A stretch of DNA of 64,000 bases. Origin: Gemmatimonadota bacterium (GTDB taxonomy: Bacteria > Gemmatimonadota > Gemmatimonadetes > Longimicrobiales > RSA9). A model generated the notes under the pieces. That model did not search any database and had not been told where the DNA came from. It was given only the letters and a program-made list of their open reading frames with translations. The stretch is taken from positions 1-64,000 of the forward strand of contig SLCC01000086.1 in assembly GCA_007126035.1 (NCBI GenBank), read 5' to 3'. Within the stretch, counting starts at the first letter, position 1; every line of letters starts with the position of its first letter. Shown piece by piece: positions 1 to 64,000 of this stretch. A program made the position numbers and the translations under genes.

Positions 1-1016
1 CGGGAAGGTCGGTTCTGACGCCGGGTCGCGACGAGGATGGTCCCGTCAGGCCTGGCGGATACAGTGATGGTCCCGTGCCTGTCGGTCCGGTAGACCTCTG
101 TGTCGATCTGGCAATAGCGTTCCAGCGCGCTGGCGTGGGGGTGGCCGTAGCGGTTGTTCCGACCGACGCCGATCACGACTATTGCGGGTCGTAGCATCTC
201 CAGCAGCTCCTCGGTGTCGCCGTTACGGGATCCGTGGTGGGAGGCCTTGTGCACCTGCACGGGGCCGAGCAGGTCCGGATGATGCTCGATCCACCAGCGC
301 TGCTGCGCCCGCTCGGAGTCGCCCAGGAGCGTGGCCTGGAACTCACCATACTCCACTCGGATGCCGACGGAGTTGTCGTTCTGGCCGCGGGTCGGGTCCC
401 CCTGCGGCGGGATCACCGTCAGGGCCATGGAATCCAGGGTGATCACCCGCCGGTGCGCGTCCAGGCGGAGGGACCCGGCGGCGGCTATCGCCCGCAGGAA
501 ACGTTCGTAGGTGCGGGTGGTGTGGGGGATCCCGTTCTCCATGACGTACCTGGGCCGGTATCGCTCGATCACGGTGATCAGGCCGCCGATGTGGTCGGCG
601 TGATTGTGGGACGCGATCACCAGTTCCAGCGTTTCGACCCCCTTGGCCTCCAGGTGTCCGAGCAGCCGCTCCCCGTCCTGGCCTCCGTCGTAGAGGACGG
701 CCCTGCCATCGGGCGTCCGGATCAGGACCGCGTCGCCCTGACCCACGTCGAGGAAGTGGAGCTCCAGGAAGGCGCTGGAATCGTCCGCCACCGCCGACAC
801 GGGAATGGCGTGAGGCCCGGCGAGCAGCATCGAGCCGGCTCCGCCACCAGCGCCTGCACGGTCAGCCGAGGCGGCCAGGGTGACGGCCAGGGTAACGGCC
901 AGGGTAACGGCCAGGGTGACGGCCAGAATGACGGCCAGGGCCGCACCGGACCGTGCTGCCGGGCCCGCGGGCCGGGGTGCCGGGGAGGTTGGGTTACTAC
1001 AACGCGATGTCGCCAC
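1..1016 (-). CDS. ComEC/Rec2-like secreted metallo-beta-lactamase-fold hydrolase (C-terminus runs off the window)
   Basis: Manual minus-strand translation gives ...LELHFLDVGQGDAVLIRTPDGRAVLYDGGQDG...VIASHNHADHIGGL...LLGDSE...KASHHGSRNGD...; HxHxDH motif; N-terminal hydrophobic (LAVT)n signal region. Start uncertain (GTG ~1016). The supplied ORF track misses it because no stop lies in the window. Confidence 0.82.
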   Translation of the reverse strand, partial: MATSRCSNPTSPAPRPAGPAARSGAALAVILAVTLAVTLAVTLAVTLAASADRAGAGGGAGSMLLAGPHAIPVSAVADDSSAFLELHFLDVGQGDAVLIRTPDGRAVLYDGGQDGERLLGHLEAKGVETLELVIASHNHADHIGGLITVIERYRPRYVMENGIPHTTRTYERFLRAIAAAGSLRLDAHRRVITLDSMALTVIPPQGDPTRGQNDNSVGIRVEYGEFQATLLGDSERAQQRWWIEHHPDLLGPVQVHKASHHGSRNGDTEELLEMLRPAIVVIGVGRNNRYGHPHASALERYCQIDTEVYRTDRHGTITVSARPDGTILVATRRQNRPS

Positions 1017-1251
1017 CGGGGCCTTCCGGGATGGATTCCCGCAGGCGGCGGATCTCCACACCACGGTCAGCCATGGCCCTGGCATCTATGGCGAGGGTCA
1101 GTCGGGCGGTGTCCTGGTCTCGCCGCACGTCCAACCGGAGCACGGTGCCTTCGCCGGCGCCGGTGGGCAGCCAGGAGGCGGGCACCTCCAGGGAGCCGGC
1201 GTCGCCCTCGAGCACGGCGATGCCGTCGGCGATCCGGTCCACGATCAGCAT
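997..1251 (-). CDS. DUF3006 family protein
   Basis: MLIVDRIADGIAVLEGDAG...PASWLPTGAGEGTVLRLD matches the DUF3006 pattern; directly upstream of and overlapping the MBL gene. Confidence 0.75.
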   Translation of the reverse strand: MLIVDRIADGIAVLEGDAGSLEVPASWLPTGAGEGTVLRLDVRRDQDTARLTLAIDARAMADRGVEIRRLRESIPEGPGGDIAL

Positions 1252-1262
1252 GGGCCTGTCCC

Positions 1263-1820
1263 TCAGGAGGAAGGGCCGGATTTCCCGGTCTCGCCACCAG
1301 TCGGTTTCGGCGGCGACTCGCCGATCCGGATCAGTCCCGAGACCTGACCGCCCTCCTTGAGGCCCAGGCGGCGGGCGGTGACGTCACCATCGACGACGGC
1401 GGTCTCCTCGATGAGCAGGCGACTCGCGTCTGTGATGCTCCCGGTAACCCGGCCCCGGATCAGAGCCTCCTGGACGTTGAGACCGCCGCCGACCGAGCCC
1501 TGGGGTCCGATGGCGACCCAGGGAGCGCTGACACTGCCCCCCACCCGGCCCTCGATGACTACGTCCTGCTCCTTTCCGCTACCCTTGCCAGTGACGTCCC
1601 CGTCCACCCGGCCGGTGGGGCTGACGTGCAGCCGTCGGGCTTCCACGCTGCCCCGTACGTGTCCGTCGATCCGGAGTGCGCCATCGGTGCGGCAGTCGCC
1701 CTTCAGGACCATCCCGTGGCCGATAAGTGATTCACCAGCCTGGACGGCGCCGGCGGTCCGCTCGGCGGCAGCGCGCGGAGCGGGCTCAGGGGACTGCTTC
1801 TTGGATCGCAGTAGTGCCAT
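1263..1820 (-). CDS. Bactofilin (polymer-forming cytoskeletal protein)
   Basis: GHGMVLKGDCRTDGALRIDGHVRGSVEARRLHVSPTGRVDGDV...: repeating beta-helix bactofilin pattern. Confidence 0.9.
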   Translation of the reverse strand: MALLRSKKQSPEPAPRAAAERTAGAVQAGESLIGHGMVLKGDCRTDGALRIDGHVRGSVEARRLHVSPTGRVDGDVTGKGSGKEQDVVIEGRVGGSVSAPWVAIGPQGSVGGGLNVQEALIRGRVTGSITDASRLLIEETAVVDGDVTARRLGLKEGGQVSGLIRIGESPPKPTGGETGKSGPSS

Positions 1821-1881
1821 GACGTTCCTCCGGGGGGACCGGGTATCTCACTCTCCAATTCTCACAGCGGAACGAAAGAAA

Positions 1882-1971
1882 GGAAATACCTGTCCCTCAT
1901 GATTAGTGAAGAGGCGAAGAGACGGGATACCTGATCCCGCGGAAATAGCGAAGGCGGGCTACCTGGTCCCG
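1882..1971. repeat. Imperfect intergenic repeats with hairpin core CGGGAT-ACCTG-ATCCCG
   Basis: 1923-1939 cgggatacctgatcccg (6-bp arms), 1955-1971 cgggctacctggtcccg (32-nt period), and a degenerate copy at 1882-1896 ggaaatacctgtccc. Confidence 0.6.
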
Positions 1972-1989
1972 CTGAAACCCTCTGGCCTG

Positions 1990-3693
1990 TCATTGCCCGC
2001 GGTACCCCGGCCCGCGTACGATCCGGCCCGGCATTGCGCCGGTGTGGGCGGCATCGCGGATGACGGCCACGCCGTTGACGAACAGGTGCTCCACGCCCAC
2101 CGACAGCTGGTGCGGCTCGTCGTAGGTGGCGCGGTCCCTGATCGTCGCCGGGTCGAAGACCACGATATCGGCGAGCATCCCCTCTCGTAGCAGCCCCCGG
2201 TCCTGGATGCCCAGGCGGTTGGCCACGGCGGAGCTGGCCTTTCGCACGGCCTCCTCCAGGGTGATCACCTCCTGTTCCCGTACGTACCTGCCCAGGATCC
2301 GCGGGTAGGTGCCGTAGCCCCGGGGATGGACCAGTCGGGTCGTCTGTTCCGGGTCCGTGCCGCCGGCGTCGGTGCCGAAGCTGATCCACGGCTGGCGCAT
2401 CTGCGTGGCCACGTTGTCCTCGCTCATGAGGAAGTACATGGTGAAGATGCGCTGCTCCTCGGAGATGATGAGGTCGATGGCGGCGTCGGCCCAGTGCTGC
2501 CCGCGGGCCTCGGCTATCTCCGACAGGCGACGCCCCGCCCACGCCTCGTTCTCGGGCTGCTCGAGCCCCACGACCATGACACCTTCCGGGCCCGCCAGGA
2601 TACAGAAGTTCTCCCAGTCACTGTACTCCGCCACCATCTCGGCCCGGATCCTGGCTCGCATCTCCGGGTCCCGGAGGTTGTCGAACAGCTTCCCGTCGGC
2701 GGCGGCCCAGGCGGGGAGGCAAGACGTGAGCCCGGTTCCCGCGGCAGGGTAGGGGTACATGTCGGCGGTGACGTCCTGCCCGGCTGCGCGCGCCGAATCT
2801 ATCTTGGCGATGGCCGGCTCCATCCGGTCCCAGTTCCGCTGGCCCGCGGCCTTGAGGTGGTAGATCTGGACGGGGACGCCGCCTTCCCGGCCGATCCGCA
2901 GCGCCTCGTCCAGCGCTTCCAGGAACCGGTCGCCCTCGGAGCGGAGGTGGGTGATGTAGATGCCTCCGTACGGCCCGATCACCCTGGCCAGCTCGATCAG
3001 CTCCTCGGTGGTGGCAAAGTCGCCCGGGGCGTAGATCAGCGACGTGGCCAGGCCGAACGCACCGTCCTCCATGGCCCGGACCATGGCCGCCCGCATGGTG
3101 TCCAGCTCCGCCGGCGAGGGCGGACCCTGGGCCATCCCCTTCCCGTAACGACGGATGGTGCCGCCGCCGACGAAGGAGCCGCCGTTCACCGACATACCCG
3201 TCTCCTCCATGGCACGCAGCCAGACGTCGAAGCCGCGGGGGCCGAAGAAGCGCGTCGCCCGCTCCCTGACCGCCGGATCGGTCAGGTCCACGTCGCCGAT
3301 CGTCAGCTCGTTGGCCGGCGCGTTCGACGTGCTCTCACCCATGATCTCCGTCGTGATGCCCTGGGTCACCTTGCTCAGCACCCGGCCGTCGCCGTCCAGC
3401 AGCGCCGCCCGGGAATGACTGATCACGTCGATGAAGCCGGGGGCAACGACACGGCCACGGGCGTCCAGTCGCTCAGTCGCCGGCGCGTTCGCCAGGAGAC
3501 CGGCGGGGGCGACACGGGCGATGCGGTCGCCCCGCACCGCCACATCGCCGTAGAACCAGGGGTTGCCGGTCCCGTCCACGATCCGGCCACGCTCGATCAC
3601 CAGGTCGTAGGGGGCCTCGGGTGCGGGAGCACGAGGAGCGGCCGGCGCGCACGCGGCGGCGGCCATGATCAACAGCAGGGCGAGGTTCCGCAT
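1990..3693 (-). CDS. N-acyl-D-amino-acid deacylase (D-aminoacylase) family lipoprotein
   Basis: MRNLALLLIMAAAACAP lipobox; YDLVIERGRIVDGTGNPWFYGDVAVRGDRIARV...; internal start chosen over the longer ORF. Confidence 0.85.
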   Translation of the reverse strand: MRNLALLLIMAAAACAPAAPRAPAPEAPYDLVIERGRIVDGTGNPWFYGDVAVRGDRIARVAPAGLLANAPATERLDARGRVVAPGFIDVISHSRAALLDGDGRVLSKVTQGITTEIMGESTSNAPANELTIGDVDLTDPAVRERATRFFGPRGFDVWLRAMEETGMSVNGGSFVGGGTIRRYGKGMAQGPPSPAELDTMRAAMVRAMEDGAFGLATSLIYAPGDFATTEELIELARVIGPYGGIYITHLRSEGDRFLEALDEALRIGREGGVPVQIYHLKAAGQRNWDRMEPAIAKIDSARAAGQDVTADMYPYPAAGTGLTSCLPAWAAADGKLFDNLRDPEMRARIRAEMVAEYSDWENFCILAGPEGVMVVGLEQPENEAWAGRRLSEIAEARGQHWADAAIDLIISEEQRIFTMYFLMSEDNVATQMRQPWISFGTDAGGTDPEQTTRLVHPRGYGTYPRILGRYVREQEVITLEEAVRKASSAVANRLGIQDRGLLREGMLADIVVFDPATIRDRATYDEPHQLSVGVEHLFVNGVAVIRDAAHTGAMPGRIVRGPGYRGQ

Positions 3694-3823
3694 CGCTCGG
3701 CACGGTTCGGGTATCTGCGGCCTGCCGGCACCGGACCGGCTCGGTCCGCTGGCAACGTAGACCAACCGCCAGGCCGGGACAAGCCAGGCCGATGTCAGAG
3801 CACCCGCCGTGGCTAGCGCGACG

Positions 3824-4948
3824 TCACGAATCCGAAGCGGGGGGGCGGAGCCGCAGCATCGGCTCCCGGTCGCTTCCCACCACAGCGGCGCCGAACCGTC
3901 CGAACTCACGGTCGAGGGTGGCGCGGAGCCATTCCACCTCCCGGGTGGACGGGTCCTCGAGGCGCATCTTCCTGATCCGGAAGGGCCTCATGTCCAGTCC
4001 CATGAGCTTGCCGCTGTCCGGATCGACGGCGGGCAGGTAGAGGACGACCAGGTCGTCCCGGAACTCCTCGTAGCCGCTGATCCCCTCGTAGTCGTCCAGG
4101 AAGTCTCCGCAGCCGTACAGGATGAGCCGGTCCCGGTAGACTTCTCCGGCCCTGGGATGATGGGAGGAGTGGCCGTGGACCAGGTCGACGCCCGCGTCCA
4201 CCAGGGTGTGGGCGATGAGCCGGTGTCTCCGGGGGATGGCATAGCCCCAGTTCGAGCCCCAGTGGACGGAAGCGACCACGACATCGCCGGGCTGCTTCAG
4301 GGCGACGATGGGCGCGGCCATGGCGGCGGCCCGCTCCGCCATGCTGCGGGCGGCCGCATCGGGGAGCAGGCTGACGCCCGGCCGGTGGGGTGCCGCGGCC
4401 CAGCCTGGCGGGATGCCGCTGTCGCTCAGCCCGAAAGCGAAGAGCAGGATCCGGCTCCCGGCTCCCGCCTCCAGAGCCACCGGTGCCCGGGCTGCGTCCA
4501 GGTCCCGGCCCGCGCCAACCGGCGGGATCCCGGCACCCTCCAGGGCGGCCAGCGTCTCGAGCAGGCCTTCCGGTCCCCAGTCAAGCACGTGGTTGTTGGC
4601 CAGGACGCAGGCGTCGACACGTCCTGCCTCCAGGACCGGCTCGTTGGCGGGGTGCATCCTGTAGTTGATCCCCTTGGGCAGGGCAGCATCGCTCGTGGTG
4701 ATGCTGGTCTCGAGATTGATGATCAGGGGCGCCGGCGCCAGCTCCTGGAGCACCGGGAGCGCGCGGCCCCACACATAGTGGTAGTCGACGGGTCGGCTGA
4801 TGGGGCCATTGGCCCGTTCCGCCAGCTCCACGTAGTCCAGGGCGGAGCGGACGTATCGCTCGTGCAGGGCCGGGTCGGAAGGGTGGGGGAGGATCTGGTC
4901 GACGCCCCGGCCGAGCATGACGTCGCCGGTGAGGCACAGAGTGATCAT
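3824..4948 (-). CDS. CapA family protein (poly-gamma-glutamate capsule-type metallophosphatase)
   Basis: LTGDVMLGRGVD...NLETSIT...ANNHVLDWG...VHWGSNWGY...GHSSHHPRAGEVYRDRLILYGCGDF. Confidence 0.88.
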   Translation of the reverse strand: MITLCLTGDVMLGRGVDQILPHPSDPALHERYVRSALDYVELAERANGPISRPVDYHYVWGRALPVLQELAPAPLIINLETSITTSDAALPKGINYRMHPANEPVLEAGRVDACVLANNHVLDWGPEGLLETLAALEGAGIPPVGAGRDLDAARAPVALEAGAGSRILLFAFGLSDSGIPPGWAAAPHRPGVSLLPDAAARSMAERAAAMAAPIVALKQPGDVVVASVHWGSNWGYAIPRRHRLIAHTLVDAGVDLVHGHSSHHPRAGEVYRDRLILYGCGDFLDDYEGISGYEEFRDDLVVLYLPAVDPDSGKLMGLDMRPFRIRKMRLEDPSTREVEWLRATLDREFGRFGAAVVGSDREPMLRLRPPASDS

Positions 4949-5307
4949 GGCGGCACGGCGTTCAGGAAGCGTTGCCGTTCATGATGGATCCAGCCGGAGA
5001 TACGGTCAATGGGATGGTCCCGGGGTGAGTCCTGGCCCGAAAGTGTCACGGCCCGAAAACTCTTGCGCGCCCGGCCCAGGATGATAATCCTTCAAGTACC
5101 AGCGCTGGCGCGGGCCGCTGACAATGCCCATTCAGGCCGGTGCTCCGGGCGGCAACGTCGTCGCCCAGGACCCCCTGACCCTCTTCGCGAGGGCGTACCC
5201 GGGCAGAGACGGCGCGTCAGACGCGGTGGTGACGGGGGCCGGGACCCAGGAGCCCGTCGCCAAACGCTGACCGGGTCCAGGAGGCAGTATGCCACCTGAC
5301 AAGCCAG

Positions 5308-5342
5308 GGCCCGGGGCGAGAGCGCGACTCTCGTCCCGGGCC
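5308..5342. other. Strong intergenic inverted repeat (15-bp arms, 1 mismatch, 5-nt loop)
   Basis: ggcccggggcgagag-cgcga-ctctcgtcccgggcc; no T-tract on either side. Confidence 0.55.
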
Positions 5343-5474
5343 ATCGTCATCGGCATTCCGCTCCCGCCCACGAACCTCGAGTCTCGAACAGCGGCCTCCC
5401 TGTTCGCGCTCTCGTGGGACGCGCCCGCTCAGCGCCGCCTCCAGGTGCGGTCAAGGCCATGTCCGAGGTCTCCA

Positions 5475-8342
5475 TCAACGTCTGTTCAAGAACTGCTCAT
5501 ACAGATGCCGGTGCTTGTTGTCGTGGGGGTCGACCTCCTCGCCGGCTATCCACATCCGCTGCACGCGGGTGGTGATCTGGAGGATGTCCCCGTCTGCCAG
5601 GACCAGGTCGGCCCGTTTGCCTGGTGTGATGCTGCCCATCTCGGTGCCCAGCCCCATGATCTCGGCTGGCGCGAGGGTCAGGCCCCGCAGGGCCACGTCC
5701 CCTGGCAGGCCGTAGGCCCGGTGCCTGGCGGCCAGGTATGGCAGGTTCCGCACGTCGGCCACGCTGCGGGTGGTGAAGGCGACAGGCACGCCTGCCTGGT
5801 GGAGGATGGCGGCGTTCCGCCAGCCGGCGTCGTGGGGGTCGTCACGGTCGCCGGTAACGTCCAGGCCGGTGCTGAGGACGACGGGGATACCGCGGCGGCC
5901 CAGCTCGTCAGCCAGACGGTGGGCGTGCTCTCCGCCCACGATGACTGGCCGGACGGCGGGGAACCGGTCCAGCAGCAGGAGCAGGGTCCGGATCTGGCGT
6001 TCCCGGTCCAGGTGGAAGAGGGCGGGCAAGTCGCCTGACAGGACGGGCGCCATGGCTTCGAGCATGAGTCTCTCGCCACCGTGCACCTGTGCCTCGAAGG
6101 GCTGGTCCGGCCGGTCCCTGGTGGCTGCGTGGCGGGTGAAGGCCTGGGCCCGCTCGAACAGTCTTACCAGCGCGTCCACCGCGTCGCCCTTCAGCTCCGG
6201 CTCGTCCCACTCGTTGCCATCGGGGCGGGGGAAGTAGATCACCATGGCTGCCCGGTCCGCCAGGGACATGCGCCTGGGCGTGTCACCCCGTAGCTGGAGC
6301 AGGGACGCCGCGCCGGGTATGGCGCTGCCGCGCTGGTGGGTGAGGACACTGGTGATGCCGTTGGCCCGGGCCACATTGTACGTCACGGAGTGGGGCTGGA
6401 GCCCGATCATGGCCCGGAGGTGCGGATTGAAGTCGCCCACCTCCCGCTGGTCCGTGGCTGCCGGGACCTGTCCCACCTCGATGAGTCCGAGCCCTGTGGA
6501 GAGGTCGGTCATGCCCGGGAACAGGTGCTGGCCGGCGACGTCGATCCGTTCGGCGTCGCCGGGGATGGTGACCTGGCCGGCCGTGCCCACGTGGGCGATC
6601 CGGCCATCCCGGACCACTACCACGCCGTTCTCGATGGACGGCCCGTCACCCGGATGGATGGTGGCGCCCACGAGCGCGAAGGTGCCGGTTGCGGGGGGCA
6701 GCGCCGGGTCCGTGAGGCGCCGGTCTCCGGCCCAGGCGACCCGGGGCGCCTGACCGGACCGGGCGGCCAACGACGGACTGACCACTGGGCCGGCCGATGG
6801 AGTGGCCGTTCCGGTCGTGGCGGTGGCGGTCGTCGCCGGAGCGGCCTGGACAGTGGCCAGGGTCCGCATGGGCGTCCGTCGGTAGTCGGCTTCCCGCTCC
6901 CGCTCCCAGTATACCAGGCCGTCCATGATGGTCTTCTCGACGCGGGTGTCGACGTCGAAGGGGTCGCCGCTCAGGAGCACGATGTCGCCGTGCTTGCCCA
7001 CCTGGATGGAGCCGACCTTGTCATCGATGAGGAGCTGCTGGGCGGGGTAGAGGGTGTACATGCGCAGCGCCTCCTCCTTCGGCACGTCACCGTACTTGAC
7101 CGGCTTCATGATCTCGTAGGTGGCGAAGGTCTGGAGCCGCTCACTGTCGGAGTTCAGGCTGGTGTGGACGCCCTGAGCGTGCATGATGGCCGCGTTGTAG
7201 GGCGTGGCGTCGAAGGCCTCCAGCTTGAAGTGCCACCAGTCGGAGAAGGTGGAGCCGCAGGCGCCGTGCTCAGCCATCTCGGCGGCCACCCGGTAGCCCT
7301 CGAGGACGTGGGTGAAGCAGTCGATCAGGAAGCCGAACCGCTCCGCCACGTCGATGAGCATGAGGATCTCGTCGGCGCGGTAGGAGTGGGCATGGATTCG
7401 GAGCCTGCCCTCCATGATGTCGACCAGCGCCTCGAGGCGCTGGTCCCGGCGGGGCGGGACGCGGAAGGACCGGGGGCTCTGCCGGTACCGCTCCCACTCG
7501 TCGCGGTAGGCCTGGGCCGCCTCGAAGGCCTGGATGTAGAGGGCCTCGACGCCCTGGCGGGACAGGGGGTAGCGCTGGGGCCCGTCGTCGCTCCAGGCCT
7601 TGCGGGTCACGTTCTCGCCCAGGGCGAACTTCACCGTCTGGGGCGCGCCCTGGACCAGGAACTGCTCCGGGTGCGTCAAGCCCCAGCGCGGCTTGATGAT
7701 GGCGCTCTGGGCGCCGATCAGGTTGCAGCTCCCGTGGAGGACCTGCGCCGTGGTGACGCCGCCGGTGAGGGCCCGGAAGATCCCGAAATCGTCCGGGTTG
7801 AGCTGATCGATGACCCGGGTCTCCGGCACGATGGGCGATGTGCACTCGTTGTACGTGGTCATGGCGATGTGCGAGTGCTCGTCCACGAACCCGGGGATGG
7901 CGGTGTAGCCGGAGCCGTCCAGCACCGTCACGCCCCGGGGCGCCGAGAGGTTCCGGCCGATCTGCCGGATCACGCCGTCCCTGATCAGGATGTCGGTATC
8001 GGTGAGCGTCTCTCCCGCCGCCGTCCAGACGGTGTCCAGGCCGCGGATGAGGATGGAGCCCCGTGGCACGTCCACCTCGCCCTCGGCTATCTGCGGCCGG
8101 AAGCTGGCGCCCCTGGCTGCCAGGGCGCCGCCGTCAAGTGACGACTGGCCCGCCGCCGGTGCCTCGGCCCGGGCGGAGGCCGGTGCCCTGGCCTGAGCCG
8201 CCACCGGTCCGGGCACCGCCGCGGCCAGGGTGGCGAGGGTGGCGAGGGCGGTGAGGGCGGTGAGCAACACCGTCTTCGCCGCGCCCAACGCTGCCGGCTG
8301 CGTCAGAGCCTGTCCGGCTCGCTTCATGTCAATGGCGATCAT
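5475..8342 (-). CDS. Exported two-module amidohydrolase (intact N-terminal amidohydrolase, second module lacking HxH)
   Basis: Signal peptide MKRAGQ...LLTALTALATLATLAAAVPGPVAAQ; first module IPGFVDEHSHIAM; second module ALVGATIHPGDGPSIENGVVVVRDGRIAHVG...FPGMTDLSTGLG; ATGA overlap with the upstream gene. Confidence 0.82.
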   Translation of the reverse strand: MIAIDMKRAGQALTQPAALGAAKTVLLTALTALATLATLAAAVPGPVAAQARAPASARAEAPAAGQSSLDGGALAARGASFRPQIAEGEVDVPRGSILIRGLDTVWTAAGETLTDTDILIRDGVIRQIGRNLSAPRGVTVLDGSGYTAIPGFVDEHSHIAMTTYNECTSPIVPETRVIDQLNPDDFGIFRALTGGVTTAQVLHGSCNLIGAQSAIIKPRWGLTHPEQFLVQGAPQTVKFALGENVTRKAWSDDGPQRYPLSRQGVEALYIQAFEAAQAYRDEWERYRQSPRSFRVPPRRDQRLEALVDIMEGRLRIHAHSYRADEILMLIDVAERFGFLIDCFTHVLEGYRVAAEMAEHGACGSTFSDWWHFKLEAFDATPYNAAIMHAQGVHTSLNSDSERLQTFATYEIMKPVKYGDVPKEEALRMYTLYPAQQLLIDDKVGSIQVGKHGDIVLLSGDPFDVDTRVEKTIMDGLVYWEREREADYRRTPMRTLATVQAAPATTATATTGTATPSAGPVVSPSLAARSGQAPRVAWAGDRRLTDPALPPATGTFALVGATIHPGDGPSIENGVVVVRDGRIAHVGTAGQVTIPGDAERIDVAGQHLFPGMTDLSTGLGLIEVGQVPAATDQREVGDFNPHLRAMIGLQPHSVTYNVARANGITSVLTHQRGSAIPGAASLLQLRGDTPRRMSLADRAAMVIYFPRPDGNEWDEPELKGDAVDALVRLFERAQAFTRHAATRDRPDQPFEAQVHGGERLMLEAMAPVLSGDLPALFHLDRERQIRTLLLLLDRFPAVRPVIVGGEHAHRLADELGRRGIPVVLSTGLDVTGDRDDPHDAGWRNAAILHQAGVPVAFTTRSVADVRNLPYLAARHRAYGLPGDVALRGLTLAPAEIMGLGTEMGSITPGKRADLVLADGDILQITTRVQRMWIAGEEVDPHDNKHRHLYEQFLNRR
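8227..8262. repeat. 9-bp tandem repeats encoding the signal-peptide h-region (ALT/ALA units)
   Basis: agggtggcg x2 followed by agggcggtg x2. Confidence 0.7.
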
Positions 8343-10030
8343 CGTCCACCTCCCGGGCTCCGCCTTGTCGCTGTCCACTGGGCGACGCCGAGGGGTCCGG
8401 CCTCCGCCTGGCCCGAAGCCCGGTCGCCGTCCACCCGGCCGCTGATCCGGATGGTCATGGTCTGGCCGGCCTGCTGCACCACGACCGACGTGCTGATCTG
8501 GTCCACGTCGATCACCCCATCCCGCAGGGGCAGCCGCTCGCCCATCATGCTCATAGACCCGACGAACGTGGCGCCGTCCTGCTCGATGTTGAGGATGGCG
8601 GTCATGGTCTGACCGCCTATTACGAGTCGCATGTCCCACTCGCCGGCGAAGTCCACGGCCTCCTCCGCCTCCCCGGGCGCCACCCCGGGTGGGCTGCCCT
8701 CCTCGCGGAGACCTTCCACGAAGGTGTGGAGGATCTCCGTCTCGTCGTGGAACAGGGGCCCGCTGGTCACGATGAAGGTGGCGGGCATCCCCGCCTCGAT
8801 CCGGACCAGGTGGGGCACGCCCAGGATGGTTGCGGGCGACGACGTCAGGGCAGCCAGCGCGGCGTCGGCGGAGAGTCCGTACTCGACTGCCTTCCGGGCG
8901 CCCCTGAGCAGCTCACCGCTGCCGCCGCTGGTCAGGGCGAATGCGATGCCCGCCTCCGCCAGGCGCGCGGCGTTGGCGTAGCGGGCCTCCAGGTCCAGCT
9001 TCTCTCGCTCCGCCGCCGCGTCGAGGGGCTCCTGCCCGTCCTCGTCGTCGGCGGGGTGCCAGCGCACGGGCTCGGGGAAGTCCACGTCCACCAGCACGGG
9101 CACGTTCCGCTGCCTGAGCAGGTCCGCCACCTTCCAGGCCTCGTGTCCGCCCACGACGATGGGCCTGAACCCGTATTCCGCCGCCAGGCCCAGCGCCCGC
9201 AGGATGTCCGTGGCGCCGTTGGCCCGGAAGAAGACGGGCAGGTCTCCTGCCTGCACCTGCTGGAGCACGGCATAGTCCGCGTCGTGGTCCGGGATGGTCA
9301 GGCCCCTGGGGTCCCGGGCGTGGGCCTCGGAGATCAGGCTCCGGTGCCGGGCGTCCTCGAAGGCCTGGCGCATGAACGCGGTGACGCCGAAGAGGGTGCT
9401 GGGGTAGACGCCCGGGCCGCCACGGAACTCGAACCGCGGCCCCAGCACCGGCTCGATGACCAGCTGCTGCGGCGTCGCGGCCTGCCGGTACAGGAGCAGC
9501 GCGCCGCGGCCCGGCATCATGGCGCCGGTGGGATGGACCGCCGCCGCCACCAGCCCCGCACGGCGCTGGGGGGCCAGGGCGTCGCCGTCGGAGGTCAGAT
9601 GGCTCACCACCCGCCGCGACGGCATGAAGCCCTGGAGCGAGCGGGGCGCGTTCCAGATCTCGATGGTCCGGGGGTCCACCTCGGCGCGGGGGAACTCGTG
9701 GGCCGAGCGGCCGTCACCGTCGACCAGCCCGGGGTAGACCACCAGCGAATCTCCTTCCAGGAGCCGGGCGTCGGCCGGTACCTGCACGTCCCGGCCCAGC
9801 GCCTCGATCAACCGGCCGCGCACCACCAGGGTGACACCTTCCTGGCGACGCCCGTCGGCATGCACCACCGTCACGTCCTGGAGGGCATAGGCCGCGGGCG
9901 GGGGCACGCTCACGTACTGGGCGCAGAGGGTCGCGGGCGTCACCGCCGCGGCGATCGCCAGAGTCGTGGCCAGAGTCGTGGCCAGAGTCAGCGACAAGGG
10001 GGGGTGTCCGGCTTCGTTGCTCTTCGTCAT
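8339..10030 (-). CDS. Exported amidohydrolase-like protein with degenerate metal site and C-terminal beta domain
   Basis: Signal peptide LTLATTLATTLAIAAAVTPATLCAQ; ALQDVTVVHADGRRQEGVTLVVRGRLIEALG...VVYPGLVDGDGRSAHEF; no HxH after the GLVD motif. Confidence 0.72.
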   Translation of the reverse strand: MTKSNEAGHPPLSLTLATTLATTLAIAAAVTPATLCAQYVSVPPPAAYALQDVTVVHADGRRQEGVTLVVRGRLIEALGRDVQVPADARLLEGDSLVVYPGLVDGDGRSAHEFPRAEVDPRTIEIWNAPRSLQGFMPSRRVVSHLTSDGDALAPQRRAGLVAAAVHPTGAMMPGRGALLLYRQAATPQQLVIEPVLGPRFEFRGGPGVYPSTLFGVTAFMRQAFEDARHRSLISEAHARDPRGLTIPDHDADYAVLQQVQAGDLPVFFRANGATDILRALGLAAEYGFRPIVVGGHEAWKVADLLRQRNVPVLVDVDFPEPVRWHPADDEDGQEPLDAAAEREKLDLEARYANAARLAEAGIAFALTSGGSGELLRGARKAVEYGLSADAALAALTSSPATILGVPHLVRIEAGMPATFIVTSGPLFHDETEILHTFVEGLREEGSPPGVAPGEAEEAVDFAGEWDMRLVIGGQTMTAILNIEQDGATFVGSMSMMGERLPLRDGVIDVDQISTSVVVQQAGQTMTIRISGRVDGDRASGQAEAGPLGVAQWTATRRSPGGGR

Positions 10031-10187
10031 CGGGATCCTGTGCCGTCAAAGGGCGTCGCGGGACGATCACACGCGCGGCCAGGCCGAGCGCGGCCATATC
10101 GAGACAAGACCACGACCGCGAACGGGACAGAGGCTCCACGTCCGCGGTCGGGTTAAGTGTGAGAATCCGTCACACGAAGTGCAAGAG

Positions 10188-11441
10188 CTATTCGGCGGCC
10201 CCGGCGTCCTCCCGGGCCTGGGCCTCCCCGGCCACCTGCTCGACCTGGCGCCAGACCCGGAGCAGGTTCTCGCCCCAGATCTTCCTGATCTCTTCCTCGC
10301 CGTAGCCCCGCCGCACCAGCTCGACCGTCACGTTCAGGCTCTCGCTGGCGTCGTTGAACCCGCGGATGCCGCCGCCGCCGTCGAAGTCGGAGCCGATGCC
10401 CACGTGGGCCACGCCGATCAGGTCCACGGCGTAGTCGATGTGGTCCGCCAGGTCCTGCACGGTGGCGCCGGGCCAGCGCTCGTTGATCTCCTCCATGGCG
10501 GCCAGGTAGCCCTGCTGGGCTGCCCTCGACACGTCGCCCACTCCGGAGGCGCCGGTGACGCCGAACCGCTCCCGGGCCTCGAGTATCGCCTGGCGCCGCT
10601 CCGGGTCCGCTGGACGCAGGTGGTTCGTGTGGGCGATGATATGGATCACCCCGCCGTTCTCCTTGAGGGCCAGCAGCTGCTCGTCGTCCATGGCACGGGG
10701 CACGGGCGACAGCGCGTGCACGGCGGAGTGTGACGCGATGACCGGCGCGCGGGAGAGCTCCAGGGTCTGGAGGGTGGCGTTCTTCGAGGCGTGGGACACG
10801 TCCACGATGATGCCCAGTCTGTTCATGGCCCGCACATACTCCCGGCCGAGCTCGCTCAGGCCGCCATGCTCCTCGTCCGGCCCGCCCCTCGGGTTGCTGG
10901 AGTCGGCCAGGTCGTTGTGGCCGCTGTGGGTCAGGCCGGCGGACCGAACGCCCAGCTCGTAGTACTTCTCGAGCATGCCCAGGTCACCGCCCAGGGCGTA
11001 GCCGTTCTCGATGCTGATGACCGCCGCCAGCTTGCCGCTGGCGTGGATCCGCTCCACGTCGGCGGCGCTGTACGCCAGCTCGATCTGATCGGGATACAGA
11101 TCGTACGTCATGCGACGGATCCCTGCCATCTTCCTCAGCGCCCGCTCCTGGGCCTGGCGCCGGTTCGCCGCCGTACGAGGCGTCTGCGGCACGTAGGCCA
11201 CGAAGAAGGCAGCGTCCAGGCCGCCCTCACGCATCTTCGGCAGGTCCACCTGGAAGGGGCCGCGGACACCCGGGTCCACCTGGTCCGTGGCGAAGTTGGG
11301 CGGTATGTCGACGTGCGTATCTATCGTGATCAGCCCTTCGTGGATCTGCTGGGCACGGGCGAGTATGTCGGCATCGGACGGCGCCGCCGCGCAGGCGGCA
11401 AGCAGCATTGTGACCAGCACCGCCGCGGTCTTCCTCAACAT
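10188..11441 (-). CDS. Membrane dipeptidase (peptidase M19) lipoprotein
   Basis: MLRKTAAVLVTMLLAACAAAPSDAD; IDTHVDIP; VSHASKNAT; IASHSAVHAL; VGIGSDFDGGGGI. Confidence 0.92.
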   Translation of the reverse strand: MLRKTAAVLVTMLLAACAAAPSDADILARAQQIHEGLITIDTHVDIPPNFATDQVDPGVRGPFQVDLPKMREGGLDAAFFVAYVPQTPRTAANRRQAQERALRKMAGIRRMTYDLYPDQIELAYSAADVERIHASGKLAAVISIENGYALGGDLGMLEKYYELGVRSAGLTHSGHNDLADSSNPRGGPDEEHGGLSELGREYVRAMNRLGIIVDVSHASKNATLQTLELSRAPVIASHSAVHALSPVPRAMDDEQLLALKENGGVIHIIAHTNHLRPADPERRQAILEARERFGVTGASGVGDVSRAAQQGYLAAMEEINERWPGATVQDLADHIDYAVDLIGVAHVGIGSDFDGGGGIRGFNDASESLNVTVELVRRGYGEEEIRKIWGENLLRVWRQVEQVAGEAQAREDAGAAE

Positions 11442-11600
11442 GCTACCTCCGGATATGGGTCGTGTGTCCAGCAGGATGCGACCCGAGCCAGCCGGTAGCA
11501 AGGAGCGATGACAGTGTGGGGTGGCCGGCCCCCTGCGGATGCAGGGAGAGGAGGCCCCCATATCTCGGGGATCAGGTCGCCGCGCGCGGCGACGGTTCGG

Positions 11601-12002
11601 TCACAGCGCCAGCAGCGCCGCGTCCATCGTCCCGGCGCCGAGCAGCTGACGGACCACCTGGAGCAGGGCCCGTGGCGAAGTGGGCTTCGGCAGGGCCCGG
11701 TCCACGTCCACCCCCGGCGGCGCGCCCGGCCACCGCCGGTCGATGCTATTGGAGCAGGCGATCACCGCGGGCGGACGACTCCTCCCCGGCCGGCGAATGG
11801 CCCGCACCGCTGCCAGCCATTCGGGCTCATCGGACAGCTCCGTGACCACCAGCTCCGGCTCCAGCTCGGCGGCCAGGAAAAGGGCCTCCGGGCTGGTGGC
11901 TGCCTCCGCCACAGCGTAGCCGTGGTAGCGGAAGTAGTCACCGTACATCTCCCGGGTCTCCCGGTGCGGATCCACTATCAGTATGAGCCCGTTGGTCGCC
12001 AT
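11601..12002 (-). CDS. Response-regulator receiver-like protein, degenerate phospho-acceptor site
   Basis: LILIVDPHRETREMYGDYFRYHGYAVAEA...PELVVTELSDE...LPKPTSPRALL. Confidence 0.75.
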   Translation of the reverse strand: MATNGLILIVDPHRETREMYGDYFRYHGYAVAEAATSPEALFLAAELEPELVVTELSDEPEWLAAVRAIRRPGRSRPPAVIACSNSIDRRWPGAPPGVDVDRALPKPTSPRALLQVVRQLLGAGTMDAALLAL

Positions 12003-12293
12003 TGCTACCTCGTCTGCCAGGACGCCGGTCAGGAATCCGGCGAGAATGCTGTCAACGGTGACGGCGGCGAAAGGCGTGCCCGGTGGCGAGGGTCGGCCTG
12101 GAAAGGCGGTAAGTGGCTACAGCGCCGACGGTTACCGCTCAGGCGACCGATGCTGCCAGGGCCGGGGCGGCGTTGCAAGATGCACGATATCTGCAATTTT
12201 GCCACCCCTCGACGCTGCCTGACGAACCCCTCCGCGCGGTGGACATCGTCGCAGGTGGTGGCGAGAGGTCGGCGGGGCTGTGCCAGCAGGGAT

Positions 12294-12327
12294 GGGCGGT
12301 CCCGCGGCCCGGGCGGTCCCGCGGCCC
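12294..12327. repeat. Perfect tandem 17-bp GC-rich repeat
   Basis: gggcggtcccgcggccc repeated twice, downstream of the zincin gene. Confidence 0.7.
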
Positions 12328-12351
12328 GGGCCACGTCCTGTGGAGCCGGGC

Positions 12352-14439
12352 TCAGAACCGGTCCAGCGCCACCTCAGTGGCCGCCAGTAGCGCCTCCGCC
12401 CCCACGGGGGCTCCTGTCGCCTGCTGCATCCACAGGTCCGGCAGCACGTTCCCGGTGACCGCCATGCGCACGACCTCGGGTCCTACCGTGCTGGCGCGGT
12501 CCATCTGCTGCCGGATCTGGAGGGCGATCATGTGGCCCAGGGGATAATCCGCCAGGTACAGGGGATAGCTGATCATGTGGGAGTAGATGCCGAGCAGCGG
12601 CGAGTCCTGTTGCCCGAAGACCGGGGCGTAGTACCGGTTCCAGACGTCCCGGGCGATGCGGAGGGTCGCCTCCCTGAGCTGGGCGGGGGTGGCGTCCGGG
12701 TTCTGGTACATCCAGTGCCAGACGTCCACGTCCACCAGTGAGACGCCGGCGATCTCGAAGGTGTTCCAGAAGGTTGCCAGTACGTCAAGGGCCTCGGCCT
12801 CGGCGTCCCTTTCGGCCAGGCCCAGCAGCTCCAGGTCCCGGGCCTGGAAGACGAAGGCGATGGCCTCGGTGAACGCGTTGTTAGGCACGCCGGAGAGCAG
12901 GGTGTGGTCGACGCGGTTCATGGACAGGACCTGCTCCACGTTGTGGCCCAGCTCGTGGATGCCGATGTTGTAGCCCATGTAGTCCATTCCGCCCTCCTCG
13001 ATCCGGGTCCTGAGGAAGGCGGCGTCGCCCCGCCGCCCGCCGCCCCAGGCGTGGCCCGCCCCCCGTGATGGGTGGACCTCGATGTGGTCCGCCAGGAACC
13101 GGGCTGTCTCCGGGTCGAAGTCCAGGGCCTCCAGGATACGGGGGAGGTCGGCATGGAAGGCGGAGGCGTCGGGGTACCTCTCCGCCACGATCCGGTCCAG
13201 CTCCTCCTGGCTGTGTGCGCCCCTGGGTCGGAACCCGTTGTACCAGATGTCGAAGGGCTCCAGCGGTCTGCCCAGCCGTGCCTCGATGAGCCGAGCAGTC
13301 CTGGCCACCACCGGCGATGTCAGGACCGACTCGAAGATGGCCCTCACCCTCTCCTCGGAGATCTCCCGCCCTTCGTCGAAAGCCCGGGCGATGGCGGTGG
13401 GGGCGTTCGGCGAGTGTGGGTCCACGAGGCGGGCAGCGTGGAAGTTGGCCAGCAGCTGCTGGTACCGGACGTCCGGCTCCCGGTCGGCCGAGGGCCGGTC
13501 GGTGAGCGGCGGGTACCGGGCGGGGTCGTAATCCACGGCTGTCGTGGGCGACACCTGGTTCGTGAACGGGTTCCAGTCCACGCGCGGGTCGTCGATGACC
13601 GCTGCTGGTATGGTCTGGTCCACGATGCGCTCCATGACCCTCTGGATCATCCGCTGCCGGGCCAGGGGCTCCGCGTGCGCGTAGGACGCTCTGATCTCAT
13701 CTCGCAGATTCCAATGGGAGATGAGCCGCATCCCAGCGGGGAACAGGCGCTGGCCCTGATCGTCGACCAGGTGGTGCATCCAGATGTTGTAGCCCGTGAT
13801 GTAGGCGTCCGAGTCGGCGCTGGCCCGGGAGACGGCCTGGCTGACCTCGGCGGGCACCCGCCGCCCGAACCTCTGGACCAGCCTGGCCTCCGCCCACTCT
13901 CGCCGCGACCAGGACTCGGCGCCGGCGATCCGCTCATCCAGGGTGGTGAGGGGGAAGTTGAGCAGGACCACGAAGGCCACCTTGTTGTCGAAGAGGTCGG
14001 AGCTCAGGTGGGCCGATGGATTGTAGGCGGCGAGCAGCCGGTCGAAGGGCAGGATCTCGCCGCGCTCCACGTCCGTGTGCATCCTGAGCTGGCGGACCGC
14101 CTCGAGCATGAGCCCGTTCAGCTGCTCGAAGACCGTCTCGAACCGGTGGAACATGTCCTCGCGCTGGTGTTGCTCGGCGACGAAGTGGGCGCGGACGAAG
14201 GCCTCGAAGGCACCGGCGTCGCCGTCCTCAGGCCGCCACAAGGCGGCCACCTGGTCCAGCCCGCGACGGAGCCGTGGCAGTATAGCCTGGCCGTGATCGG
14301 CGACCAGGTCCGCCTCCAGGCGTTCGGCGGCGAGGTCCAGGCCGGGCACGGGGCGAAGCTCCTGACCGGCAGCCGATGCGGCTGTGCAGGGGATGAGCAT
14401 CAGGGCGAGCAGGCCGGTAGTGATCGTGAATGAGCGCAT
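12352..14439 (-). CDS. Exported HELGH zinc metallopeptidase (gluzincin, family unclear)
   Basis: Signal peptide MRSFTITTGLLALMLIPCTAASAAGQ; GIHELGHNVEQVLSMNRVDHTLLSGVPNNAFTEAIAF (HExxH...E). Confidence 0.75.
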   Translation of the reverse strand: MRSFTITTGLLALMLIPCTAASAAGQELRPVPGLDLAAERLEADLVADHGQAILPRLRRGLDQVAALWRPEDGDAGAFEAFVRAHFVAEQHQREDMFHRFETVFEQLNGLMLEAVRQLRMHTDVERGEILPFDRLLAAYNPSAHLSSDLFDNKVAFVVLLNFPLTTLDERIAGAESWSRREWAEARLVQRFGRRVPAEVSQAVSRASADSDAYITGYNIWMHHLVDDQGQRLFPAGMRLISHWNLRDEIRASYAHAEPLARQRMIQRVMERIVDQTIPAAVIDDPRVDWNPFTNQVSPTTAVDYDPARYPPLTDRPSADREPDVRYQQLLANFHAARLVDPHSPNAPTAIARAFDEGREISEERVRAIFESVLTSPVVARTARLIEARLGRPLEPFDIWYNGFRPRGAHSQEELDRIVAERYPDASAFHADLPRILEALDFDPETARFLADHIEVHPSRGAGHAWGGGRRGDAAFLRTRIEEGGMDYMGYNIGIHELGHNVEQVLSMNRVDHTLLSGVPNNAFTEAIAFVFQARDLELLGLAERDAEAEALDVLATFWNTFEIAGVSLVDVDVWHWMYQNPDATPAQLREATLRIARDVWNRYYAPVFGQQDSPLLGIYSHMISYPLYLADYPLGHMIALQIRQQMDRASTVGPEVVRMAVTGNVLPDLWMQQATGAPVGAEALLAATEVALDRF

Positions 14440-14670
14440 GTGTCCCCCCTTCGTCGGGGCCGAAGGTGTATCATGGGGTAATCCTGGCAGCACGGGACCG
14501 TTCGCGCCAGCGTTTCCGGCCGCCCGGGCTTGCCGCCGCGGTCCGGCCCCGTCTACTCTCACGGTCGAGCAGGAGCGTGGCGGGCAGACGGGAAGGGTCC
14601 GCGTGTCGGTGGGCGGCAGCCGTCCGGGGATGGACCACGAGGAGATAGCTACGATGATCCGGACCGACCA

Positions 14671-15648
14671 ATGACAGTGCCGACCGCCATCGTGTCGAAC
14701 GGGGACTGCGCCCTGCATGACACCGGCTGGAGCCATCCGGAGCATCAGGGGCGTCTGCCGGCCATCATGAAGGGGCTCCACGCCCAGATGCCGGATCTCC
14801 TGGATCGAGCGCTCCAGGTCGAGGCCCCAGCTGCCGGCGAAGGGGACCTGCTCAGGGTCCACTCGCCGGCGCACGTGGAACGGGTGCGGGAGGCCGTGGC
14901 GCTGGCCGGGGAGAAGGGTCGATCCCTGAACCTGACCATGGATACAGTGGTCTCCGGTGCCTCCTGGGATGCTGCAGTGGGCGCGGCGGGCGCCGCGATC
15001 CACGGCGTGCGCCTGGCGCTGGCCGGCCAGGCGGAGACGGCGTTCGCCATCACCCGGCCGCCCGGACACCACGCCACGCCCGATCGGGCGATGGGGTTCT
15101 GCCTGTTCAACAACGTGGCGGTCGCGGCGCGCTGGGCGCAGGCTGAGGCGGGCGTCGAGCGGGTGTTGATAGTGGACTGGGACGTGCACCACGGCAACGG
15201 GACCCAGGACGTCTTCTACGATGACGGGAGCGTCTATTACCTGTCGCTGCACCTGGCGGGCCACTACCCGGGCACCGGCCACCCGCACCAACGGGGGTAC
15301 GGACCGGGGCGGGGCACTACCCGCAACATAACGTTCCCGCATGGCGTCGAGCGGGACTACTACCTGACGGTCTACGAGGAGGCGGTGGCGGAGGCGGCGG
15401 ATACCATCGTGCCGGACCTGGTCCTGGTGTCGGCGGGATACGATCTGCTGGCGGGCGACCCGTTGGGCGGGTTGTGCCTCGAGCCGCCGGACATGCATCT
15501 GATGACGCGTCTGGTCATGGACGCGGCCGGACCGGCTTCAGGCCGCGTGGCGGTCGTGCTGGAAGGGGGCTACGTGCCTCTCCGGCTGGCCGAGGGTGTG
15601 GTCCAGACGGTCCGTGCCCTGGCACGCCTCCCGGCCGCCGCCGATTGA
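14671..15648 (+). CDS. Histone deacetylase-family / acetylpolyamine amidohydrolase-like protein
   Basis: HPEHQGRLPAI; ITRPPGHHATPDRAMGFCLFNNVAVAAR; VDWDVHHGNGTQDVFY; VSAGYDLLAGDPLGG. Confidence 0.92.
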   Translation: MTVPTAIVSNGDCALHDTGWSHPEHQGRLPAIMKGLHAQMPDLLDRALQVEAPAAGEGDLLRVHSPAHVERVREAVALAGEKGRSLNLTMDTVVSGASWDAAVGAAGAAIHGVRLALAGQAETAFAITRPPGHHATPDRAMGFCLFNNVAVAARWAQAEAGVERVLIVDWDVHHGNGTQDVFYDDGSVYYLSLHLAGHYPGTGHPHQRGYGPGRGTTRNITFPHGVERDYYLTVYEEAVAEAADTIVPDLVLVSAGYDLLAGDPLGGLCLEPPDMHLMTRLVMDAAGPASGRVAVVLEGGYVPLRLAEGVVQTVRALARLPAAAD

Positions 15649-15678
15649 CCAGCCGGCGCGAGTGGATCACATTCACAG

Positions 15679-16536
15679 ATGCCCGAATTGAGCTTGGGGG
15701 CCCTTGAGCGGCGCACCCCGTCGGCTGTCGGATTGACTCGACTCAGCACCCGGATGGCCTTCCCGGCCAGCGGCGAGTCCCTCTATCGATCCGTCGTCCG
15801 GCTCGCGGCGCTGACCCCCGAATCCGAATTCCTGCTGGTCCCCAGCGGCCGTGGCAAGAGCGTCCGGTTCGTTGCGGAGGCCAGCGGCGCATCCGGTGCG
15901 GGTGCCGATCCCGATGCCCAGATGGTTGCCGTGGCCACGGACCGGGCCAAGGCCGAGGGCCTGAACTCGCGTCTCCAGTTCGAAGAGGCGCCGCTCCACG
16001 ACCTGCCGTACCAGGACCAGGTGTTCGACCTGGCGGTGGCGGAGATCGAGCTGGCGGCGGCCCCGGACCCGGCGAAGGTGCTGGGAGAGTTGGTCCGCGT
16101 CACGCGGTCCGGAGGCATGATCGTCCTGATCCAGCTGGTCTGGCTCAACCCTCTGGACCGATCACGGCGCGAGGCGCTGGTGAAGAGGCTGGGCATCCGC
16201 CCCCGCATGGTGGTCGAGTGGCGGCAGATGCTGCGGGAAGCAGGCGTCGCCGACCTGCAGGTGGAGGACTGGTCGGATGACAGTGCGGCCGCGCGTCGTC
16301 TGCCGGTCCTGGGCGGGCTCGAGGCGCTGTTCACGTTACGGGGCAAGCTGCTCCTGCTGCCCCGGGCATGGCGCCGGTGGGGCTGGCCCGGGGTGCGGGC
16401 CGTGCTGTCCCGGGAGCGGGAGCTGCGCCGGCTCCTGAACCAGGAGCGGGTGCTGGGGATAGTGGTGATCCGGGGCCGGGTCGTCGACCGGAACGGTGAG
16501 CAGGCAGCTAACCCCTCGACCCGATCACCCTTCTAG
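15679..16536 (+). CDS. SAM-dependent methyltransferase-like protein
   Basis: Class I MTase-like ...LHDLPYQDQVFDLAVAEIELAAAPDPAKVLGELVRVTRSGGMIVL. Confidence 0.6.
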   Translation: MPELSLGALERRTPSAVGLTRLSTRMAFPASGESLYRSVVRLAALTPESEFLLVPSGRGKSVRFVAEASGASGAGADPDAQMVAVATDRAKAEGLNSRLQFEEAPLHDLPYQDQVFDLAVAEIELAAAPDPAKVLGELVRVTRSGGMIVLIQLVWLNPLDRSRREALVKRLGIRPRMVVEWRQMLREAGVADLQVEDWSDDSAAARRLPVLGGLEALFTLRGKLLLLPRAWRRWGWPGVRAVLSRERELRRLLNQERVLGIVVIRGRVVDRNGEQAANPSTRSPF

Positions 16537-16540
16537 AGCC

Positions 16541-17164
16541 ATGTGGGCCGAGACCCGATCAGAAGGGGGCTCTTCCCGGGACGGGCTCTACGTCTACGGG
16601 GTGACCCGGCCCCCGGCCCGGCAATCATGGTCGGGCCTGGACCGTCCGCTCACCACTGTGCGCTACCAGGATCTGGTGGCCCTGGTTAGGCCGGTCCCGT
16701 TCGCCGCTCCCGGCAGGGGCCGGGACGAGGCCGCCGATCATCAGCGAGTCATGGACAGTGTGATGCGGCAGACCACGGTGCTGCCGCTGCCCTTCGGACT
16801 GGTGTTCCGGGGCCGACGCGCCCTGCTCCGGTTCCTGGAGGACCAGTACGTGGCGCTGGGAGAGGGACTGGACTTCCTGGACGGCCACTGGGAGATGCGC
16901 CTGCACATCACCGGCGAGACCGACTCCGAGGCGGCCCAGGCCACGGCGACGCAGCTCTACACCGACCTCCGCAGCCTGGGCAGGGCGGCTCTCCCGTTAC
17001 CGGCTGCGGAAGGGCGGCTGTTGAGCGCCGCCTTCCTGGTGGACAGAGGCGGGTGGATCAGGTTCGTCGAAGAGGTCGACGACCTGGGGTTGGCCCATCC
17101 CGAGCTGAGTCTGGACGTCACTGGGCCCTGGCCGCCCTACGACTTCGTGGCTGTGGACCTGTGA
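16541..17164 (+). CDS. GvpL/GvpF family protein (orphan)
   Basis: GLYVYGVTRPP...HQRVMDSVMRQTTVLPLPFGLVF...DGHWEMRLHI...AFLVDRG...F...HPELSLDVTGPWPPYDFV. Confidence 0.8.
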   Translation: MWAETRSEGGSSRDGLYVYGVTRPPARQSWSGLDRPLTTVRYQDLVALVRPVPFAAPGRGRDEAADHQRVMDSVMRQTTVLPLPFGLVFRGRRALLRFLEDQYVALGEGLDFLDGHWEMRLHITGETDSEAAQATATQLYTDLRSLGRAALPLPAAEGRLLSAAFLVDRGGWIRFVEEVDDLGLAHPELSLDVTGPWPPYDFVAVDL

Positions 17165-19485
17165 CGGGCCGGGGCAGACCCTCACCGGAGGGCGGTGGGC
17201 CTGGACCGCTTGCCCGTGCGCCTCCGACAGGCCGCGGCGCCGGCGGCGGGCTGGTCGAGGTCGCGCTGCCCCTGCCCATGCCTCGCACCTTCACCTATGC
17301 GGTGGATCGGACGCTGGAGCCGGGGACCCGGGTCGAAGTGCCCTTCGGGCCGAGGCGGCTGGTCGGCTGGGTCCTGGGGCCATCGGACCAGCCGGAGGCG
17401 ACGGAGATCCGGACCGTCCACCGGGTCCTGGAGGAGACGCCCAGCGCCGACGGCGAGCTCCTGCGCCTGGCCCGCTGGGTCGCCGACTACTACCTGTCCT
17501 CCCTGGGCATGGTCCTCCGCACGGCCCTCCCCAACCCCATGGCCGTGGCGGGCGCCGACCGGGTGAGGACCCGTCGCGTCCTGCGCCTCACCCGTGACCT
17601 GCCCACCCTCACCCTGCGGGACGAGCTGTTCGGCAACGCCACTCGCCAGCGTGAGTGTTACGAGTTCGTGGAGGCGGCGGGCGGGGCGGCGGCCCTGGCC
17701 TCCCTCACCGAGCAACGGTTCTCCCGTAGCGTGGTGCGGGGCTTGGTGGATCGCGGGGTGGCCGACGTGGTGGACGAAGAGGTGGAGCGGGACCCTTTCG
17801 CCGGCATGCCGGCGTCGGAGGGAGTGAGGCCCGCACTGACCCCCGGCCAGGAGCATGTACTGGCCCCCCTGCTGTCGGCGGCCCGGGGCGCGGGCGGTAC
17901 GTTCCTGCTGCGGGGCGTCACCGGATCGGGTAAGACGCGCGTGTACATCGAGCTCCTGGATGAGCTGGTCCGGAACCAGGGGCGAGGCGCCATTGTGCTG
18001 GTGCCGGAGATCGCCCTCACGCCCCAGACGGTCGATCGGTTCCGGGCCCGCTTCGGCGACGACGTGGCCGTGCTCCATTCCGCGCTATCCGAAGGCGAAC
18101 GCTACGACGCGTGGCGGATGCTGCGGGCCGGGACCCGACGCATCGCCGTGGGCGCCAGGTCAGCTGTGTTCGCACCGGTCCGGAACCTGGGTGGCATCGT
18201 GGTGGACGAGGAGCACGAGTCCAGCTACAAGCAGGGCGAGGCGCCCCGGTACCACGCCAGGGAGGTGGCCATCATGCGCGCCAGGATGGCGGGCGCCGTC
18301 TGCGTTCTGGGCAGCGCCACACCGGCCCTGGAGAGTTGGGCGAACACGCGACGGGGGAAGTACACGCTCCTCGAGCTCCCCGCCCGTGTCGAAGGTCGAC
18401 CACTACCCGACGTGGAGGTCGTGGACCTGCGCACGGAACGGGCCAGCCGGGAGGAGCGTGGCGCCACCACCGACCAGGGTGCGCTGGTCCTCTCGGATCG
18501 GCTGCGGGACGCGGTACACGAGCGCCTGGACCGGCAAGAGCAGGTCATCCTCCTGCTCAACCGCCGCGGCTATGCCAGCTTCGTCCAGTGCAGGGCCTGC
18601 GGCCACGTGTGGCAATGCGGCCGTTGCAACGTATCCCTCACCTACCACCGGACCCGGCGCCGGCTGATCTGCCACTACTGCTTCCATGACGAGGCACCGC
18701 CCCGCCAGTGCTCCCAGTGCGGCGAAGAGAACCTGTCGTTCCGCGGGCTCGGGACCGAGCAGGTCGAGCGCATCGTGACAGAGACGTTCCCCGCCGCCAG
18801 CGTCGCACGCATGGACGTGGACACCACCTCCGGACGGTGGGCACACCACCAGATCCTGGACCGGGTCGGTCGACGGGAGATCGATATCCTCCTGGGCACC
18901 CAGATGATCGCGAAGGGGCTCGACTTCCACCACGTAACGCTGGTGGGTGTCATCAACGCCGATGTGGGCCTCAACCTGCCCGACTTCCGCGCCAGCGAGC
19001 GGACGTTCCAGCTGCTCACCCAGGTGGCGGGGCGCGCTGGACGGGGAGACTGGCCCGGTCAGGTCATCATCCAGACCTCGCTGCCCCACAACCTGGCCAT
19101 CCGGGCCGCCCTGTCCCACGACTACGTCACCTACGCGGACCACGAGCTCCAGCAGCGCGCTGATCCGCCATACCCTCCGCATAACCGGCTGGCCAACGTG
19201 GTGGTCAGCAGCACCGACGAGCTGAAGGTGCAGGAGTCGGCAGAGGAGCTGGCCGCCGCCGCCGCCGCCATCGTCCGGCGCCTCCAGACCAGCCAGATCC
19301 AGCTCCTGGGTCCAGCCCCCTGCGCCATCGATCGGATCCGCGAACGCTGGCGCTGGCACTTCCTGCTGCGCAGCCCCAGCGCCCAGCAACTGGGCGCCGT
19401 CTGCCGCACCCTCCACCACGAGTACGGAACAGGAAAGCCGCCAACCCGTATCATCATTGACCGTGACCCGGTGGCGCTGCTCTAA
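17161..19485 (+). CDS. priA: Primosomal protein N' (replication restart helicase PriA)
   Basis: GVTGSGKTRVYIELLDELV; DEEHESSYKQ; C-x2-C zinc-binding pairs (CRACGHVWQCGRC, CHYC, CSQCGEENLSFRGLGTEQVE); GTGA overlap with the upstream stop. Confidence 0.93.
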   Translation: MTGRGRPSPEGGGPGPLARAPPTGRGAGGGLVEVALPLPMPRTFTYAVDRTLEPGTRVEVPFGPRRLVGWVLGPSDQPEATEIRTVHRVLEETPSADGELLRLARWVADYYLSSLGMVLRTALPNPMAVAGADRVRTRRVLRLTRDLPTLTLRDELFGNATRQRECYEFVEAAGGAAALASLTEQRFSRSVVRGLVDRGVADVVDEEVERDPFAGMPASEGVRPALTPGQEHVLAPLLSAARGAGGTFLLRGVTGSGKTRVYIELLDELVRNQGRGAIVLVPEIALTPQTVDRFRARFGDDVAVLHSALSEGERYDAWRMLRAGTRRIAVGARSAVFAPVRNLGGIVVDEEHESSYKQGEAPRYHAREVAIMRARMAGAVCVLGSATPALESWANTRRGKYTLLELPARVEGRPLPDVEVVDLRTERASREERGATTDQGALVLSDRLRDAVHERLDRQEQVILLLNRRGYASFVQCRACGHVWQCGRCNVSLTYHRTRRRLICHYCFHDEAPPRQCSQCGEENLSFRGLGTEQVERIVTETFPAASVARMDVDTTSGRWAHHQILDRVGRREIDILLGTQMIAKGLDFHHVTLVGVINADVGLNLPDFRASERTFQLLTQVAGRAGRGDWPGQVIIQTSLPHNLAIRAALSHDYVTYADHELQQRADPPYPPHNRLANVVVSSTDELKVQESAEELAAAAAAIVRRLQTSQIQLLGPAPCAIDRIRERWRWHFLLRSPSAQQLGAVCRTLHHEYGTGKPPTRIIIDRDPVALL

Positions 19486-19603
19486 GGACCGGCGTTAAAT
19501 TTGCCGGAGCGGACAGCGGGCTGAGGCGGGCATATCCCGTTGGGCGGCGCCCGGCGGCCGGCTCGCAGCCGCGCATAGCGAAGCAGGAGGTCCGTTAACG
19601 ACC

Positions 19604-20227
19604 ATGGGTTGTCTGGCGCTCAACGCCTCGTTCGAGCCCCTAACCATCCTACCTCTTCGACGCGCACTCCGACTCGTCATCGATCGGAAGGCGGAGATCC
19701 TCGAGGTGGACCAGGCGAGGGTGTTTCGATCCGCCCACACCGTGCTACCCTGCCCGGTGGTTATCCGGCTCGTGAGCTATGTCCACGTCCCGCGGAAGTT
19801 CCGGCGTCAGGTCACCAATACCTTCCTGTTCGCCCGCGACCGCTACCGCTGCCAGTACTGTGGCCGCCACCGCTCCGAGTTCAAGGGCCGTGAGTTCCTG
19901 ACGCGGGAGCACGTCGTGCCCATCTCCCGTGGCGGCGCCAACGACTGGGGCAACGTTGTCAGCGCCTGCTCGCCCTGCAACAACCGGAAGGGGAGCCGCC
20001 TGCCCAGCGAGGTGGGGATGAAGCTGCTGGCGGTGCCGTCAGAGCCGAACCACGTGGAGCTGGTCTGGGCGGTCCGTCACATCACGTCGGTCCAGGCCAA
20101 GTACATAAGCATGTTCTACGGCGAGGAGGTCCTCCGCGCAATCAAGCCGCGCCTGGCCGATGAGCTGGAGGCGTCCGGCGAAATGCCGTCCAGGGACCTG
20201 TCAAGCCTGGAGCTGCCCGCGGCCTGA
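19604..20227 (+). CDS. HNH endonuclease
   Basis: LNASFEPLTILPLRRALRLV...RDRYRCQYCGR...LTREHVVPISRGGANDWGNVVSACSPCNNRKG. Confidence 0.9.
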   Translation: MGCLALNASFEPLTILPLRRALRLVIDRKAEILEVDQARVFRSAHTVLPCPVVIRLVSYVHVPRKFRRQVTNTFLFARDRYRCQYCGRHRSEFKGREFLTREHVVPISRGGANDWGNVVSACSPCNNRKGSRLPSEVGMKLLAVPSEPNHVELVWAVRHITSVQAKYISMFYGEEVLRAIKPRLADELEASGEMPSRDLSSLELPAA

Positions 20228-20250
20228 TCGCTCTGCCCTGGAGTGGGGCC

Positions 20251-20886
20251 TCAGGGCAGGATGAGCGCACCGGCGGCTATCAGCATCATGATGGCCACCA
20301 TGAGCAGGCCCAGGGCCAGCAGGAATGGCAGCAAGACCGCCAGTGCCGCCTTCCAGCGTTCCGTCTCGTGGGCCGCGGCCAGTCCCAGCACGGTGATCAC
20401 CAGCATCCACACCCCGCCGACCACGGTCCCGAGCAGAGGAATGACACCGAAGATCATGGGGCTGTAAGCGTAGCACAGCACCCGGAGGCTGGTGCCGAAG
20501 GAGTGCGTCGCGCCGCGGACCAGTAGCAGCATGACGTGGATCACCGCTGCCGAGATCACCAGTCCCAGCAGGAGCAGGATCGGGGAGAGCAGGAAGAACA
20601 TCACGGGCTGGAACTCTGCTCCTGGCGCGAGACCCGTTTCCCGCCCTCCCGTCAGTGTCTCCCAGAAGAGGTTCGCGCCGGCCAGCAGTATCCCCAGGAT
20701 GAGGTAGTACAGAACGGCGGGGCCGCTACCTCCCTCATGGGGTATCCGGGCGAACAACGAGGTCGGCTCGAAGGTCGCCGATCTCCACGTGTCGCCGAAA
20801 GCGGCCAGGACCGGCCCGTTCTCCGGTGGCGGCCAGGGGAATTGGCTGGGCGTCTCTGCCTCTTGGTAGTACCAGGGCTCCGTCAT
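20251..20886 (-). CDS. Yip1-domain-like multi-pass membrane protein
   Basis: Several hydrophobic helices; ...GTSLRVLCYAYSPMIFGVIPLLGTVVGGVWMLVI...GLAAAHE. Confidence 0.7.
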   Translation of the reverse strand: MTEPWYYQEAETPSQFPWPPPENGPVLAAFGDTWRSATFEPTSLFARIPHEGGSGPAVLYYLILGILLAGANLFWETLTGGRETGLAPGAEFQPVMFFLLSPILLLLGLVISAAVIHVMLLLVRGATHSFGTSLRVLCYAYSPMIFGVIPLLGTVVGGVWMLVITVLGLAAAHETERWKAALAVLLPFLLALGLLMVAIMMLIAAGALILP

Positions 20887-20887
20887 G

Positions 20888-21286
20888 TCAGCCGGTCAGC
20901 CAGGTGTCAAGTAGTTGGAACAGCGTCCGTGAGTTGATGGGCTTCGCCAGGAAGTCGTTGGCTCCGGCATCGAGCGCCTTGTCACGAGCCTGATCGAGCG
21001 CCGTGAGGGTGATTATGGGGATCCGGCGGGTTTCGGGAAAGTCTCTCAGCCGACGGGTGGCCTCGAGGCCATCGAGTGTCGGCATCATTATGTCCATGAG
21101 GATGAGGTCAGGCACGTTCCGGCGGGCGAGATCGATGGCCTCGACTCCGTCCACGGCAAGGAGTACCTGGAAACCGAAGGCCTTGAGCAGTGCGCCCATG
21201 GCCTCACGACTGTCCGGGTGGTCCTCCGCCACGAGGATCGTCGCGGGTTCGGGGAGGGGGGTGTTGCCGGTGTTCGCTTCCGCCAT
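20888..21286 (-). CDS. Single-domain response regulator
   Basis: ATILVAEDHPDSREAMGALL...PDLILMDIMMPTLDGLEATRRLR...TLTAL...FLAKPI. Confidence 0.9.
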   Translation of the reverse strand: MAEANTGNTPLPEPATILVAEDHPDSREAMGALLKAFGFQVLLAVDGVEAIDLARRNVPDLILMDIMMPTLDGLEATRRLRDFPETRRIPIITLTALDQARDKALDAGANDFLAKPINSRTLFQLLDTWLTG

Positions 21287-21425
21287 AACTGCTGCTCCGG
21301 GTGCGTTTCGGCCGCGCCACCTTGGCGGACGTTGCCGCTCGACATATACCAATACGAAGGCAATTTCTGCGCCCTCGCCCAGACCGGACACTGGACTGTG
21401 TCGCCGGGGCCGCCTAGCTTCTTCC

Positions 21426-21869
21426 ATGATGAACACGGCCTACCTCACGCGGCGAGTGGCGTTCGCCGCGGCCCATAGATACTGGCGAGATGACTGGTCG
21501 GGGGAGCGCAACCGTGAGGTCTTCGGTGCGTGCGCCAACCCGCACGGTCACGGGCATTCGTACATACTCGAGGCGACGGTGGCCGGGCGCGTGGACCCGG
21601 AGACAGGCTTCTGCGTGGGCCTGGGCGAGCTCGATGCGGCACTGGCGGAGGCGGTGGTCCGGCCGCTCGACCATCAGCATATCAACCACGCCGTGCCGGA
21701 GTTCGGTCCCGGTGGCCTGGTGCCGACCACCGAGAACCTGCTGTTGTGGGCATGGCCCAGGATCTCACGCCTGTTGCCGCCGGGGGTCCGGCTCCATCGT
21801 CTCCGGCTCCGGGAGGACGAGTCCCTGTACGTGGATGTCCTGCGGGACGACCTGGAGGGCGACCCTTGA
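21426..21869 (+). CDS. 6-pyruvoyltetrahydropterin synthase / QueD family protein
   Basis: FAAAHRYW...CANPHGHGHSYILEATVAG...LDHQHINH...PTTENLLLW. Confidence 0.88.
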   Translation: MMNTAYLTRRVAFAAAHRYWRDDWSGERNREVFGACANPHGHGHSYILEATVAGRVDPETGFCVGLGELDAALAEAVVRPLDHQHINHAVPEFGPGGLVPTTENLLLWAWPRISRLLPPGVRLHRLRLREDESLYVDVLRDDLEGDP

Positions 21870-22201
21870 GGCGCGGGAGTCGGCGGAGCCCCAGGCCGGC
21901 ACCGGTACGGGCCGAGGAGGCTCACCTGGAAGGTGAGGGGGCAGTCGGGGGCGCTCCGGCTGGGGAGGCGCGGTTCGAGGTGGAGGGCACGACGTGGCTG
22001 GCGCGGCCGGCAGGGGCGGGGTGCTACGGGACCGGGAAGCTCGGCACCGCCCGCCTGGTGGCCGTCCACTTCTTCCGCGCCGATGCCACTGACGAGCCCG
22101 TGCGGGAGGCGCTGATCCCGGCGGGCTTGCTGGGAGTGTTGCGGGAAGAGGAATGGACCGAGCTCTGGGCCCGGGCCACGCCGATCCGGACAGAGTCCTG
22201 A
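21866..22201 (+). CDS. Small hypothetical protein (TTG start overlapping the upstream gene)
   Basis: ...[66 protein letters not shown]; start uncertain. Confidence 0.5.
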
Positions 22202-22262
22202 CCAAATATCGAGAGGTCGCGCGGTCGCCGGTAAGGGACCGTGCGTGGAGGGAGGAGACGTA

Positions 22263-23270
22263 GTGGAGCGGAAACGTGTGTTGACCGGGGATCGGCCGAC
22301 AGGCCGGCTACATCTGGGGCACTGGATCGGCAGCATCCGGAACCGGGTGCTGCTCCAGCAGGAGATGGACTGCTTCTTCATCATTGCCGACCTGCACACC
22401 CTGACGACCCGCCCGGAGAAGGAGAGGCTGGCGGAGGTGCCGGCCATGATCCACGACATGGTGCTCGACTACCTGGCGCTGGGGATCGATCCGGAGCGGA
22501 GTCGCATCTTCGTCCAGTCCGCCGTGCCGGAGACGGCTGAGCTGAACCTGTATCTCGGCATGCTGGTGACGCTCCCCCGGCTGGAGCGGCTGCCCACCAT
22601 AAAGGACATGGCCCAGGCAGCGGAGCTGGAGGTCATGCCCTTCGGGCTGGTGGGGTATCCGGTCCTGCAGGCGGCGGACATCCTCCTGCCCCGGGCCCAC
22701 GTTGTTCCCGTTGGCCGGGACAACCTGTCCCACGTGGAGATAACGCGGGAGATTGCCCGCAGGTTCAACTATCTATACGGTGCGGTCTTCCCCGAGCCGG
22801 AGCCGCTGGTGGCGGACGTAGAGGTCCTGCCCGGCATCGACGGGAAGCAGAAGATGTCGAAGTCGTTGGGCAACGCCATCCTGCTGTCCGACGACGAGGC
22901 GACGGTGAACCGTCTGGTGATGCGGATGTACACCGACCCGAACCGTGTGCGGGCGGACATCCCGGGCCGGGTGGAAGGCAACCCCGTGTTCATCTATCAC
23001 GACGAGTTCAACCCTGATCGGGACGAGGTCGAGGACCTGAAGACACGTTACCGTGAGGGAAGGGTAGGTGATGTGGAGGTCAAGCGGAAGCTGGCCATGG
23101 CGTTGAACGATTTCCTGGCGCCGGTCCGTGAGCGGCGGGCCGAGCTGGCGGCGCGTCCGGGACTGGTCGAGGAGGTCCTGGCAGAGGGCAACAGGGCCGC
23201 GCGGGCTGGCGCCCGTGAGACCATGGCCCGGGTACGGGAGGCCATGGGCATGACGTACTATCGGGATTGA
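22263..23270 (+). CDS. trpS: Tryptophanyl-tRNA synthetase
   Basis: [62 protein letters not shown] start with GGAGGAG upstream. Confidence 0.95.
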
Positions 23271-23303
23271 TACCGACGCTGTAGCACTATCCAGGAGGTG
23301 GCG

Positions 23304-23927
23304 ATGCGGTGGAGTCGGATGGCTCTTCTCGCCGTGGCGGCGTTCGCCGTGATGGCGTGTGGGCTCGAGCCGGAGGCTGACGAGGCGACGAGGGCGGAGC
23401 CGGTCGATGACCTGGCAGCCGCTGCGCCGACGTGCCAGCCGTCGCCTGACATGCCACTGGAGGGCCGGGTCAGCCCGTACGACTCCGCCAACATCGCCGT
23501 GGGCGACGGCGCCGCCACCATCTGTTACGGGCGCCCGTCACTCCGGGGGCGGGAGATGATCGGAGGGGAGGCGGTCCCCTATGGCAAGTTGTGGCGGACG
23601 GGTGCCAACGAACCGACCATTGTGCATCTGAACGTACCGGCCCGGATCGCCGGCCTCCCGGTGGAGCCCGGCTCCTATTCGTTGTACACCATCCCCCAGC
23701 CGGGCGATGAGTGGACGCTGATCATCAACCGATCCACCAGCCAGTGGGGGCACGAGTCCCGCTACACGCCGGAAGTGTCAGCCCAGGAGCTGGGCCGCGC
23801 CCAGGTCCCGGCCGAGGCCATCGAAGAGACAGTCGAGCAGTTGACGATCCGGCCCGCGGCCGAGCGGGCGGGCGCGTTGCTGGAATGGCAGAACACGCGA
23901 GTCTTCATATCCATTGAGCCGCGCTGA
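23304..23927 (+). CDS. DUF2911 domain lipoprotein
   Basis: MRWSRMALLAVAAFAVMACG lipobox; ATICYGRPSLRGREMIGGEAVPYGKLWRTGANEPTIVHL...GSYSLYTIP. Confidence 0.85.
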   Translation: MRWSRMALLAVAAFAVMACGLEPEADEATRAEPVDDLAAAAPTCQPSPDMPLEGRVSPYDSANIAVGDGAATICYGRPSLRGREMIGGEAVPYGKLWRTGANEPTIVHLNVPARIAGLPVEPGSYSLYTIPQPGDEWTLIINRSTSQWGHESRYTPEVSAQELGRAQVPAEAIEETVEQLTIRPAAERAGALLEWQNTRVFISIEPR

Positions 23928-23993
23928 GGCAGGTGTCACGACATCGGCTGCTGGATCGTTCCATGTCGAATGGGCGCCACTCGAGCTGACGCC

Positions 23994-24473
23994 ATGGACT
24001 ATGAGCGGCTGTTCCGATCGCTTTACCCGCAGCTGTTCCGGTACCTGCATCGGTTGACGGGCGACGCGGATGCGGCCGAGGACGCTGCACAGGAGGCGTT
24101 CGTGCGACTGGCGCGAGGGAACTTGGACGAAGACGACGCCAAGCCGTGGCTGTTCGCGGTGGGTACGAATCTGGTCCGCGATGCGGCCCGCAAAGCGGAC
24201 CGCCACCGCCGCCTCGAGGTGCATGTGCCCCGCTCCTCCGCTCCTCCGCTGCCTGACGCCATCGCCGAGCGCAACGAAGCAGTGGCGGCGGTCAGGCGGG
24301 CGCTGGACCGGCTACCGGAGCGGGATCGCAAGATCTTGTTGATGCGGGAGGAAGGCTTCCAGTATGATGAGATCGCCCGGTCCATAGGAGTGGCGGCCAC
24401 GTCGGTGGGCACGCTCCTGGCCCGGGCCGGACGTCGTTTCGCGGCTGAGTTCGCCGCGACCGCACACGGATGA
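23994..24473 (+). CDS. ECF-type RNA polymerase sigma factor
   Basis: MDYERLFRSLYPQLFRYLHRLTGDADAAEDAAQEAFVRL...RALDRLPERDRKILLMREEGFQYDEIARSIGVAATSVGTLLARA. Confidence 0.93.
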   Translation: MDYERLFRSLYPQLFRYLHRLTGDADAAEDAAQEAFVRLARGNLDEDDAKPWLFAVGTNLVRDAARKADRHRRLEVHVPRSSAPPLPDAIAERNEAVAAVRRALDRLPERDRKILLMREEGFQYDEIARSIGVAATSVGTLLARAGRRFAAEFAATAHG

Positions 24474-25480
24474 GGGGCGGGATGTCGACACATCGTTCCG
24501 AGGGTGAGATCCAGGCGTTCCTGGACGACCAGCTCCTGGGCCGGGAGCGGGCGGCCATGGCGCAGCACCTCATGGGTTGCGCCGAGTGTCGCGCCCTGTA
24601 CGACGAGCTTCAGGCGGCCAAGTCCCTGGTCTCGGCGCAGATCGGGCTCCTGGACGTGGATCCGCCGGCAGTTCCCGAGCCGCGAGTCGCGCGGCGGCTG
24701 GCACGGGCGAGCGGGTCCCTGACGAAGGCTGCCATCCTGGTCCTTCTGGCGGCCGGCGCTGTGGCCGCCGCATCCAGCGCTCCGGTCCGGGACTGGGTGG
24801 TCCGGGCGGTGGACCGCCGAAGCGTGCCGGTCAGCCCCGAGCCCACATCCCCGCTTGCGGCGGTGCCAGCGGAACTGGCTGTGGCCCCGGCGTGGATCGA
24901 GGGTTCGGTGCTCGGCGAGGGAGGCGAGGCCCTGCCCTTCGCCCGTCTCGAGGTCCTGGGTGACACCATCTCGGGGTGGAGCGACGATGGCGGCACGTAT
25001 CGACTGGACGGCCTGCCAGGAGAGCGGTGGGTGGTACGTGCGACGCACCCGGGCTATCGGTCGATGGACGAAGAGGTGGTGCTGCCCGAGGAGGGTGGGC
25101 TCGAGCTGGATATACCGCTCGAGAAGCTGCCGGGCCCCACGCCCGAGCCGCTGGAGGGTTTCGAGCCGTTCCGCGTCACCTACACGCTGCCGGTCCTGCT
25201 GAACACGGAGGATGTGACCTCTGCTATCCAGCGCCGCTACCCGCCTGGCCTTGCGGAGCAGAGGTTCGACCGACAGGCGGTGCTCCGGCTGTGGCTGGAT
25301 GAGCAGGGCCGGGTCGCCCGCAGCACGCTGTATCGGTCGAGCGGTCAGAGCCAGCTGGATGTGCTGGCCCTCAGCGCTGGTCGGTTGATGCGATTCAGCC
25401 CGGCCGCCGCCGGGGACCAGCCGGTGCGGGTGATAGTCCTGATGCCGGTCCGGTTCGTACCGCCTCCGGACGAGTCCTGA
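24470..25480 (+). CDS. Anti-sigma factor (zinc-finger, one TM helix) with carboxypeptidase-regulatory-like and TonB C-terminal domains
   Basis: HRSEGEIQAFLDDQLLGRERAAMAQHLMGCAECRALYDEL; TM AAILVLLAAGAVAAASSA; WIEGSVLGEGGEALPFARLEVLGD...GTYRLDGLPGERW; C-term YPPGLAEQRFDRQAVLRLWLDEQGRVARSTLYRSSGQSQLDVLALSAGRLMRFSPA; ATGA overlap with the sigma gene. Confidence 0.85.
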   Translation: MRGGMSTHRSEGEIQAFLDDQLLGRERAAMAQHLMGCAECRALYDELQAAKSLVSAQIGLLDVDPPAVPEPRVARRLARASGSLTKAAILVLLAAGAVAAASSAPVRDWVVRAVDRRSVPVSPEPTSPLAAVPAELAVAPAWIEGSVLGEGGEALPFARLEVLGDTISGWSDDGGTYRLDGLPGERWVVRATHPGYRSMDEEVVLPEEGGLELDIPLEKLPGPTPEPLEGFEPFRVTYTLPVLLNTEDVTSAIQRRYPPGLAEQRFDRQAVLRLWLDEQGRVARSTLYRSSGQSQLDVLALSAGRLMRFSPAAAGDQPVRVIVLMPVRFVPPPDES

Positions 25481-25537
25481 GACGGACCCGGGTCAGGGCC
25501 TGATCCGGAGCTGGTCCCGGCCCGGGGATTCCTGTGG

Positions 25538-25882
25538 CTACGGGCTGGAAGGCCTGGTGCGGCCGGGCGGTGTGGCTCCCGCGGGGCCCTGTTCACCGGC
25601 GTCGGCGGTGCGGCCGTCCACGGCCGCGGCCCAGACGCATTCGGCCTTGAGGCAGACATCCCGTCCCCATTCGTCTTCCAACCAGATGGGCTTGCCCTGG
25701 CGCAGGAGGTACAAAATCCTGCGCTGCAGATCGATGGGCCGGTGCTTCCAGCGGGCGCGGAAGCAGACCGCACCGTCGTCTGTGGCCAGGCGGACTCGGA
25801 CTGTCGGGATCCGGGTCCGCAGCGGGATCTGACGCGGGTAAATCATGACGTGAACGGTAGCACCTCCCCCGGCGGGATTCAA
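25538..25882 (-). CDS. Hypothetical protein
   Basis: Intact ORF ...RARWKHRPIDLQRRILYLLRQGKPIWLEDEWGRDVCLKAECVWAAAVDGR; likely start at MIYPRQIPL. Confidence 0.5.
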   Translation of the reverse strand: MNPAGGGATVHVMIYPRQIPLRTRIPTVRVRLATDDGAVCFRARWKHRPIDLQRRILYLLRQGKPIWLEDEWGRDVCLKAECVWAAAVDGRTADAGEQGPAGATPPGRTRPSSP

Positions 25883-25888
25883 CCTCCC

Positions 25889-26824
25889 TCAGACGCCGCG
25901 CGATTTCCAGAGCCGATCCAGTTGTGCGTGGCGCGGGCCGACGGCCTGCCGCCATTCGGGCAGGTCGTAGATCCCGGTGGTGGGCGGGGGCCGCCGCACA
26001 GCGGGGGGCCGTATGCCCAGTACATCCGAGACGGCCTCTCGCAGGGCCGTCACGGTCTCCACCATACGTGTGTGGAAGACGGTGCCGGTCGCTGCGTAGG
26101 GGCTCATGTTCTGCGCGCTGGGGTGGAGCAGCCAGAGGAGTGCCGGCGGGCTGGCGCCCTTCGCCCGGTCCGCGGCCCACCGGCCCATGAACCCTGCATC
26201 AGGTGCCAGGGCCGCGGGCCAGTGGGTGGCTTTGCCTCGCGTCAGTCCGGCCGCCTCGAGCCGGTCCCTGGTGGGTAGGACCAGGCGGTTCCCCGTGGCC
26301 GCTCGCGCTGCCGCCACCAGGCTTCGCAGTGCCACGTTGCCCAGGCAGACCACCAGCCGCGGCTGCGTGGCCAAGACCGTGTCTCTCAGCAGGTGCAGGC
26401 TCGATGGCAGGGCGCCCACGGGCGCACGCAGCTCGGCGACTCGCGGCTCCCCGCCGCCACGCGCCGGGAGCTGGTTCAAAGCAGCCACGATGAACGTGGA
26501 GTTCCGGTCGAGCCCCGCGTTGCCGAGCAACACGTCCAGGTTGCCGCCGGCCACATCTCCGCCGAAGGGGATCCGGGTGCCGTGGGCGCCCATGGCGCCG
26601 CTGCCCATGCCGCCGGCGTTGCCTGGCGCAGCCCCCACGAACAGGACCTGGACCCGCCGCCAAGGTCCGTTCCGGCGTGACCACACGATGGAGCGCACCG
26701 CCCGCTCGCCGCCCGGCTCGCGGCAGGGGGACTTGAGCCATTCGTCGCCGACGCAGGACAGGTGGCCCGCGTGGGCCCGGCAGAAGATATCCCGGAAGCG
26801 TTGCTCCTCGATCACGTCGTTCAT
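25889..26824 (-). CDS. Uracil-DNA glycosylase superfamily protein (divergent)
   Basis: VLFVGAAPGNAGG...NSTFIVAALNQLPARGGGEPR...PRLVVCLGNVALRSL...LLWLLHPSAQNMSPYA. Confidence 0.7.
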   Translation of the reverse strand: MNDVIEEQRFRDIFCRAHAGHLSCVGDEWLKSPCREPGGERAVRSIVWSRRNGPWRRVQVLFVGAAPGNAGGMGSGAMGAHGTRIPFGGDVAGGNLDVLLGNAGLDRNSTFIVAALNQLPARGGGEPRVAELRAPVGALPSSLHLLRDTVLATQPRLVVCLGNVALRSLVAAARAATGNRLVLPTRDRLEAAGLTRGKATHWPAALAPDAGFMGRWAADRAKGASPPALLWLLHPSAQNMSPYAATGTVFHTRMVETVTALREAVSDVLGIRPPAVRRPPPTTGIYDLPEWRQAVGPRHAQLDRLWKSRGV

Positions 26825-26918
26825 GCCGGAAGGTCGAGGCCTCGCAGGCTGCTCGCAAGGCGCGTCCAAAAGTGCTACCCTTACGCCCGACGCCTACGTG
26901 TAACCATTGGAGCGGACG

Positions 26919-28202
26919 ATGAGCGACGAGCGCGAATATCGGCACAGGCGGATAGGCGACAAGGTGTTGCGGCCCGAGACGCTGATGATGGGCTATGGCT
27001 ACGACCCCCACCTGTCGGAAGGTGCGGTGAAGTGTCCTATCTTCCAGACGTCAACGTTCGTATTCAAGAGGGCCGAGGACGGGAAGGCGTTCTTCGAGCT
27101 GGCCTACGGCCTCCGGGAGCGGGAGCCCAGGGAGGTGCCGGGGCTGATATACTCGAGGATCAACAATCCGGACCTGGAGATCCTGGAGGACAGGCTGGCC
27201 ATATGGGACGGCGCCGACGCGGCACTGGTATTCTCCAGTGGCATGTCCGCCATCTCCACGGCGCTCCTGACCTTCCTCCGACCTGGGGATGCCATCGTCC
27301 ACAGCGAGCCGGTGTACGGCGGCACGGAATACCTGCTCCTGAACATACTGCCCCAGTTCGGCATCCGTCGCTATGGCTTCACCGCGGGCGTGCCCGGAGC
27401 CATGGAATCGGCCGTTGAGGAGGCACGAGCGGAAGGGCCCATATCCGTGGTCCTGATCGAGACACCGGCCAACCCGACCAACGCACTGGTGGATATCCAG
27501 GCCTGTCGCCGACTGGTGGATTCGGTCGGCCAGGACCAGGCGCGGCGGCCGGTGCTCGCCGTGGACAACACGTTCCTCGGTCCGCTCTGGCAACGGCCCC
27601 TGGAGCATGGCGCCGACCTGATACTCTACTCCCTCACCAAGTACGTGGGCGGCCATTCCGACGTGATCGCCGGCGCGGTGCTGGGTGGCAAGGAGAACAT
27701 GGAGCAGGTGGCCGGGATGCGTACGATCCTGGGGACCATGGCCGACCCATGGACCGGCTGGCTCCTCATGCGGTCGCTCGAGACGCTCAAGCTCCGTATG
27801 ACCAGCCAGATGAAGAACGCCCGCTACGTAGCCGAGTTCCTCCTCGACCACCCGAAGGTGAGGAAGGTCCGCTACCTGGGGTTCCTCGACGATGACGACC
27901 CGGACCGCGAAATATATCAGCGCCAGTGCCTCTCGCCGGGCGGCACGTTCTCCTTCGAGGTCGACGGCGGCGAGGCGGAGGCGTTCCGGCTGCTGAACGC
28001 GCTCAAGATCGCCAAGCTGGCCGTGAGCCTGGGCGGTACCGAGACACTGGCCCAGCACCCGGCCAGCATGACTCACTCGGACGTCAAGCCAGAGCACCAG
28101 AAGGCGATAGGCATCACGCCCGCCATGATCCGGATCTCGGTGGGCGTGGAGCACCCGGAGGACATCATCGCCGACCTGGAGCAGGCGTTGGAGCAGGTCT
28201 AG
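26919..28202 (+). CDS. Cys/Met metabolism PLP enzyme (cystathionine gamma-synthase / methionine gamma-lyase family)
   Basis: PIFQTSTFVF; YSRINNPDLEILEDRLA; FSSGMSAISTALL; SLTKYVGGHSDVIAGAVLG. Confidence 0.93.
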   Translation: MSDEREYRHRRIGDKVLRPETLMMGYGYDPHLSEGAVKCPIFQTSTFVFKRAEDGKAFFELAYGLREREPREVPGLIYSRINNPDLEILEDRLAIWDGADAALVFSSGMSAISTALLTFLRPGDAIVHSEPVYGGTEYLLLNILPQFGIRRYGFTAGVPGAMESAVEEARAEGPISVVLIETPANPTNALVDIQACRRLVDSVGQDQARRPVLAVDNTFLGPLWQRPLEHGADLILYSLTKYVGGHSDVIAGAVLGGKENMEQVAGMRTILGTMADPWTGWLLMRSLETLKLRMTSQMKNARYVAEFLLDHPKVRKVRYLGFLDDDDPDREIYQRQCLSPGGTFSFEVDGGEAEAFRLLNALKIAKLAVSLGGTETLAQHPASMTHSDVKPEHQKAIGITPAMIRISVGVEHPEDIIADLEQALEQV

Positions 28203-28265
28203 GCCGTCCCCGGGGGCCGCCCGGCCAGCCACTCGCTCGGCGCTGACTCTTCCCGGGGCAAGTAG

Positions 28266-28829
28266 CTAGATACTCTTCAGCCGGTCGTCGATGGCCTTCT
28301 GGACGGCGTCCCGGCCGCCGCCGGTCAGGAGGGTGTCGAGCATCTCCCTGGCATCATGGGCCACATCCTCGGGATGCCGCCGTTCGGAAGCCGGCCGGAT
28401 GACGTTGCCGATGGGGAGCAGGGCGAACTGCGGCTCGCCGCCACCGTTCGTCGCTGTCCCTGACGAGCTGTCCACCTCTGAGGGCGGTGCTGGCACGCTG
28501 TCCCGCCACGGCTCGTCCGCCCCTTCCTGCTCGGCCTGGTCGGCCTCCATGGGGAGGACCAGGCAGAAACGGCCGTCGATGTTGCCGTCCTCGTCCTCGC
28601 GGGCGGCCAGGGCAACGGAAACGGGCTCGGAGAGGAGGGACTGGATCGTGTCCATGGCGCCGGCCGCCACCACGCTGCGGGCGATGAGGTGTCCGTCGTA
28701 GTAGTAACCCAGGCCCACCGCCCCGTCGGGCACCGAGTCATGGCGAAGCGACCGGGCTTGCAGGCTTATTGGCGTCGGGTGCGGAATGACGACGAGGTGG
28801 TCCATCATTGTCCAGGATAAGTCCCACAT
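28266..28829 (-). CDS. Hypothetical protein downstream of sucA
   Basis: MMDHLVVIPHPTPISLQARSLRHDSVPDGAVGLGYYYDGHLIARSVVAAGAMDTIQSLL...; start at 28829 or 28808. Confidence 0.5.
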   Translation of the reverse strand: MWDLSWTMMDHLVVIPHPTPISLQARSLRHDSVPDGAVGLGYYYDGHLIARSVVAAGAMDTIQSLLSEPVSVALAAREDEDGNIDGRFCLVLPMEADQAEQEGADEPWRDSVPAPPSEVDSSSGTATNGGGEPQFALLPIGNVIRPASERRHPEDVAHDAREMLDTLLTGGGRDAVQKAIDDRLKSI

Positions 28830-28899
28830 TCGAGTATTCCAGCGGCTTCTCCGCCGCGGACTCTGGTGGCTGGTCGTACCCGCCTTCGTCCACGGAGTT

Positions 28900-31662
28900 C
28901 TACGGCTGTTGCAGCTGCTGTTTCGCGGCGAACGTCTGGCGGACGATCCGTAGCTGCTCCTTGTCGTGTGCCTTCTTGTAGCCCTCCGCCGGGCTGGCCC
29001 GCTCGGGCCGACCGGCGTACCCGAGGCTGAGCCGGCCACCAGCAACGGCCTCGAGGAGGGGCTGGATGAACGACCACGCGCCCATGTTGGCCGGCTCCTC
29101 CTGGACCCAGACCAGCTCGGTGGCCTGGTCATAATGGTCCAGCAGCTCACGCAGGTCCGGCCCGGGGAAGGGGTAGAGCTGCTCGAAGCGGATCAGCGCC
29201 ACGTCCTCAGCCTCCTCGCGCTCGTCGGCGGCGATGAGGTCGTAGTACACCTTCCCGGAGCAGAGGGCCAGGCGTCGCACCGTGTCAGGCCGGTCGGTGG
29301 TTCGCTGGTCGTCCATGATCGGCCTGAACGCCCCGCCGGTCAGGTCGGGTAGTGTGGAGACGGCCTTCGGGTGGCGGAGCAGGCTCTTGGGCGTGAGGAC
29401 GACCAGTGGCCGGGGCTCATCGCTCATGGCCTGGCTGCGTAGCAGGTGGAAGTACTGGGCCGGCGTCGTACAGTTGGCGACTCGCATGTTGTCTTCCGCC
29501 GCCAGCTGTAGGAATCGCTCGAGCCTGGCGCTGGAGTGTTCCGGACCCTGACCTTCGTACCCGTGTGGCAGCAGCAAGGTCAGGCGGTTCTCCTGTCCCC
29601 ACTTGGCCCGGCCCGAGGTCAGGAACTGGTCCAGGATGACCTGCGCCGCGTTGACGAAGTCACCGAACTGGGCCTCCCAGAGCACCAGCGACCGTGGCGA
29701 GGCGGTGCTGTAACCGTATTCGAAGCCAAGTACGCCCGCCTCTGAGAGGGGGCTGTTGTAGACCTCGAAGGGCGCCCCTGCCTCCTCCAGCGCCTGGAGC
29801 GGTGTGTGCCTGTCGCCGGTGCGGGCGTCGGTCAGGGTCAGGTGCCGCTGGCTGAACGTCCCGCGCACCGAGTCCTGCCCGGACAGGCGGACGTGGATTC
29901 CGTCCGCCACCAGCGAGGCGAATGCCAGCGATTCGGCATGTGCCCAGTCGATGCCCTTGCCGGCCTCCAGTGACGTGCCCCTGCGCACGAGCTGACGCTC
30001 GAGCTTGGGATGGACGGTGAAGCCGTCAGGCCAGCTGTGGAGCTGCCGGTCGTAGCCTAGGAGCCGCTCCCTGGCGACGGCCGTCTCCACGGGCCCTTCG
30101 ATGGCGGCTGGTTCCAGGGCCGGCGCTACCGTGGCAGGATCCCCGTTCGCGGACTGCTTCACCTCCTGCTGGACCTGGGTCAGGTGCCGGTAGGCGGTGT
30201 CCCAGATCTCCTGCCGCTCCTCTTCCGTTACCGTACCCTCCTCCATCAGTCGCCCGGCCCACCGGGCCAGGACCGTGGGGTGCTCGACGATCCGCTCGTA
30301 GACGCGCGGCTGGGTGTAGGCCGGCTCGTCGCCCTCGTTATGGCCGAACCGGCGGTAGCCCACCAGGTCGATGAGGACATCGGCCTGGAACCGGGTCCGG
30401 TAGTCCAGGGCCAGCCGGGCCACCGCCAGGCACGCCTCGGGATCGTCGGCATTCACGTGGAAGACGGGGATGTCGAACCCCTTGGCCAGGTCGCTGGCAT
30501 AGTTGGTTGATCTGGCCTCACTGGGCTCGGTCGTGAAGCCGATCTGATTGTTGACGATGATATGGAGCGTGCCCCCGGTCTCGTAGCCGTTGAGCCGCGC
30601 CAGGTTCAGCGTCTCCGCCACGATCCCCTGTCCCGCGAAGGCGGCGTCGCCGTGCATGATCACGGGTAGCACCCGGGCCACGTCCTGGGCCAGCTCAGGT
30701 GTGGAGACCTCGGTCTGACGCGCCCGAGCGATACCCGCCACTACCGGGTTGACGTACTCCAGGTGGCTTGGGTTGGGCGCCATGGAGACGGTCAGCGGCT
30801 GACCCGAGATGGTCGCGTAGGTGCCCTCCGCTCCCAGATGGTACTTCACGTCGCCGGTCCCGGAGCCAGACTGCTGGCCCTCGAACTCGGCCAGAATCCG
30901 CTCATAGGGCTGGCCCAGGACGTGGGCCAGCACGTTGAGGCGACCCCTGTGGGCCATTCCCAACACGACCTCCCGGGCACCCGCTGCCGCCGACCGCTCG
31001 ATCGCCAGGTCCAGCATGGGGATCAACATGTCGTTGCCCTCGACGCTGAACCGCTTCTGCCCCAGGTAGGCCCTGTGCAGGAATTGCTCGAACGCCTCCA
31101 CCTCCGTGAGGCGGCTCAGCAGGCGGAGCTTCTCCTCGCGGCTGAGCGGGCGCCTGTGATCGCCCGCCTCGATCCGGCGGCGCAGCCACTCCCGCCGGCC
31201 CGGATCCTCGAGGTGCTCGTACTCGTAGCCGACAGTGCTGGTATAGGTCTCCCGCAGCCAGCCCAGCACCACCCTCATGCTCACACCCGCCTCGCCCAGA
31301 TCCAGCAGGGAGGCGGGGATCGTTTCCAGCTGCGACTCCTCGATACCGTGGAACGACGGCGCCAGCATGGGGTGCCCCCGGGGCGCGCTGTCCAGCGGGT
31401 CGACCCGGGCGGCGGTGTGGCCGTGGAGACGGTGCGCCTCCACCAGCTCGGCCGCCGCCATCGCCGCCCGGAGCTGGGCGCGGGTAGGCGCGGGTGCACC
31501 GTCGCCAACCGGTATGACGCCCACCTCTTCGGGGCTCAGCCCGAAGACCGCGCGCCAGCGCTCGTCCACCGAGGCGGGGTCACGGGTATACTGCTCGTAC
31601 AGCGCCTGCACGTAGCCGGCGTTGTAGGAGTCGAAGGCCTGCTGGTTCCTTATCTGGCTCAC
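28900..31662 (-). CDS. sucA: 2-oxoglutarate dehydrogenase E1 component
   Basis: FDSYNAGYVQALYEQYTRDPASVDERWRAVF; GMAHRGRLNVLAHVLGQPYERILAEFEG; IVNNQIGFTT; RRFGHNEGDEPAYTQP; GTG start. Confidence 0.96.
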   Translation of the reverse strand: MSQIRNQQAFDSYNAGYVQALYEQYTRDPASVDERWRAVFGLSPEEVGVIPVGDGAPAPTRAQLRAAMAAAELVEAHRLHGHTAARVDPLDSAPRGHPMLAPSFHGIEESQLETIPASLLDLGEAGVSMRVVLGWLRETYTSTVGYEYEHLEDPGRREWLRRRIEAGDHRRPLSREEKLRLLSRLTEVEAFEQFLHRAYLGQKRFSVEGNDMLIPMLDLAIERSAAAGAREVVLGMAHRGRLNVLAHVLGQPYERILAEFEGQQSGSGTGDVKYHLGAEGTYATISGQPLTVSMAPNPSHLEYVNPVVAGIARARQTEVSTPELAQDVARVLPVIMHGDAAFAGQGIVAETLNLARLNGYETGGTLHIIVNNQIGFTTEPSEARSTNYASDLAKGFDIPVFHVNADDPEACLAVARLALDYRTRFQADVLIDLVGYRRFGHNEGDEPAYTQPRVYERIVEHPTVLARWAGRLMEEGTVTEEERQEIWDTAYRHLTQVQQEVKQSANGDPATVAPALEPAAIEGPVETAVARERLLGYDRQLHSWPDGFTVHPKLERQLVRRGTSLEAGKGIDWAHAESLAFASLVADGIHVRLSGQDSVRGTFSQRHLTLTDARTGDRHTPLQALEEAGAPFEVYNSPLSEAGVLGFEYGYSTASPRSLVLWEAQFGDFVNAAQVILDQFLTSGRAKWGQENRLTLLLPHGYEGQGPEHSSARLERFLQLAAEDNMRVANCTTPAQYFHLLRSQAMSDEPRPLVVLTPKSLLRHPKAVSTLPDLTGGAFRPIMDDQRTTDRPDTVRRLALCSGKVYYDLIAADEREEAEDVALIRFEQLYPFPGPDLRELLDHYDQATELVWVQEEPANMGAWSFIQPLLEAVAGGRLSLGYAGRPERASPAEGYKKAHDKEQLRIVRQTFAAKQQLQQP

Positions 31663-31694
31663 TGCCTCTGGCTCACTGCCTCTGGCTCACTGCC
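31653..31694. repeat. Three perfect 14-bp tandem repeats spanning the sucA start codon
   Basis: tctggctcactgcc x3 (minus strand GGCAGTGAGCCAGA x3). Confidence 0.95.
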
Positions 31695-31844
31695 CTTCTC
31701 GATGTCGTGCGACTTGCCGGTTACGGGGGAGTAACTCATCAAGATAGGGACCACCACTTCCCAGATCCAGCGATCGTCGCGCATGTTTCCGCGCTGTGGA
31801 CGGCGCGGGCGCGGCGCGGGCGCTGGCGTGAACGGTGCGGACGC

Positions 31845-33887
31845 TCACAGAGACGCTGGTACGGGGATCTCGAACCGGAAGGTGGTGCCGCCAGGTGTGC
31901 TCCTGGTCACTCGCACGTCGCCGTTCATCAGGCGGGCCAGGCGTTGTGCCACGCTCAGCCCCAGGCCAGAGCCGCCGCTCCGCCGGGTGGCCGGCTGCTC
32001 CGCCTGCCAGAACGGGTTGAATATGTGGGGCAGGTGCTCTGGCGCTATGCCGTTGCCGTTGTCCGAGATGTCGATCCTGACCGTCCCGTCGCCAGCGTGC
32101 ACCCGTATCCGCACGGCGCCCCGTTCCGTGAACTTGATGGCGTTGGTGGTGAGGGAGAGCACCACCTGGATGAACCTTTCCCGGTCGGTCTGGACCGTAT
32201 CCGGGATCTGGTCGACCTCCAGCTCGAATTCGATGCCCTTCTCCGTGGCGGATGGGCGCACCATCTCGTCTATCTGGGAGAGGAGGGGGCGGAGGTGGAC
32301 CTGTTCGAAGTGTGGTCGCTCCTTGCCGGACTCGAGCCTGGCGAAGGCGAGGATCCCCTCGATCAGCCGGAGAAGTCGGTCCGACCCGGCCCGGATCCGT
32401 TCCACCTGGCGGTGCTGCCGCTCGTTCATCGGTCCCGCCACCTCTTCGCTGAGCAGGTCCGAGTAGCCCAGCACGGCGGTCAGGGGTGTTCGGAGCTCGT
32501 GGCTGATGATGGCCAGGAAGTCGGATTTGGCCTGGTTCGCCAGCTCCGCGGACTGGAAGAGGCGGGCGTGGTCGACGGTGAGCCCGACCCGTCGGCCCAA
32601 CTCTTCGGCCATCTGGAGGTCCACCTGGTCATAGTGGCGTTCAACGCTCGCCGAGCCCAGGATCAGGTAGCCGACGGTGGCCTTCCGGGCGCTCAGTGGC
32701 GCCAGGATCAGCGAAGCGGGAGCCAATTTCCTGACCAGCTCCGCCAGCCGGCCATCTTCTGGAATCAGGCCGGTCACGTCATGGGAGACTCGGCTCATGA
32801 GCACCGACTCGCCGCCCCTCACCACCTGTTCTATGAGTGAGCCCGCGGCCGGGCCTGTGGTCATGAAGGCGGCCACGTCCTCGATCACTGCCTGCATGCG
32901 GGGATCGGCGTGGGCGCCGGTGATGAAGGGTGGGAAACCCTCTCCAGCGGCGACGGCGAGGATGCAGGCATCGGCCACGGTATTGGCCGCGAGCCGGGCT
33001 ATGGTGGGCAGCGTCGTCTCGTAGTCGAGGGACAGCTCGAGGATCATGCTTGCCTGGGAGAGGAACCGCTGCTCCTCGTGGACCCTGCGCCGCTCGGTGA
33101 GGTCCACCAGCGAGCCCACCACGCTGGTGGGCTCGCCACTCGCATCCTGCGTGATGTAGGCCCGGTCGAAGACGGTGGCGTAGCCCCGGTCGCCAGTGAG
33201 GAACCGATACTCCTCGGTCCAGAAGCGCCTGTCCTCGTGCAGGAACCGGTCGAAACTCTCCGCCACCCGCGGTAGGTCGTCGGGATGGATCCGGGAGCGC
33301 CACCACTCCATGGAGGGCTCGGTGCTGGCGGCGGTGAAGCCGAAGGAGTCGACCAGGGCCTCGTTCAGCTTCAGCCGCTCGGAGCCCACCTCCCACTCCC
33401 ATATGACCGCGGAGGCGGCGCGGCGCATGAGCTCCACCCGTTCCTCGGCGTGGCGAGCCGTCTCCTCCGCCTTTCGCTGCGTGCGGATGTCACGGGCGAC
33501 GGCCACCATTCCCATGGGACGACCTTCCCCGTCACGCATGTTGGTGACGGTGACCAGGACGGGGAAGAGGGAGCCATCCCGGTGCCGCACCAGGAACTCG
33601 CTGTGCCAGCGGCCTCGTCGGCGCAGTCGGGCCAGGCCCACCACCAGGTCGGCGGTGGTGCCCTCGGCCATGAGCAGGTCCTGGATGAGAGAGCCCAGGG
33701 CTTCGTCCCGTGACCAGCCGTACAGGCCATGGGCGGCGTCGTTCCAGTAGATGATGTGGCCGTTCAGGTCGGTGCCCACCACGGCTTCGCCCAGGGCGTC
33801 CAGGGCGGATGCCCGGAGCAGTGCCTCGCCAGAGGTGTCGGGCGATTTGGTCAGCGGGGCGGCCCCGCTCGTCATGGTCAAACGCAT
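31845..33887 (-). CDS. PAS-PAS-GAF sensor histidine kinase
   Basis: GTDLNGHIIYWNDAAHGLYGWSRDEALG; FLAIISHELRTPLTAVLGYSDLL; FTERGAVRIRV; ISDNGNGIAPEHLPHIFNPFWQ; SGLGLSVAQRLARLMNGDV. Confidence 0.94.
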   Translation of the reverse strand: MRLTMTSGAAPLTKSPDTSGEALLRASALDALGEAVVGTDLNGHIIYWNDAAHGLYGWSRDEALGSLIQDLLMAEGTTADLVVGLARLRRRGRWHSEFLVRHRDGSLFPVLVTVTNMRDGEGRPMGMVAVARDIRTQRKAEETARHAEERVELMRRAASAVIWEWEVGSERLKLNEALVDSFGFTAASTEPSMEWWRSRIHPDDLPRVAESFDRFLHEDRRFWTEEYRFLTGDRGYATVFDRAYITQDASGEPTSVVGSLVDLTERRRVHEEQRFLSQASMILELSLDYETTLPTIARLAANTVADACILAVAAGEGFPPFITGAHADPRMQAVIEDVAAFMTTGPAAGSLIEQVVRGGESVLMSRVSHDVTGLIPEDGRLAELVRKLAPASLILAPLSARKATVGYLILGSASVERHYDQVDLQMAEELGRRVGLTVDHARLFQSAELANQAKSDFLAIISHELRTPLTAVLGYSDLLSEEVAGPMNERQHRQVERIRAGSDRLLRLIEGILAFARLESGKERPHFEQVHLRPLLSQIDEMVRPSATEKGIEFELEVDQIPDTVQTDRERFIQVVLSLTTNAIKFTERGAVRIRVHAGDGTVRIDISDNGNGIAPEHLPHIFNPFWQAEQPATRRSGGSGLGLSVAQRLARLMNGDVRVTRSTPGGTTFRFEIPVPASL

Positions 33888-34207
33888 CAGGTCGACACGG
33901 CGCTCCTATCCATGCCGTGTGCCAAAAAAATCGTCTCGCTCAGGGCGCTGTACCCCTCAGGGGGTCTCCCGCGTCGGAGCGATGACGATGGTCAGAGTGG
34001 ATGCTAGTAAGCGGGTGCGCCCAGGTCAAGGACGCCGTCGCAGTTGGTTGGCGGGCAGGGGGATCGTGCGGGCTGGTTGCCCCGGATCACCGGGCCGGGC
34101 TATCCTATTCGGGGTAGTGAGCCGCGGTCTCGTCGCAGTACGGGGCCCTGGCAGCACCACACTGGTCTGACGTCCCAGGAACCGCAGGTCACACACCGCC
34201 GGAGCGG

Positions 34208-36823
34208 ATGCCGAAGCAGGAAGAGACCCCACTAATGCGCCAGTGGCGCGAGGCCAAGTCGCGCCATCCTGATGCCATCGTGTTCTTCCGGGTCGGCGAC
34301 TTCTACGAGATGTTCTGCGAAGACGCCGAGGAGGGCTCCCGACTGCTGGGCCTCACCCTCACCACCCGTAACAACGGTGGCGCCGCGGATGTCCCGCTGG
34401 CCGGAATACCGGTCAGGGCGCGCAACGACTATGTCCAGCGTCTGGTTCGGTTGGGCCGGCGCGTGGCCATCTGTGAGCAGGTCGAGGACCCGGCGGAGGC
34501 GAAGGACATCGTGCGGCGGGAGGTGGTGGAGACGATCACTCCCGGCTCCGTCACGTCGGACGCCCTCCTGGACGAGCGCCGGAACAACTGGCTCGTGGCA
34601 CTGGTCGAGGCGGACGCCGGGGCTGCGGCCATCGCCGCGGCGGACATCAGCACCGGCGACTTCCTCGGGACGCGGGTTGCCGGGGAGCGGCTCGAGGCGG
34701 AGCTCGCCCGGTTCGAGCCCGCGGAGATCCTGCTCCCGCGCGCCAGGGAGGGCGCCCCCGGACGGGCTCCGCTCCTGGACGGCGTGAGCACCACGCACCG
34801 TCCCGACTGGCTGTTCGAGCCCGATCTGGCCGGCGACGAACTGCGGCGACACTTCGGACTCCACACCCTGGATGGCCTGGGGTTCCAGGAAGGCGACGAG
34901 CCCTTGATCGGCGCCCTGGGCGCGCTCCTGGTCTACATCCGGGAGGTCCAGCCCGCGGCGGCGGAAGGGCTGCGCCCGCCCCGCCTCGAGCGGCCTGGCG
35001 AGGCCATGGCCCTGGACGAGATGACCCGCCGGAACCTGGAGCTGGTGGCACCTCTCCGCGGAGACGGCCCTGCCGGTGCCGCTGATACACTGATCGACGT
35101 GATCGATGAGACCACCACCGCCATGGGCGCCCGGCTGCTACGCCGCTGGCTGCTCCGGCCGCTGGTGGCGCCGGAGCCCATCTGGCGGCGCCAGGAGGCG
35201 GTGGCCGAGCTGGTTGAGGACCCGGCGCTCCGCCGTGGCATTCGTGGCCAGATGAGAGAGGTCCGGGACCTGGAGCGGCTGGCGGGGAAGGTGGGTGCGG
35301 CTCGGGTCACGCCCCGTGAGATGTGGGCCCTCGGCTCATCGCTGGCCCGGCTGCCGGAGGTCCGGGCCGGCCTGGACGGCACCGTGGCGCCGCTCCTGGT
35401 GGAGTTGCGCCAGGAGCTGGACCCCATGGCCGACGTCCGTGCCGCCATCTCCGCCGCCGTCGCCGAGGATCCACCTGCCACCCTGATGGAGGGCGGCGTC
35501 ATCCGTGTCGGTCACGACCCGGAGCTGGACGGACTACGTGAGACGCGGGACGGGGCCCGTGACTTCATCGCCGCGCTCCAGACACGGGAGCGGGAGCGGA
35601 CCGGGATATCCTCATTGAAGGTGGGCTACAACAAGGTCTTCGGGTACTTCCTGGAGGTGACGAAGTCCAATCTGGGGCGGGTTCCCCCGGAGTACCGGCG
35701 CAAGCAGACGCTGGCCAACTCGGAGCGCTACGTGACCGAGGAGCTGGACGAGTGGGAGGCGAAGGTGATGGGCGCGGAGGAGCGGATCGCCGAGCTGGAG
35801 GCCCGCCTCTTCAACGAGCTGCGGCGCAACGTGGCCGAGTCGGTGCCCAGGCTCCTGGCCACCGCCGCCCGGGTGGCAGAGCTGGACGTCCTGGCCGGCC
35901 TGGCCCGGCTGGCAGAGCGACGGCACTACGTACGGCCCGACGTCCATACCGGGTTCGACCTGGAGATACGGGACGGACGGCACCCGGTGGTGGAGACCAT
36001 GATGCCACGGGAGGAGTTCATCCCCAACGACGTCGTCCTGGGTCCCGAGGCGCGGGTCATGATACTCACCGGCCCGAACATGGCGGGGAAGAGCACGCTG
36101 CTGCGCCAGGTGGGCCTGATCCAGATCCTGGCCCAGATCGGCGGCTTCGTCCCCGCCAGGTCGGCCCGGCTACCCATCTGCGACCGGGTCTTCACCCGCG
36201 TAGGGGCTTCGGACAACCTGGTCCGGGGCCAGTCCACGTTCATGGTGGAGATGAGCGAGACGGCCTCGATCCTCCACAACGCAACCGACAGGTCGCTGGT
36301 GCTCCTGGACGAGATCGGCCGGGGTACCGCAACGTACGACGGGGTGAGCATCGCCTGGGCCGTGACCGAGCACCTCCACGAGCGGACAGGCGCCAAGACC
36401 ATCTTCGCCACCCACTACCACGAGCTCACCCAACTGGCCGACCTGCTGCCCGCGCTGGTGAACGTCAACGTGGCGGTCAAAGAGGTGGGCGACCACATCA
36501 TCTTCCTGCGCCGTCTGGAGTCTGGCGGCGCCGACCGGTCCTACGGGATCCAGGTGGGCAGGCTGGCCGGCCTGCCGCCGGGCGTGGTCGAGCGGGCCCG
36601 GGAGATCCTGGCCGAGCTGGAAGGCAGTCACACGAGGCACGGGGAGGGGCTGGGCCGGAGAGGTGCCCGCCGACCGGCCAGCACCGCGCCTCCCGATCAG
36701 CTATCGTTCTTCGCCGCGCCCGAGCACCCGGTCGTGGAGAAGATACGTACCTTGGATCTGGAGCGGTTGACACCCCTGGAGGCGCTCAACCGCCTTGCAC
36801 AGTTGAAGGAGGAAGTCGAGTGA
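34208..36823 (+). CDS. mutS: DNA mismatch repair protein MutS
   Basis: TPLMRQWREAKSRHPDAIVFFRVGDFYEMF; TGPNMAGKSTLLRQVGLI; LLDEIGRGTATYDGVSIAWAV; ATHYHELTQL. Confidence 0.97.
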   Translation: MPKQEETPLMRQWREAKSRHPDAIVFFRVGDFYEMFCEDAEEGSRLLGLTLTTRNNGGAADVPLAGIPVRARNDYVQRLVRLGRRVAICEQVEDPAEAKDIVRREVVETITPGSVTSDALLDERRNNWLVALVEADAGAAAIAAADISTGDFLGTRVAGERLEAELARFEPAEILLPRAREGAPGRAPLLDGVSTTHRPDWLFEPDLAGDELRRHFGLHTLDGLGFQEGDEPLIGALGALLVYIREVQPAAAEGLRPPRLERPGEAMALDEMTRRNLELVAPLRGDGPAGAADTLIDVIDETTTAMGARLLRRWLLRPLVAPEPIWRRQEAVAELVEDPALRRGIRGQMREVRDLERLAGKVGAARVTPREMWALGSSLARLPEVRAGLDGTVAPLLVELRQELDPMADVRAAISAAVAEDPPATLMEGGVIRVGHDPELDGLRETRDGARDFIAALQTRERERTGISSLKVGYNKVFGYFLEVTKSNLGRVPPEYRRKQTLANSERYVTEELDEWEAKVMGAEERIAELEARLFNELRRNVAESVPRLLATAARVAELDVLAGLARLAERRHYVRPDVHTGFDLEIRDGRHPVVETMMPREEFIPNDVVLGPEARVMILTGPNMAGKSTLLRQVGLIQILAQIGGFVPARSARLPICDRVFTRVGASDNLVRGQSTFMVEMSETASILHNATDRSLVLLDEIGRGTATYDGVSIAWAVTEHLHERTGAKTIFATHYHELTQLADLLPALVNVNVAVKEVGDHIIFLRRLESGGADRSYGIQVGRLAGLPPGVVERAREILAELEGSHTRHGEGLGRRGARRPASTAPPDQLSFFAAPEHPVVEKIRTLDLERLTPLEALNRLAQLKEEVE

Positions 36824-37287
36824 AGAAGCTCGCAGCCACCACCGGAGCTCGGGAGACAGCGCTGTTGCTGATGGCGCCGATCGCCGCAGCCGCGCTGATG
36901 ACAGGGTGCGCCGAAGAGGCTGTCACCATCGAAGAACCACAGGTCATCGCCACCGAGGAATCACCGTTCTCCTATCCGGCTGCCCTCTGGGACCAGGACC
37001 TGGAAGGAGAAACGGTCATCATGGTCCGGGTCACCGAGGACGGTGCCGTGGACAGCGTCTACGTGCTTGAGTCCAGTGGCGAGGCCGCCTTCGACTCGGT
37101 AGCGGTGAACGGGGCGAGGGACCTCCGGTTCCAGCCAGGGCGCCGTGATGACCGCCAGGCAACGATGTGGGCAAGGCTGCCCGTACGGTTCCACAAGGGC
37201 GGGGCAGAGGCGGAGACGGACGGTGAGGTCGAGCCCGGACCAGAGCCCCGGGCCGACTCCAGGCCAACCACCGGAGCCGAGCCGTGA
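36820..37287 (+). CDS. Lipoprotein with TonB C-terminal-like domain
   Basis: GTG start overlapping the mutS stop; lipobox LMTGC; VIMVRVTEDGAVDSVYVLESSGEAAFDSVAVNGARDLRFQPGRRDDRQATMWARLPVRF. Confidence 0.72.
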   Translation: MKKLAATTGARETALLLMAPIAAAALMTGCAEEAVTIEEPQVIATEESPFSYPAALWDQDLEGETVIMVRVTEDGAVDSVYVLESSGEAAFDSVAVNGARDLRFQPGRRDDRQATMWARLPVRFHKGGAEAETDGEVEPGPEPRADSRPTTGAEP

Positions 37288-38672
37288 ACAAGCCGCCGCG
37301 CAACGCCCAACCCTGTGACTCCGTCCTGGACGCCATCGGCTGGACGCCCCTCATCAGACTGAACAGGGTCACCGGCGGCGCCAGGACCCCCGTGTTCGCC
37401 AAGGCTGAGTTCCTCAACCCCGGCGGCTCGGTAAAGGACCGGATCGGGCTGGCGATGATCGAGGCGGCGGAGCGTGACGGCCGCCTGCGGCCCGGCGGCG
37501 TCGTGGTGGAGGGGACCAGCGGCAATACAGGTGTGGGGCTGGCCATCGCAGCGGCCCTGAAGGGCTATCGCTGCATCTTCACCATGCCCGACAAGATGAG
37601 CCAGGAGAAGGTCCGCCTCCTCAAGGCCTTCGGCGCGGAAGTGGTGATCACGCCCACCGCCGTGCCGCCGGACCACCCCGACAACTACGTGGAGACGGCC
37701 AAGCGCATCGTCCGGAGCACACCCGGCGCCATCCTGGCCGACCAGTTCTACAACCAGGTCAACCCGAAGGCCCATTACGCCACCACCGGCCCGGAGCTCT
37801 GGGAGCAGACCGGCGGGCGCATCACCCACCTGGTCGCCTCCGCGGGCACCGGCGGCACGATCAGCGGCACGGGCACATTCCTGAAGGAGAAGAACCCGCG
37901 CGTCCGCGTCGTAGCCGGCGACCCGCAAGGCTCCATATTCGCGCACTACTTCAGGACCGGCGAGAAGGGACCGGACGCGCCCTATCAGGTGGAAGGGATC
38001 GGGAACGACAAGCTGCCGGAGACGCTCTGGTTCGACGTGATCGACGAGTTCCATTCCATAGGTGACACGGACGCCTTCCGCATGGCCCGTCGCCTGACCA
38101 GGGAGGAAGGCCTCTTCGTGGGCGGGTCCGCCGGGCTGGTCGTGCACCTGGCCGTCCAGCTGGCGCAGAGCCTCGATGACCCGGAGGCACTCATCGTCGC
38201 GGTCCTGCCCGATACCGGCGAGCGCTACCTCTCCAAGCTGTACAACGATGAGTGGATGCGGGAGCACCGCCTCCTGGAGCCCGAGCGCATGACCGCACGC
38301 TCCATGCTCGAGGGCAAGGAGACCGACATCCAGCCCCTGATCGTCGTGGAGCCGGAACAGACCGGGCGCGAGGCCCTGGACCTCATCACCGGACACGGCA
38401 TCTCCCAGTTGCCGGTCTTCCAGGACGGCCGCTCCGTGGGCGCCATCGCCGAGGAAACGCTCATGGCCCAGATCATCCAGGACCCCCACGTCCTGGATCG
38501 GCCCCTGGCAGAACTCATGGGTGAGCCGTTGCCCGTGATCGGGAGCGACGCCCGCATGGACGACGTGGCGCGCCTCCTCACCCGCCAGACTCCAGCCGTC
38601 CTCGTCAGCCACGAAGGCGCCGTCACCGGCATCATCACCCGCTACGACATGGTGCGCCAGCTCTCGCGCTGA
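37284..38672 (+). CDS. Cystathionine beta-synthase (PLP domain plus CBS pair)
   Basis: DAIGWTPLIRLNRV...FLNPGGSVKDRIGLAMIE...EGTSGNTGVGLAIA; C-terminal CBS repeats; GTGA overlap. Confidence 0.93.
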   Translation: MNKPPRNAQPCDSVLDAIGWTPLIRLNRVTGGARTPVFAKAEFLNPGGSVKDRIGLAMIEAAERDGRLRPGGVVVEGTSGNTGVGLAIAAALKGYRCIFTMPDKMSQEKVRLLKAFGAEVVITPTAVPPDHPDNYVETAKRIVRSTPGAILADQFYNQVNPKAHYATTGPELWEQTGGRITHLVASAGTGGTISGTGTFLKEKNPRVRVVAGDPQGSIFAHYFRTGEKGPDAPYQVEGIGNDKLPETLWFDVIDEFHSIGDTDAFRMARRLTREEGLFVGGSAGLVVHLAVQLAQSLDDPEALIVAVLPDTGERYLSKLYNDEWMREHRLLEPERMTARSMLEGKETDIQPLIVVEPEQTGREALDLITGHGISQLPVFQDGRSVGAIAEETLMAQIIQDPHVLDRPLAELMGEPLPVIGSDARMDDVARLLTRQTPAVLVSHEGAVTGIITRYDMVRQLSR

Positions 38673-38813
38673 TAACCGCCTCGCTCCGGCCAGCCGATGG
38701 TAGGGCTCGGTATTTGCGCTTGTCGATGGCGGGTGGTACGACTACCGGCCGGGACGGCGCGTCATGATGACATTGACGATTGAGGACGTGGAAATGGGTC
38801 AGGTGCTGAGGTC

Positions 38814-39854
38814 ATGAAGATAGCTGTATTGTTCGGCGGTACGAGCGACGAGCGGGAAGTGTCCATCGCCAGCGGGTCGGAGGTGGTGAAGGCGTTGCGT
38901 TCGGCGGGTCACGAGGTGGTAGCGGTGGACACGGCGAACGGGGTGTTGACGGCGGAGCAGGAGGCCACGCTGCTGCGCAGCGCGGTGTCACCGATCCCAC
39001 CGGGCCGTGCGGAGCTGGACCTGTTGGCGACGGGTGATCCGACGGAGTTGACGCACGCCCCGGAGCTGAAGGGCGTGGACGTGCTGTTCCTTGCGCTCCA
39101 TGGCGGGGCTGGGGAGGGTGGTAACCTGCAGGGCTGGTTGGACCTGATGGGGCTCCCGTACACGGGGAGCGGTATGCTGGGCAGCGCCATGGCCATGGAC
39201 AAGGACGTGACGAAGCGTCTGCTCCGCGACGCTGGCATCCCTACGTCTGCGTGGCTGATGGCGCCGGTGACTGCGGCGGAGGTGGAGGCGGAGCTGGGCT
39301 GGCCGGTGGTGGTGAAGCCCAGCAAGCAGGGCTCGACGCTGGGCTTGAGCGTGGTGCGCGAGCCTGCCGACCTGGAGCCGGCACTTCACCTGGCCTACCT
39401 CTTCGATGACGAGGTCATGGTGGAGACGTTCCTGCCAGGCCGTGAGCTGACAGTCCCCATCCTGGGCGACGAGGCGCTCCCGGTTGGGGAGATCATAACG
39501 GGCAAGGATATCTTCGACTACGAGGCGAAGTACCAGCCGGGCAAGGCGGAGGAGATATTCCCCGCCGATATCACCGACGAGTTGCGCATCAACGTGCAGG
39601 AGTTGGCGTTGAGGACGCATCGCACGCTCAAGCTCAGGGGGTTCAGCCGGGTGGACTTCCGTCTGGACGAGGCCGGTGATCTCTGGTGCCTGGAGGCCAA
39701 CACGCTGCCCGGCATGACGGCCAACAGCCTCGTACCGAAGTCGGCGAAGGCGGCGGGTATCAGCTTCCCGCGTCTGTGCGAACGGATCTGCGAGATCGCC
39801 ATCGGAGAACACGCGGGGCGGCGGGAGGAACTTGTGGGGCGGCAGAAGGGTTGA
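38814..39854 (+). CDS. ddl: D-alanine--D-alanine ligase
   Basis: MKIAVLFGGTSDEREVSIASG; LHGGAGEGGNLQGWLDLMGLPYTGSGMLGSAMAMDK; VDFRLDEAGDLWCLEANTLPGMT. Confidence 0.93.
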   Translation: MKIAVLFGGTSDEREVSIASGSEVVKALRSAGHEVVAVDTANGVLTAEQEATLLRSAVSPIPPGRAELDLLATGDPTELTHAPELKGVDVLFLALHGGAGEGGNLQGWLDLMGLPYTGSGMLGSAMAMDKDVTKRLLRDAGIPTSAWLMAPVTAAEVEAELGWPVVVKPSKQGSTLGLSVVREPADLEPALHLAYLFDDEVMVETFLPGRELTVPILGDEALPVGEIITGKDIFDYEAKYQPGKAEEIFPADITDELRINVQELALRTHRTLKLRGFSRVDFRLDEAGDLWCLEANTLPGMTANSLVPKSAKAAGISFPRLCERICEIAIGEHAGRREELVGRQKG

Positions 39855-39860
39855 GTGGTT

Positions 39861-40685
39861 ATGGCATACCGGCAGCCGCCTGGATTCGGAGTATCGTTCG
39901 GCTACGGCCTCACGCCGTGGGTGAAGCGATTGCTGATCGCCAACGCGGTGGTCTACCTGGTGGCCCTGGGCTTCCCGATAATCGGTGCCTGGCTGGCCTT
40001 CGTCCCTGCGGATGTGCTGCGCCGCCCGTGGACGCTCATCACATACATGTTCGTCCATGTCGGCTTCTTCCACCTCTTCTTCAACATGCTCATCCTGTTC
40101 TTCTTCGGGCCGCCGCTCGAGGGGATGTGGGGGGGCAAGGAGTTCCTGAAGTTCTACGCGGTGGCTGGTCTGGGCGGCGCCGTCCTGTCCCTGATCTTCG
40201 CCCCGCAATGGCCCATCGTCGGCGCCTCCGGCGCCATCTACGGGGTCATGCTCGCCTTCGCCATGAACTGGCCGAACATGTCCATCTACATCTGGGGCAT
40301 CCTGCCGGTGAAGGCCAAATGGCTGGTGGCGTTTCTCACCGCCGCGTCCATCCTGCCCCTGATCGGTGGTGTGCAGGATGGCATCGCCCACTGGGCCCAC
40401 CTGGGCGGTTTTGCCGCCGGCTTCCTGTACCTGAAGCTGAACGACCGGATGACCAGCAGGGTGGGCCGCCTCCGCAACTTCGTCTCCCGCCGCAAGGTGC
40501 AGGTCGAGGAGGATAGCCGGGCCGGGAGTGCCGGGTCGGCCCATCGCCCTCGCCGCAGCGAGGACCGGGTGCTGGACGAGGTGGACCGGGTCCTGGACAA
40601 GATCAGCACTTCCGGCCTCGAGAGCCTGTCCCAGAAAGAGCGGGACCTGCTGGACGATGTGAGCAAGCGCTACAAGCAGAACTGA
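39861..40685 (+). CDS. Rhomboid family intramembrane serine protease
   Basis: PWTLITYMFVHVGFFHLFFNMLILFFFG; VGASGAIYGVMLAFA; DGIAHWAHLGGFAAGFLY. Confidence 0.92.
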   Translation: MAYRQPPGFGVSFGYGLTPWVKRLLIANAVVYLVALGFPIIGAWLAFVPADVLRRPWTLITYMFVHVGFFHLFFNMLILFFFGPPLEGMWGGKEFLKFYAVAGLGGAVLSLIFAPQWPIVGASGAIYGVMLAFAMNWPNMSIYIWGILPVKAKWLVAFLTAASILPLIGGVQDGIAHWAHLGGFAAGFLYLKLNDRMTSRVGRLRNFVSRRKVQVEEDSRAGSAGSAHRPRRSEDRVLDEVDRVLDKISTSGLESLSQKERDLLDDVSKRYKQN

Positions 40686-40697
40686 AGCGTTTGAGTT

Positions 40698-40750
40698 GGC
40701 GTTCGCGCGCACTGGCGGCCGGCGAACGCCATCCCCGTGGCCATCCACGG
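40698..40750. terminator. Two hairpins between convergent genes, no U-tract (possible bidirectional terminator)
   Basis: ggcgttcgc/gcgaacgcc (40698-40706/40722-40730) and ccgtgg-ccat-ccacgg (40735-40750). Confidence 0.4.
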
Positions 40751-40829
40751 CCATCCCCCTGACAACTCGATACGAACCTGCACGGTTGCTCTCGGCGCCA
40801 ACCGGATCATGCGGAGACGCGCCCGCGCG

Positions 40830-41384
40830 TCAGAAGCCGAATCCGAGATAGATATCCAGGAAGGAGACCGAGGGGCTTCCCAGCTCGGGCGGCTCGAAGT
40901 CCACGCTGCCCAGGTTGAACCACCTGAGGCCCGCGTACAGGTTATCGGTGAGCTGGAGCCCGCCGCCCAGGGCGAAGGCGAACTCGGTGTTGGTGGCTGC
41001 GTCCACCGCTCCTACTTCGGGGCTCCGGATGAAGGCCAGGCCCAGCTGGCCGGTGCCGAATGGTCGGATCATGCCGAGCGTGCCCAGGTCGAAGCGCACG
41101 CCGGTGAGCAGTGGGACGGTGAGGAAGCCGCCGCCGATGGCCTCGGCGCTGGCGCTGTGGCCCACGGCGTCGATCGACGAGTACCAGCTCAGGGCCGGTG
41201 TCACCATGGCCAGGGGCAGTCGGAAATCGAGACCGCCCGAGAAGCCGACATCGGCCAGGTCCGAATAGTCACCGGTTGGTATGGAGACGCCGGCGTGGGC
41301 GCCGAAGCCGAAGGTCTGTGCTGCGGACGGTGCGCCTCCGGCCAGGAAGCCCAGTGTCAGGGCGAGGGTAGCTAAAGCACGCAT
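40830..41384 (-). CDS. Outer-membrane beta-barrel protein
   Basis: Signal peptide MRALATLALTLGFLAGGAPSAAQ; alternating-strand FGFGAHAGVSIPTGDYSDLADVGFSGGLDF...; C-terminal aromatic YLGFGF. Confidence 0.8.
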   Translation of the reverse strand: MRALATLALTLGFLAGGAPSAAQTFGFGAHAGVSIPTGDYSDLADVGFSGGLDFRLPLAMVTPALSWYSSIDAVGHSASAEAIGGGFLTVPLLTGVRFDLGTLGMIRPFGTGQLGLAFIRSPEVGAVDAATNTEFAFALGGGLQLTDNLYAGLRWFNLGSVDFEPPELGSPSVSFLDIYLGFGF

Positions 41385-41557
41385 ATCGGATGACTCCATT
41401 TCTTCGCGGGCCCTGAGGGCCGTGGATCTGACAGTAGCGGCACTGCTTACGGCAACCATCGGGCCGCTGGTCGGCATTGACACCCCCCTGATGAAGCCCA
41501 TACAATCCGATCCCCCGCGATCCGCCGAGAGAACCGGTCAGCTGGAATGGAGGAGTC

Positions 41558-43666
41558 ATGGCCACCGCGAAGGAATACAGCACGGACAGGATCCGTAACA
41601 TCGCCGTATTGGGACATGGCGGCTCGGGCAAGACGACGCTGATAGACGCGCTCTGCTTCGTCGCCGGCTCGAGCCGCCGCCACGGGAAGGTGGGTGAAGG
41701 TACCGCCCTCACGATGTACTCGCCCGAGGAGATAGATCACGGCATATCCATGCAGACGGCCATTGGTTACGCCGAGTGGGAAGGCACCAAGCTCAATCTG
41801 CTGGACACTCCCGGTTACATGGATTTCACCGGCGAGGCGCTGGCAGCGACGAGGGTAGCCGATGGGGCTGTGCTTGTCCTCGGCGCCACGTCAGGCGTCG
41901 AGGTGGGTACCGAGAAGGTCTGGGAATACTGTGAGGAGCGGAGGATTCCCAGACTTTTTTTCGTCTCCATGATGGACAAGGAGCACGCCGATTTCGACGG
42001 GGTCTACCAGAAGGTCAAGGAGCAGTTGACGGAGAAGGTGGTCCCGGTGGAGATGCCCATCGGTGCCGGTGAGGATTTCCGTGGCATCATCGACCTCTTC
42101 AGCGGTCGGGCCCGCATGTACAAGGGTGACAGCCTGACCGGCGAGTACGAGGAGGCGGACATCCCGGCGGAGAAGCAGGACCAGTTCGAGGAGTGGCGCA
42201 CGGAGCTGATGGAGACGATCGCCACCACGGACGACGCACTGTTGGAGGCGTACCTGGAGGGCGGCGATATCGACCGGGACCAGGCCATTTCCGCGCTGAA
42301 GGCGGCCATGCAGGACGGGGAGATCTTCCCGTTGTTCTGTGGCGCCCCCGAGAAGGCGTGGGGCGTGCGGGCGTTGGGGGGCAAGCTGGTGGAGCTCATA
42401 CCGAGCCCGGCGGAGGCCCGGCCCGAGACGGCGCAGCGGCCGAACATCGACCAGGTGGTGGAATTGAAGGTGGACGATGGGGAACCCTTCGCCGCGCTGG
42501 TCTACAAGACGTTGAGCGAGCCTCATGTGGGCGAGCTGAGCTTCTTCCGCATCTACAGCGGAACGGCGGAGAGCGGCCTGGAGGTGCTCAACGCCAACAA
42601 GGAGGCGCCGGAGAAGCTGTCCCACATCTCGATATCCCAGGGCAAGGAGCGGCACGAGGTCTCGCGACTGCACGCGGGCGACATCGGAGTGGTGGCCAAG
42701 CTGAAGCAAACGGGGACGAACGATACGCTCTGCAGCCCATCGCGGCCGGTGATACTGGACCCCGTCCGGTTCCCGGAGCCCGACATCTCCGTGGCCATCC
42801 GGGCTGCGAGCCGGAGCGACGAGGACAAGCTGGGTATCGGGCTGTCCCGCCTGAGCGACGAAGACCCCACCTTCATCAGCGGTTACGAGCCGGAGATCCG
42901 TCAGACCATCATCCGGGGTCTGGGCGAGCTCCACCTCCAGGTCCAGATGGAGCGGCTGAAGCGGAAGTACGGCGTCGAGGTCAACACGGAGCAGCCGCGG
43001 ATCAACTATCGGGAGACGATCCGGAAGGAGGCCGCCGCACCGGGCCGCTACAAGAAGCAGACTGGTGGCCGCGGCCAGTTCGGTGACTGTCACATCCGTC
43101 TGAAGCCAATGCCCCGCAATTCAGGCTACGAGTTCGTCGACGCCATCACCGGCGGCGTGATCCCGGGCAAGTTCATCCCCTCGGTGGACAAGGGGATCCA
43201 GGAGGCGGCCCGCCGTGGCGTGGTGGCCGGGTTCCCGCTGGTGGACTTCCAGGCGGAGTGTTACGACGGCTCCTACCACAGTGTGGACTCCAGCGACGTG
43301 GCCTTCCAGGTGGCGGGCTCCATGGCGTTCAAGAAGGCGGCCCAGGACGCGGCGCCGGTCATTCTCGAGCCCATCGTGGAGGTGGAGATCAACACGCCCG
43401 AGGAGTACATGGGCGACATCATGGGTGACCTGAACCAGCGGCGGGGCAAGATCCTGGGCATGGATACCCAGGGATCGAAGACCATCATCCGCGCGTTGGT
43501 GCCGGAGGCGGAGCTCTACAAGTATGCCACCACCCTGCGCTCCATGAGCCACGGCCGGGCCATCCATACCAGGCGGTTCCACGGTTACGAGGACGTCCCC
43601 CCCAACGTGGCGGAGAAGGTGATCGCGGAGACGAAGCGGGAGGCGGCGGAGGAGGTGCACGCATAG
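41558..43666 (+). CDS. Elongation factor G-like GTPase (EF-G paralog with GHGGSGKT P-loop)
   Basis: NIAVLGHGGSGKTTLIDAL; LLDTPGYMDF; EF-G domains II-V recognisable (GRGQFGDCHIRLKP; RRGKILGMDTQG). Confidence 0.9.
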   Translation: MATAKEYSTDRIRNIAVLGHGGSGKTTLIDALCFVAGSSRRHGKVGEGTALTMYSPEEIDHGISMQTAIGYAEWEGTKLNLLDTPGYMDFTGEALAATRVADGAVLVLGATSGVEVGTEKVWEYCEERRIPRLFFVSMMDKEHADFDGVYQKVKEQLTEKVVPVEMPIGAGEDFRGIIDLFSGRARMYKGDSLTGEYEEADIPAEKQDQFEEWRTELMETIATTDDALLEAYLEGGDIDRDQAISALKAAMQDGEIFPLFCGAPEKAWGVRALGGKLVELIPSPAEARPETAQRPNIDQVVELKVDDGEPFAALVYKTLSEPHVGELSFFRIYSGTAESGLEVLNANKEAPEKLSHISISQGKERHEVSRLHAGDIGVVAKLKQTGTNDTLCSPSRPVILDPVRFPEPDISVAIRAASRSDEDKLGIGLSRLSDEDPTFISGYEPEIRQTIIRGLGELHLQVQMERLKRKYGVEVNTEQPRINYRETIRKEAAAPGRYKKQTGGRGQFGDCHIRLKPMPRNSGYEFVDAITGGVIPGKFIPSVDKGIQEAARRGVVAGFPLVDFQAECYDGSYHSVDSSDVAFQVAGSMAFKKAAQDAAPVILEPIVEVEINTPEEYMGDIMGDLNQRRGKILGMDTQGSKTIIRALVPEAELYKYATTLRSMSHGRAIHTRRFHGYEDVPPNVAEKVIAETKREAAEEVHA

Positions 43667-43685
43667 CGGGACAGGGTTGGAGATC

Positions 43686-44276
43686 ATGGGCGCACATTCT
43701 ATAAGAGCAGCCTCTCTTGCGGTGGTAGTGGCGGTCATGGCCACAGTGGCCGGTCCCCTGGACGGCCAGGCGCTGGGCATCCCGATAAGCGTGGACGTCA
43801 GGGCGGAAGGGGCGTTCCCTGTGGGCGACTTCGGCGATGTGGCCGACCCGGGCTTCGGCCTGAGCGCTGGTGTGGCAGTGGGCATCTTCCCGCTGGTAGG
43901 GCTGTACGGCAGCTATTCGGACATCCGGTTCGGTGGCGGTTGGACCGGCGATGATCCCGCCGATGCCAGGGACTCGGGCTTCGCTGCGGGTGTGTCTGTG
44001 GCCATACCTGGCTGGCCGTGGCTCGATCCGTGGCTGGGCGGCGGCTTGCTGTTCCATCACCTTCAGCTGGATGGCTCGGGGCAGGGCATCAGCGAGGACC
44101 TGGGCTTCGAGGTCGGTGGTGGCGTGGCCATACCGATAGCCACGGGGATGAGGCTGAGCCCCGCCATCAACTACCGACACTACGGCGCCAGCATCCAGGA
44201 TCGGCCGGACATCGCGGTCCAGGACGTCACGGTGCAACACCTGTCCCTGGGGCTGGGGCTCAACATCGTCTTCTGA
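43686..44276 (+). CDS. Outer-membrane beta-barrel protein
   Basis: Signal peptide to DGQA; VRAEGAFPVGDFGDVADPGFGLSAGVAVG; C-terminal LSLGLGLNIVF. Confidence 0.78.
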   Translation: MGAHSIRAASLAVVVAVMATVAGPLDGQALGIPISVDVRAEGAFPVGDFGDVADPGFGLSAGVAVGIFPLVGLYGSYSDIRFGGGWTGDDPADARDSGFAAGVSVAIPGWPWLDPWLGGGLLFHHLQLDGSGQGISEDLGFEVGGGVAIPIATGMRLSPAINYRHYGASIQDRPDIAVQDVTVQHLSLGLGLNIVF

Positions 44277-44357
44277 GCCCCGGTGAGACTCTGTGGGCGG
44301 CCACGGAGCTGCACCCGGGTTGGCGGGGCCACCCCAGGGGCGACCCGGGGGCCAGCT

Positions 44358-45305
44358 TCAGCGGCGGTCGGTGTGGCGGACTGTCAATTCGAACAGGTCC
44401 AGGCGCTGGTAGTGGCCGCTCACGTCCAGGGTCATGGCCTCTTCCACGTTGCGACGGTAGTCCAGCTCGGCCACCAGGATGCCGGGCTCGTCGTAGAGCG
44501 GCCCGGCCAGGTAGGAGCCGTCCGGCGCGATTATGGCGCTCCCGCCCCGGAGGAGCAGCTGGTCAGGTGAGGTGACCTTCTCCGGGCTCGGCTCCAGATC
44601 CGGCGGCAGGTCCCGGGCCCGCATCAGCTGTCCGGCGGCGACGACGTGGCAGCGGCCCTCGAAGGCGTAGCATCGGCTGGCCTCCTGGTGGATACCATGG
44701 ACGCCGACCACGGCGGACCACACGGCCACGTGCACGTCCTCGCCGGAGTCGTGCATGATCTGCCGGGCCAATGGGTTCCAGTGCTCCCAGCATATGAGTC
44801 CGCCCAGCCGACCGGCTGGGGTATCCACGGCCTCGAGCCCGGCGGTGTCACCGGGTCCCCACACCAGCCGCTCCGTGTACGTTGGGTTGAGCTTGCGGTG
44901 GTGGTTGAGGAGCGAGCCGTCGGGGCCGATGGTGAGGAGCGTGTTGAAGAGGGTGCTCCGGCCGGGACCCTTCGCCACCCGCTCGCTCACTCCCACCACC
45001 AGGGTGATCTCCAGGTCCCGTGCCACGGAGGCCAGCTCGGCGAAGGAGTCGCCCTCCACCACCACGCTGTTTTCCACCAGGCGTAGGAAGGTCTCCTTGA
45101 CTGGCGGGTGGTCCCAGAGCCCCGCGTCCCGGCAATAGTCCAACCAGGCAGGGTAGCCTGGCAGCCAGGTCTCGGGGAACACCACCAGGGAGGCGCCCCT
45201 GCCCGCCGCCTCCGTCGCCAGCTTCCGTGTCTGCTCCAGTCCCGCCTTCAGCTCGCCCGGCTGCTCCGCCTGCACCACCGCCGCCGTCACTCGGTCCATG
45301 ATCAC
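44358..45305 (-). CDS. Nitrilase-superfamily carbon-nitrogen hydrolase
   Basis: Catalytic triad context FPETWLPGYP / HHRKLNPTYTERLVWG / LICWEHWNPLAR. Confidence 0.92.
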   Translation of the reverse strand: MIMDRVTAAVVQAEQPGELKAGLEQTRKLATEAAGRGASLVVFPETWLPGYPAWLDYCRDAGLWDHPPVKETFLRLVENSVVVEGDSFAELASVARDLEITLVVGVSERVAKGPGRSTLFNTLLTIGPDGSLLNHHRKLNPTYTERLVWGPGDTAGLEAVDTPAGRLGGLICWEHWNPLARQIMHDSGEDVHVAVWSAVVGVHGIHQEASRCYAFEGRCHVVAAGQLMRARDLPPDLEPSPEKVTSPDQLLLRGGSAIIAPDGSYLAGPLYDEPGILVAELDYRRNVEEAMTLDVSGHYQRLDLFELTVRHTDRR

Positions 45306-45396
45306 CGCACCCCGGTTCTATCTCAGGTCACTGTGGGCTCGTTGTCGCCGGCGCAGAATGCGGGGGCGATGAGGTCCGGGCAAGAGACGGTGTGGT

Positions 45397-46131
45397 TCAG
45401 CGCAGCACGACTGCCGCGCCGTCGTACGCGAAGGAAGCCTCCACGCCTCGTTCGCGGGCCATGTCATCGAGCTGTTCGGCCAGGCGGGCCGGGTCACCGG
45501 TCACCACCTCCTTGCCGCAATGAGTGATCATTGCCCGGGGCACGCCCTCCTTCTGGCACCAGGTGAGTTGGGTGCGGACGGGCGCGTGGCCGATGAGCCG
45601 GTCGTCGCGCCTGCGGACGAACGACCGGGTCATGGAGGCGCCGTCGCCGATGTAGAGCCGGCAGCCACGGAGCGCTTCCGCCCGGTCCTGGATGTAGACC
45701 AGGTCCGGCGCGTAGAATACCGCCACCCGGCCAGCAGTGATCCTGTAGCCCACGGCGGGTGCCCTTATCGAGTGCTCGACGTTGAACGCTTCGAAGTCGA
45801 CGCCGCGGATGGTCACCGGCTGGCGCGGCTCGATACGGTGCCGGTCAGCCGTAGCGATCGGGTAGCGGCCCAGCTCCTTCCACGACTCCGCCGTGGCGAA
45901 TACGGGGGCGGGCGCGCCACCCTTCAGACCCCACGCGTGGTCCGGGTGGGCGTGGGTCACGACCACGGCGTGGGGCCGGGGTCGCAGCTCCCAGATGGCC
46001 TCACGCCAGTCCTCGCCCGCATCGACCATCATCCGAGCGCCCCGGTACTCCACCAGCAGCGCCGTGTGCATGTGGTGTCGGGGCGTGCGCGCGTCGATCT
46101 CGCCGCGCGTGCCCAGGAACGTGAGCTTCAT
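45397..46131 (-). CDS. MBL-fold metallohydrolase
   Basis: MKLTFLGTRGEID; VVVTHAHPDHAWGLKGG; FYAPDLVYI. Confidence 0.85.
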   Translation of the reverse strand: MKLTFLGTRGEIDARTPRHHMHTALLVEYRGARMMVDAGEDWREAIWELRPRPHAVVVTHAHPDHAWGLKGGAPAPVFATAESWKELGRYPIATADRHRIEPRQPVTIRGVDFEAFNVEHSIRAPAVGYRITAGRVAVFYAPDLVYIQDRAEALRGCRLYIGDGASMTRSFVRRRDDRLIGHAPVRTQLTWCQKEGVPRAMITHCGKEVVTGDPARLAEQLDDMARERGVEASFAYDGAAVVLR

Positions 46132-46180
46132 GCACGCCGAGCTGTAGCAGGACCCGGGCCGGCAACGGGGCGGCAGAGCC

Positions 46181-47263
46181 TTATCTTGCGATCGCTCTCT
46201 TCATGACTTCCGCCTCGGAGACCACCTGCGCCATGGTTTCCAGGTCGACCGTCTGTGCCGCATCGGAAGCTGCCCGATCCGGTTCCGGGTGCGCCTCGAC
46301 CAGCAGGCCATCTGCGCCGCAGGCGATGGCGGCGCGGGCCAGGGGCCGGACGTAGACCCGTCGTCCCGTGCCATGGCTCGGGTCCACGAGGACGGGCAGC
46401 CGGGTGCGCTCCCTCAACACGGGTATGGCGTTCAGGTCCAGCGTGTTGCGGGTAGCCGTCTCGAAGGTCCTGATGCCTCGCTCGCAGAGGATGACCCGGG
46501 GGTTGCCGGCGGCGACGATGTATTCGGCGGCGCTCAGCCATTCGTCGATGGTGGCGGCCAGCCCTCGTTTCAGCAGTACGGGCCGTCGGGCGCGGCCCAG
46601 CTCCCTGAGCAGCGACGTGTTGTACATGTTCCGGGCGCCGACCTGGAGGACGTCGACGTATCGGGCTGCGATGGGGATCTGGGTGGCGTCCAGGACCTCG
46701 CTTACCAGGAGAAGTCCGTGGGCGGCGGCGGCATCGTGGGCGATGGCGAGCCCCGTCTCGCCCATGCCCTGGAAGCTGTACGGACTGCTCCTGGGCTTGA
46801 ATGCCCCGGCCCGGAGCGCGGCTCCTCCGGCGGCGGCCACGGCCGCGGCCGTGCGGTCCATGGTATCGGCGTCCTCCACGGAGCAGGGTCCGGCGGCGAT
46901 GAACAGCTCCGCCCCGCCGATCCACCTGTCCTTTACCTGGAAGCCGCGTTCCTCGGCGTCGGTGGGAGCGCCGTTGTCCGGATCCCATGCTTCATCTTCC
47001 GGTGCCGCCGTCGCGTGTGGGGCTGCCACCATGGGCGTGGCGCCGTCACCGTTCAGCGTGGCCGACACGCCCGGCATGTCCGCGATCGCCTCTGTGCCCA
47101 CCGGCGTGGTCGGGCTCGACTCCGTACCGGGAGCCGGTCCTGCGGTGGAGAGCACTACCCGCTCTCCGTCCAGCCGCAGGACGCGGATGCCGGTTCTGCT
47201 CAGCCGCTCCACCACGTCCGCGACCTGGGCCTCCGTCGCCGAAGGATCCATGACTATGATCAT
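46181..47263 (-). CDS. 3-deoxy-7-phosphoheptulonate (DAHP) synthase
   Basis: [90 protein letters not shown] overlap with trpA stop. Confidence 0.95.
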   Translation of the reverse strand: MIIVMDPSATEAQVADVVERLSRTGIRVLRLDGERVVLSTAGPAPGTESSPTTPVGTEAIADMPGVSATLNGDGATPMVAAPHATAAPEDEAWDPDNGAPTDAEERGFQVKDRWIGGAELFIAAGPCSVEDADTMDRTAAAVAAAGGAALRAGAFKPRSSPYSFQGMGETGLAIAHDAAAAHGLLLVSEVLDATQIPIAARYVDVLQVGARNMYNTSLLRELGRARRPVLLKRGLAATIDEWLSAAEYIVAAGNPRVILCERGIRTFETATRNTLDLNAIPVLRERTRLPVLVDPSHGTGRRVYVRPLARAAIACGADGLLVEAHPEPDRAASDAAQTVDLETMAQVVSEAEVMKRAIAR

Positions 47264-48105
47264 GCTGTCGCTCCTGGTTGCTGTCCGGTGGCCTGGTGCT
47301 GGGGGAGCTTGCCGGCCGGGGCCATGGCCCGCCGGAGCGCCCTTACCAGTTCGCCCACTGCCTCGCCGGGCCCGGCCCGGAAGGCGGTATCGACGAGGGC
47401 GCTGCCCACGATGATCCCGTCGGCGACGCCGGCGATGGAGGCGGCGTCGGCGGCAGAGGCTATGCCGAATCCCACGGCCACCGGCGCGGGGCCGGCAGCA
47501 CGGGCCTCCGCCACCCGCCGGCGCAGATCGACGGGATAGGCGCCGGCGCCGGTGACGCCGCGGTGTCGCATGACGTAGACGAAGCCCGTGGTAATCGCGG
47601 CGATCTGCCGGGTCCGGTCGATGCTGGTGTCGGGGCCTGTGAGGAACACCGTTCCGAGCCCGGCAAGGTGCGCCTCCTGGCGAAGGCTGGCGGCGTCGTC
47701 CACCGGCAGGTCGGGGATCAGGAGCCCACTCACCCCCGCCTCCGCCGCGTCCTGGCAGAACCGGTCCGTGCCATAGGCCAGGACGCAATTGAGCGCCACC
47801 ATGAGGACCACGGGGGCGCCGGTGGCAGCGGCGACCCGGGCCGCGCATTCCAGGGTGGCTGCCGTGGTCGCTTCGCCTGCCAGCGCCCGCTCGTAGGCGG
47901 ACTGGATGACGGGACCGTCGGCCAGAGGATCGCTGAAGGGGCTGCCCAGCTCGATGATATCGGCGCCCGCGGCCACGGCGGTCCGGGCCAGCTCCACGGT
48001 GGTGTGGTAGTCAGGGTCGCCGGCGGCCAGGAAGACTATCAGCGCGGCCCGATCTTCAGCGGCCGCCCGTGCGAAGGCCGCGGCGATTCGTTCTGGTCCG
48101 TTCAT
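47260..48105 (-). CDS. trpA: Tryptophan synthase alpha chain
   Basis: [53 protein letters not shown]. Confidence 0.96.
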
Positions 48106-49292
48106 GTGGTCCCTCCCGGTACCGAGTCCACGTCCTTGTCCCCACGGCCGGAGAGGCAGACCACCAGGACGCTCTCAGGTCCCAGCCGCCCCGCCCACTC
48201 CATGGCATGGGCCACCGCGTGGGCCGATTCAAGGGCCGGTATGATCCCTTCCCGGAGTGAGAGGGCGGCGAAGGCTGCCCGGGCCGCGTCGTCGCCGACG
48301 CTCAGGTAGCTGGCCCGGCCCACGTCGTGGAGCCACGAATGCTCGGGACCCACGCCCGGGTAGTCCAGGCCGGCGGCCAGGGAGTGGGTGCCCATTATCT
48401 GGCCGTCGCCATCCTGCAGGAGGTATGAGGCCGCGCCGTGAAGCACGCCGGGCCGGCCTCGGGAGATGCTGGCGGCGTGGCGGCCCGGCTCGAGCCCGGC
48501 GCCACCTGCCTCGACGCCCGTCAGCGCCACGTCATGGTCGTCGATGAAGGCGCTGAAGAGGCCGATGGCGTTGCTGCCCCCGCCCACGCACGCCACCAGC
48601 CCGTCGGGCAGCCGGCCCTCGGCCTCCAGGACCTGGGCCCGGGCCTCGGTCCCGATCACGGATTGCAGGGATCGCACGATGGTGGGGTACGGGTGGGGCC
48701 CCACGGCGGAGCCGATGAGGTAGTGGGTGTCCCGGTACGATGACATCCACTCCCGTATGGCCTGGTTGGTGGCCTCCTTCAACGTCCGCGAGCCCGTCTC
48801 CACAGGCACCACCTCGGCGCCCAGCAGCTCCATGCGGACCACGTTCAGGCGCTGTCTGGCCATGTCCGCCGAGCCCATGTAGACTCGGCAGGGCATGCCC
48901 AGTAGAGCGGCGGCGGTAGCGGAGGCCACGCCGTGCTGCCCTGCTCCGGTCTCGGCTATCAGCCGATCCCGACCCAGCTCACGGGCCAGCAGCGCCTGGC
49001 CCAGCGCGTTGTTGAGCTTGTGGCTCCCGGTGTGGCAGAGGTCCTCCCGCTTCAGGTAGATCCGGGCGGCATCGGGTCCCACGAGCCGGCGCGTCCGGTG
49101 GAGTGGCGTGGGTCGTCCCACGTAGGTCCGGAGCAGGGAGGCAAGCCGTGCCTGGAAGGCCGGGTCGGTGGAGACCTGGCTCCAGCCGGCGGCCAGGTCG
49201 TCCAGGGCGGGGATGAGCGTCTCGGGCACATAACGGCCACCGAAGGGGCCGAACCGCCCCGCGTCGGCCCCGGTCACAGGGGTCATGATCAT
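48102..49292 (-). CDS. trpB: Tryptophan synthase beta chain
   Basis: [60 protein letters not shown]. Confidence 0.97.
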
Positions 49293-50017
49293 CAACTATG
49301 CTCCATTTCCAGGTGGCGGGCTCTGCCCAGGAATGCGGACAGGCTCGCTGGATCCTTGATCCCCGGCGCCGTCTCGACGCCGGACGAAACGTCCACCATG
49401 GCGGGCCGGACCGCCGCCACGGCCTTCGCCAGGTTCTCCGCGGTCAGTCCGCCGGCCAGGGCGACCCGGTCACGAGGCCAGGGCAACCCGCGGACGGAGG
49501 CCCAGTCGAATGTCCGCCCGGTACCACCGAACCGACCCCGCAACGGGGGCGCGTCCAGGAGGAAGGCGTCCGCCGGGTAATCGGCGAAGCGCTCCGGGCC
49601 TTCGGCGGCTCGCACATGGACCGCTCGCAGCAGGCCGGGTGCGCGGCGGCCGGGTGCGGCCGCCCGGGCCGCCTCCATGATGGCCAGGCTCCGGACGGCA
49701 GGCTCACGGCCGGAGAGCTGGACCCAGTCCAGGTCGCAGGCCGCCACGACCTCGGCGACCAGGTCGGGGTCCGGGTCGACGAACACGCCCACCCGGGCCA
49801 CGTGCGGCGGTGCCCCGGACAGCACCTCCGCAGCCCTGGCCGGGTCGACCATGCGCGGGCTCGGCGCCAGGACCACACCCAGGGCCGCGGCCCCCAGTCG
49901 CGCGGCCAGCGCCGCGTCGGCTGGCCTGGTCAGCCCACAGATCTTGACCGCCAACCCGGCCGGCCCTTCGGGCAACGGTCGGGCCGACCTCGCGCCCTCC
50001 GGGAGCACGGGCCTCAT
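49292..50017 (-). CDS. trpF: Phosphoribosylanthranilate isomerase
   Basis: [79 protein letters not shown]. Confidence 0.95.
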
Positions 50018-50835
50018 GGCGTTCCCCGCCGGAGCACCCCGGCGAGCTGACGCAGCCGGACCGGCCGCACCGCCCGGGGCGCCAGGAGCAGCGCCTCTCC
50101 CACCAGCACGGCGTGGGCGCCGGCGTCCCGGACCCGGCGCACGTCGTCCGCCGACCGGATTCCGCTCTCGCTGACCACTACCGCGTGGGCAGGCGCCAGG
50201 GGGGCCAGGCGCTCCGTGACGGCGATGTCCGTGGTGAGGCGACGCAGGTCCCGGTTGTTGATACCGACCATCGTCGCGCCCGCCGCGGCCGCCCGTTCCA
50301 GCTCCTGCTCTGTGTGGACTTCCACGAGGCATTCCAGCCCGGCGACCCTGGCGGCGGCCAGCAGCGACGACAGCTCTCCAGCGTCCAGCATCGCCACGAT
50401 CAGCAGAGCCGCCGCCGCGCCCGCCAGCCGGGCCTCGAAGAGCTGTCCCGCGTCGACGATGAAGTCCTTGCGCAGTACGGGCACCTCCGGCTCGCCTGCC
50501 GCCACCGCTTCCAGGTCGGAAAGGGCGCCGCCGAAGTCGTCGCCGTCGGTGAGCACCGAGAGGGCGACGGCGCCGGCGGACCGGTACCCTGCCGCCACCG
50601 CCGTCGCCTCCTCGCCCGGGGCCAACAGCCCGGCGCTGGGGCTCCGGCGCTTGTACTCCGCCATCACGGCTATCCGGTCGCCGCCGGAGAGGGCCGCCGC
50701 CAGCGATGGCGCAACGGGCAACTCCCGGCACCGCTCCAGCAGGAGCTGGTCGGTGCCATTGTCGCGTGCCTGGCGACGACGACGGACGGCGTCGGCCTTG
50801 CGAGCCAGGAAGCCGCCGGGCGTTGCCGTCCTCAT
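50014..50835 (-). CDS. trpC: Indole-3-glycerol phosphate synthase
   Basis: VMAEYKRRSPSAGLL; VLRKDFIVDAGQLFEARLAGAAAALLIVAML; INNRDLRRLTTDI; SESGIRSADDVRRV. Confidence 0.96.
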   Translation of the reverse strand: MRTATPGGFLARKADAVRRRRQARDNGTDQLLLERCRELPVAPSLAAALSGGDRIAVMAEYKRRSPSAGLLAPGEEATAVAAGYRSAGAVALSVLTDGDDFGGALSDLEAVAAGEPEVPVLRKDFIVDAGQLFEARLAGAAAALLIVAMLDAGELSSLLAAARVAGLECLVEVHTEQELERAAAAGATMVGINNRDLRRLTTDIAVTERLAPLAPAHAVVVSESGIRSADDVRRVRDAGAHAVLVGEALLLAPRAVRPVRLRQLAGVLRRGTP

Positions 50836-51962
50836 CGGCCCCACCCCGCGGGCATGGCGGGCACGGCTGCCTCGACCTTCCGGACGGGGCGCCCAGCTCC
50901 GACGGTGCGGGAGAAGTCGACCAGCGCCTGGAGGCTTGCCAGGGCGCGGCCAGAGCGGATGCTGGCGCGAGCCGCGTCCATGCCGTCTCGCAGGTCCGCC
51001 GCCCGCCCGGCCACCACCAGCGCCGCCGCGGCGTTGAGGACCACCACGTCACGGCCGGCCTCCAGGTCGAAGCCGGCGGGCAGCCCGGCGTCGTGCCCGG
51101 CCCCGGCGTCGCCCAGGATGGCCCGGGCGATGGCCGCGTTATCCGCCGCGCTGCCGCCCCGCATGCCCGCCGCGCGGCGGGCGGGGAGACCGAGCTCATC
51201 GAGTCGCACCGTGCGCTCCCGGAGGGCGGAGCCGTCCCACTCCGCGACCAGAGACGGCCCCGTCACCGCCAGCTCGTCGAGCCCGCCGTCCCCGTGTACG
51301 ACCATGGCCCGGCGTGCTCCCAGACGGGCCAGCGCCTCGGCCACCGGGCGGACCAGCTCGGCATCGAACACGCCCACCACCTGGGCGCCGGAGCCGGCGG
51401 GGTTGCAGAGGGGTCCGAGCAGGTTGAACACGGTCCGGACCGCCAGCTCCCGGCGAACCGGTGAGGCGTGGCGCATGGCGGAGTGGTAGACGGGGGCGAA
51501 GAGGAAGGTGATACCTGCCGCTTCCAGCGCCCGGCTCGCTTCGTGACCGTTCATGGTCACGTCCACGCCCAGCGCCTCGAGCACGTCCGCCGAGCCGGTG
51601 GCGCTGGAGACGGCACGGTTGCCATGCTTCGCCACCTCGACCCCAGCCCCGGCCACCACGAAGGCGGCGGTCGTCGAGATGTTGAACGTGCCCGTCCCGT
51701 CGCCGCCGGTGCCGCAGGTGTCAACCAGCTCCGGTCGGGCGCCGGGGAAGGGCGCGGAGCGGGCCCGGATGGCACGGGCGCAGCCGACGATCTCGTCCAC
51801 CGTCTCTCCCTTCGAGCGGAGGCCCATGAGGAACGCCGCCACCAGCATGGGAGACAGCCCGCCCTCCATGACGGCGGACATGGAATCCATCGCCTGTTCT
51901 TCGTCCAGGTCCTGGCCCCGGGCCAGGCGGCGGAGCGCCTCGCGGATCGGGTGCTCGCTCAT
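50832..51962 (-). CDS. trpD: Anthranilate phosphoribosyltransferase
   Basis: LVDTCGTGGDGTGTFNISTTAAFVVAGAGVEVAKHGNRAVSSATGSADVLEALGVD. Confidence 0.96.
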   Translation of the reverse strand: MSEHPIREALRRLARGQDLDEEQAMDSMSAVMEGGLSPMLVAAFLMGLRSKGETVDEIVGCARAIRARSAPFPGARPELVDTCGTGGDGTGTFNISTTAAFVVAGAGVEVAKHGNRAVSSATGSADVLEALGVDVTMNGHEASRALEAAGITFLFAPVYHSAMRHASPVRRELAVRTVFNLLGPLCNPAGSGAQVVGVFDAELVRPVAEALARLGARRAMVVHGDGGLDELAVTGPSLVAEWDGSALRERTVRLDELGLPARRAAGMRGGSAADNAAIARAILGDAGAGHDAGLPAGFDLEAGRDVVVLNAAAALVVAGRAADLRDGMDAARASIRSGRALASLQALVDFSRTVGAGRPVRKVEAAVPAMPAGWGR

Positions 51963-52552
51963 GGGGACCTCCTCTGGTTCAGGAAATTGGAGAGTATCTG
52001 TTCGCCGGCGGCCGTCATTATCGACTCGGGGTGGAACTGGACTCCCTCGGCGGGCAACGCCTCGTGGCGCAGTCCCATCACCACGCCAGCATCGTCCCGG
52101 GCGCTGACCTCCAACTCCGGGGGCAGCGACGACTCGACCACCGCCAGGGAGTAGTAGCAGCCGGCGTCGAAGGGGACCGGTACGTCGACGAAGACGCCGC
52201 GGCCGTCGTGGCTGATACTGGCAGGCCTGCCGTGCACCGGCTCGGGCGCCGGTGTCACGGCGGCGCCGAAGACCCGGCCCAGGAGCTGGTGGCCCAGGCA
52301 GACGCCCAGGACCGGGCAGAGGACAGAGCCGCCGTCCAGGCCCAGGGCCCGACGCACCACTGCCGCCGCGTTCCCGGCGCGGTCCGGGTGGGAGGGGCCC
52401 GGTGAGATGATCAGTCCCGCAGGCCCGATCGCCTCGAGGCGGGCCGGATCCAGCGCGTCGTTGCGGACCACGTCCACCTCGGCACCGAGGCAGCCCAGGA
52501 TCTGGACCAGGTTGAACGTGAAGGAGTCGTAGTTGTCCAGGACCAGGATCAT
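51959..52552 (-). CDS. trpG: Anthranilate synthase component II (glutamine amidotransferase)
   Basis: MILVLDNYDSFTFNLVQILG; PGPSHPDRAGN; VLGVCLGHQLLG; GVQFHPESI. Confidence 0.95.
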   Translation of the reverse strand: MILVLDNYDSFTFNLVQILGCLGAEVDVVRNDALDPARLEAIGPAGLIISPGPSHPDRAGNAAAVVRRALGLDGGSVLCPVLGVCLGHQLLGRVFGAAVTPAPEPVHGRPASISHDGRGVFVDVPVPFDAGCYYSLAVVESSLPPELEVSARDDAGVVMGLRHEALPAEGVQFHPESIMTAAGEQILSNFLNQRRSP

Positions 52553-54240
52553 GGCTGAAGCCCTCCAGTCTGCTCCAGGGCCTCGATAAGGGCTCGCGCC
52601 TTCTCCGCCGTCTCCGCCAGCTCCCGCCGCGGGATCGAGTCGGCTACCACGCCGGCGCCCGCCTGGACCGTGGCCCGGCCCCGCCGGATGACGATCGTGC
52701 GGATCGTGATGCACGCGTCCAGGGAGGTGGCGCCCGGAGCGATATGCGCCACGGCACCGGCGTAGGCGCCACGCCGCGTCGTTTCCAGCTCCTCGATCAG
52801 CTCCATGGCCCGGACCTTCGGTGCCCCCGATACGGTGCCTGCGGGAAAGCAGGCGGCAAAGGCGTCCAGCGCGTCCACGCCTTCCCGGAGCCGACCCGTC
52901 ACCACCGAGACCAGGTGCATCACATGGCTGAAGCGGTCCACCTCCATGAGCCGGGGCACGTGGACCGACCCCGCTCGGCAGACACGGCCCAGGTCGTTCC
53001 GCCCCAGGTCAACCAGCATCACATGCTCAGACAGCTCCTTCGGGTCCGCCCGCAGCTCCGACTCGAGCCGCGCGTCCTCCTCCGGGTCGGCACCACGGCG
53101 ACGGGTGCCCGCTATGGGCGATACCTGCGCGGCCCCGTCCTCCACCCGGACCAGCATCTCGGGCGACGCGCCGGCGAGGGTGACCTCGGGGAACTCCAGG
53201 AAGAACATGTACGGCGCCGGCGACACCCGCCGGAGCGCACGGTACAGGTCGAACGGGTCACCCTCGAAACCCGTCTCCAGGCGTCGGGACAGCACCACCT
53301 GGATCGCCTCGCCCGCCCTGATCAGCCGCACCGCCTCCGCCACGGACGAGAGGAAGGTGCCGTCGTCCGGGTGCCAGCGGGCAGCGGAGCCGCCGGGGCC
53401 GGCGGTGGCGACGCCCCGTGTGGAAAGGTGGCCCGTGTCGTCACCGCCGGCGTCAGGGCCGCTCAGGGCCGCTCCGACGCCGTGCCGATGGGGCCGCGGC
53501 TGGAACGTGGGGGCGCGACCCCGCCGCAGGGCGTCCAAGACCCCGTCGATCCTGCCCCGAGCCCGGCGGAGCCGTTCCGCCCTCGCCGCGTGGTCCCGGG
53601 AAGGTGGCAGCAGGGAGATCGCCAGCATTTGCTGCCGCGCGTGGTCGAACGCCAGCACGGTATGGAAGCGGGCGAACAGAGCGGCCGGGAAGCCTGTCTC
53701 GTCCGCCAGCTCCACCGGCAGCCGCTCCAGGGTCCGCGACAGGTCGTAGCCGAAGGCGCCCACCAGCCCGCCGACAAAGCCCGGCAGGTCGGCCCCACCC
53801 ACGCCCCAGGTCTCCGTCGGCGACGAGCCCGCCACCGGTCCGCCGCCGGTCCAGACGGCTGTCTGCCCGGCCAGCCGGCGCACAGCGTCCAGCGGGGCCC
53901 CGCGGTAGGCCGCCACCTCCGAGTCGCCCGTCACCGTCCCCCGGTCCAGGTCCGCCCGGAGCACCCTGTCCGGTGCGGCACCGATGAAGGAGTAACGGCC
54001 CAATCTGCCGTCGTGCTCGCCACTCTCCAGCAGGAAACCGGTGCCGCCACGGCGGAGCTTCAGGAATGCCGAGACCGGTGTCTCGGTGTCCGATGGCAGC
54101 GATACCCAGACCGGGACCACCGCGTCGAGTGGCGCTGACAGCACCTGCTCACGCAGTGACTCGTCCACCGCGCTCCCGGTGGCCCCTGGGCCGGGCGGCG
54201 CGTGCTGACCGCCGGTCGCCGTGTGTGTTGCCGATCGCAT
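52549..54240 (-). CDS. trpE: Anthranilate synthase component I
   Basis: GTGFLLESGEHDGRLGRYSFIG (LLES feedback-type motif); SPEMLVRVEDGAAQVSPIAGTRRRG; FAACFPAGTVSGAPKVRAMELIEELE. Confidence 0.96.
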   Translation of the reverse strand: MRSATHTATGGQHAPPGPGATGSAVDESLREQVLSAPLDAVVPVWVSLPSDTETPVSAFLKLRRGGTGFLLESGEHDGRLGRYSFIGAAPDRVLRADLDRGTVTGDSEVAAYRGAPLDAVRRLAGQTAVWTGGGPVAGSSPTETWGVGGADLPGFVGGLVGAFGYDLSRTLERLPVELADETGFPAALFARFHTVLAFDHARQQMLAISLLPPSRDHAARAERLRRARGRIDGVLDALRRGRAPTFQPRPHRHGVGAALSGPDAGGDDTGHLSTRGVATAGPGGSAARWHPDDGTFLSSVAEAVRLIRAGEAIQVVLSRRLETGFEGDPFDLYRALRRVSPAPYMFFLEFPEVTLAGASPEMLVRVEDGAAQVSPIAGTRRRGADPEEDARLESELRADPKELSEHVMLVDLGRNDLGRVCRAGSVHVPRLMEVDRFSHVMHLVSVVTGRLREGVDALDAFAACFPAGTVSGAPKVRAMELIEELETTRRGAYAGAVAHIAPGATSLDACITIRTIVIRRGRATVQAGAGVVADSIPRRELAETAEKARALIEALEQTGGLQP

Positions 54241-54282
54241 CCCGCTCTCCCCTCCGCCCACAACGGGCGGGTAGACAGGTAC

Positions 54283-54330
54283 AAAAAGAGGCGGGCGCGC
54301 CCCTCTGCTTCGAGAGGAGCGCGCCCGCCT
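54283..54330 (-). terminator. Rho-independent terminator/attenuator (3:4 hairpin) of the trp leader
   Basis: Minus strand AGGCGGGCGCGCTCCTCT-CGAAGC-AGAGGGGCGCGCCCGCCT-CTTTTT: 18-bp arms with 1 mismatch plus U-tract. Confidence 0.93.
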
Positions 54331-54359
54331 GGGGTCGACGCCGGTACTACCTGTTCAGA

Positions 54360-54452
54360 TCACGAACTCCCGGCGCTCACGCACTCCTCCCCCGACGGCC
54401 ACCACCACCAGCCGCTGCCGATCATTACGGGAAACAGAGTGCGCTCGATCAT
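54360..54452 (-). CDS. trpL: trp operon leader peptide with four consecutive Trp codons
   Basis: MIERTLFPVMIGSGWWWWPSGEECVSAGSS* ending 30 nt before the terminator; TGGx4 at 54399-54410; a shorter start (MIGSGWWWW...) is possible. Confidence 0.88.
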   Translation of the reverse strand: MIERTLFPVMIGSGWWWWPSGEECVSAGSS

Positions 54453-54567
54453 TGTCGTGAAGGGATAGCGGAAGGACGAGCGGGCTGTCAACCCCGCTGC
54501 CGGATGCGCGTCCGAGGGGGGCGCCGGGCGTTGCCCTTTCCTGTGTCGGGTCATACGATACGCTCCC

Positions 54568-55269
54568 ATGTGGGAAGCGCAGATACGGCATGCGCTCGCG
54601 GAAGTGGGCGAGCGGATCGATAGAGCTCTGGTAAGAGCTGGGCGGGCGGAGGGCGTTCAGGTCATCGGGATCACCAAGGGCCACCCCACCGAGGTGGTCC
54701 AGGCCGCCTTGCAGGTCGGCCTCCGTGCCCTGGGCGAGAACCGGGTCCAGGAGCTGGAGCAGAAGGTGGCCGAGGTGGGGCGCGACGCCGCTGAATGGCA
54801 CATGGTCGGCCATCTCCAGCGCAACAAGGCCCGCTCCGCTACAGCAACCTCCGACTGGATCCATTCGTTGGATTCACTCAGGCTGGGCAGGACCCTGGAT
54901 CGGGAGGCGTCTCGGGCGGGGCAGCCGATCCGCGCGCTCCTCCAGGTGAACACATCCGGTGAAGCGAGCAAGGGCGGGTTCGAGCCGGAGACGGCAGTTC
55001 AGGCTCTGGCAGAGCTCAGCGAGCTGGGCTCCCTGGAGATCCATGGCCTCATGACGATGGCGCCGTGGACCGACGACGAGGCGGTCCTGCGGACCACGTT
55101 CCGCAGGACCCGCGAGCTGCTGGAGCGGTGCGAGCAGGAGCTGCCCGGCGCACTGCGCGGGCGCGAGCTCTCCATGGGGATGAGCAATGACTTCGAGATC
55201 GCCGTCGAGGAAGGCGCGACAATGGTCCGCCTGGGGACGGTTCTTTTCGGTGAAAGGGAGCAGCGATGA
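54568..55269 (+). CDS. YggS/PLPBP family pyridoxal phosphate homeostasis protein
   Basis: VQVIGITKGHPTEVVQAALQVGLRALGENRVQELEQKV; WHMVGHLQRNKAR; LSMGMSNDFEIAVEEGATMVRLGTVLFGER. Confidence 0.94.
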   Translation: MWEAQIRHALAEVGERIDRALVRAGRAEGVQVIGITKGHPTEVVQAALQVGLRALGENRVQELEQKVAEVGRDAAEWHMVGHLQRNKARSATATSDWIHSLDSLRLGRTLDREASRAGQPIRALLQVNTSGEASKGGFEPETAVQALAELSELGSLEIHGLMTMAPWTDDEAVLRTTFRRTRELLERCEQELPGALRGRELSMGMSNDFEIAVEEGATMVRLGTVLFGEREQR

Positions 55270-56408
55270 TCGATCTGACACCACTTGAGGTCCGGCAGAA
55301 GAAGGGCGACTTCCGGCGAACGCTGAGAGGTTATGATCCCGAGTTGGTCAACGATTTCCTGGACCTGGTCGCGGATCGCATGGAGGAGCTGGTCAAGGAG
55401 AACCTGGGCCTTCGAGACTCCATGGAATCGGTCAGGGAGGAGCTCTCCGATTACCGCCGCAAGGAGCAGGCGCTGTCGGAAGCGCTCATGTCCGCCCAGA
55501 AGCTCCGCGAGGATGCGCGCCACCAGGCGGAGCGGGAGCGGGACCTGATGTTGAGGGAGGCCCGGCTTGCCGCGGAAACGTTGCGCCAGGAGGCGTCGCG
55601 TCAGCTCGTTCGGGAAGAAGAAGCCCTGCGGCAGATGAAGGCCCGTCGGCTCCAACTCGTGGACAGCTTCCGACGCCTCCTCGAGCGGGAGATCGATGAG
55701 CTCGACGTGATCCAGGAGACGCTCGACCTGGAGGGGCCGGCGTCACCGCCGCGGGTGCCCGAGCAGCAGGAAGGCTCCCAATCGGCGGCGCAACTTTCCG
55801 CCCTGGCGCCGGAAGACCAACCTCCGCCTGTTCAGGAGGAGGCTCAGGAGGAGGCTCAGGAGGAGGCTCGGGAGGAGGCTCGGGAGGAGGCCGTCCCGGT
55901 CACACATGATGAGCCTGAGCCATGGGACGAGCAGACGTCCGTGCCGGAGGCGCGACCGACCCTGACCGCGGCCGAGGAAGGTTGGCCGACGCCGGCACCC
56001 GGGCCCGAGGATGCGCCACCGACCCCGGCACCCGAGCCCGAGGATGCGCCACCGACGCCGGCACCCGGGCCCGAGGAAGGGCGGTCGACCCCGGCACCCG
56101 GGCCCGAGGATGCGCCACCGACCCCGGCACCCGGGCCCGAGGATGCGCCGACGGTTGTGCCCCATGAGAAACCGGTGTGGGAGCCAGCGCCGGCACCGGA
56201 GGAGGCGGCGTCCGAGGAGTCATCGTCTTCCGGGAGGCCGCGGCCGTTCGAGGATGCATCGGACTTCGATGATTCGTTGCGGATAGTGCCCGAGGAGCTG
56301 GGCCCCCTCGACCTGCCGAACGAGAGAGGGGCCAAGGACGGGACGGACCGGAAGGACCGGTCAGAGGATGATCAGGACGACTGGTTGTCGACGCTCATGA
56401 AGGAATAG
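55266..56408 (+). CDS. divIVA: DivIVA domain protein with long repetitive Pro/Glu-rich C-terminus
   Basis: MIDLTPLEVRQKKGDFRRTLRGYDPELVNDFLDLVADRMEELVKENLGLRD; coiled coil. Confidence 0.9.
   Translation: MIDLTPLEVRQKKGDFRRTLRGYDPELVNDFLDLVADRMEELVKENLGLRDSMESVREELSDYRRKEQALSEALMSAQKLREDARHQAERERDLMLREARLAAETLRQEASRQLVREEEALRQMKARRLQLVDSFRRLLEREIDELDVIQETLDLEGPASPPRVPEQQEGSQSAAQLSALAPEDQPPPVQEEAQEEAQEEAREEAREEAVPVTHDEPEPWDEQTSVPEARPTLTAAEEGWPTPAPGPEDAPPTPAPEPEDAPPTPAPGPEEGRSTPAPGPEDAPPTPAPGPEDAPTVVPHEKPVWEPAPAPEEAASEESSSSGRPRPFEDASDFDDSLRIVPEELGPLDLPNERGAKDGTDRKDRSEDDQDDWLSTLMKE
55833..55892. repeat. Five 12-bp tandem repeats (EEAQ/EEAR) in divIVA
   Basis: caggaggaggct x3, cgggaggaggct, cgggaggaggcc. 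Confidence 0.9.
55989..56153. repeat. Five 33-bp tandem repeats (11-aa TPAPGPEDAPP-type units) in divIVA
   Basis: Near-identical acgccggcacccgggcccgaggatgcgccaccg units at a 33-nt period. Confidence 0.92.
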
Positions 56409-56476
56409 GAGGACCATCCGCTGGCATGGACCCGGGGACCTGAGTCCGGGTACAGGCTGCCGGATTCTGTGTGACG

Positions 56477-59400
56477 ATGACACGACGCGAGATGAGATAC
56501 CCGGAATACCCGGCAACGCATACGGCGCTGGAGGAGGAGATCCTCCAGCGTTGGCGTGATGAGGACCTGTTCGCCCGAACGCTGGAAGCGACGGCGGATG
56601 GGCAGCCGTTCGTCTTCTACGAGGGTCCGCCCACGGCCAACGGCCGGCCGGGCATCCATCACGTGTTCAGCCGGGCGTTGAAGGACCTGGTCTGTAGGTA
56701 CCAGACCATGAAGGGCCGGTACGTACCACGGAAGGCGGGCTGGGACACCCACGGCTTGCCGGTGGAGATCGAGGCGGAGAAGAAGCTGGGCATCAGCGGG
56801 AAGCGGGAGATCGAGGAGCTGGGTGTGGCCCGGTTCAACCAGGTCTGCCGGGAGAGCGTCTTCACCTACAAGGAAGAGTGGGAGCGGCTTTCCGAGCGAA
56901 TCGGCTACTGGCTCGATTACTCCGATCCCTACGTGACCTTCCATCGCGAATATGTCGAGAGCGTGTGGTGGCTGCTCAGTCAGCTGGCCGACCGTGACCT
57001 GATCTACCGCGGGTATCGGAGCGTTCCGTACTGCCCCCGCTGCGGGACGGGCCTCAGCTCCCACGAGGTGGCGCAGGGCTACCGGGACGTGGAGGACCCG
57101 TCGATCCACTTCATCTGCCCGCTCCTCGATGAGGACGGCCGGGCCACTGATCGGGCGATCCTGGCCTGGACCACCACGCCCTGGACCGTTCCATCCAACG
57201 TGGCGCTGGCCATCCATCCGGGGTTGACGTACGCGGAGGTCGAGCACGAGGGTAGAGGGCTGATCGTGGCGGAGGACCTGGTCAGCACCCTGTTCGGCGA
57301 TGAGGCCGTCGTGCGCCGGCGCTACCGGGCGTCGGAGCTGTTGGGGCTGCGCTATCAGCCCGCGCTGGACCTGGTGCCGGTGACCGAGCAGGACGCGGCG
57401 GCCGCCTGGCGGGTGGTACCGGCGGAGTTCGTGAGCGCGGCGGAGGGGACGGGCATCGTCCACATCGCCCCCGCCTTTGGCGCCGACGACTACGCAGCCG
57501 GTCAGGAGCACGGCCTGCCCATGCTCCGGCCGGTGGACGACGCCGGCCGGTTCCGGCAGGACGTGGCGCTGGTCGGTGGCGTGTTCGTGAAGGATGCGGA
57601 CCCGTTGCTCCTGGACGAGCTGTCAGCGCGGGGCCTGCTCTTCCGGAGCGGCACGGCCCACCACGCCTATCCCCACTGCTGGCGGTGCGAGAGTCCTCTC
57701 ATCTACATGGCCCGGGACTCCTGGTACATTCGGACCACCGCGGTCCGGGAGCGGATGTTGGAGAACAACCGGCAGGTGGGCTGGAACCCGCCGGAGATCG
57801 GCGTAGGACGGTTCGGCGAGTGGCTCGAGGGCAACGTGGACTGGGCTTTGTCCCGGGACCGCTACTGGGGCACGCCGCTGCCCATCTGGGTCTGCGACTC
57901 GGACGGCGAGCACCGGGAAGTGGTCGGCTCGTTGGCCGAGCTGGACGAGCGGGTTGGCGGGCTCGACCCCGAGCTGGACCCGCACAAGCCCTACATCGAC
58001 GACCTGTCCTGGCCATGCCGTCAGTGCCCTGGCACGATGCGGCGGACGCCCGAGGTCATCGACGCCTGGTTCGATTCCGGGGCCATGCCCTTCGCCCAGT
58101 GGCATTACCCGTTCGAGAACGAGGACGTCTGGGCCAGCCAGTTCCCGGCCGACTTCATCGCCGAGGGGCTGGACCAGACGCGGGGCTGGTTCTACTCGCT
58201 CATGGCCATCGCCACCATGCTCGGCCACGGGCCAGTCTACCGGAACGTGCTCGTGAACGGGCTGCTCCTGGACAAGGACGGCCAGAAGATGTCCAAGTCC
58301 AAGGGCAACGTGGTTGACCCGTGGCAGGCCATCGCCCGGTTCGGGGCCGACGGGGTGCGCTGGTACCTGGTGACCGTGAGTCAGCCGTGGGCCGGGAAGC
58401 GCTGGGATGAGGACGCCCTGGAGGAGTCGGTGCGTCGGGCCTTCGACACGCTGGCCAATACCTACCGCTTCTTCTCCCTCTACGCCAACCTCGAGGGCTG
58501 GCGCGACGATGGTGAGGAGATCGCCAGCGAGACGCCCATCATGGACCGATGGCTCCGGTCACGCCTGAACGGTCTGGTCCAGAAGGTGGGCGACGCCTTC
58601 GACGACTACGAGCTGACACCGGGTGCCCGGGCCGTCGGCAGCTTCATCCTGGATGACCTGTCGAACTGGTACGTACGTCGGGGAAGGGACCGGTTCTGGG
58701 GTTCCGCCGACGCGGCGGACACCCGTCACGCGTTCCGCACCCTGTCCGACGCTCTGGCCACCGTCAGCCGGCTGCTGGCACCCGTGACACCTTTCACGGC
58801 CGACTGGCTGCACCGTGCCCTGACCGGCGAGTCGGTGCACCTGAAGACCTTCCCCGTGGCCGACCAGGCGCTGAGGGACGGGACCCTCGAGCGGGAGATG
58901 GATGCGGTACGGGTCATGTCCAGCCTCGGACGAGCGGCGCGGGAGACGGTGCGGATCAGGGTGCGCCAGCCCCTGGGCGTCCTCTTCGCCGTTGTGCCGG
59001 CTGGTGTCGAGCTGTCACCGGGGGCGCTGGACATCCTGAAGGACGAGCTGAACGTGAAGGAGGTCCGGTTCCTGGGCGCCGCCGAAGAGCTGGTCCGGCT
59101 CGAGGCGAAGCCCAATTTCCGGGCCCTGGGTCAGCGGTTCGGCAGCAGGACGCAGGCGGCGGCGGCGGGCATCCGGGCCCTGTCGGGCGACGCCCTGTCC
59201 GACTTCATCAGGGGTGAGGAGGTGGTGGTCGACGTGGGTGGCGAGCCCCATCGCCTCCAGCCGGATGACCTGGAGGTGACGCAGGTGGCCCGGGGCGACC
59301 TGGTGGTGGAGAGCGGTGACGGCTTCACGCTGGCCCTGGACCCCACCATCGACGAGCCACTCCGACTCGAGGGCATGGCCAGGGAGCTGGTCAACCGGAT

Positions 59401-59638
59401 CCAGCGGCTCCGGCGTGATTCGGGCCTGGAGGTGAGCGACCGGATCCGGCTCTGGATCGGTGGCGACGCCGATGCCAGAGCGGCTGCGGACCGCCACCGG
59501 GATTACATTGCGGGTGAGACACTGGCCCTGGCGGTGGACCTGGACGGGGCGCCCGATTCGGCCGACGTGATGAAGCGGGAAGTGGAGGTGGATGGAGTGG
59601 GCGCCATGATCGCCCTGCAGAGAGCGGCGGGTGACTGA
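56477..59638 (+). CDS. ileS: Isoleucyl-tRNA synthetase
   Basis: FYEGPPTANGRPGIHHVFSRALKDLVCRYQTMKG; GWDTHGLPVEIEAEK; LLDKDGQKMSKSKGNVVDPW. Confidence 0.97.
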   Translation: MTRREMRYPEYPATHTALEEEILQRWRDEDLFARTLEATADGQPFVFYEGPPTANGRPGIHHVFSRALKDLVCRYQTMKGRYVPRKAGWDTHGLPVEIEAEKKLGISGKREIEELGVARFNQVCRESVFTYKEEWERLSERIGYWLDYSDPYVTFHREYVESVWWLLSQLADRDLIYRGYRSVPYCPRCGTGLSSHEVAQGYRDVEDPSIHFICPLLDEDGRATDRAILAWTTTPWTVPSNVALAIHPGLTYAEVEHEGRGLIVAEDLVSTLFGDEAVVRRRYRASELLGLRYQPALDLVPVTEQDAAAAWRVVPAEFVSAAEGTGIVHIAPAFGADDYAAGQEHGLPMLRPVDDAGRFRQDVALVGGVFVKDADPLLLDELSARGLLFRSGTAHHAYPHCWRCESPLIYMARDSWYIRTTAVRERMLENNRQVGWNPPEIGVGRFGEWLEGNVDWALSRDRYWGTPLPIWVCDSDGEHREVVGSLAELDERVGGLDPELDPHKPYIDDLSWPCRQCPGTMRRTPEVIDAWFDSGAMPFAQWHYPFENEDVWASQFPADFIAEGLDQTRGWFYSLMAIATMLGHGPVYRNVLVNGLLLDKDGQKMSKSKGNVVDPWQAIARFGADGVRWYLVTVSQPWAGKRWDEDALEESVRRAFDTLANTYRFFSLYANLEGWRDDGEEIASETPIMDRWLRSRLNGLVQKVGDAFDDYELTPGARAVGSFILDDLSNWYVRRGRDRFWGSADAADTRHAFRTLSDALATVSRLLAPVTPFTADWLHRALTGESVHLKTFPVADQALRDGTLEREMDAVRVMSSLGRAARETVRIRVRQPLGVLFAVVPAGVELSPGALDILKDELNVKEVRFLGAAEELVRLEAKPNFRALGQRFGSRTQAAAAGIRALSGDALSDFIRGEEVVVDVGGEPHRLQPDDLEVTQVARGDLVVESGDGFTLALDPTIDEPLRLEGMARELVNRIQRLRRDSGLEVSDRIRLWIGGDADARAAADRHRDYIAGETLALAVDLDGAPDSADVMKREVEVDGVGAMIALQRAAGD

Positions 59639-60009
59639 TGCCGTTGGACAACGGACAGAGAGAAGCGCTGGGTCGGCTCCTGGAACGGGAGCGTAGCAGG
59701 CTGGCAGCCAGGCTGCAGCGCTTCAGCGCTCAGCGCGACGATGTGGAGGTGGGCGGCTTCTCGCAGCACATGGCAGAGGACGCTTCCGCACTGACGGAGC
59801 GCGAGACGGCCTATCTGCTGGCGAGCGAGGAGGGGCGGCGGCTGGTGGCGGTGGACCAGGCCCTGGATCGGCTCCTGCATTCTCCAGAATCTTTCGGCGT
59901 CTGTGAGCACTGCGGCGTCGAGATTCCATACGCGCGTCTCGAGGCGGTGCCCGCCGCCCGGTCGTGCCTGGAATGTCAGACGGGAGTTGAGAGCAGGAGT
60001 GGCTGGTGA
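59638..60009 (+). CDS. TraR/DksA zinc-finger family protein
   Basis: GVCEHCGVEIPYARLEAVPAARSCLECQ four-Cys zinc finger. Confidence 0.92.
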   Translation: MPLDNGQREALGRLLERERSRLAARLQRFSAQRDDVEVGGFSQHMAEDASALTERETAYLLASEEGRRLVAVDQALDRLLHSPESFGVCEHCGVEIPYARLEAVPAARSCLECQTGVESRSGW

Positions 60010-60560
60010 CTGAGCTGAAACGAGGTACGGAGCACGGCGCACGTTCGTGGAGTGCCGGGAAGAACCGGCTGTTCTTCGGCATCCTGGCTCCCGTGGTCGT
60101 AGTCGATTTCGTGACGAAGTACCTGGTCCAGCAAGGCATGCGGCCCTACCAGCAGATCGACATCGTGGGCGACTACCTCCGGCTGACCTTCATCCACAAC
60201 CCGGGCGCCGCCTTCGGCATCCACGTGGGCGAGTATTCCCGGATCATCTTCCTCATCCTGTCCCTGGTGGCGCTGATCGCCCTGGGCGCCATGTACTGGT
60301 CCACACCGGGTCGCGACCGGGTCCGGCTGTCGGCCATCGCACTGATCTGTGCCGGCGCCATCGGGAACCTGATCGACCGGATCCGTTCCGAACAGGGCGT
60401 GGTCGACTTCATCGATGTGGGGATCGGAGACCTCCGCTGGCCTGTCTTCAACGTGGCCGATATCGCCGTCACCACCGGTGCCATCTTCCTGGCGCTCTCC
60501 CTCTGGCAGGAGGATCGAGACTCGCCGGGCAGACGGGCAGACGATGAAGGTGGTGCCTAG
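60006..60560 (+). CDS. lspA: Lipoprotein signal peptidase II
   Basis: VVDFVTKYLV; FIHNPGAAFGIH; GAIGNLIDRI; VVDFIDVGIG...WPVFNVADIAVTTG. Confidence 0.95.
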   Translation: MTELKRGTEHGARSWSAGKNRLFFGILAPVVVVDFVTKYLVQQGMRPYQQIDIVGDYLRLTFIHNPGAAFGIHVGEYSRIIFLILSLVALIALGAMYWSTPGRDRVRLSAIALICAGAIGNLIDRIRSEQGVVDFIDVGIGDLRWPVFNVADIAVTTGAIFLALSLWQEDRDSPGRRADDEGGA

Positions 60561-61512
60561 CGCCGCCCGGCTGGAGGTCCCGGCCGCGGCGGCTGGGGAG
60601 CGGCTGGACGCCTTCGTGGGCGCTCGCCTGCCCGAACTCTCCCGTACCCGGGCGGCCCAGCTCATTTCCGAGTCCCGCGTCCTGCTGAACGGCCAGCCTG
60701 CTCGCAAGAGCGATCGCGTCGAGGCTGGCGACCTGGTCCACGTCGAGATCCCGCCGCCAGAGCCGTCCACTGTGGGGGCTGAGCCCATACCGCTGGATGT
60801 AGTGTACGATGACCCGGACATCCTGGTGGTGGCCAAGCCGGCGGGGCTCGTGGTACACCCCGCCCCCGGCCACCGCACCGGCACGCTGGTGAACGCGCTG
60901 CTCCACCACGTGGAGGACCTGTCGGGCGTGGGCGGCGTGAAGCGGCCGGGGATCGTGCACCGACTGGACAAGGACACATCGGGTCTCATGATCGTGGCCA
61001 AGCACGACAGGGCGCACCGGCGCCTCGCCAATGCGCTGAAGCGCAGGGAGATCAGGCGCGCCTACCTGGCGGCGTGCTGGGGCCACGTGTCCGACGACCG
61101 GGTGACCGTGGACGCGCCCGTCGGCCGGTCCACCCGTGATCGCAAGCGCATGGCCGTGGTCGAGCATGGCCGGCCCGCTGTCACCCATTTCCAGCGCCTC
61201 GAGCGCTGGCCGGCGGCGGACCTGCTGCGGGCGGAGCTGGAGACGGGCAGGACGCACCAGATCAGGGTCCACCTGGCATACAGCGGCCACCCGGTGGTAG
61301 GCGACCCGGTGTACGGGGCGGCCGGCGCCCGAGGCATCAGCGGACCCGATCGCCCGTGGGCCCGTGAGCTGGAGCGGCGTGTGCCCAGGCAGTTCCTCCA
61401 CGCCCACCGCCTGGAGTTCGATCATCCTCGCACTGGCGAGCAGATGGCCATGGAGGCGCCCGTCCCCGAAGACCTGCAGACCGTGCTGGACTGGGTAGGG
61501 GGAGGAGAATGA
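60544..61512 (+). CDS. RluD-type 23S rRNA pseudouridine synthase
   Basis: S4 domain then DDPDILVVAKPAGLVVHPAPGH; PGIVHRLDKDTSGLMIVAKHDRAH; LETGRTHQIRVHLAYSGHPVVGDPVYG. Confidence 0.95.
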   Translation: MKVVPSAARLEVPAAAAGERLDAFVGARLPELSRTRAAQLISESRVLLNGQPARKSDRVEAGDLVHVEIPPPEPSTVGAEPIPLDVVYDDPDILVVAKPAGLVVHPAPGHRTGTLVNALLHHVEDLSGVGGVKRPGIVHRLDKDTSGLMIVAKHDRAHRRLANALKRREIRRAYLAACWGHVSDDRVTVDAPVGRSTRDRKRMAVVEHGRPAVTHFQRLERWPAADLLRAELETGRTHQIRVHLAYSGHPVVGDPVYGAAGARGISGPDRPWARELERRVPRQFLHAHRLEFDHPRTGEQMAMEAPVPEDLQTVLDWVGGGE

Positions 61513-61943
61513 CCGTGCCGTATATCGCCGGGAGCCCTGGATCAATCTCTCCAGAGGACGGCCGGGCCGTGGTGGTCTGGCAATCGGGGGAGGCGCTCCT
61601 GGCGCTGGACCTGGACACCGTGGAGGAGGTCGTCAAGGTGGAGCCCAGCGCCGACCGCGCCGTCTGCCGGGCGGGTGAGCTGGAGCTCGCGAGCCTGCCA
61701 GGCATGCCGCCGTCGCCACGGACCCGCCGGGCGGTCATCGTGCGGAGCAGTTCCGGAGCCCGGCGGATGGCCCTGGGCGCCGAGCAGGTCGAGGGAGTCT
61801 TCCGCTACGATTCGTCCGGGTCCCTGGCCCCGCCAGCGTGGCTCGAGAGCCTGGAGCTGGCGCACCTGTCCAACCTCGTACGGCTAGAGGACGGACGACT
61901 AGCCGCGGTCCTGGACCCCGACATACTGCTCGGGCAGCGATGA
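61509..61943 (+). CDS. CheW-like domain protein (divergent)
   Basis: VVVWQSGEALLALDLDTVEEVVKVEPS...LASLPGM...LSNLVRLEDGRLAAVLDPDILL resembles the CheW fold pattern. Confidence 0.55.
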   Translation: MTVPYIAGSPGSISPEDGRAVVVWQSGEALLALDLDTVEEVVKVEPSADRAVCRAGELELASLPGMPPSPRTRRAVIVRSSSGARRMALGAEQVEGVFRYDSSGSLAPPAWLESLELAHLSNLVRLEDGRLAAVLDPDILLGQR

Positions 61944-62860
61944 TCCAGGGTTTGGTCCTCGGGCTCCTGGCGCTGGCGTCCGGCTGGCAGGAGCCGGTGG
62001 TGGCAGGCCCCATAGCCTTCCACCACTGGCCCGAGCAGGAAGCCCTGGCAAGGCGGCTCGCCGCGCGCGTCATTGAAGCCCCGCCCCTGCCGGCCCTACC
62101 CCGGGACGTGTTCGACGGAGCAACGGTCCACGTGTTCCTGGCGCCGGACCAGGCCCGCTGGGACAGCCTCACTGGCGGCGCCGTGCCGGAATGGGGCGCG
62201 GGAGTGGCCTACCCGGCCCGCGGGGTCATCGTCCTGCCCATGTACGACTGGGGCAGGAAGCCCCTGCACACAGTCCACCGGACCCTGCGCCACGAGCTGG
62301 CCCACGTGGGGCTCGAGCGCTTCGTCGGCCCTGCCCGCATACCGCGCTGGTTCAACGAGGGCTACGCCCAGTGGGCTGCCGGGCAGTGGGATTGGGAATC
62401 GCCGTGGCGCCTCCGGCTCGCCCTGTCCAGCCGACGGTCACCGCCCCTGGACTCCCTGACCCTGCAATGGCCGGCCGCCGCCGCCGACGCCCGGGTGGCC
62501 TACCTCCTGTCCGCCAGTGCCGTCGCGTACCTGGTGGAGAGCAGTGGCGAACACGGGCTCCGGGTCTTCCTCGACCGTTGGCACGCCGAGCAGGACTTCG
62601 AGGCCGCCTTCCGCGCCGTCTACGGACGGACCACCTCACAGTTCGAGACCGACTGGCGCCGCCACGTCAAGCGCAGCTACGGCTGGGGCGTGCTGCTGGG
62701 CCACTCCGCCCTCTTCTGGTTGCTGGCCGCCGCCATCCTCCTGTCCCTGTTCGGGATCAGGCGCCGCCACGACCGGGAGCGGCTCGAGCGGCTCCGGGCC
62801 ACCGAGCCGCCCGACGACCCTGCGTACTGGGAGCTGTCGTACCGGCAGGAGAATGAATAG
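61940..62860 (+). CDS. Peptidase MA-like gluzincin with C-terminal TM helix
   Basis: LRHELAHVGLERFVGPARIPRWFNEGYAQW; signal-like N-terminus; C-terminal hydrophobic helix; ATGA overlap. Confidence 0.78.
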   Translation: MIQGLVLGLLALASGWQEPVVAGPIAFHHWPEQEALARRLAARVIEAPPLPALPRDVFDGATVHVFLAPDQARWDSLTGGAVPEWGAGVAYPARGVIVLPMYDWGRKPLHTVHRTLRHELAHVGLERFVGPARIPRWFNEGYAQWAAGQWDWESPWRLRLALSSRRSPPLDSLTLQWPAAAADARVAYLLSASAVAYLVESSGEHGLRVFLDRWHAEQDFEAAFRAVYGRTTSQFETDWRRHVKRSYGWGVLLGHSALFWLLAAAILLSLFGIRRRHDRERLERLRATEPPDDPAYWELSYRQENE

Positions 62861-62927
62861 GCCAGGCCGCGGCGCTACCGGCGGCAGCTGGTTTGTGCCG
62901 GGCTCGGGCCCATGCTAATCTTCCCTC

Positions 62928-63131
62928 ATGCCACAGAAGAGACGCGCTCCCGGAAAGAAGCACCTGCCACCGTCGCTGCGGTGGTCCACAGTCAACTACA
63001 TCCTCATGGGTGCCGGAATCCTGTCCATAGCCCTGGGCTTCCTGCTCCTGGCCCGGGGATCGACTGTGACGGCGCCCCTGCTCCTTGCCCTGGGGTTCGT
63101 TATCCTCGTCCCGCTGGGTATCGTACGGTAG
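62928..63131 (+). CDS. Small two-TM protein (DUF3098-like)
   Basis: MPQKRRAPGKKHLPPSLRWSTVNYILMGAGILSIALGFLLLARGSTVTAPLLLALGFVILVPLGIVR. Confidence 0.6.
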   Translation: MPQKRRAPGKKHLPPSLRWSTVNYILMGAGILSIALGFLLLARGSTVTAPLLLALGFVILVPLGIVR

Positions 63132-63161
63132 GCCCGAGGCCAGTCAGCCACCCCCGCCGGA

Positions 63162-64000
63162 TCAACCCTCCACGAGCTGCCGATACAGGTCCATGGTCTG
63201 ACGGGCGATGGCGGGCCACGAGAACTCCGACTCGACCCGGACCCGGGCGGCCCGGCCCATGACCGCGGCCCGCTCCGGGTCCTCCAGCAAGGTGGTGATG
63301 GATTCCGCCATGGCGCTGGCGAACGCCGCCGGGTCGGCCGGTGAGCCGAAAGCGTCGTCGCCCGGCTCGAAGTCCACCAGGTAGCCCGTCTCGCCGTCCA
63401 CCACGATCTCCGGGATGCCGCCAACGCTGGAGGCCACCACCGGAGTGCCGCAGGCCATGGCCTCCACGTTCACGAGGCCGAAGGGCTCGTAGATGGAGGG
63501 ACAGACGAAGACCGTGGCATGTGACAGGATCTGGACGACCTCCCGCCGGGGCAGCATGTCGGGCAACCAGAAGACCCGGAGCCTGCCCTCGTCCCGGAGC
63601 TCGGCCACCCGGTCGGCGACCTCGCGTCCGATCTGCTTGGTGTCGGGCGCCCCGGCGCACAGGACGAGCTGGCTGCCCGGCGGCAGGTGACCAGCCGCAT
63701 CAAGGAGGTGGGGAAGACCTTTCTGGCGCGTGATTCGACCGACGAAAGCCGTGGTGGGCGCTGCCGGGTCGATGCCGAAGCGCTCCAGCACGTCCGTGTC
63801 GGGATCGGTGCGGTAGGTATCGGTATCCACCCCGTTGTGGATCACGTGGACACGGTTGGCCGACACCTGCGGATAGCTTCTGAGGATGTCAGCCTTCATG
63901 CCTCGGGAGACGGCAATGATCGCGTCGGCCGACTCGGCGGCGGTGCGCTCCGCCCACAGCGAAAGTTGGTAGCCGCCCCCGAGTTGCTCAGCCTTCCACG
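63162..64000 (-). CDS. GT4 glycosyltransferase / glycogen synthase-like (partial, N-terminus beyond window)
   Basis: VHVIHNGVDTDTYR; FVGRITRQKGLPHLLDAAGHL; FVCPSIYEPFGLVNVEAMACGTPVVASSVGGIPEIVVDGETGYLV; reading frame open to the window end. Confidence 0.9.
   Translation of the reverse strand, partial: WKAEQLGGGYQLSLWAERTAAESADAIIAVSRGMKADILRSYPQVSANRVHVIHNGVDTDTYRTDPDTDVLERFGIDPAAPTTAFVGRITRQKGLPHLLDAAGHLPPGSQLVLCAGAPDTKQIGREVADRVAELRDEGRLRVFWLPDMLPRREVVQILSHATVFVCPSIYEPFGLVNVEAMACGTPVVASSVGGIPEIVVDGETGYLVDFEPGDDAFGSPADPAAFASAMAESITTLLEDPERAAVMGRAARVRVESEFSWPAIARQTMDLYRQLVEG

Follow-up and report, generated by a model that had tools for sequence, protein, structure and literature searches.

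A zinc-binding anti-sigma factor fused to CarboxypepD_reg and TonB_C domains: a candidate one-protein variant of cell-surface signalling in Gemmatimonadota

Several described systems resemble parts of the locus reported here. The receptor FoxA binds FoxR through its signalling domain and shields it from proteolysis (PMC11637429). The PUMA3 protein VreA has lost the receptor barrel and has a TolA/TonB-type C-terminal domain (PMC2729926). In Bacteroides, the known signalling domain of ECF-controlled SusC proteins is STN, not the NTE; the latter, a CarboxypepD_reg domain, is stated to have an unknown function that is distinct from STN signalling (PMC7782687).

Here we describe a gene from a 64,000-nucleotide stretch of a Gemmatimonadota bacterium (contig SLCC01000086.1, positions 1 to 64,000; this whole stretch is called the window), whose product joins a zinc-binding anti-sigma (ZAS) domain to a periplasmic part composed of CarboxypepD_reg (CPD) and TonB_C domains. 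Judged from sequence comparison, this protein most likely represents receptor/anti-sigma cell-surface signalling in a one-protein form.

The fusion protein and its domains

The features of the locus, in window positions, are:

23934..23960, + strand: predicted autoregulatory ECF promoter, TGTCACGA-N15-CGTT (-35 TGTCAC at 23934-23939, -10 CGTT at 23957-23960)
23994..24473, + strand: ECF sigma factor (Sigma70_r2 5e-13, Sigma70_r4_2 6e-13)
24470..25480, + strand: fusion protein, anti-sigma + CarboxypepD_reg + TonB_C, 336 aa (alternative start Met5 at 24482)
24491..24592, + strand: zinc-binding anti-sigma (ZAS/zf-HC2) domain, H8...H33-x3-C37-x2-C40, with zf-HC2 above cut-off
24719..24787, + strand: single transmembrane helix, orthologous to the anti-sigma transmembrane helix and without the TonB-type histidine (alignment, hydrophobicity)
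24788..24895, + strand: Pro-rich periplasmic linker, which is the junction; anti-sigma tail and signal peptide are missing relative to the sister genome G009 (comparison with L038 6887-8289)
24896..25120, + strand: CarboxypepD_reg domain, SusC NTE-like, with a transthyretin-like fold (Pfam, alignment with receptor CPDs, Foldseek)
25229..25459, + strand: TonB_C domain (Pfam, NCBIfam, Foldseek, profile matches)

The original prediction, made from the letters of the window, had read this gene as an anti-sigma factor with one transmembrane helix, a CarboxypepD_reg-like module and a TonB_C-like tail, coupled to an ECF sigma gene. This composition was borne out. All three domains scored above their Pfam cut-offs: zf-HC2 with 28.5 bits versus 22.2 (residues 14-41, whole protein searched), CarboxypepD_reg with 38.8 versus 32.3 (residues 143-217) and TonB_C with 39.8 versus 24.6 (residues 254-330). 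The failure of a domain search to support TonB_C, which had been named as a possible refutation, was therefore not seen, and tonB_Cterm of NCBIfam (TIGR01352) also matched, with 41.7 bits versus a cut-off of 27.1. The sole hydrophobic stretch of the protein lies at about residues 84-106. The coupling to an ECF sigma factor likewise stood, since the start of the fusion ORF overlaps the stop codon of the adjoining gene (ATGA, from the ORF list) and that gene encodes Sigma70 domains. Anti-sigma proteins of relatives start with 'MTH..EG', which makes Met5 (24482) a possible alternative start, and all domains are retained with either start. The H/H/C/C positions of the ZAS domain were invariant in an alignment of 14 orthologues, and the profile of this domain matched RsiW, ChrR and DdvA.

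An AlphaFold2 model, limited to residues 129-336 (full-length alignments placed the transmembrane and CPD rows wrongly), had a mean pLDDT of 89 and confirmed both expected folds. For the N-terminal half of the model, Foldseek found carboxypeptidase D domains of transthyretin-like fold and the NTE domain of SusC (9hfj, TM 0.80 on target; 5aq0). For the C-terminal half it found the TonB globular domain in complex with TbpA (9dc4, E 3.5e-4, prob 1.00, TM 0.69 on target). The profile of the periplasmic part matched several solved TonB structures and RagA, and the CPD of the fusion could be aligned with the CPDs of receptors.

The (S/A/T)xxxH (SxxxH-type) histidine is the feature of TonB that couples it to ExbB/ExbD. 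It was present in the N-terminal transmembrane helix of 14/14 TonB homologues from the same genome and its relatives. The transmembrane helix of the fusion has no histidine and aligns with that of anti-sigma factors. A role as TonB energy transducer was therefore rejected, although TonB_C is above cut-off, and from established TonB biology the fusion should not be energised by ExbB/ExbD.

TonB_C was also found in other proteins. At 36820-37287 (+) of the window, mutS and a cysteine/cystathionine synthase-like gene flank a gene for a small lipoprotein-like protein with TonB_C (47.6 bits). Fusions of BlaR1/M56 peptidases with TonB_C occur in the same genome and in a relative, and in G002 a short membrane protein that carries TonB_C, but apparently no M56 part, comes directly after a BlaI-like repressor (regions L004 568-1965, L207 2677-3687 and L218 2759-3871). 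Proteins with two tandem TonB_C domains were observed at L220 and L221, and up to four occur in one frame (G044:C7) among relatives. TonB_C thus seems to have been attached repeatedly to inner-membrane sensors in this phylum.

The operon in relatives and the origin of the fusion

Within the taxonomic family the conserved gene order is TrpS, DUF2911 protein, sigma, anti-sigma, X, a small ORF and a UDG-like gene. In most relatives X is a protein of ~740 aa with a beta-signal-like terminal F. Pfam searches of 14 X proteins detected CarboxypepD_reg in 13, and Plug and the TonB_dep_Rec barrel in 8 each, but no STN domain. The sigma/anti-sigma pair of the relatives therefore adjoins a receptor-like CarboxypepD_reg/plug/barrel gene, which upholds the link to TonB-dependent-receptor signalling made in the original prediction. 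The relatives' anti-sigma proteins have zf-HC2 (13/14), a transmembrane helix and an additional tail of ~110 aa; the model of this tail was confidently all-beta, with only weak Foldseek matches (adhesin-like 4ygu, E 0.04, prob 0.89).

When GTDB was scanned with the alignment of the sigma factor, 63 loci were obtained across Gemmatimonadota, most of which keep the sigma/anti-sigma neighbour arrangement. The anti-sigma tail and the downstream receptor occurred together in 36/63, and 12 loci with the receptor-like gene upstream formed a separate sigma clade. Within this set TonB_C was limited to G009, as a separate gene, and the window, as a fusion. The fusion draws attention to a widely conserved, apparently self-regulated sigma/anti-sigma/receptor operon of this phylum. 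A paralogous system in the same genome (L066 4074-7961, G000:C215), with a receptor-like outer-membrane protein upstream of sigma and ZAS anti-sigma genes, resembles the receptor-upstream clade. The same sigma/anti-sigma/receptor operon as in the relatives was also seen on a contig labelled as a Gammaproteobacteria MAG (L146, SB0675_bin_31), either by transfer or because the bin is mislabelled.

The sigma factor of the window is 55-63% identical to its orthologues. Its gene probably starts at ATG 23994 (159 aa) rather than at 23970 as in the ORF list, because relatives begin the gene at the equivalent codon. A GTCAC-N16/17-CGTT element was found 5' of the orthologous sigma gene in all 18 loci tested. 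The strict pattern TGTCACRA-N14/16-CGTT had 2 matches in the whole genome to which the window belongs (G000) and 19 across nine relatives (one to three per genome), and a reversed-pattern control had none in these ten genomes. The second strict G000 match, at C158:19658, precedes an asparagine-synthase-like gene, and this match shows no clear conservation. Given the few genome-wide matches and the motif 5' of the sigma gene, we predict autoregulation of the operon and a small regulon. TGTCAC/CGTT also occurs 5' of CarboxypepD_reg receptor-like genes in two relatives (L188 1501-1527, G005:C28; L199 1501-1527, G002:C628), which are possible additional regulon members.

The closest locus to that of the window is in G009 (isolate 0813_bin10, GTDB record JAHWKI010000027.1), which belongs to the same family. 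In the sigma tree these loci pair as sisters (support 90/95), and both lack the receptor gene. In G009 the anti-sigma gene is followed, with overlapping stop and start, by a short ORF with a signal peptide, CarboxypepD_reg (50 bits) and TonB_C (52 bits). The N-terminal part of the fusion is about 47% identical to the N-terminus of the G009 anti-sigma factor over 120 codons, and its CPD-TonB_C part is 47% identical to the G009 CPD-TonB_C protein over 197 codons. The pieces are joined in frame, and neither the signal peptide nor the anti-sigma tail of G009 is retained. Counted at first, second and third codon positions, the CPD-TonB_C part differs from G009 at 67, 65 and 112 sites and the anti-sigma part at 44, 43 and 70; both halves have changed most at third positions, as expected for coding sequence.

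Among 12 genomes of the family, the orthologous receptor was found in eight, with 882-1068 bits. The best receptor match in G000 and G009 was only a paralogue of ~260-310 bits, and the loci of G001 and G004 break at contig ends. Relocation of the orthologous receptor within the window's own genome was rejected, as the best match there (C143) scored 262 bits versus 882-1068 for true orthologues; with this low score, and with paralogues of similar score in genomes that keep the operon receptor, C143 is itself taken to be a paralogue.

No further fusion was found when 394 genomes of the class were searched with the fusion, and a search of 395 genomes of the phylum with the CPD-TonB_C protein gave no CPD + TonB_C protein beyond G000 and G009. 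A query for related loci with the fusion protein had no matches. G002:C137 and G162:C4, considered as additional CPD + TonB_C cases, were both BlaR1-like with TonB_C and were rejected.

Gene content at the two loci shows that a barrel-less CarboxypepD_reg + TonB_C module stands in for the lost receptor, as a separate predicted secreted protein in G009 and as an anti-sigma fusion in the window, and that in the window it also replaces the anti-sigma factor's own beta-rich periplasmic tail. From the distribution of these forms and the sigma tree we infer the order receptor, barrel-less CPD-TonB_C protein, fusion. By this comparison the fusion is a derived, lineage-specific form of the two-gene arrangement still found in G009. 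Absence of the fusion from close relatives had been named beforehand as a sign of an artefact; the sister indeed lacks the fusion, but it encodes the corresponding pieces in two neighbouring genes. We regard these conclusions on the sequence and evolution of the fusion as strong.

A proposed mechanism and its alternatives

We have moderate confidence that the fusion is a derived single-chain version of the ECF-sigma/anti-sigma/CarboxypepD_reg-receptor signalling operon and that it works as follows. The ZAS domain would sequester the sigma factor in the cytoplasm, and the CarboxypepD_reg/TonB_C pair would serve as periplasmic sensor. Without being energised, TonB_C might dock the protein to an outer-membrane partner, for example the plug or TonB-box region of a receptor encoded elsewhere. 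A change in docking (loss or gain) would let regulated proteolysis act on the linker or the transmembrane helix of the anti-sigma chain. Once freed, the sigma factor would use the TGTCAC/CGTT promoter to transcribe little more than its own operon. A counterpoint comes from Pseudomonas, in which the PUMA3 regulon was unaffected by deletion of VreA under phosphate starvation (PMC4971064).

Since no operon receptor examined has a detectable STN domain, the CPD appears to be the best candidate for the signalling domain here. It should be noted, however, that a candidate partner of the CPD, the tail of the anti-sigma factor, was lost in the fusion, and the same CPD contact may not persist. Fusions of neighbouring genes are natural evidence of products working together, and this one ties the receptor CarboxypepD_reg domain, whose role in SusC is described as unknown (PMC7782687), to anti-sigma control. 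A broader and distinctly tentative proposal is that CarboxypepD_reg, the NTE of SusC-type receptors, could be the anti-sigma-coupling domain of a phylum-wide ZAS-type cell-surface signalling, and that in the window receptor, sensor and anti-sigma factor might have collapsed into a single chain, with a borrowed TonB_C that is not energised as its means of docking to other outer-membrane receptors.

In a special case of the single-chain explanation, which builds on the original prediction, TonB_C would touch TonB-dependent receptors directly and read their occupancy, giving a one-protein route from the outer membrane to the sigma factor. The TonB_C domain resembles in its fold the globular domain of TonB solved with TbpA, the genome has 27 receptor-barrel matches, of which 25 are over cut-off, and the authors of the VreA study proposed likewise for its TolA/TonB-like domain (PMC2729926). 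Against this, the transmembrane helix is not of the ExbBD type, and TonB_C is also carried here by BlaR1-type peptidases and a lipoprotein-like protein, so that a more general role may apply. We consider direct reading of receptors possible but somewhat doubtful.

Alternatively, the added periplasmic domains might be a mere stabilising or spacer tail on an ordinary ZAS anti-sigma factor, which has lost its sensory tail and is under constitutive or redox/zinc-type control. The fusion does lack the ancestral beta-rich tail that the group conserves, and among the genomes searched it is unique to one. However, both added domains keep their core motifs, high-confidence folds and coding constraint, and the two-gene form of G009 retains both beside the same operon, which makes a passive tail unlikely.

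The TonB_C part could also sense peptidoglycan or the state of the envelope instead of a receptor, as in a general envelope-stress anti-sigma factor. The occurrence of TonB_C on other inner-membrane sensors of the phylum, including BlaR1-M56 proteins, fits this idea, whereas the ancestry of the operon points to a receptor gene and not to a cell-wall gene; we think it improbable. Finally, the fusion is known from one MAG, its sister is unfused and no second genome of the genus was among those searched, but an assembly error, in which a collapsed stretch of ~0.4 kb joined two adjacent genes of a G009-like organism, is unlikely. The two halves meet in frame and at clean domain borders, well-defined pieces (exactly the tail domain and the signal peptide) are removed while the Pro-rich linker is left, and the junction lies inside a contig of 66.7 kb.

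Comparison with known systems

BlaR1-type M56 peptidases with TonB_C, as in the same genome (L004), are likewise inner-membrane signalling proteins with a periplasmic TonB_C, but they belong to protease/BlaI-type signalling, unrelated to a sigma factor. Class I (ZAS) anti-sigma factors such as RsiW, ChrR and RsrA share with the fusion the zinc-binding HX3CX2C domain and the location beside an ECF gene, and RsiW also has one transmembrane helix after the ZAS domain. The difference lies in the periplasmic part, which in the window protein consists of CarboxypepD_reg and TonB_C; we know of no other ZAS protein with this combination.

The promoter signature of ECF41, TGTCACA-n16-CGTC, is very similar to the TGTCAC-N16/17-CGTT element found here, and ECF41 likewise has a very narrow regulon centred on neighbouring genes (PMC3426412). 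However, the sigma factors described here are about 159-167 aa long and end shortly after region 4, without the C-terminal extension that defines ECF41, and a membrane anti-sigma factor is present at the locus.

FecI/FecR/FecA and FoxI/FoxR/FoxA resemble the operon of the relatives in combining an outer-membrane receptor that has an N-terminal periplasmic domain with a single-pass anti-sigma factor and an ECF sigma factor. The relatives differ in using a ZAS anti-sigma factor and CarboxypepD_reg; zf-HC2 takes the place of FecR, and no STN was found. Unlike FecA-type signalling, the window operon has no dedicated receptor gene, and no orthologue was found elsewhere in the genome.

PUMA3 of Pseudomonas aeruginosa (VreA/VreI/VreR) likewise combines an ECF sigma factor and an anti-sigma factor with a barrel-less receptor-like partner that has a periplasmic N-terminal domain and a TolA/TonB-type C-terminal domain (PMC2729926, PMC4971064). 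Its three genes lie in one operon, which parallels the two-gene form of G009. However, the N-terminal domain of VreA is STN, whereas G009 and the window have CarboxypepD_reg; VreR is a FecR-type sigma regulator and the anti-sigma factor of the window is ZAS; and VreA is a separate protein, whereas the module of the window is fused into the anti-sigma factor. Together with VreA, the module described here would be a second, apparently independent case of a TonB-like domain replacing a receptor barrel.

Follow-up and report, generated by a model that had tools for sequence, protein, structure and literature searches.

The 64-kb window analysed here (the whole stretch of DNA, from a Gemmatimonadota genome) raises the question of whether a short, Trp-rich open reading frame (ORF) and a hairpin ahead of trpE together form a ribosome-mediated transcription attenuator. 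Attenuation of the classical type is a textbook mechanism, with most descriptions coming from Proteobacteria and Actinobacteria; its enterobacterial trp form (Rfam Trp_leader, RF00513) combines a leader ORF bearing tandem Trp codons with alternative 1:2, 2:3 and 3:4 pairings and with a terminator before trpE. The initial annotation of the locus proposed this classical logic, and the proposal is supported by the Trp run and alternative pairing in five further genomes and by compensatory changes. It is highly probable that the locus encodes a ribosome-mediated transcription attenuator of the trp operon, presumably responding to tryptophan, which would make it a known kind of regulator in a lineage for which no report was found. 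Among the papers searched, none reports leader-peptide attenuation or a trp operon in Gemmatimonadota, and the wide survey of Lopatovskaya 2010 (cited in PMC4833913) may contain an earlier prediction.

Leader ORF, terminator and alternative pairings in the window

All elements of the leader lie on the minus strand. The leader ORF, trpL (MIERTLFPVMIGSGWWWWPSGEECVSAGSS*; 54452-54360), comprises 31 codons including the stop (30 residues) and has homologous leaders in five other genomes. Within it, the WWWW run that had been read at 54399-54410 is in place as four tandem TGG codons (TGGTGGTGGTGG), the Trp-codon sensor; this is the sole copy in the 64-kb window on both strands, compared with 0.01 expected by shuffling. 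A promoter-like site, read from the sequence, spans 54491-54462 (TTGACA at 54491-54486, a spacer of 18, and TATCCC at 54467-54462); it scores under the threshold of a consensus promoter scanner, and its -10 hexamer is poor. The leader ATG (54452) follows TATCCC by ~9 nt and has no Shine-Dalgarno sequence, so the mRNA would be near-leaderless. A TTGAC box and an ATG located 6-10 nt after a -10-like hexamer are kept in all six members (the window and the five other genomes), and translation of the leader probably starts at a (near-)leaderless 5' end, given the predicted transcription start.

Between the leader ORF and trpE, the first structural gene, the expected 18-bp hairpin ending in CTTTTT was found as an intrinsic terminator at 54330-54283 (18-bp stem at 54330-54289, loop of 6, then CTTTTT), in a 500-nt region where shuffling predicts 0.2 terminator-like sites. 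Strand 1 (54444-54428), taken from the minimum free energy (MFE) fold, pairs with strand 2 (54394-54379; core GAGGAGUGCGU at 54389-54379, which fits the motif GAGNRGUGCGY of the six members) in a pause or anti-antiterminator hairpin. Strand 3 (54330-54312) has two alternative partners, namely strand 2 in the antiterminator (via 54324-54312) and strand 4 in the terminator. An additional hairpin supported by compensatory changes, here called H (54376-54338, arms 54376-54370 and 54344-54338), surrounds the leader stop codon. Both alternative pairings suggested in the initial annotation can form: the 1:2 candidate (54444-54428 with 54394-54379) is part of the window MFE fold, and the 2:3 antiterminator is longer than claimed, with 13 continuous pairs (54391-54379 with 54324-54312) and a duplex energy of -28 kcal/mol. 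The free leader folds into 1:2, hairpin H and 3:4 at -89.8 kcal/mol, and a slightly longer stretch around the leader has a fold z-score of -3.1.

Ribosome stalling was simulated by hiding all leader bases as far as 11 nt beyond the first Trp codon with strand 4 absent, and under these conditions the window forms the 2:3 antiterminator. The same simulated stall before strand 4 yields 2:3 as the predicted fold in 6/6 members, as predicted for a masking test. With strand 4 present, the terminator forms in the window and in G353; in the window it is stable enough for strand 4 to displace 2:3 at equilibrium, and the switch must therefore be kinetic. When the window sequence was shuffled, 427 of 1000 shuffles gave a 1:2 pairing as good (not significant) and 33 of 1000 a 2:3 pairing as good (moderate). 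The 1:2 pairing is conserved and recurs in the MFE fold of every full-length leader, but shuffles often pair too. These weak results can be attributed to the very high G+C content of the region, so that comparison across genomes is needed.

Conservation in relatives and the weighing of alternatives

A TrpE search over one genome per species identified four loci, all from Gemmatimonadota, with 75% (L031), 70% (L032), 59% (L033), and 58% (L034, Candidatus Kutchimonas denitrificans) identity to the window. Leaders are found at three of them (L031, MTKRTLSPAMAGWGWWWWPWGEECAIAGG; L033, MSTHYSYRYAREGWWGWWWPQPRGVVRGFWGSTA; L034, MSTYHSLRYAGNGWWAWWWPGPQGVVRGFRRTTG*) and the leader is absent at the trpE of L032 (G212), despite its close TrpE homolog. 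In G353, G192, and G366 the leader lies upstream of trpE-G-D-C-F-B-A-DAHP synthase, in the same order as in the window. A covariance model of the leader run over 398 genomes of the class added G104 (2e-14; leader MRRTISLRTAVRWAWWWRPPQGVVRLVQRPIG) and G223 (7e-13; leader MTRRLYNSDGWWFWRWRGLRRVVRASRRIIG), and none of the matches inspected below ~39 bits was a Trp attenuator. The carriers besides the window are thus five Gemmatimonadota genomes from three further families, and the genes behind the leader are the trp operon in four genomes and a trpB-like gene in G104. In the latter genome, which has no trpE match, an exact 127-nt overlap between two contigs (C25 and C41; L163/L212) shows the attenuator to lie upstream of the gene for a 455-aa TrpB-like protein of the TIGR01415/PRK12391 type, again related to tryptophan. 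In G223 (L164:1380-1460, minus strand), the attenuator is followed by a short ORF starting MYELKVTVKKVMGACTATPPMKPGDYFTV, presumably resembling the TIGR04076 family, that is interrupted by a 100-N scaffold gap. A relic with a terminator and strand-2 remnants occurs in G331, a genome of the same genus as G192 (L165:1350-1800, minus strand); the relic lacks a leader ORF, the genome lacks trpE, and the upstream flank is similar to that of G192. In G331 the operon appears to have been lost, leaving the decayed attenuator RNA behind.

Each of the six leaders contains 4-6 Trp codons (WWWW, WGWWWW.W, WWGWWW, WWAWWW, WAWWW, and WWFWRW), and outside these codons the leader peptide is not conserved. The strand-2 core GAGNRGUGCGY is present in 6/6 members, with the form GAGGAGUGCGU/C in two and GAGURGUGCGC in the remaining four. 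The leader ORFs of the window and G353 cross this core in frame 0, giving GEEC, and those of the other members cross it in frame 1, giving GVVR or RVVR; its maintenance across two reading frames indicates selection on the RNA, not the peptide. Since MAFFT alignments misplace strand 1, the sequences were re-cut and a six-member structure-guided alignment was used. Across 29 pairs, 96% of cells are paired compared with 86% in shuffled controls, counts that lean towards the modelled structure because the alignment was fitted to it; sliding the partner by 1-3 columns reduces pairing far below this level, to 41-56%. Compensatory double changes occur in 10 of the 29 pairs, and the covariation score is 0.457 (control, 0.25). 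Double changes affect 6 of the 17 consensus pairs of the terminator and 4/7 consensus pairs of hairpin H, which encloses the leader stop codon in 6/6 members; in the 5-bp core of 1:2, 96.7% of cells are paired, with double changes in 0 core pairs. The conservation check on the Trp-codon run and the alternative pairing therefore came out positive for both, in leaders whose peptides differ in sequence. The retention of these parts by relatives whose sequences have diverged widely makes it very probable that the device is functional in Gemmatimonadota. A chance origin was rejected on the basis of the conservation of the Trp run, the pairing, and strand 2.

These comparisons also bear on the other ways in which the locus could be read. 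A constitutive intrinsic terminator next to a chance Trp-rich ORF, with no switch, would be compatible with the G+C-rich region and the weak shuffle results for 1:2 and 2:3 within one sequence, yet the Trp run, strand 2, and the terminator stay together in six genomes despite changed leaders. Such a terminator would, moreover, have no upstream transcript to end, because the sole upstream gene is divergent (54568-55269, plus strand), and its only effect, downstream of the promoter and ahead of the operon, would be to silence the operon; this reading is considered very improbable. A similarly small probability is assigned to a mainly translational leader producing a conserved small peptide that acts in trans, as reported for peTrpL of Sinorhizobium meliloti, with attenuation being secondary. 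The near-leaderless ORF is a feature shared with S. meliloti (PMC7298713), but, owing to the different reading frame, the residues encoded by strand 2 are GEEC in two members and VVR in the other four, such that conservation tracks the RNA. Least probable of all is another Trp-responsive RNA (a T-box, a TRAP-type protein-binding leader, or a riboswitch): systems of this sort likewise end in alternative terminators, but the conserved sensor here is a UGG run inside an ORF and no match in the window attains the gathering score of any Rfam family. An Rfam search of the leader at E up to 10 returned chance hairpin matches only, with neither RF00513 Trp_leader nor a T-box among them; a match to mir-9456 was dismissed as merely a stable hairpin. 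Ribosome-mediated attenuation explains the locus far better than any of these readings.

The trp operon, its ancestry and its host

The operon downstream of the leader comprises eight genes, trpE-G-D-C-F-B-A-DAHP synthase (46181-54240). The first, trpE (anthranilate synthase component I; 54240-52549, minus strand), has TIGR00564 as its best NCBIfam match, under the curated cutoff of that family; the remaining genes (trpG, trpD, trpC, trpF, trpB, trpA, and DAHP synthase; 52558-46181, minus strand) were assigned from ORFs, with TrpB and DAHP synthase passing NCBIfam cutoffs. For trpE, the ATG at 54240, with GGAGGGGAG 6 nt upstream, is the more likely start and is favoured over the GTG at 54261. 

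In a TrpE tree of 74 rows, the trpE genes native to Gemmatimonadota cluster according to family, and the window TrpE forms a separate clade with those of G353, G212, G192, and G366 (SH-aLRT 100) that adjoins Acidobacteriota Thermoanaerobaculaceae (support 93). A topology that keeps the window TrpE with its family is rejected (p-AU 2e-59), and, as judged from these sequences, the TrpE and trp operon of the window are non-native to the host family. A constraint that unites all Gemmatimonadota TrpE in one clade is not rejected (p 0.16), and an ancient paralog kept in few lineages is accordingly possible beside transfer from outside. In five genomes examined by tblastn, no other gene of the operon was detected near the native trpE, and the native trpE loci inspected in the same order have no Trp leader of this kind. 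The absence of the attenuator from these loci indicates that it is not the standard trp control of the phylum. The assignment of the host to Gemmatimonadota, made earlier from gene content, agrees with the names of the nearest TrpE relatives and with ileS on the same contig, whose nearest matches come from two genomes of the window's own family and then from the same order. Contamination of the metagenome-assembled genome (MAG) was rejected on the basis of the ileS placement and the presence of the attenuator in the one-contig genome G192.

Proposed mechanism, known systems and other leaders in the phylum

In the proposed mechanism, transcription would begin just ahead of the leader ATG and a ribosome would load on the emerging 5' end. 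When charged tRNA-Trp is scarce, the ribosome would stall at the four UGG codons and mask strand 1, leaving strand 2 free to pair with strand 3 around hairpin H, such that no terminator forms and the polymerase could enter trpE-G-D-C-F-B-A-DAHP synthase. With plentiful tryptophan, the ribosome would pass strand 2 to reach the stop codon within H, 3:4 would form, and the transcript would end at ~170 nt; without translation, 1:2 would form, leading to termination as well. Hairpin H, located between strands 2 and 3, may serve to bring them together upon an upstream stall, and may be opened once the ribosome arrives at the stop codon.

The window shares tandem Trp codons, 2:3 and 3:4 pairings with a candidate 1:2 pairing, and a terminator before trpE with the enterobacterial trp attenuator, and the lack of an Rfam RF00513 match means that homology with it is not detectable. 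It differs from the enterobacterial system in its near-leaderless AUG and in the position of the stop codon, which here lies downstream of strand 2 (by 16 nt in the window) in the extra hairpin H, whereas the enterobacterial stop lies before strand 2. In the alphaproteobacterium Sinorhizobium meliloti, the transcript of the trpL attenuator of trpE(G) starts with the trpL AUG (PMC7298713). An AUG-start attenuator transcript (predicted here), Trp codons, and a terminator are common to both; the S. meliloti peptide has 14 aa compared with 29-34 aa here, and the S. meliloti attenuator controls trpE(G) only, as opposed to an eight-gene operon (PMC7298713). The trp attenuators of Corynebacterium and Streptomyces resemble the present one in having G+C-rich terminators, a triple-complementary conserved motif, and UGG codons (two or three there), but they belong to a different phylum and the actinobacterial motif is gGCC-rGCy-GGCC, in contrast to GAGNRGUGCGY / GCGCGCNYCUC here (PMC1262725). 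A Syntrophobacterales MAG (L051:2500-3000) resembles the window in carrying its own Trp leader (MIERTCLLHTGNWCWWRLLSP*) and a hairpin with a T run before trpE, but its leader is unmatched by the covariance model and its TrpE falls outside the window's clade.

Leaders for other amino acids were observed elsewhere in the phylum. Among the leuA loci of 28 relatives from the order, 13 have a leader rich in branched-chain amino acids (BCAA) followed by a terminator ~50 nt before leuA, compared with 0/560 shuffles; these are candidate leucine/BCAA attenuators and are widespread in the order (loci L213-L231; e.g., L167:1500-1750, minus strand, MVSLSLSLVLTLLLVGLIIIGPTKEGAYALRVQSS*). A Leu-rich leader and terminator before leuA were also found in G060 through sub-threshold model matches, and the window genome has no leuA match. 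Cys-rich leader ORFs (e.g., MMTHRACRRCCPCCRTIDARSPGSGRGCGARVPAGNGC*) with GC-rich terminators, some of them near-leaderless, occur at L204, L205, L206, and L208. Judged by sequence motifs, three genomes have an APS-kinase-like gene after the leader and then a cysH-like gene, and one genome has a sulfite-reductase-like gene in this position; the Cys-rich leaders are candidate cysteine attenuators. With BCAA leaders before leuA and Cys leaders before sulfate-assimilation genes, attenuation looks widespread in the phylum. The balance of evidence tilts slightly towards a broader reading, in which Gemmatimonadota would use attenuation widely (Trp, Leu/BCAA, and Cys), often from near-leaderless mRNAs. 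The Trp version, on this reading, would be a portable unit whose antiterminator is pre-folded by the stop-codon hairpin, and it would have travelled with a non-native trp operon and come to stand before a different tryptophan gene (trpB-like).

The points of note are the lineage, the association with an operon that is not native, the second use of the attenuator ahead of a trpB-like gene, and signs that attenuation serves several amino acids. The near-leaderless start and the stop-codon hairpin would be concrete variations on classical attenuation, and the attenuator appears to move together with its operon and, where that operon is absent, to survive as a relic. For Gemmatimonadota, a phylum that is little studied and has few members in culture, attenuation with candidate leaders for three amino acids would offer testable regulation.
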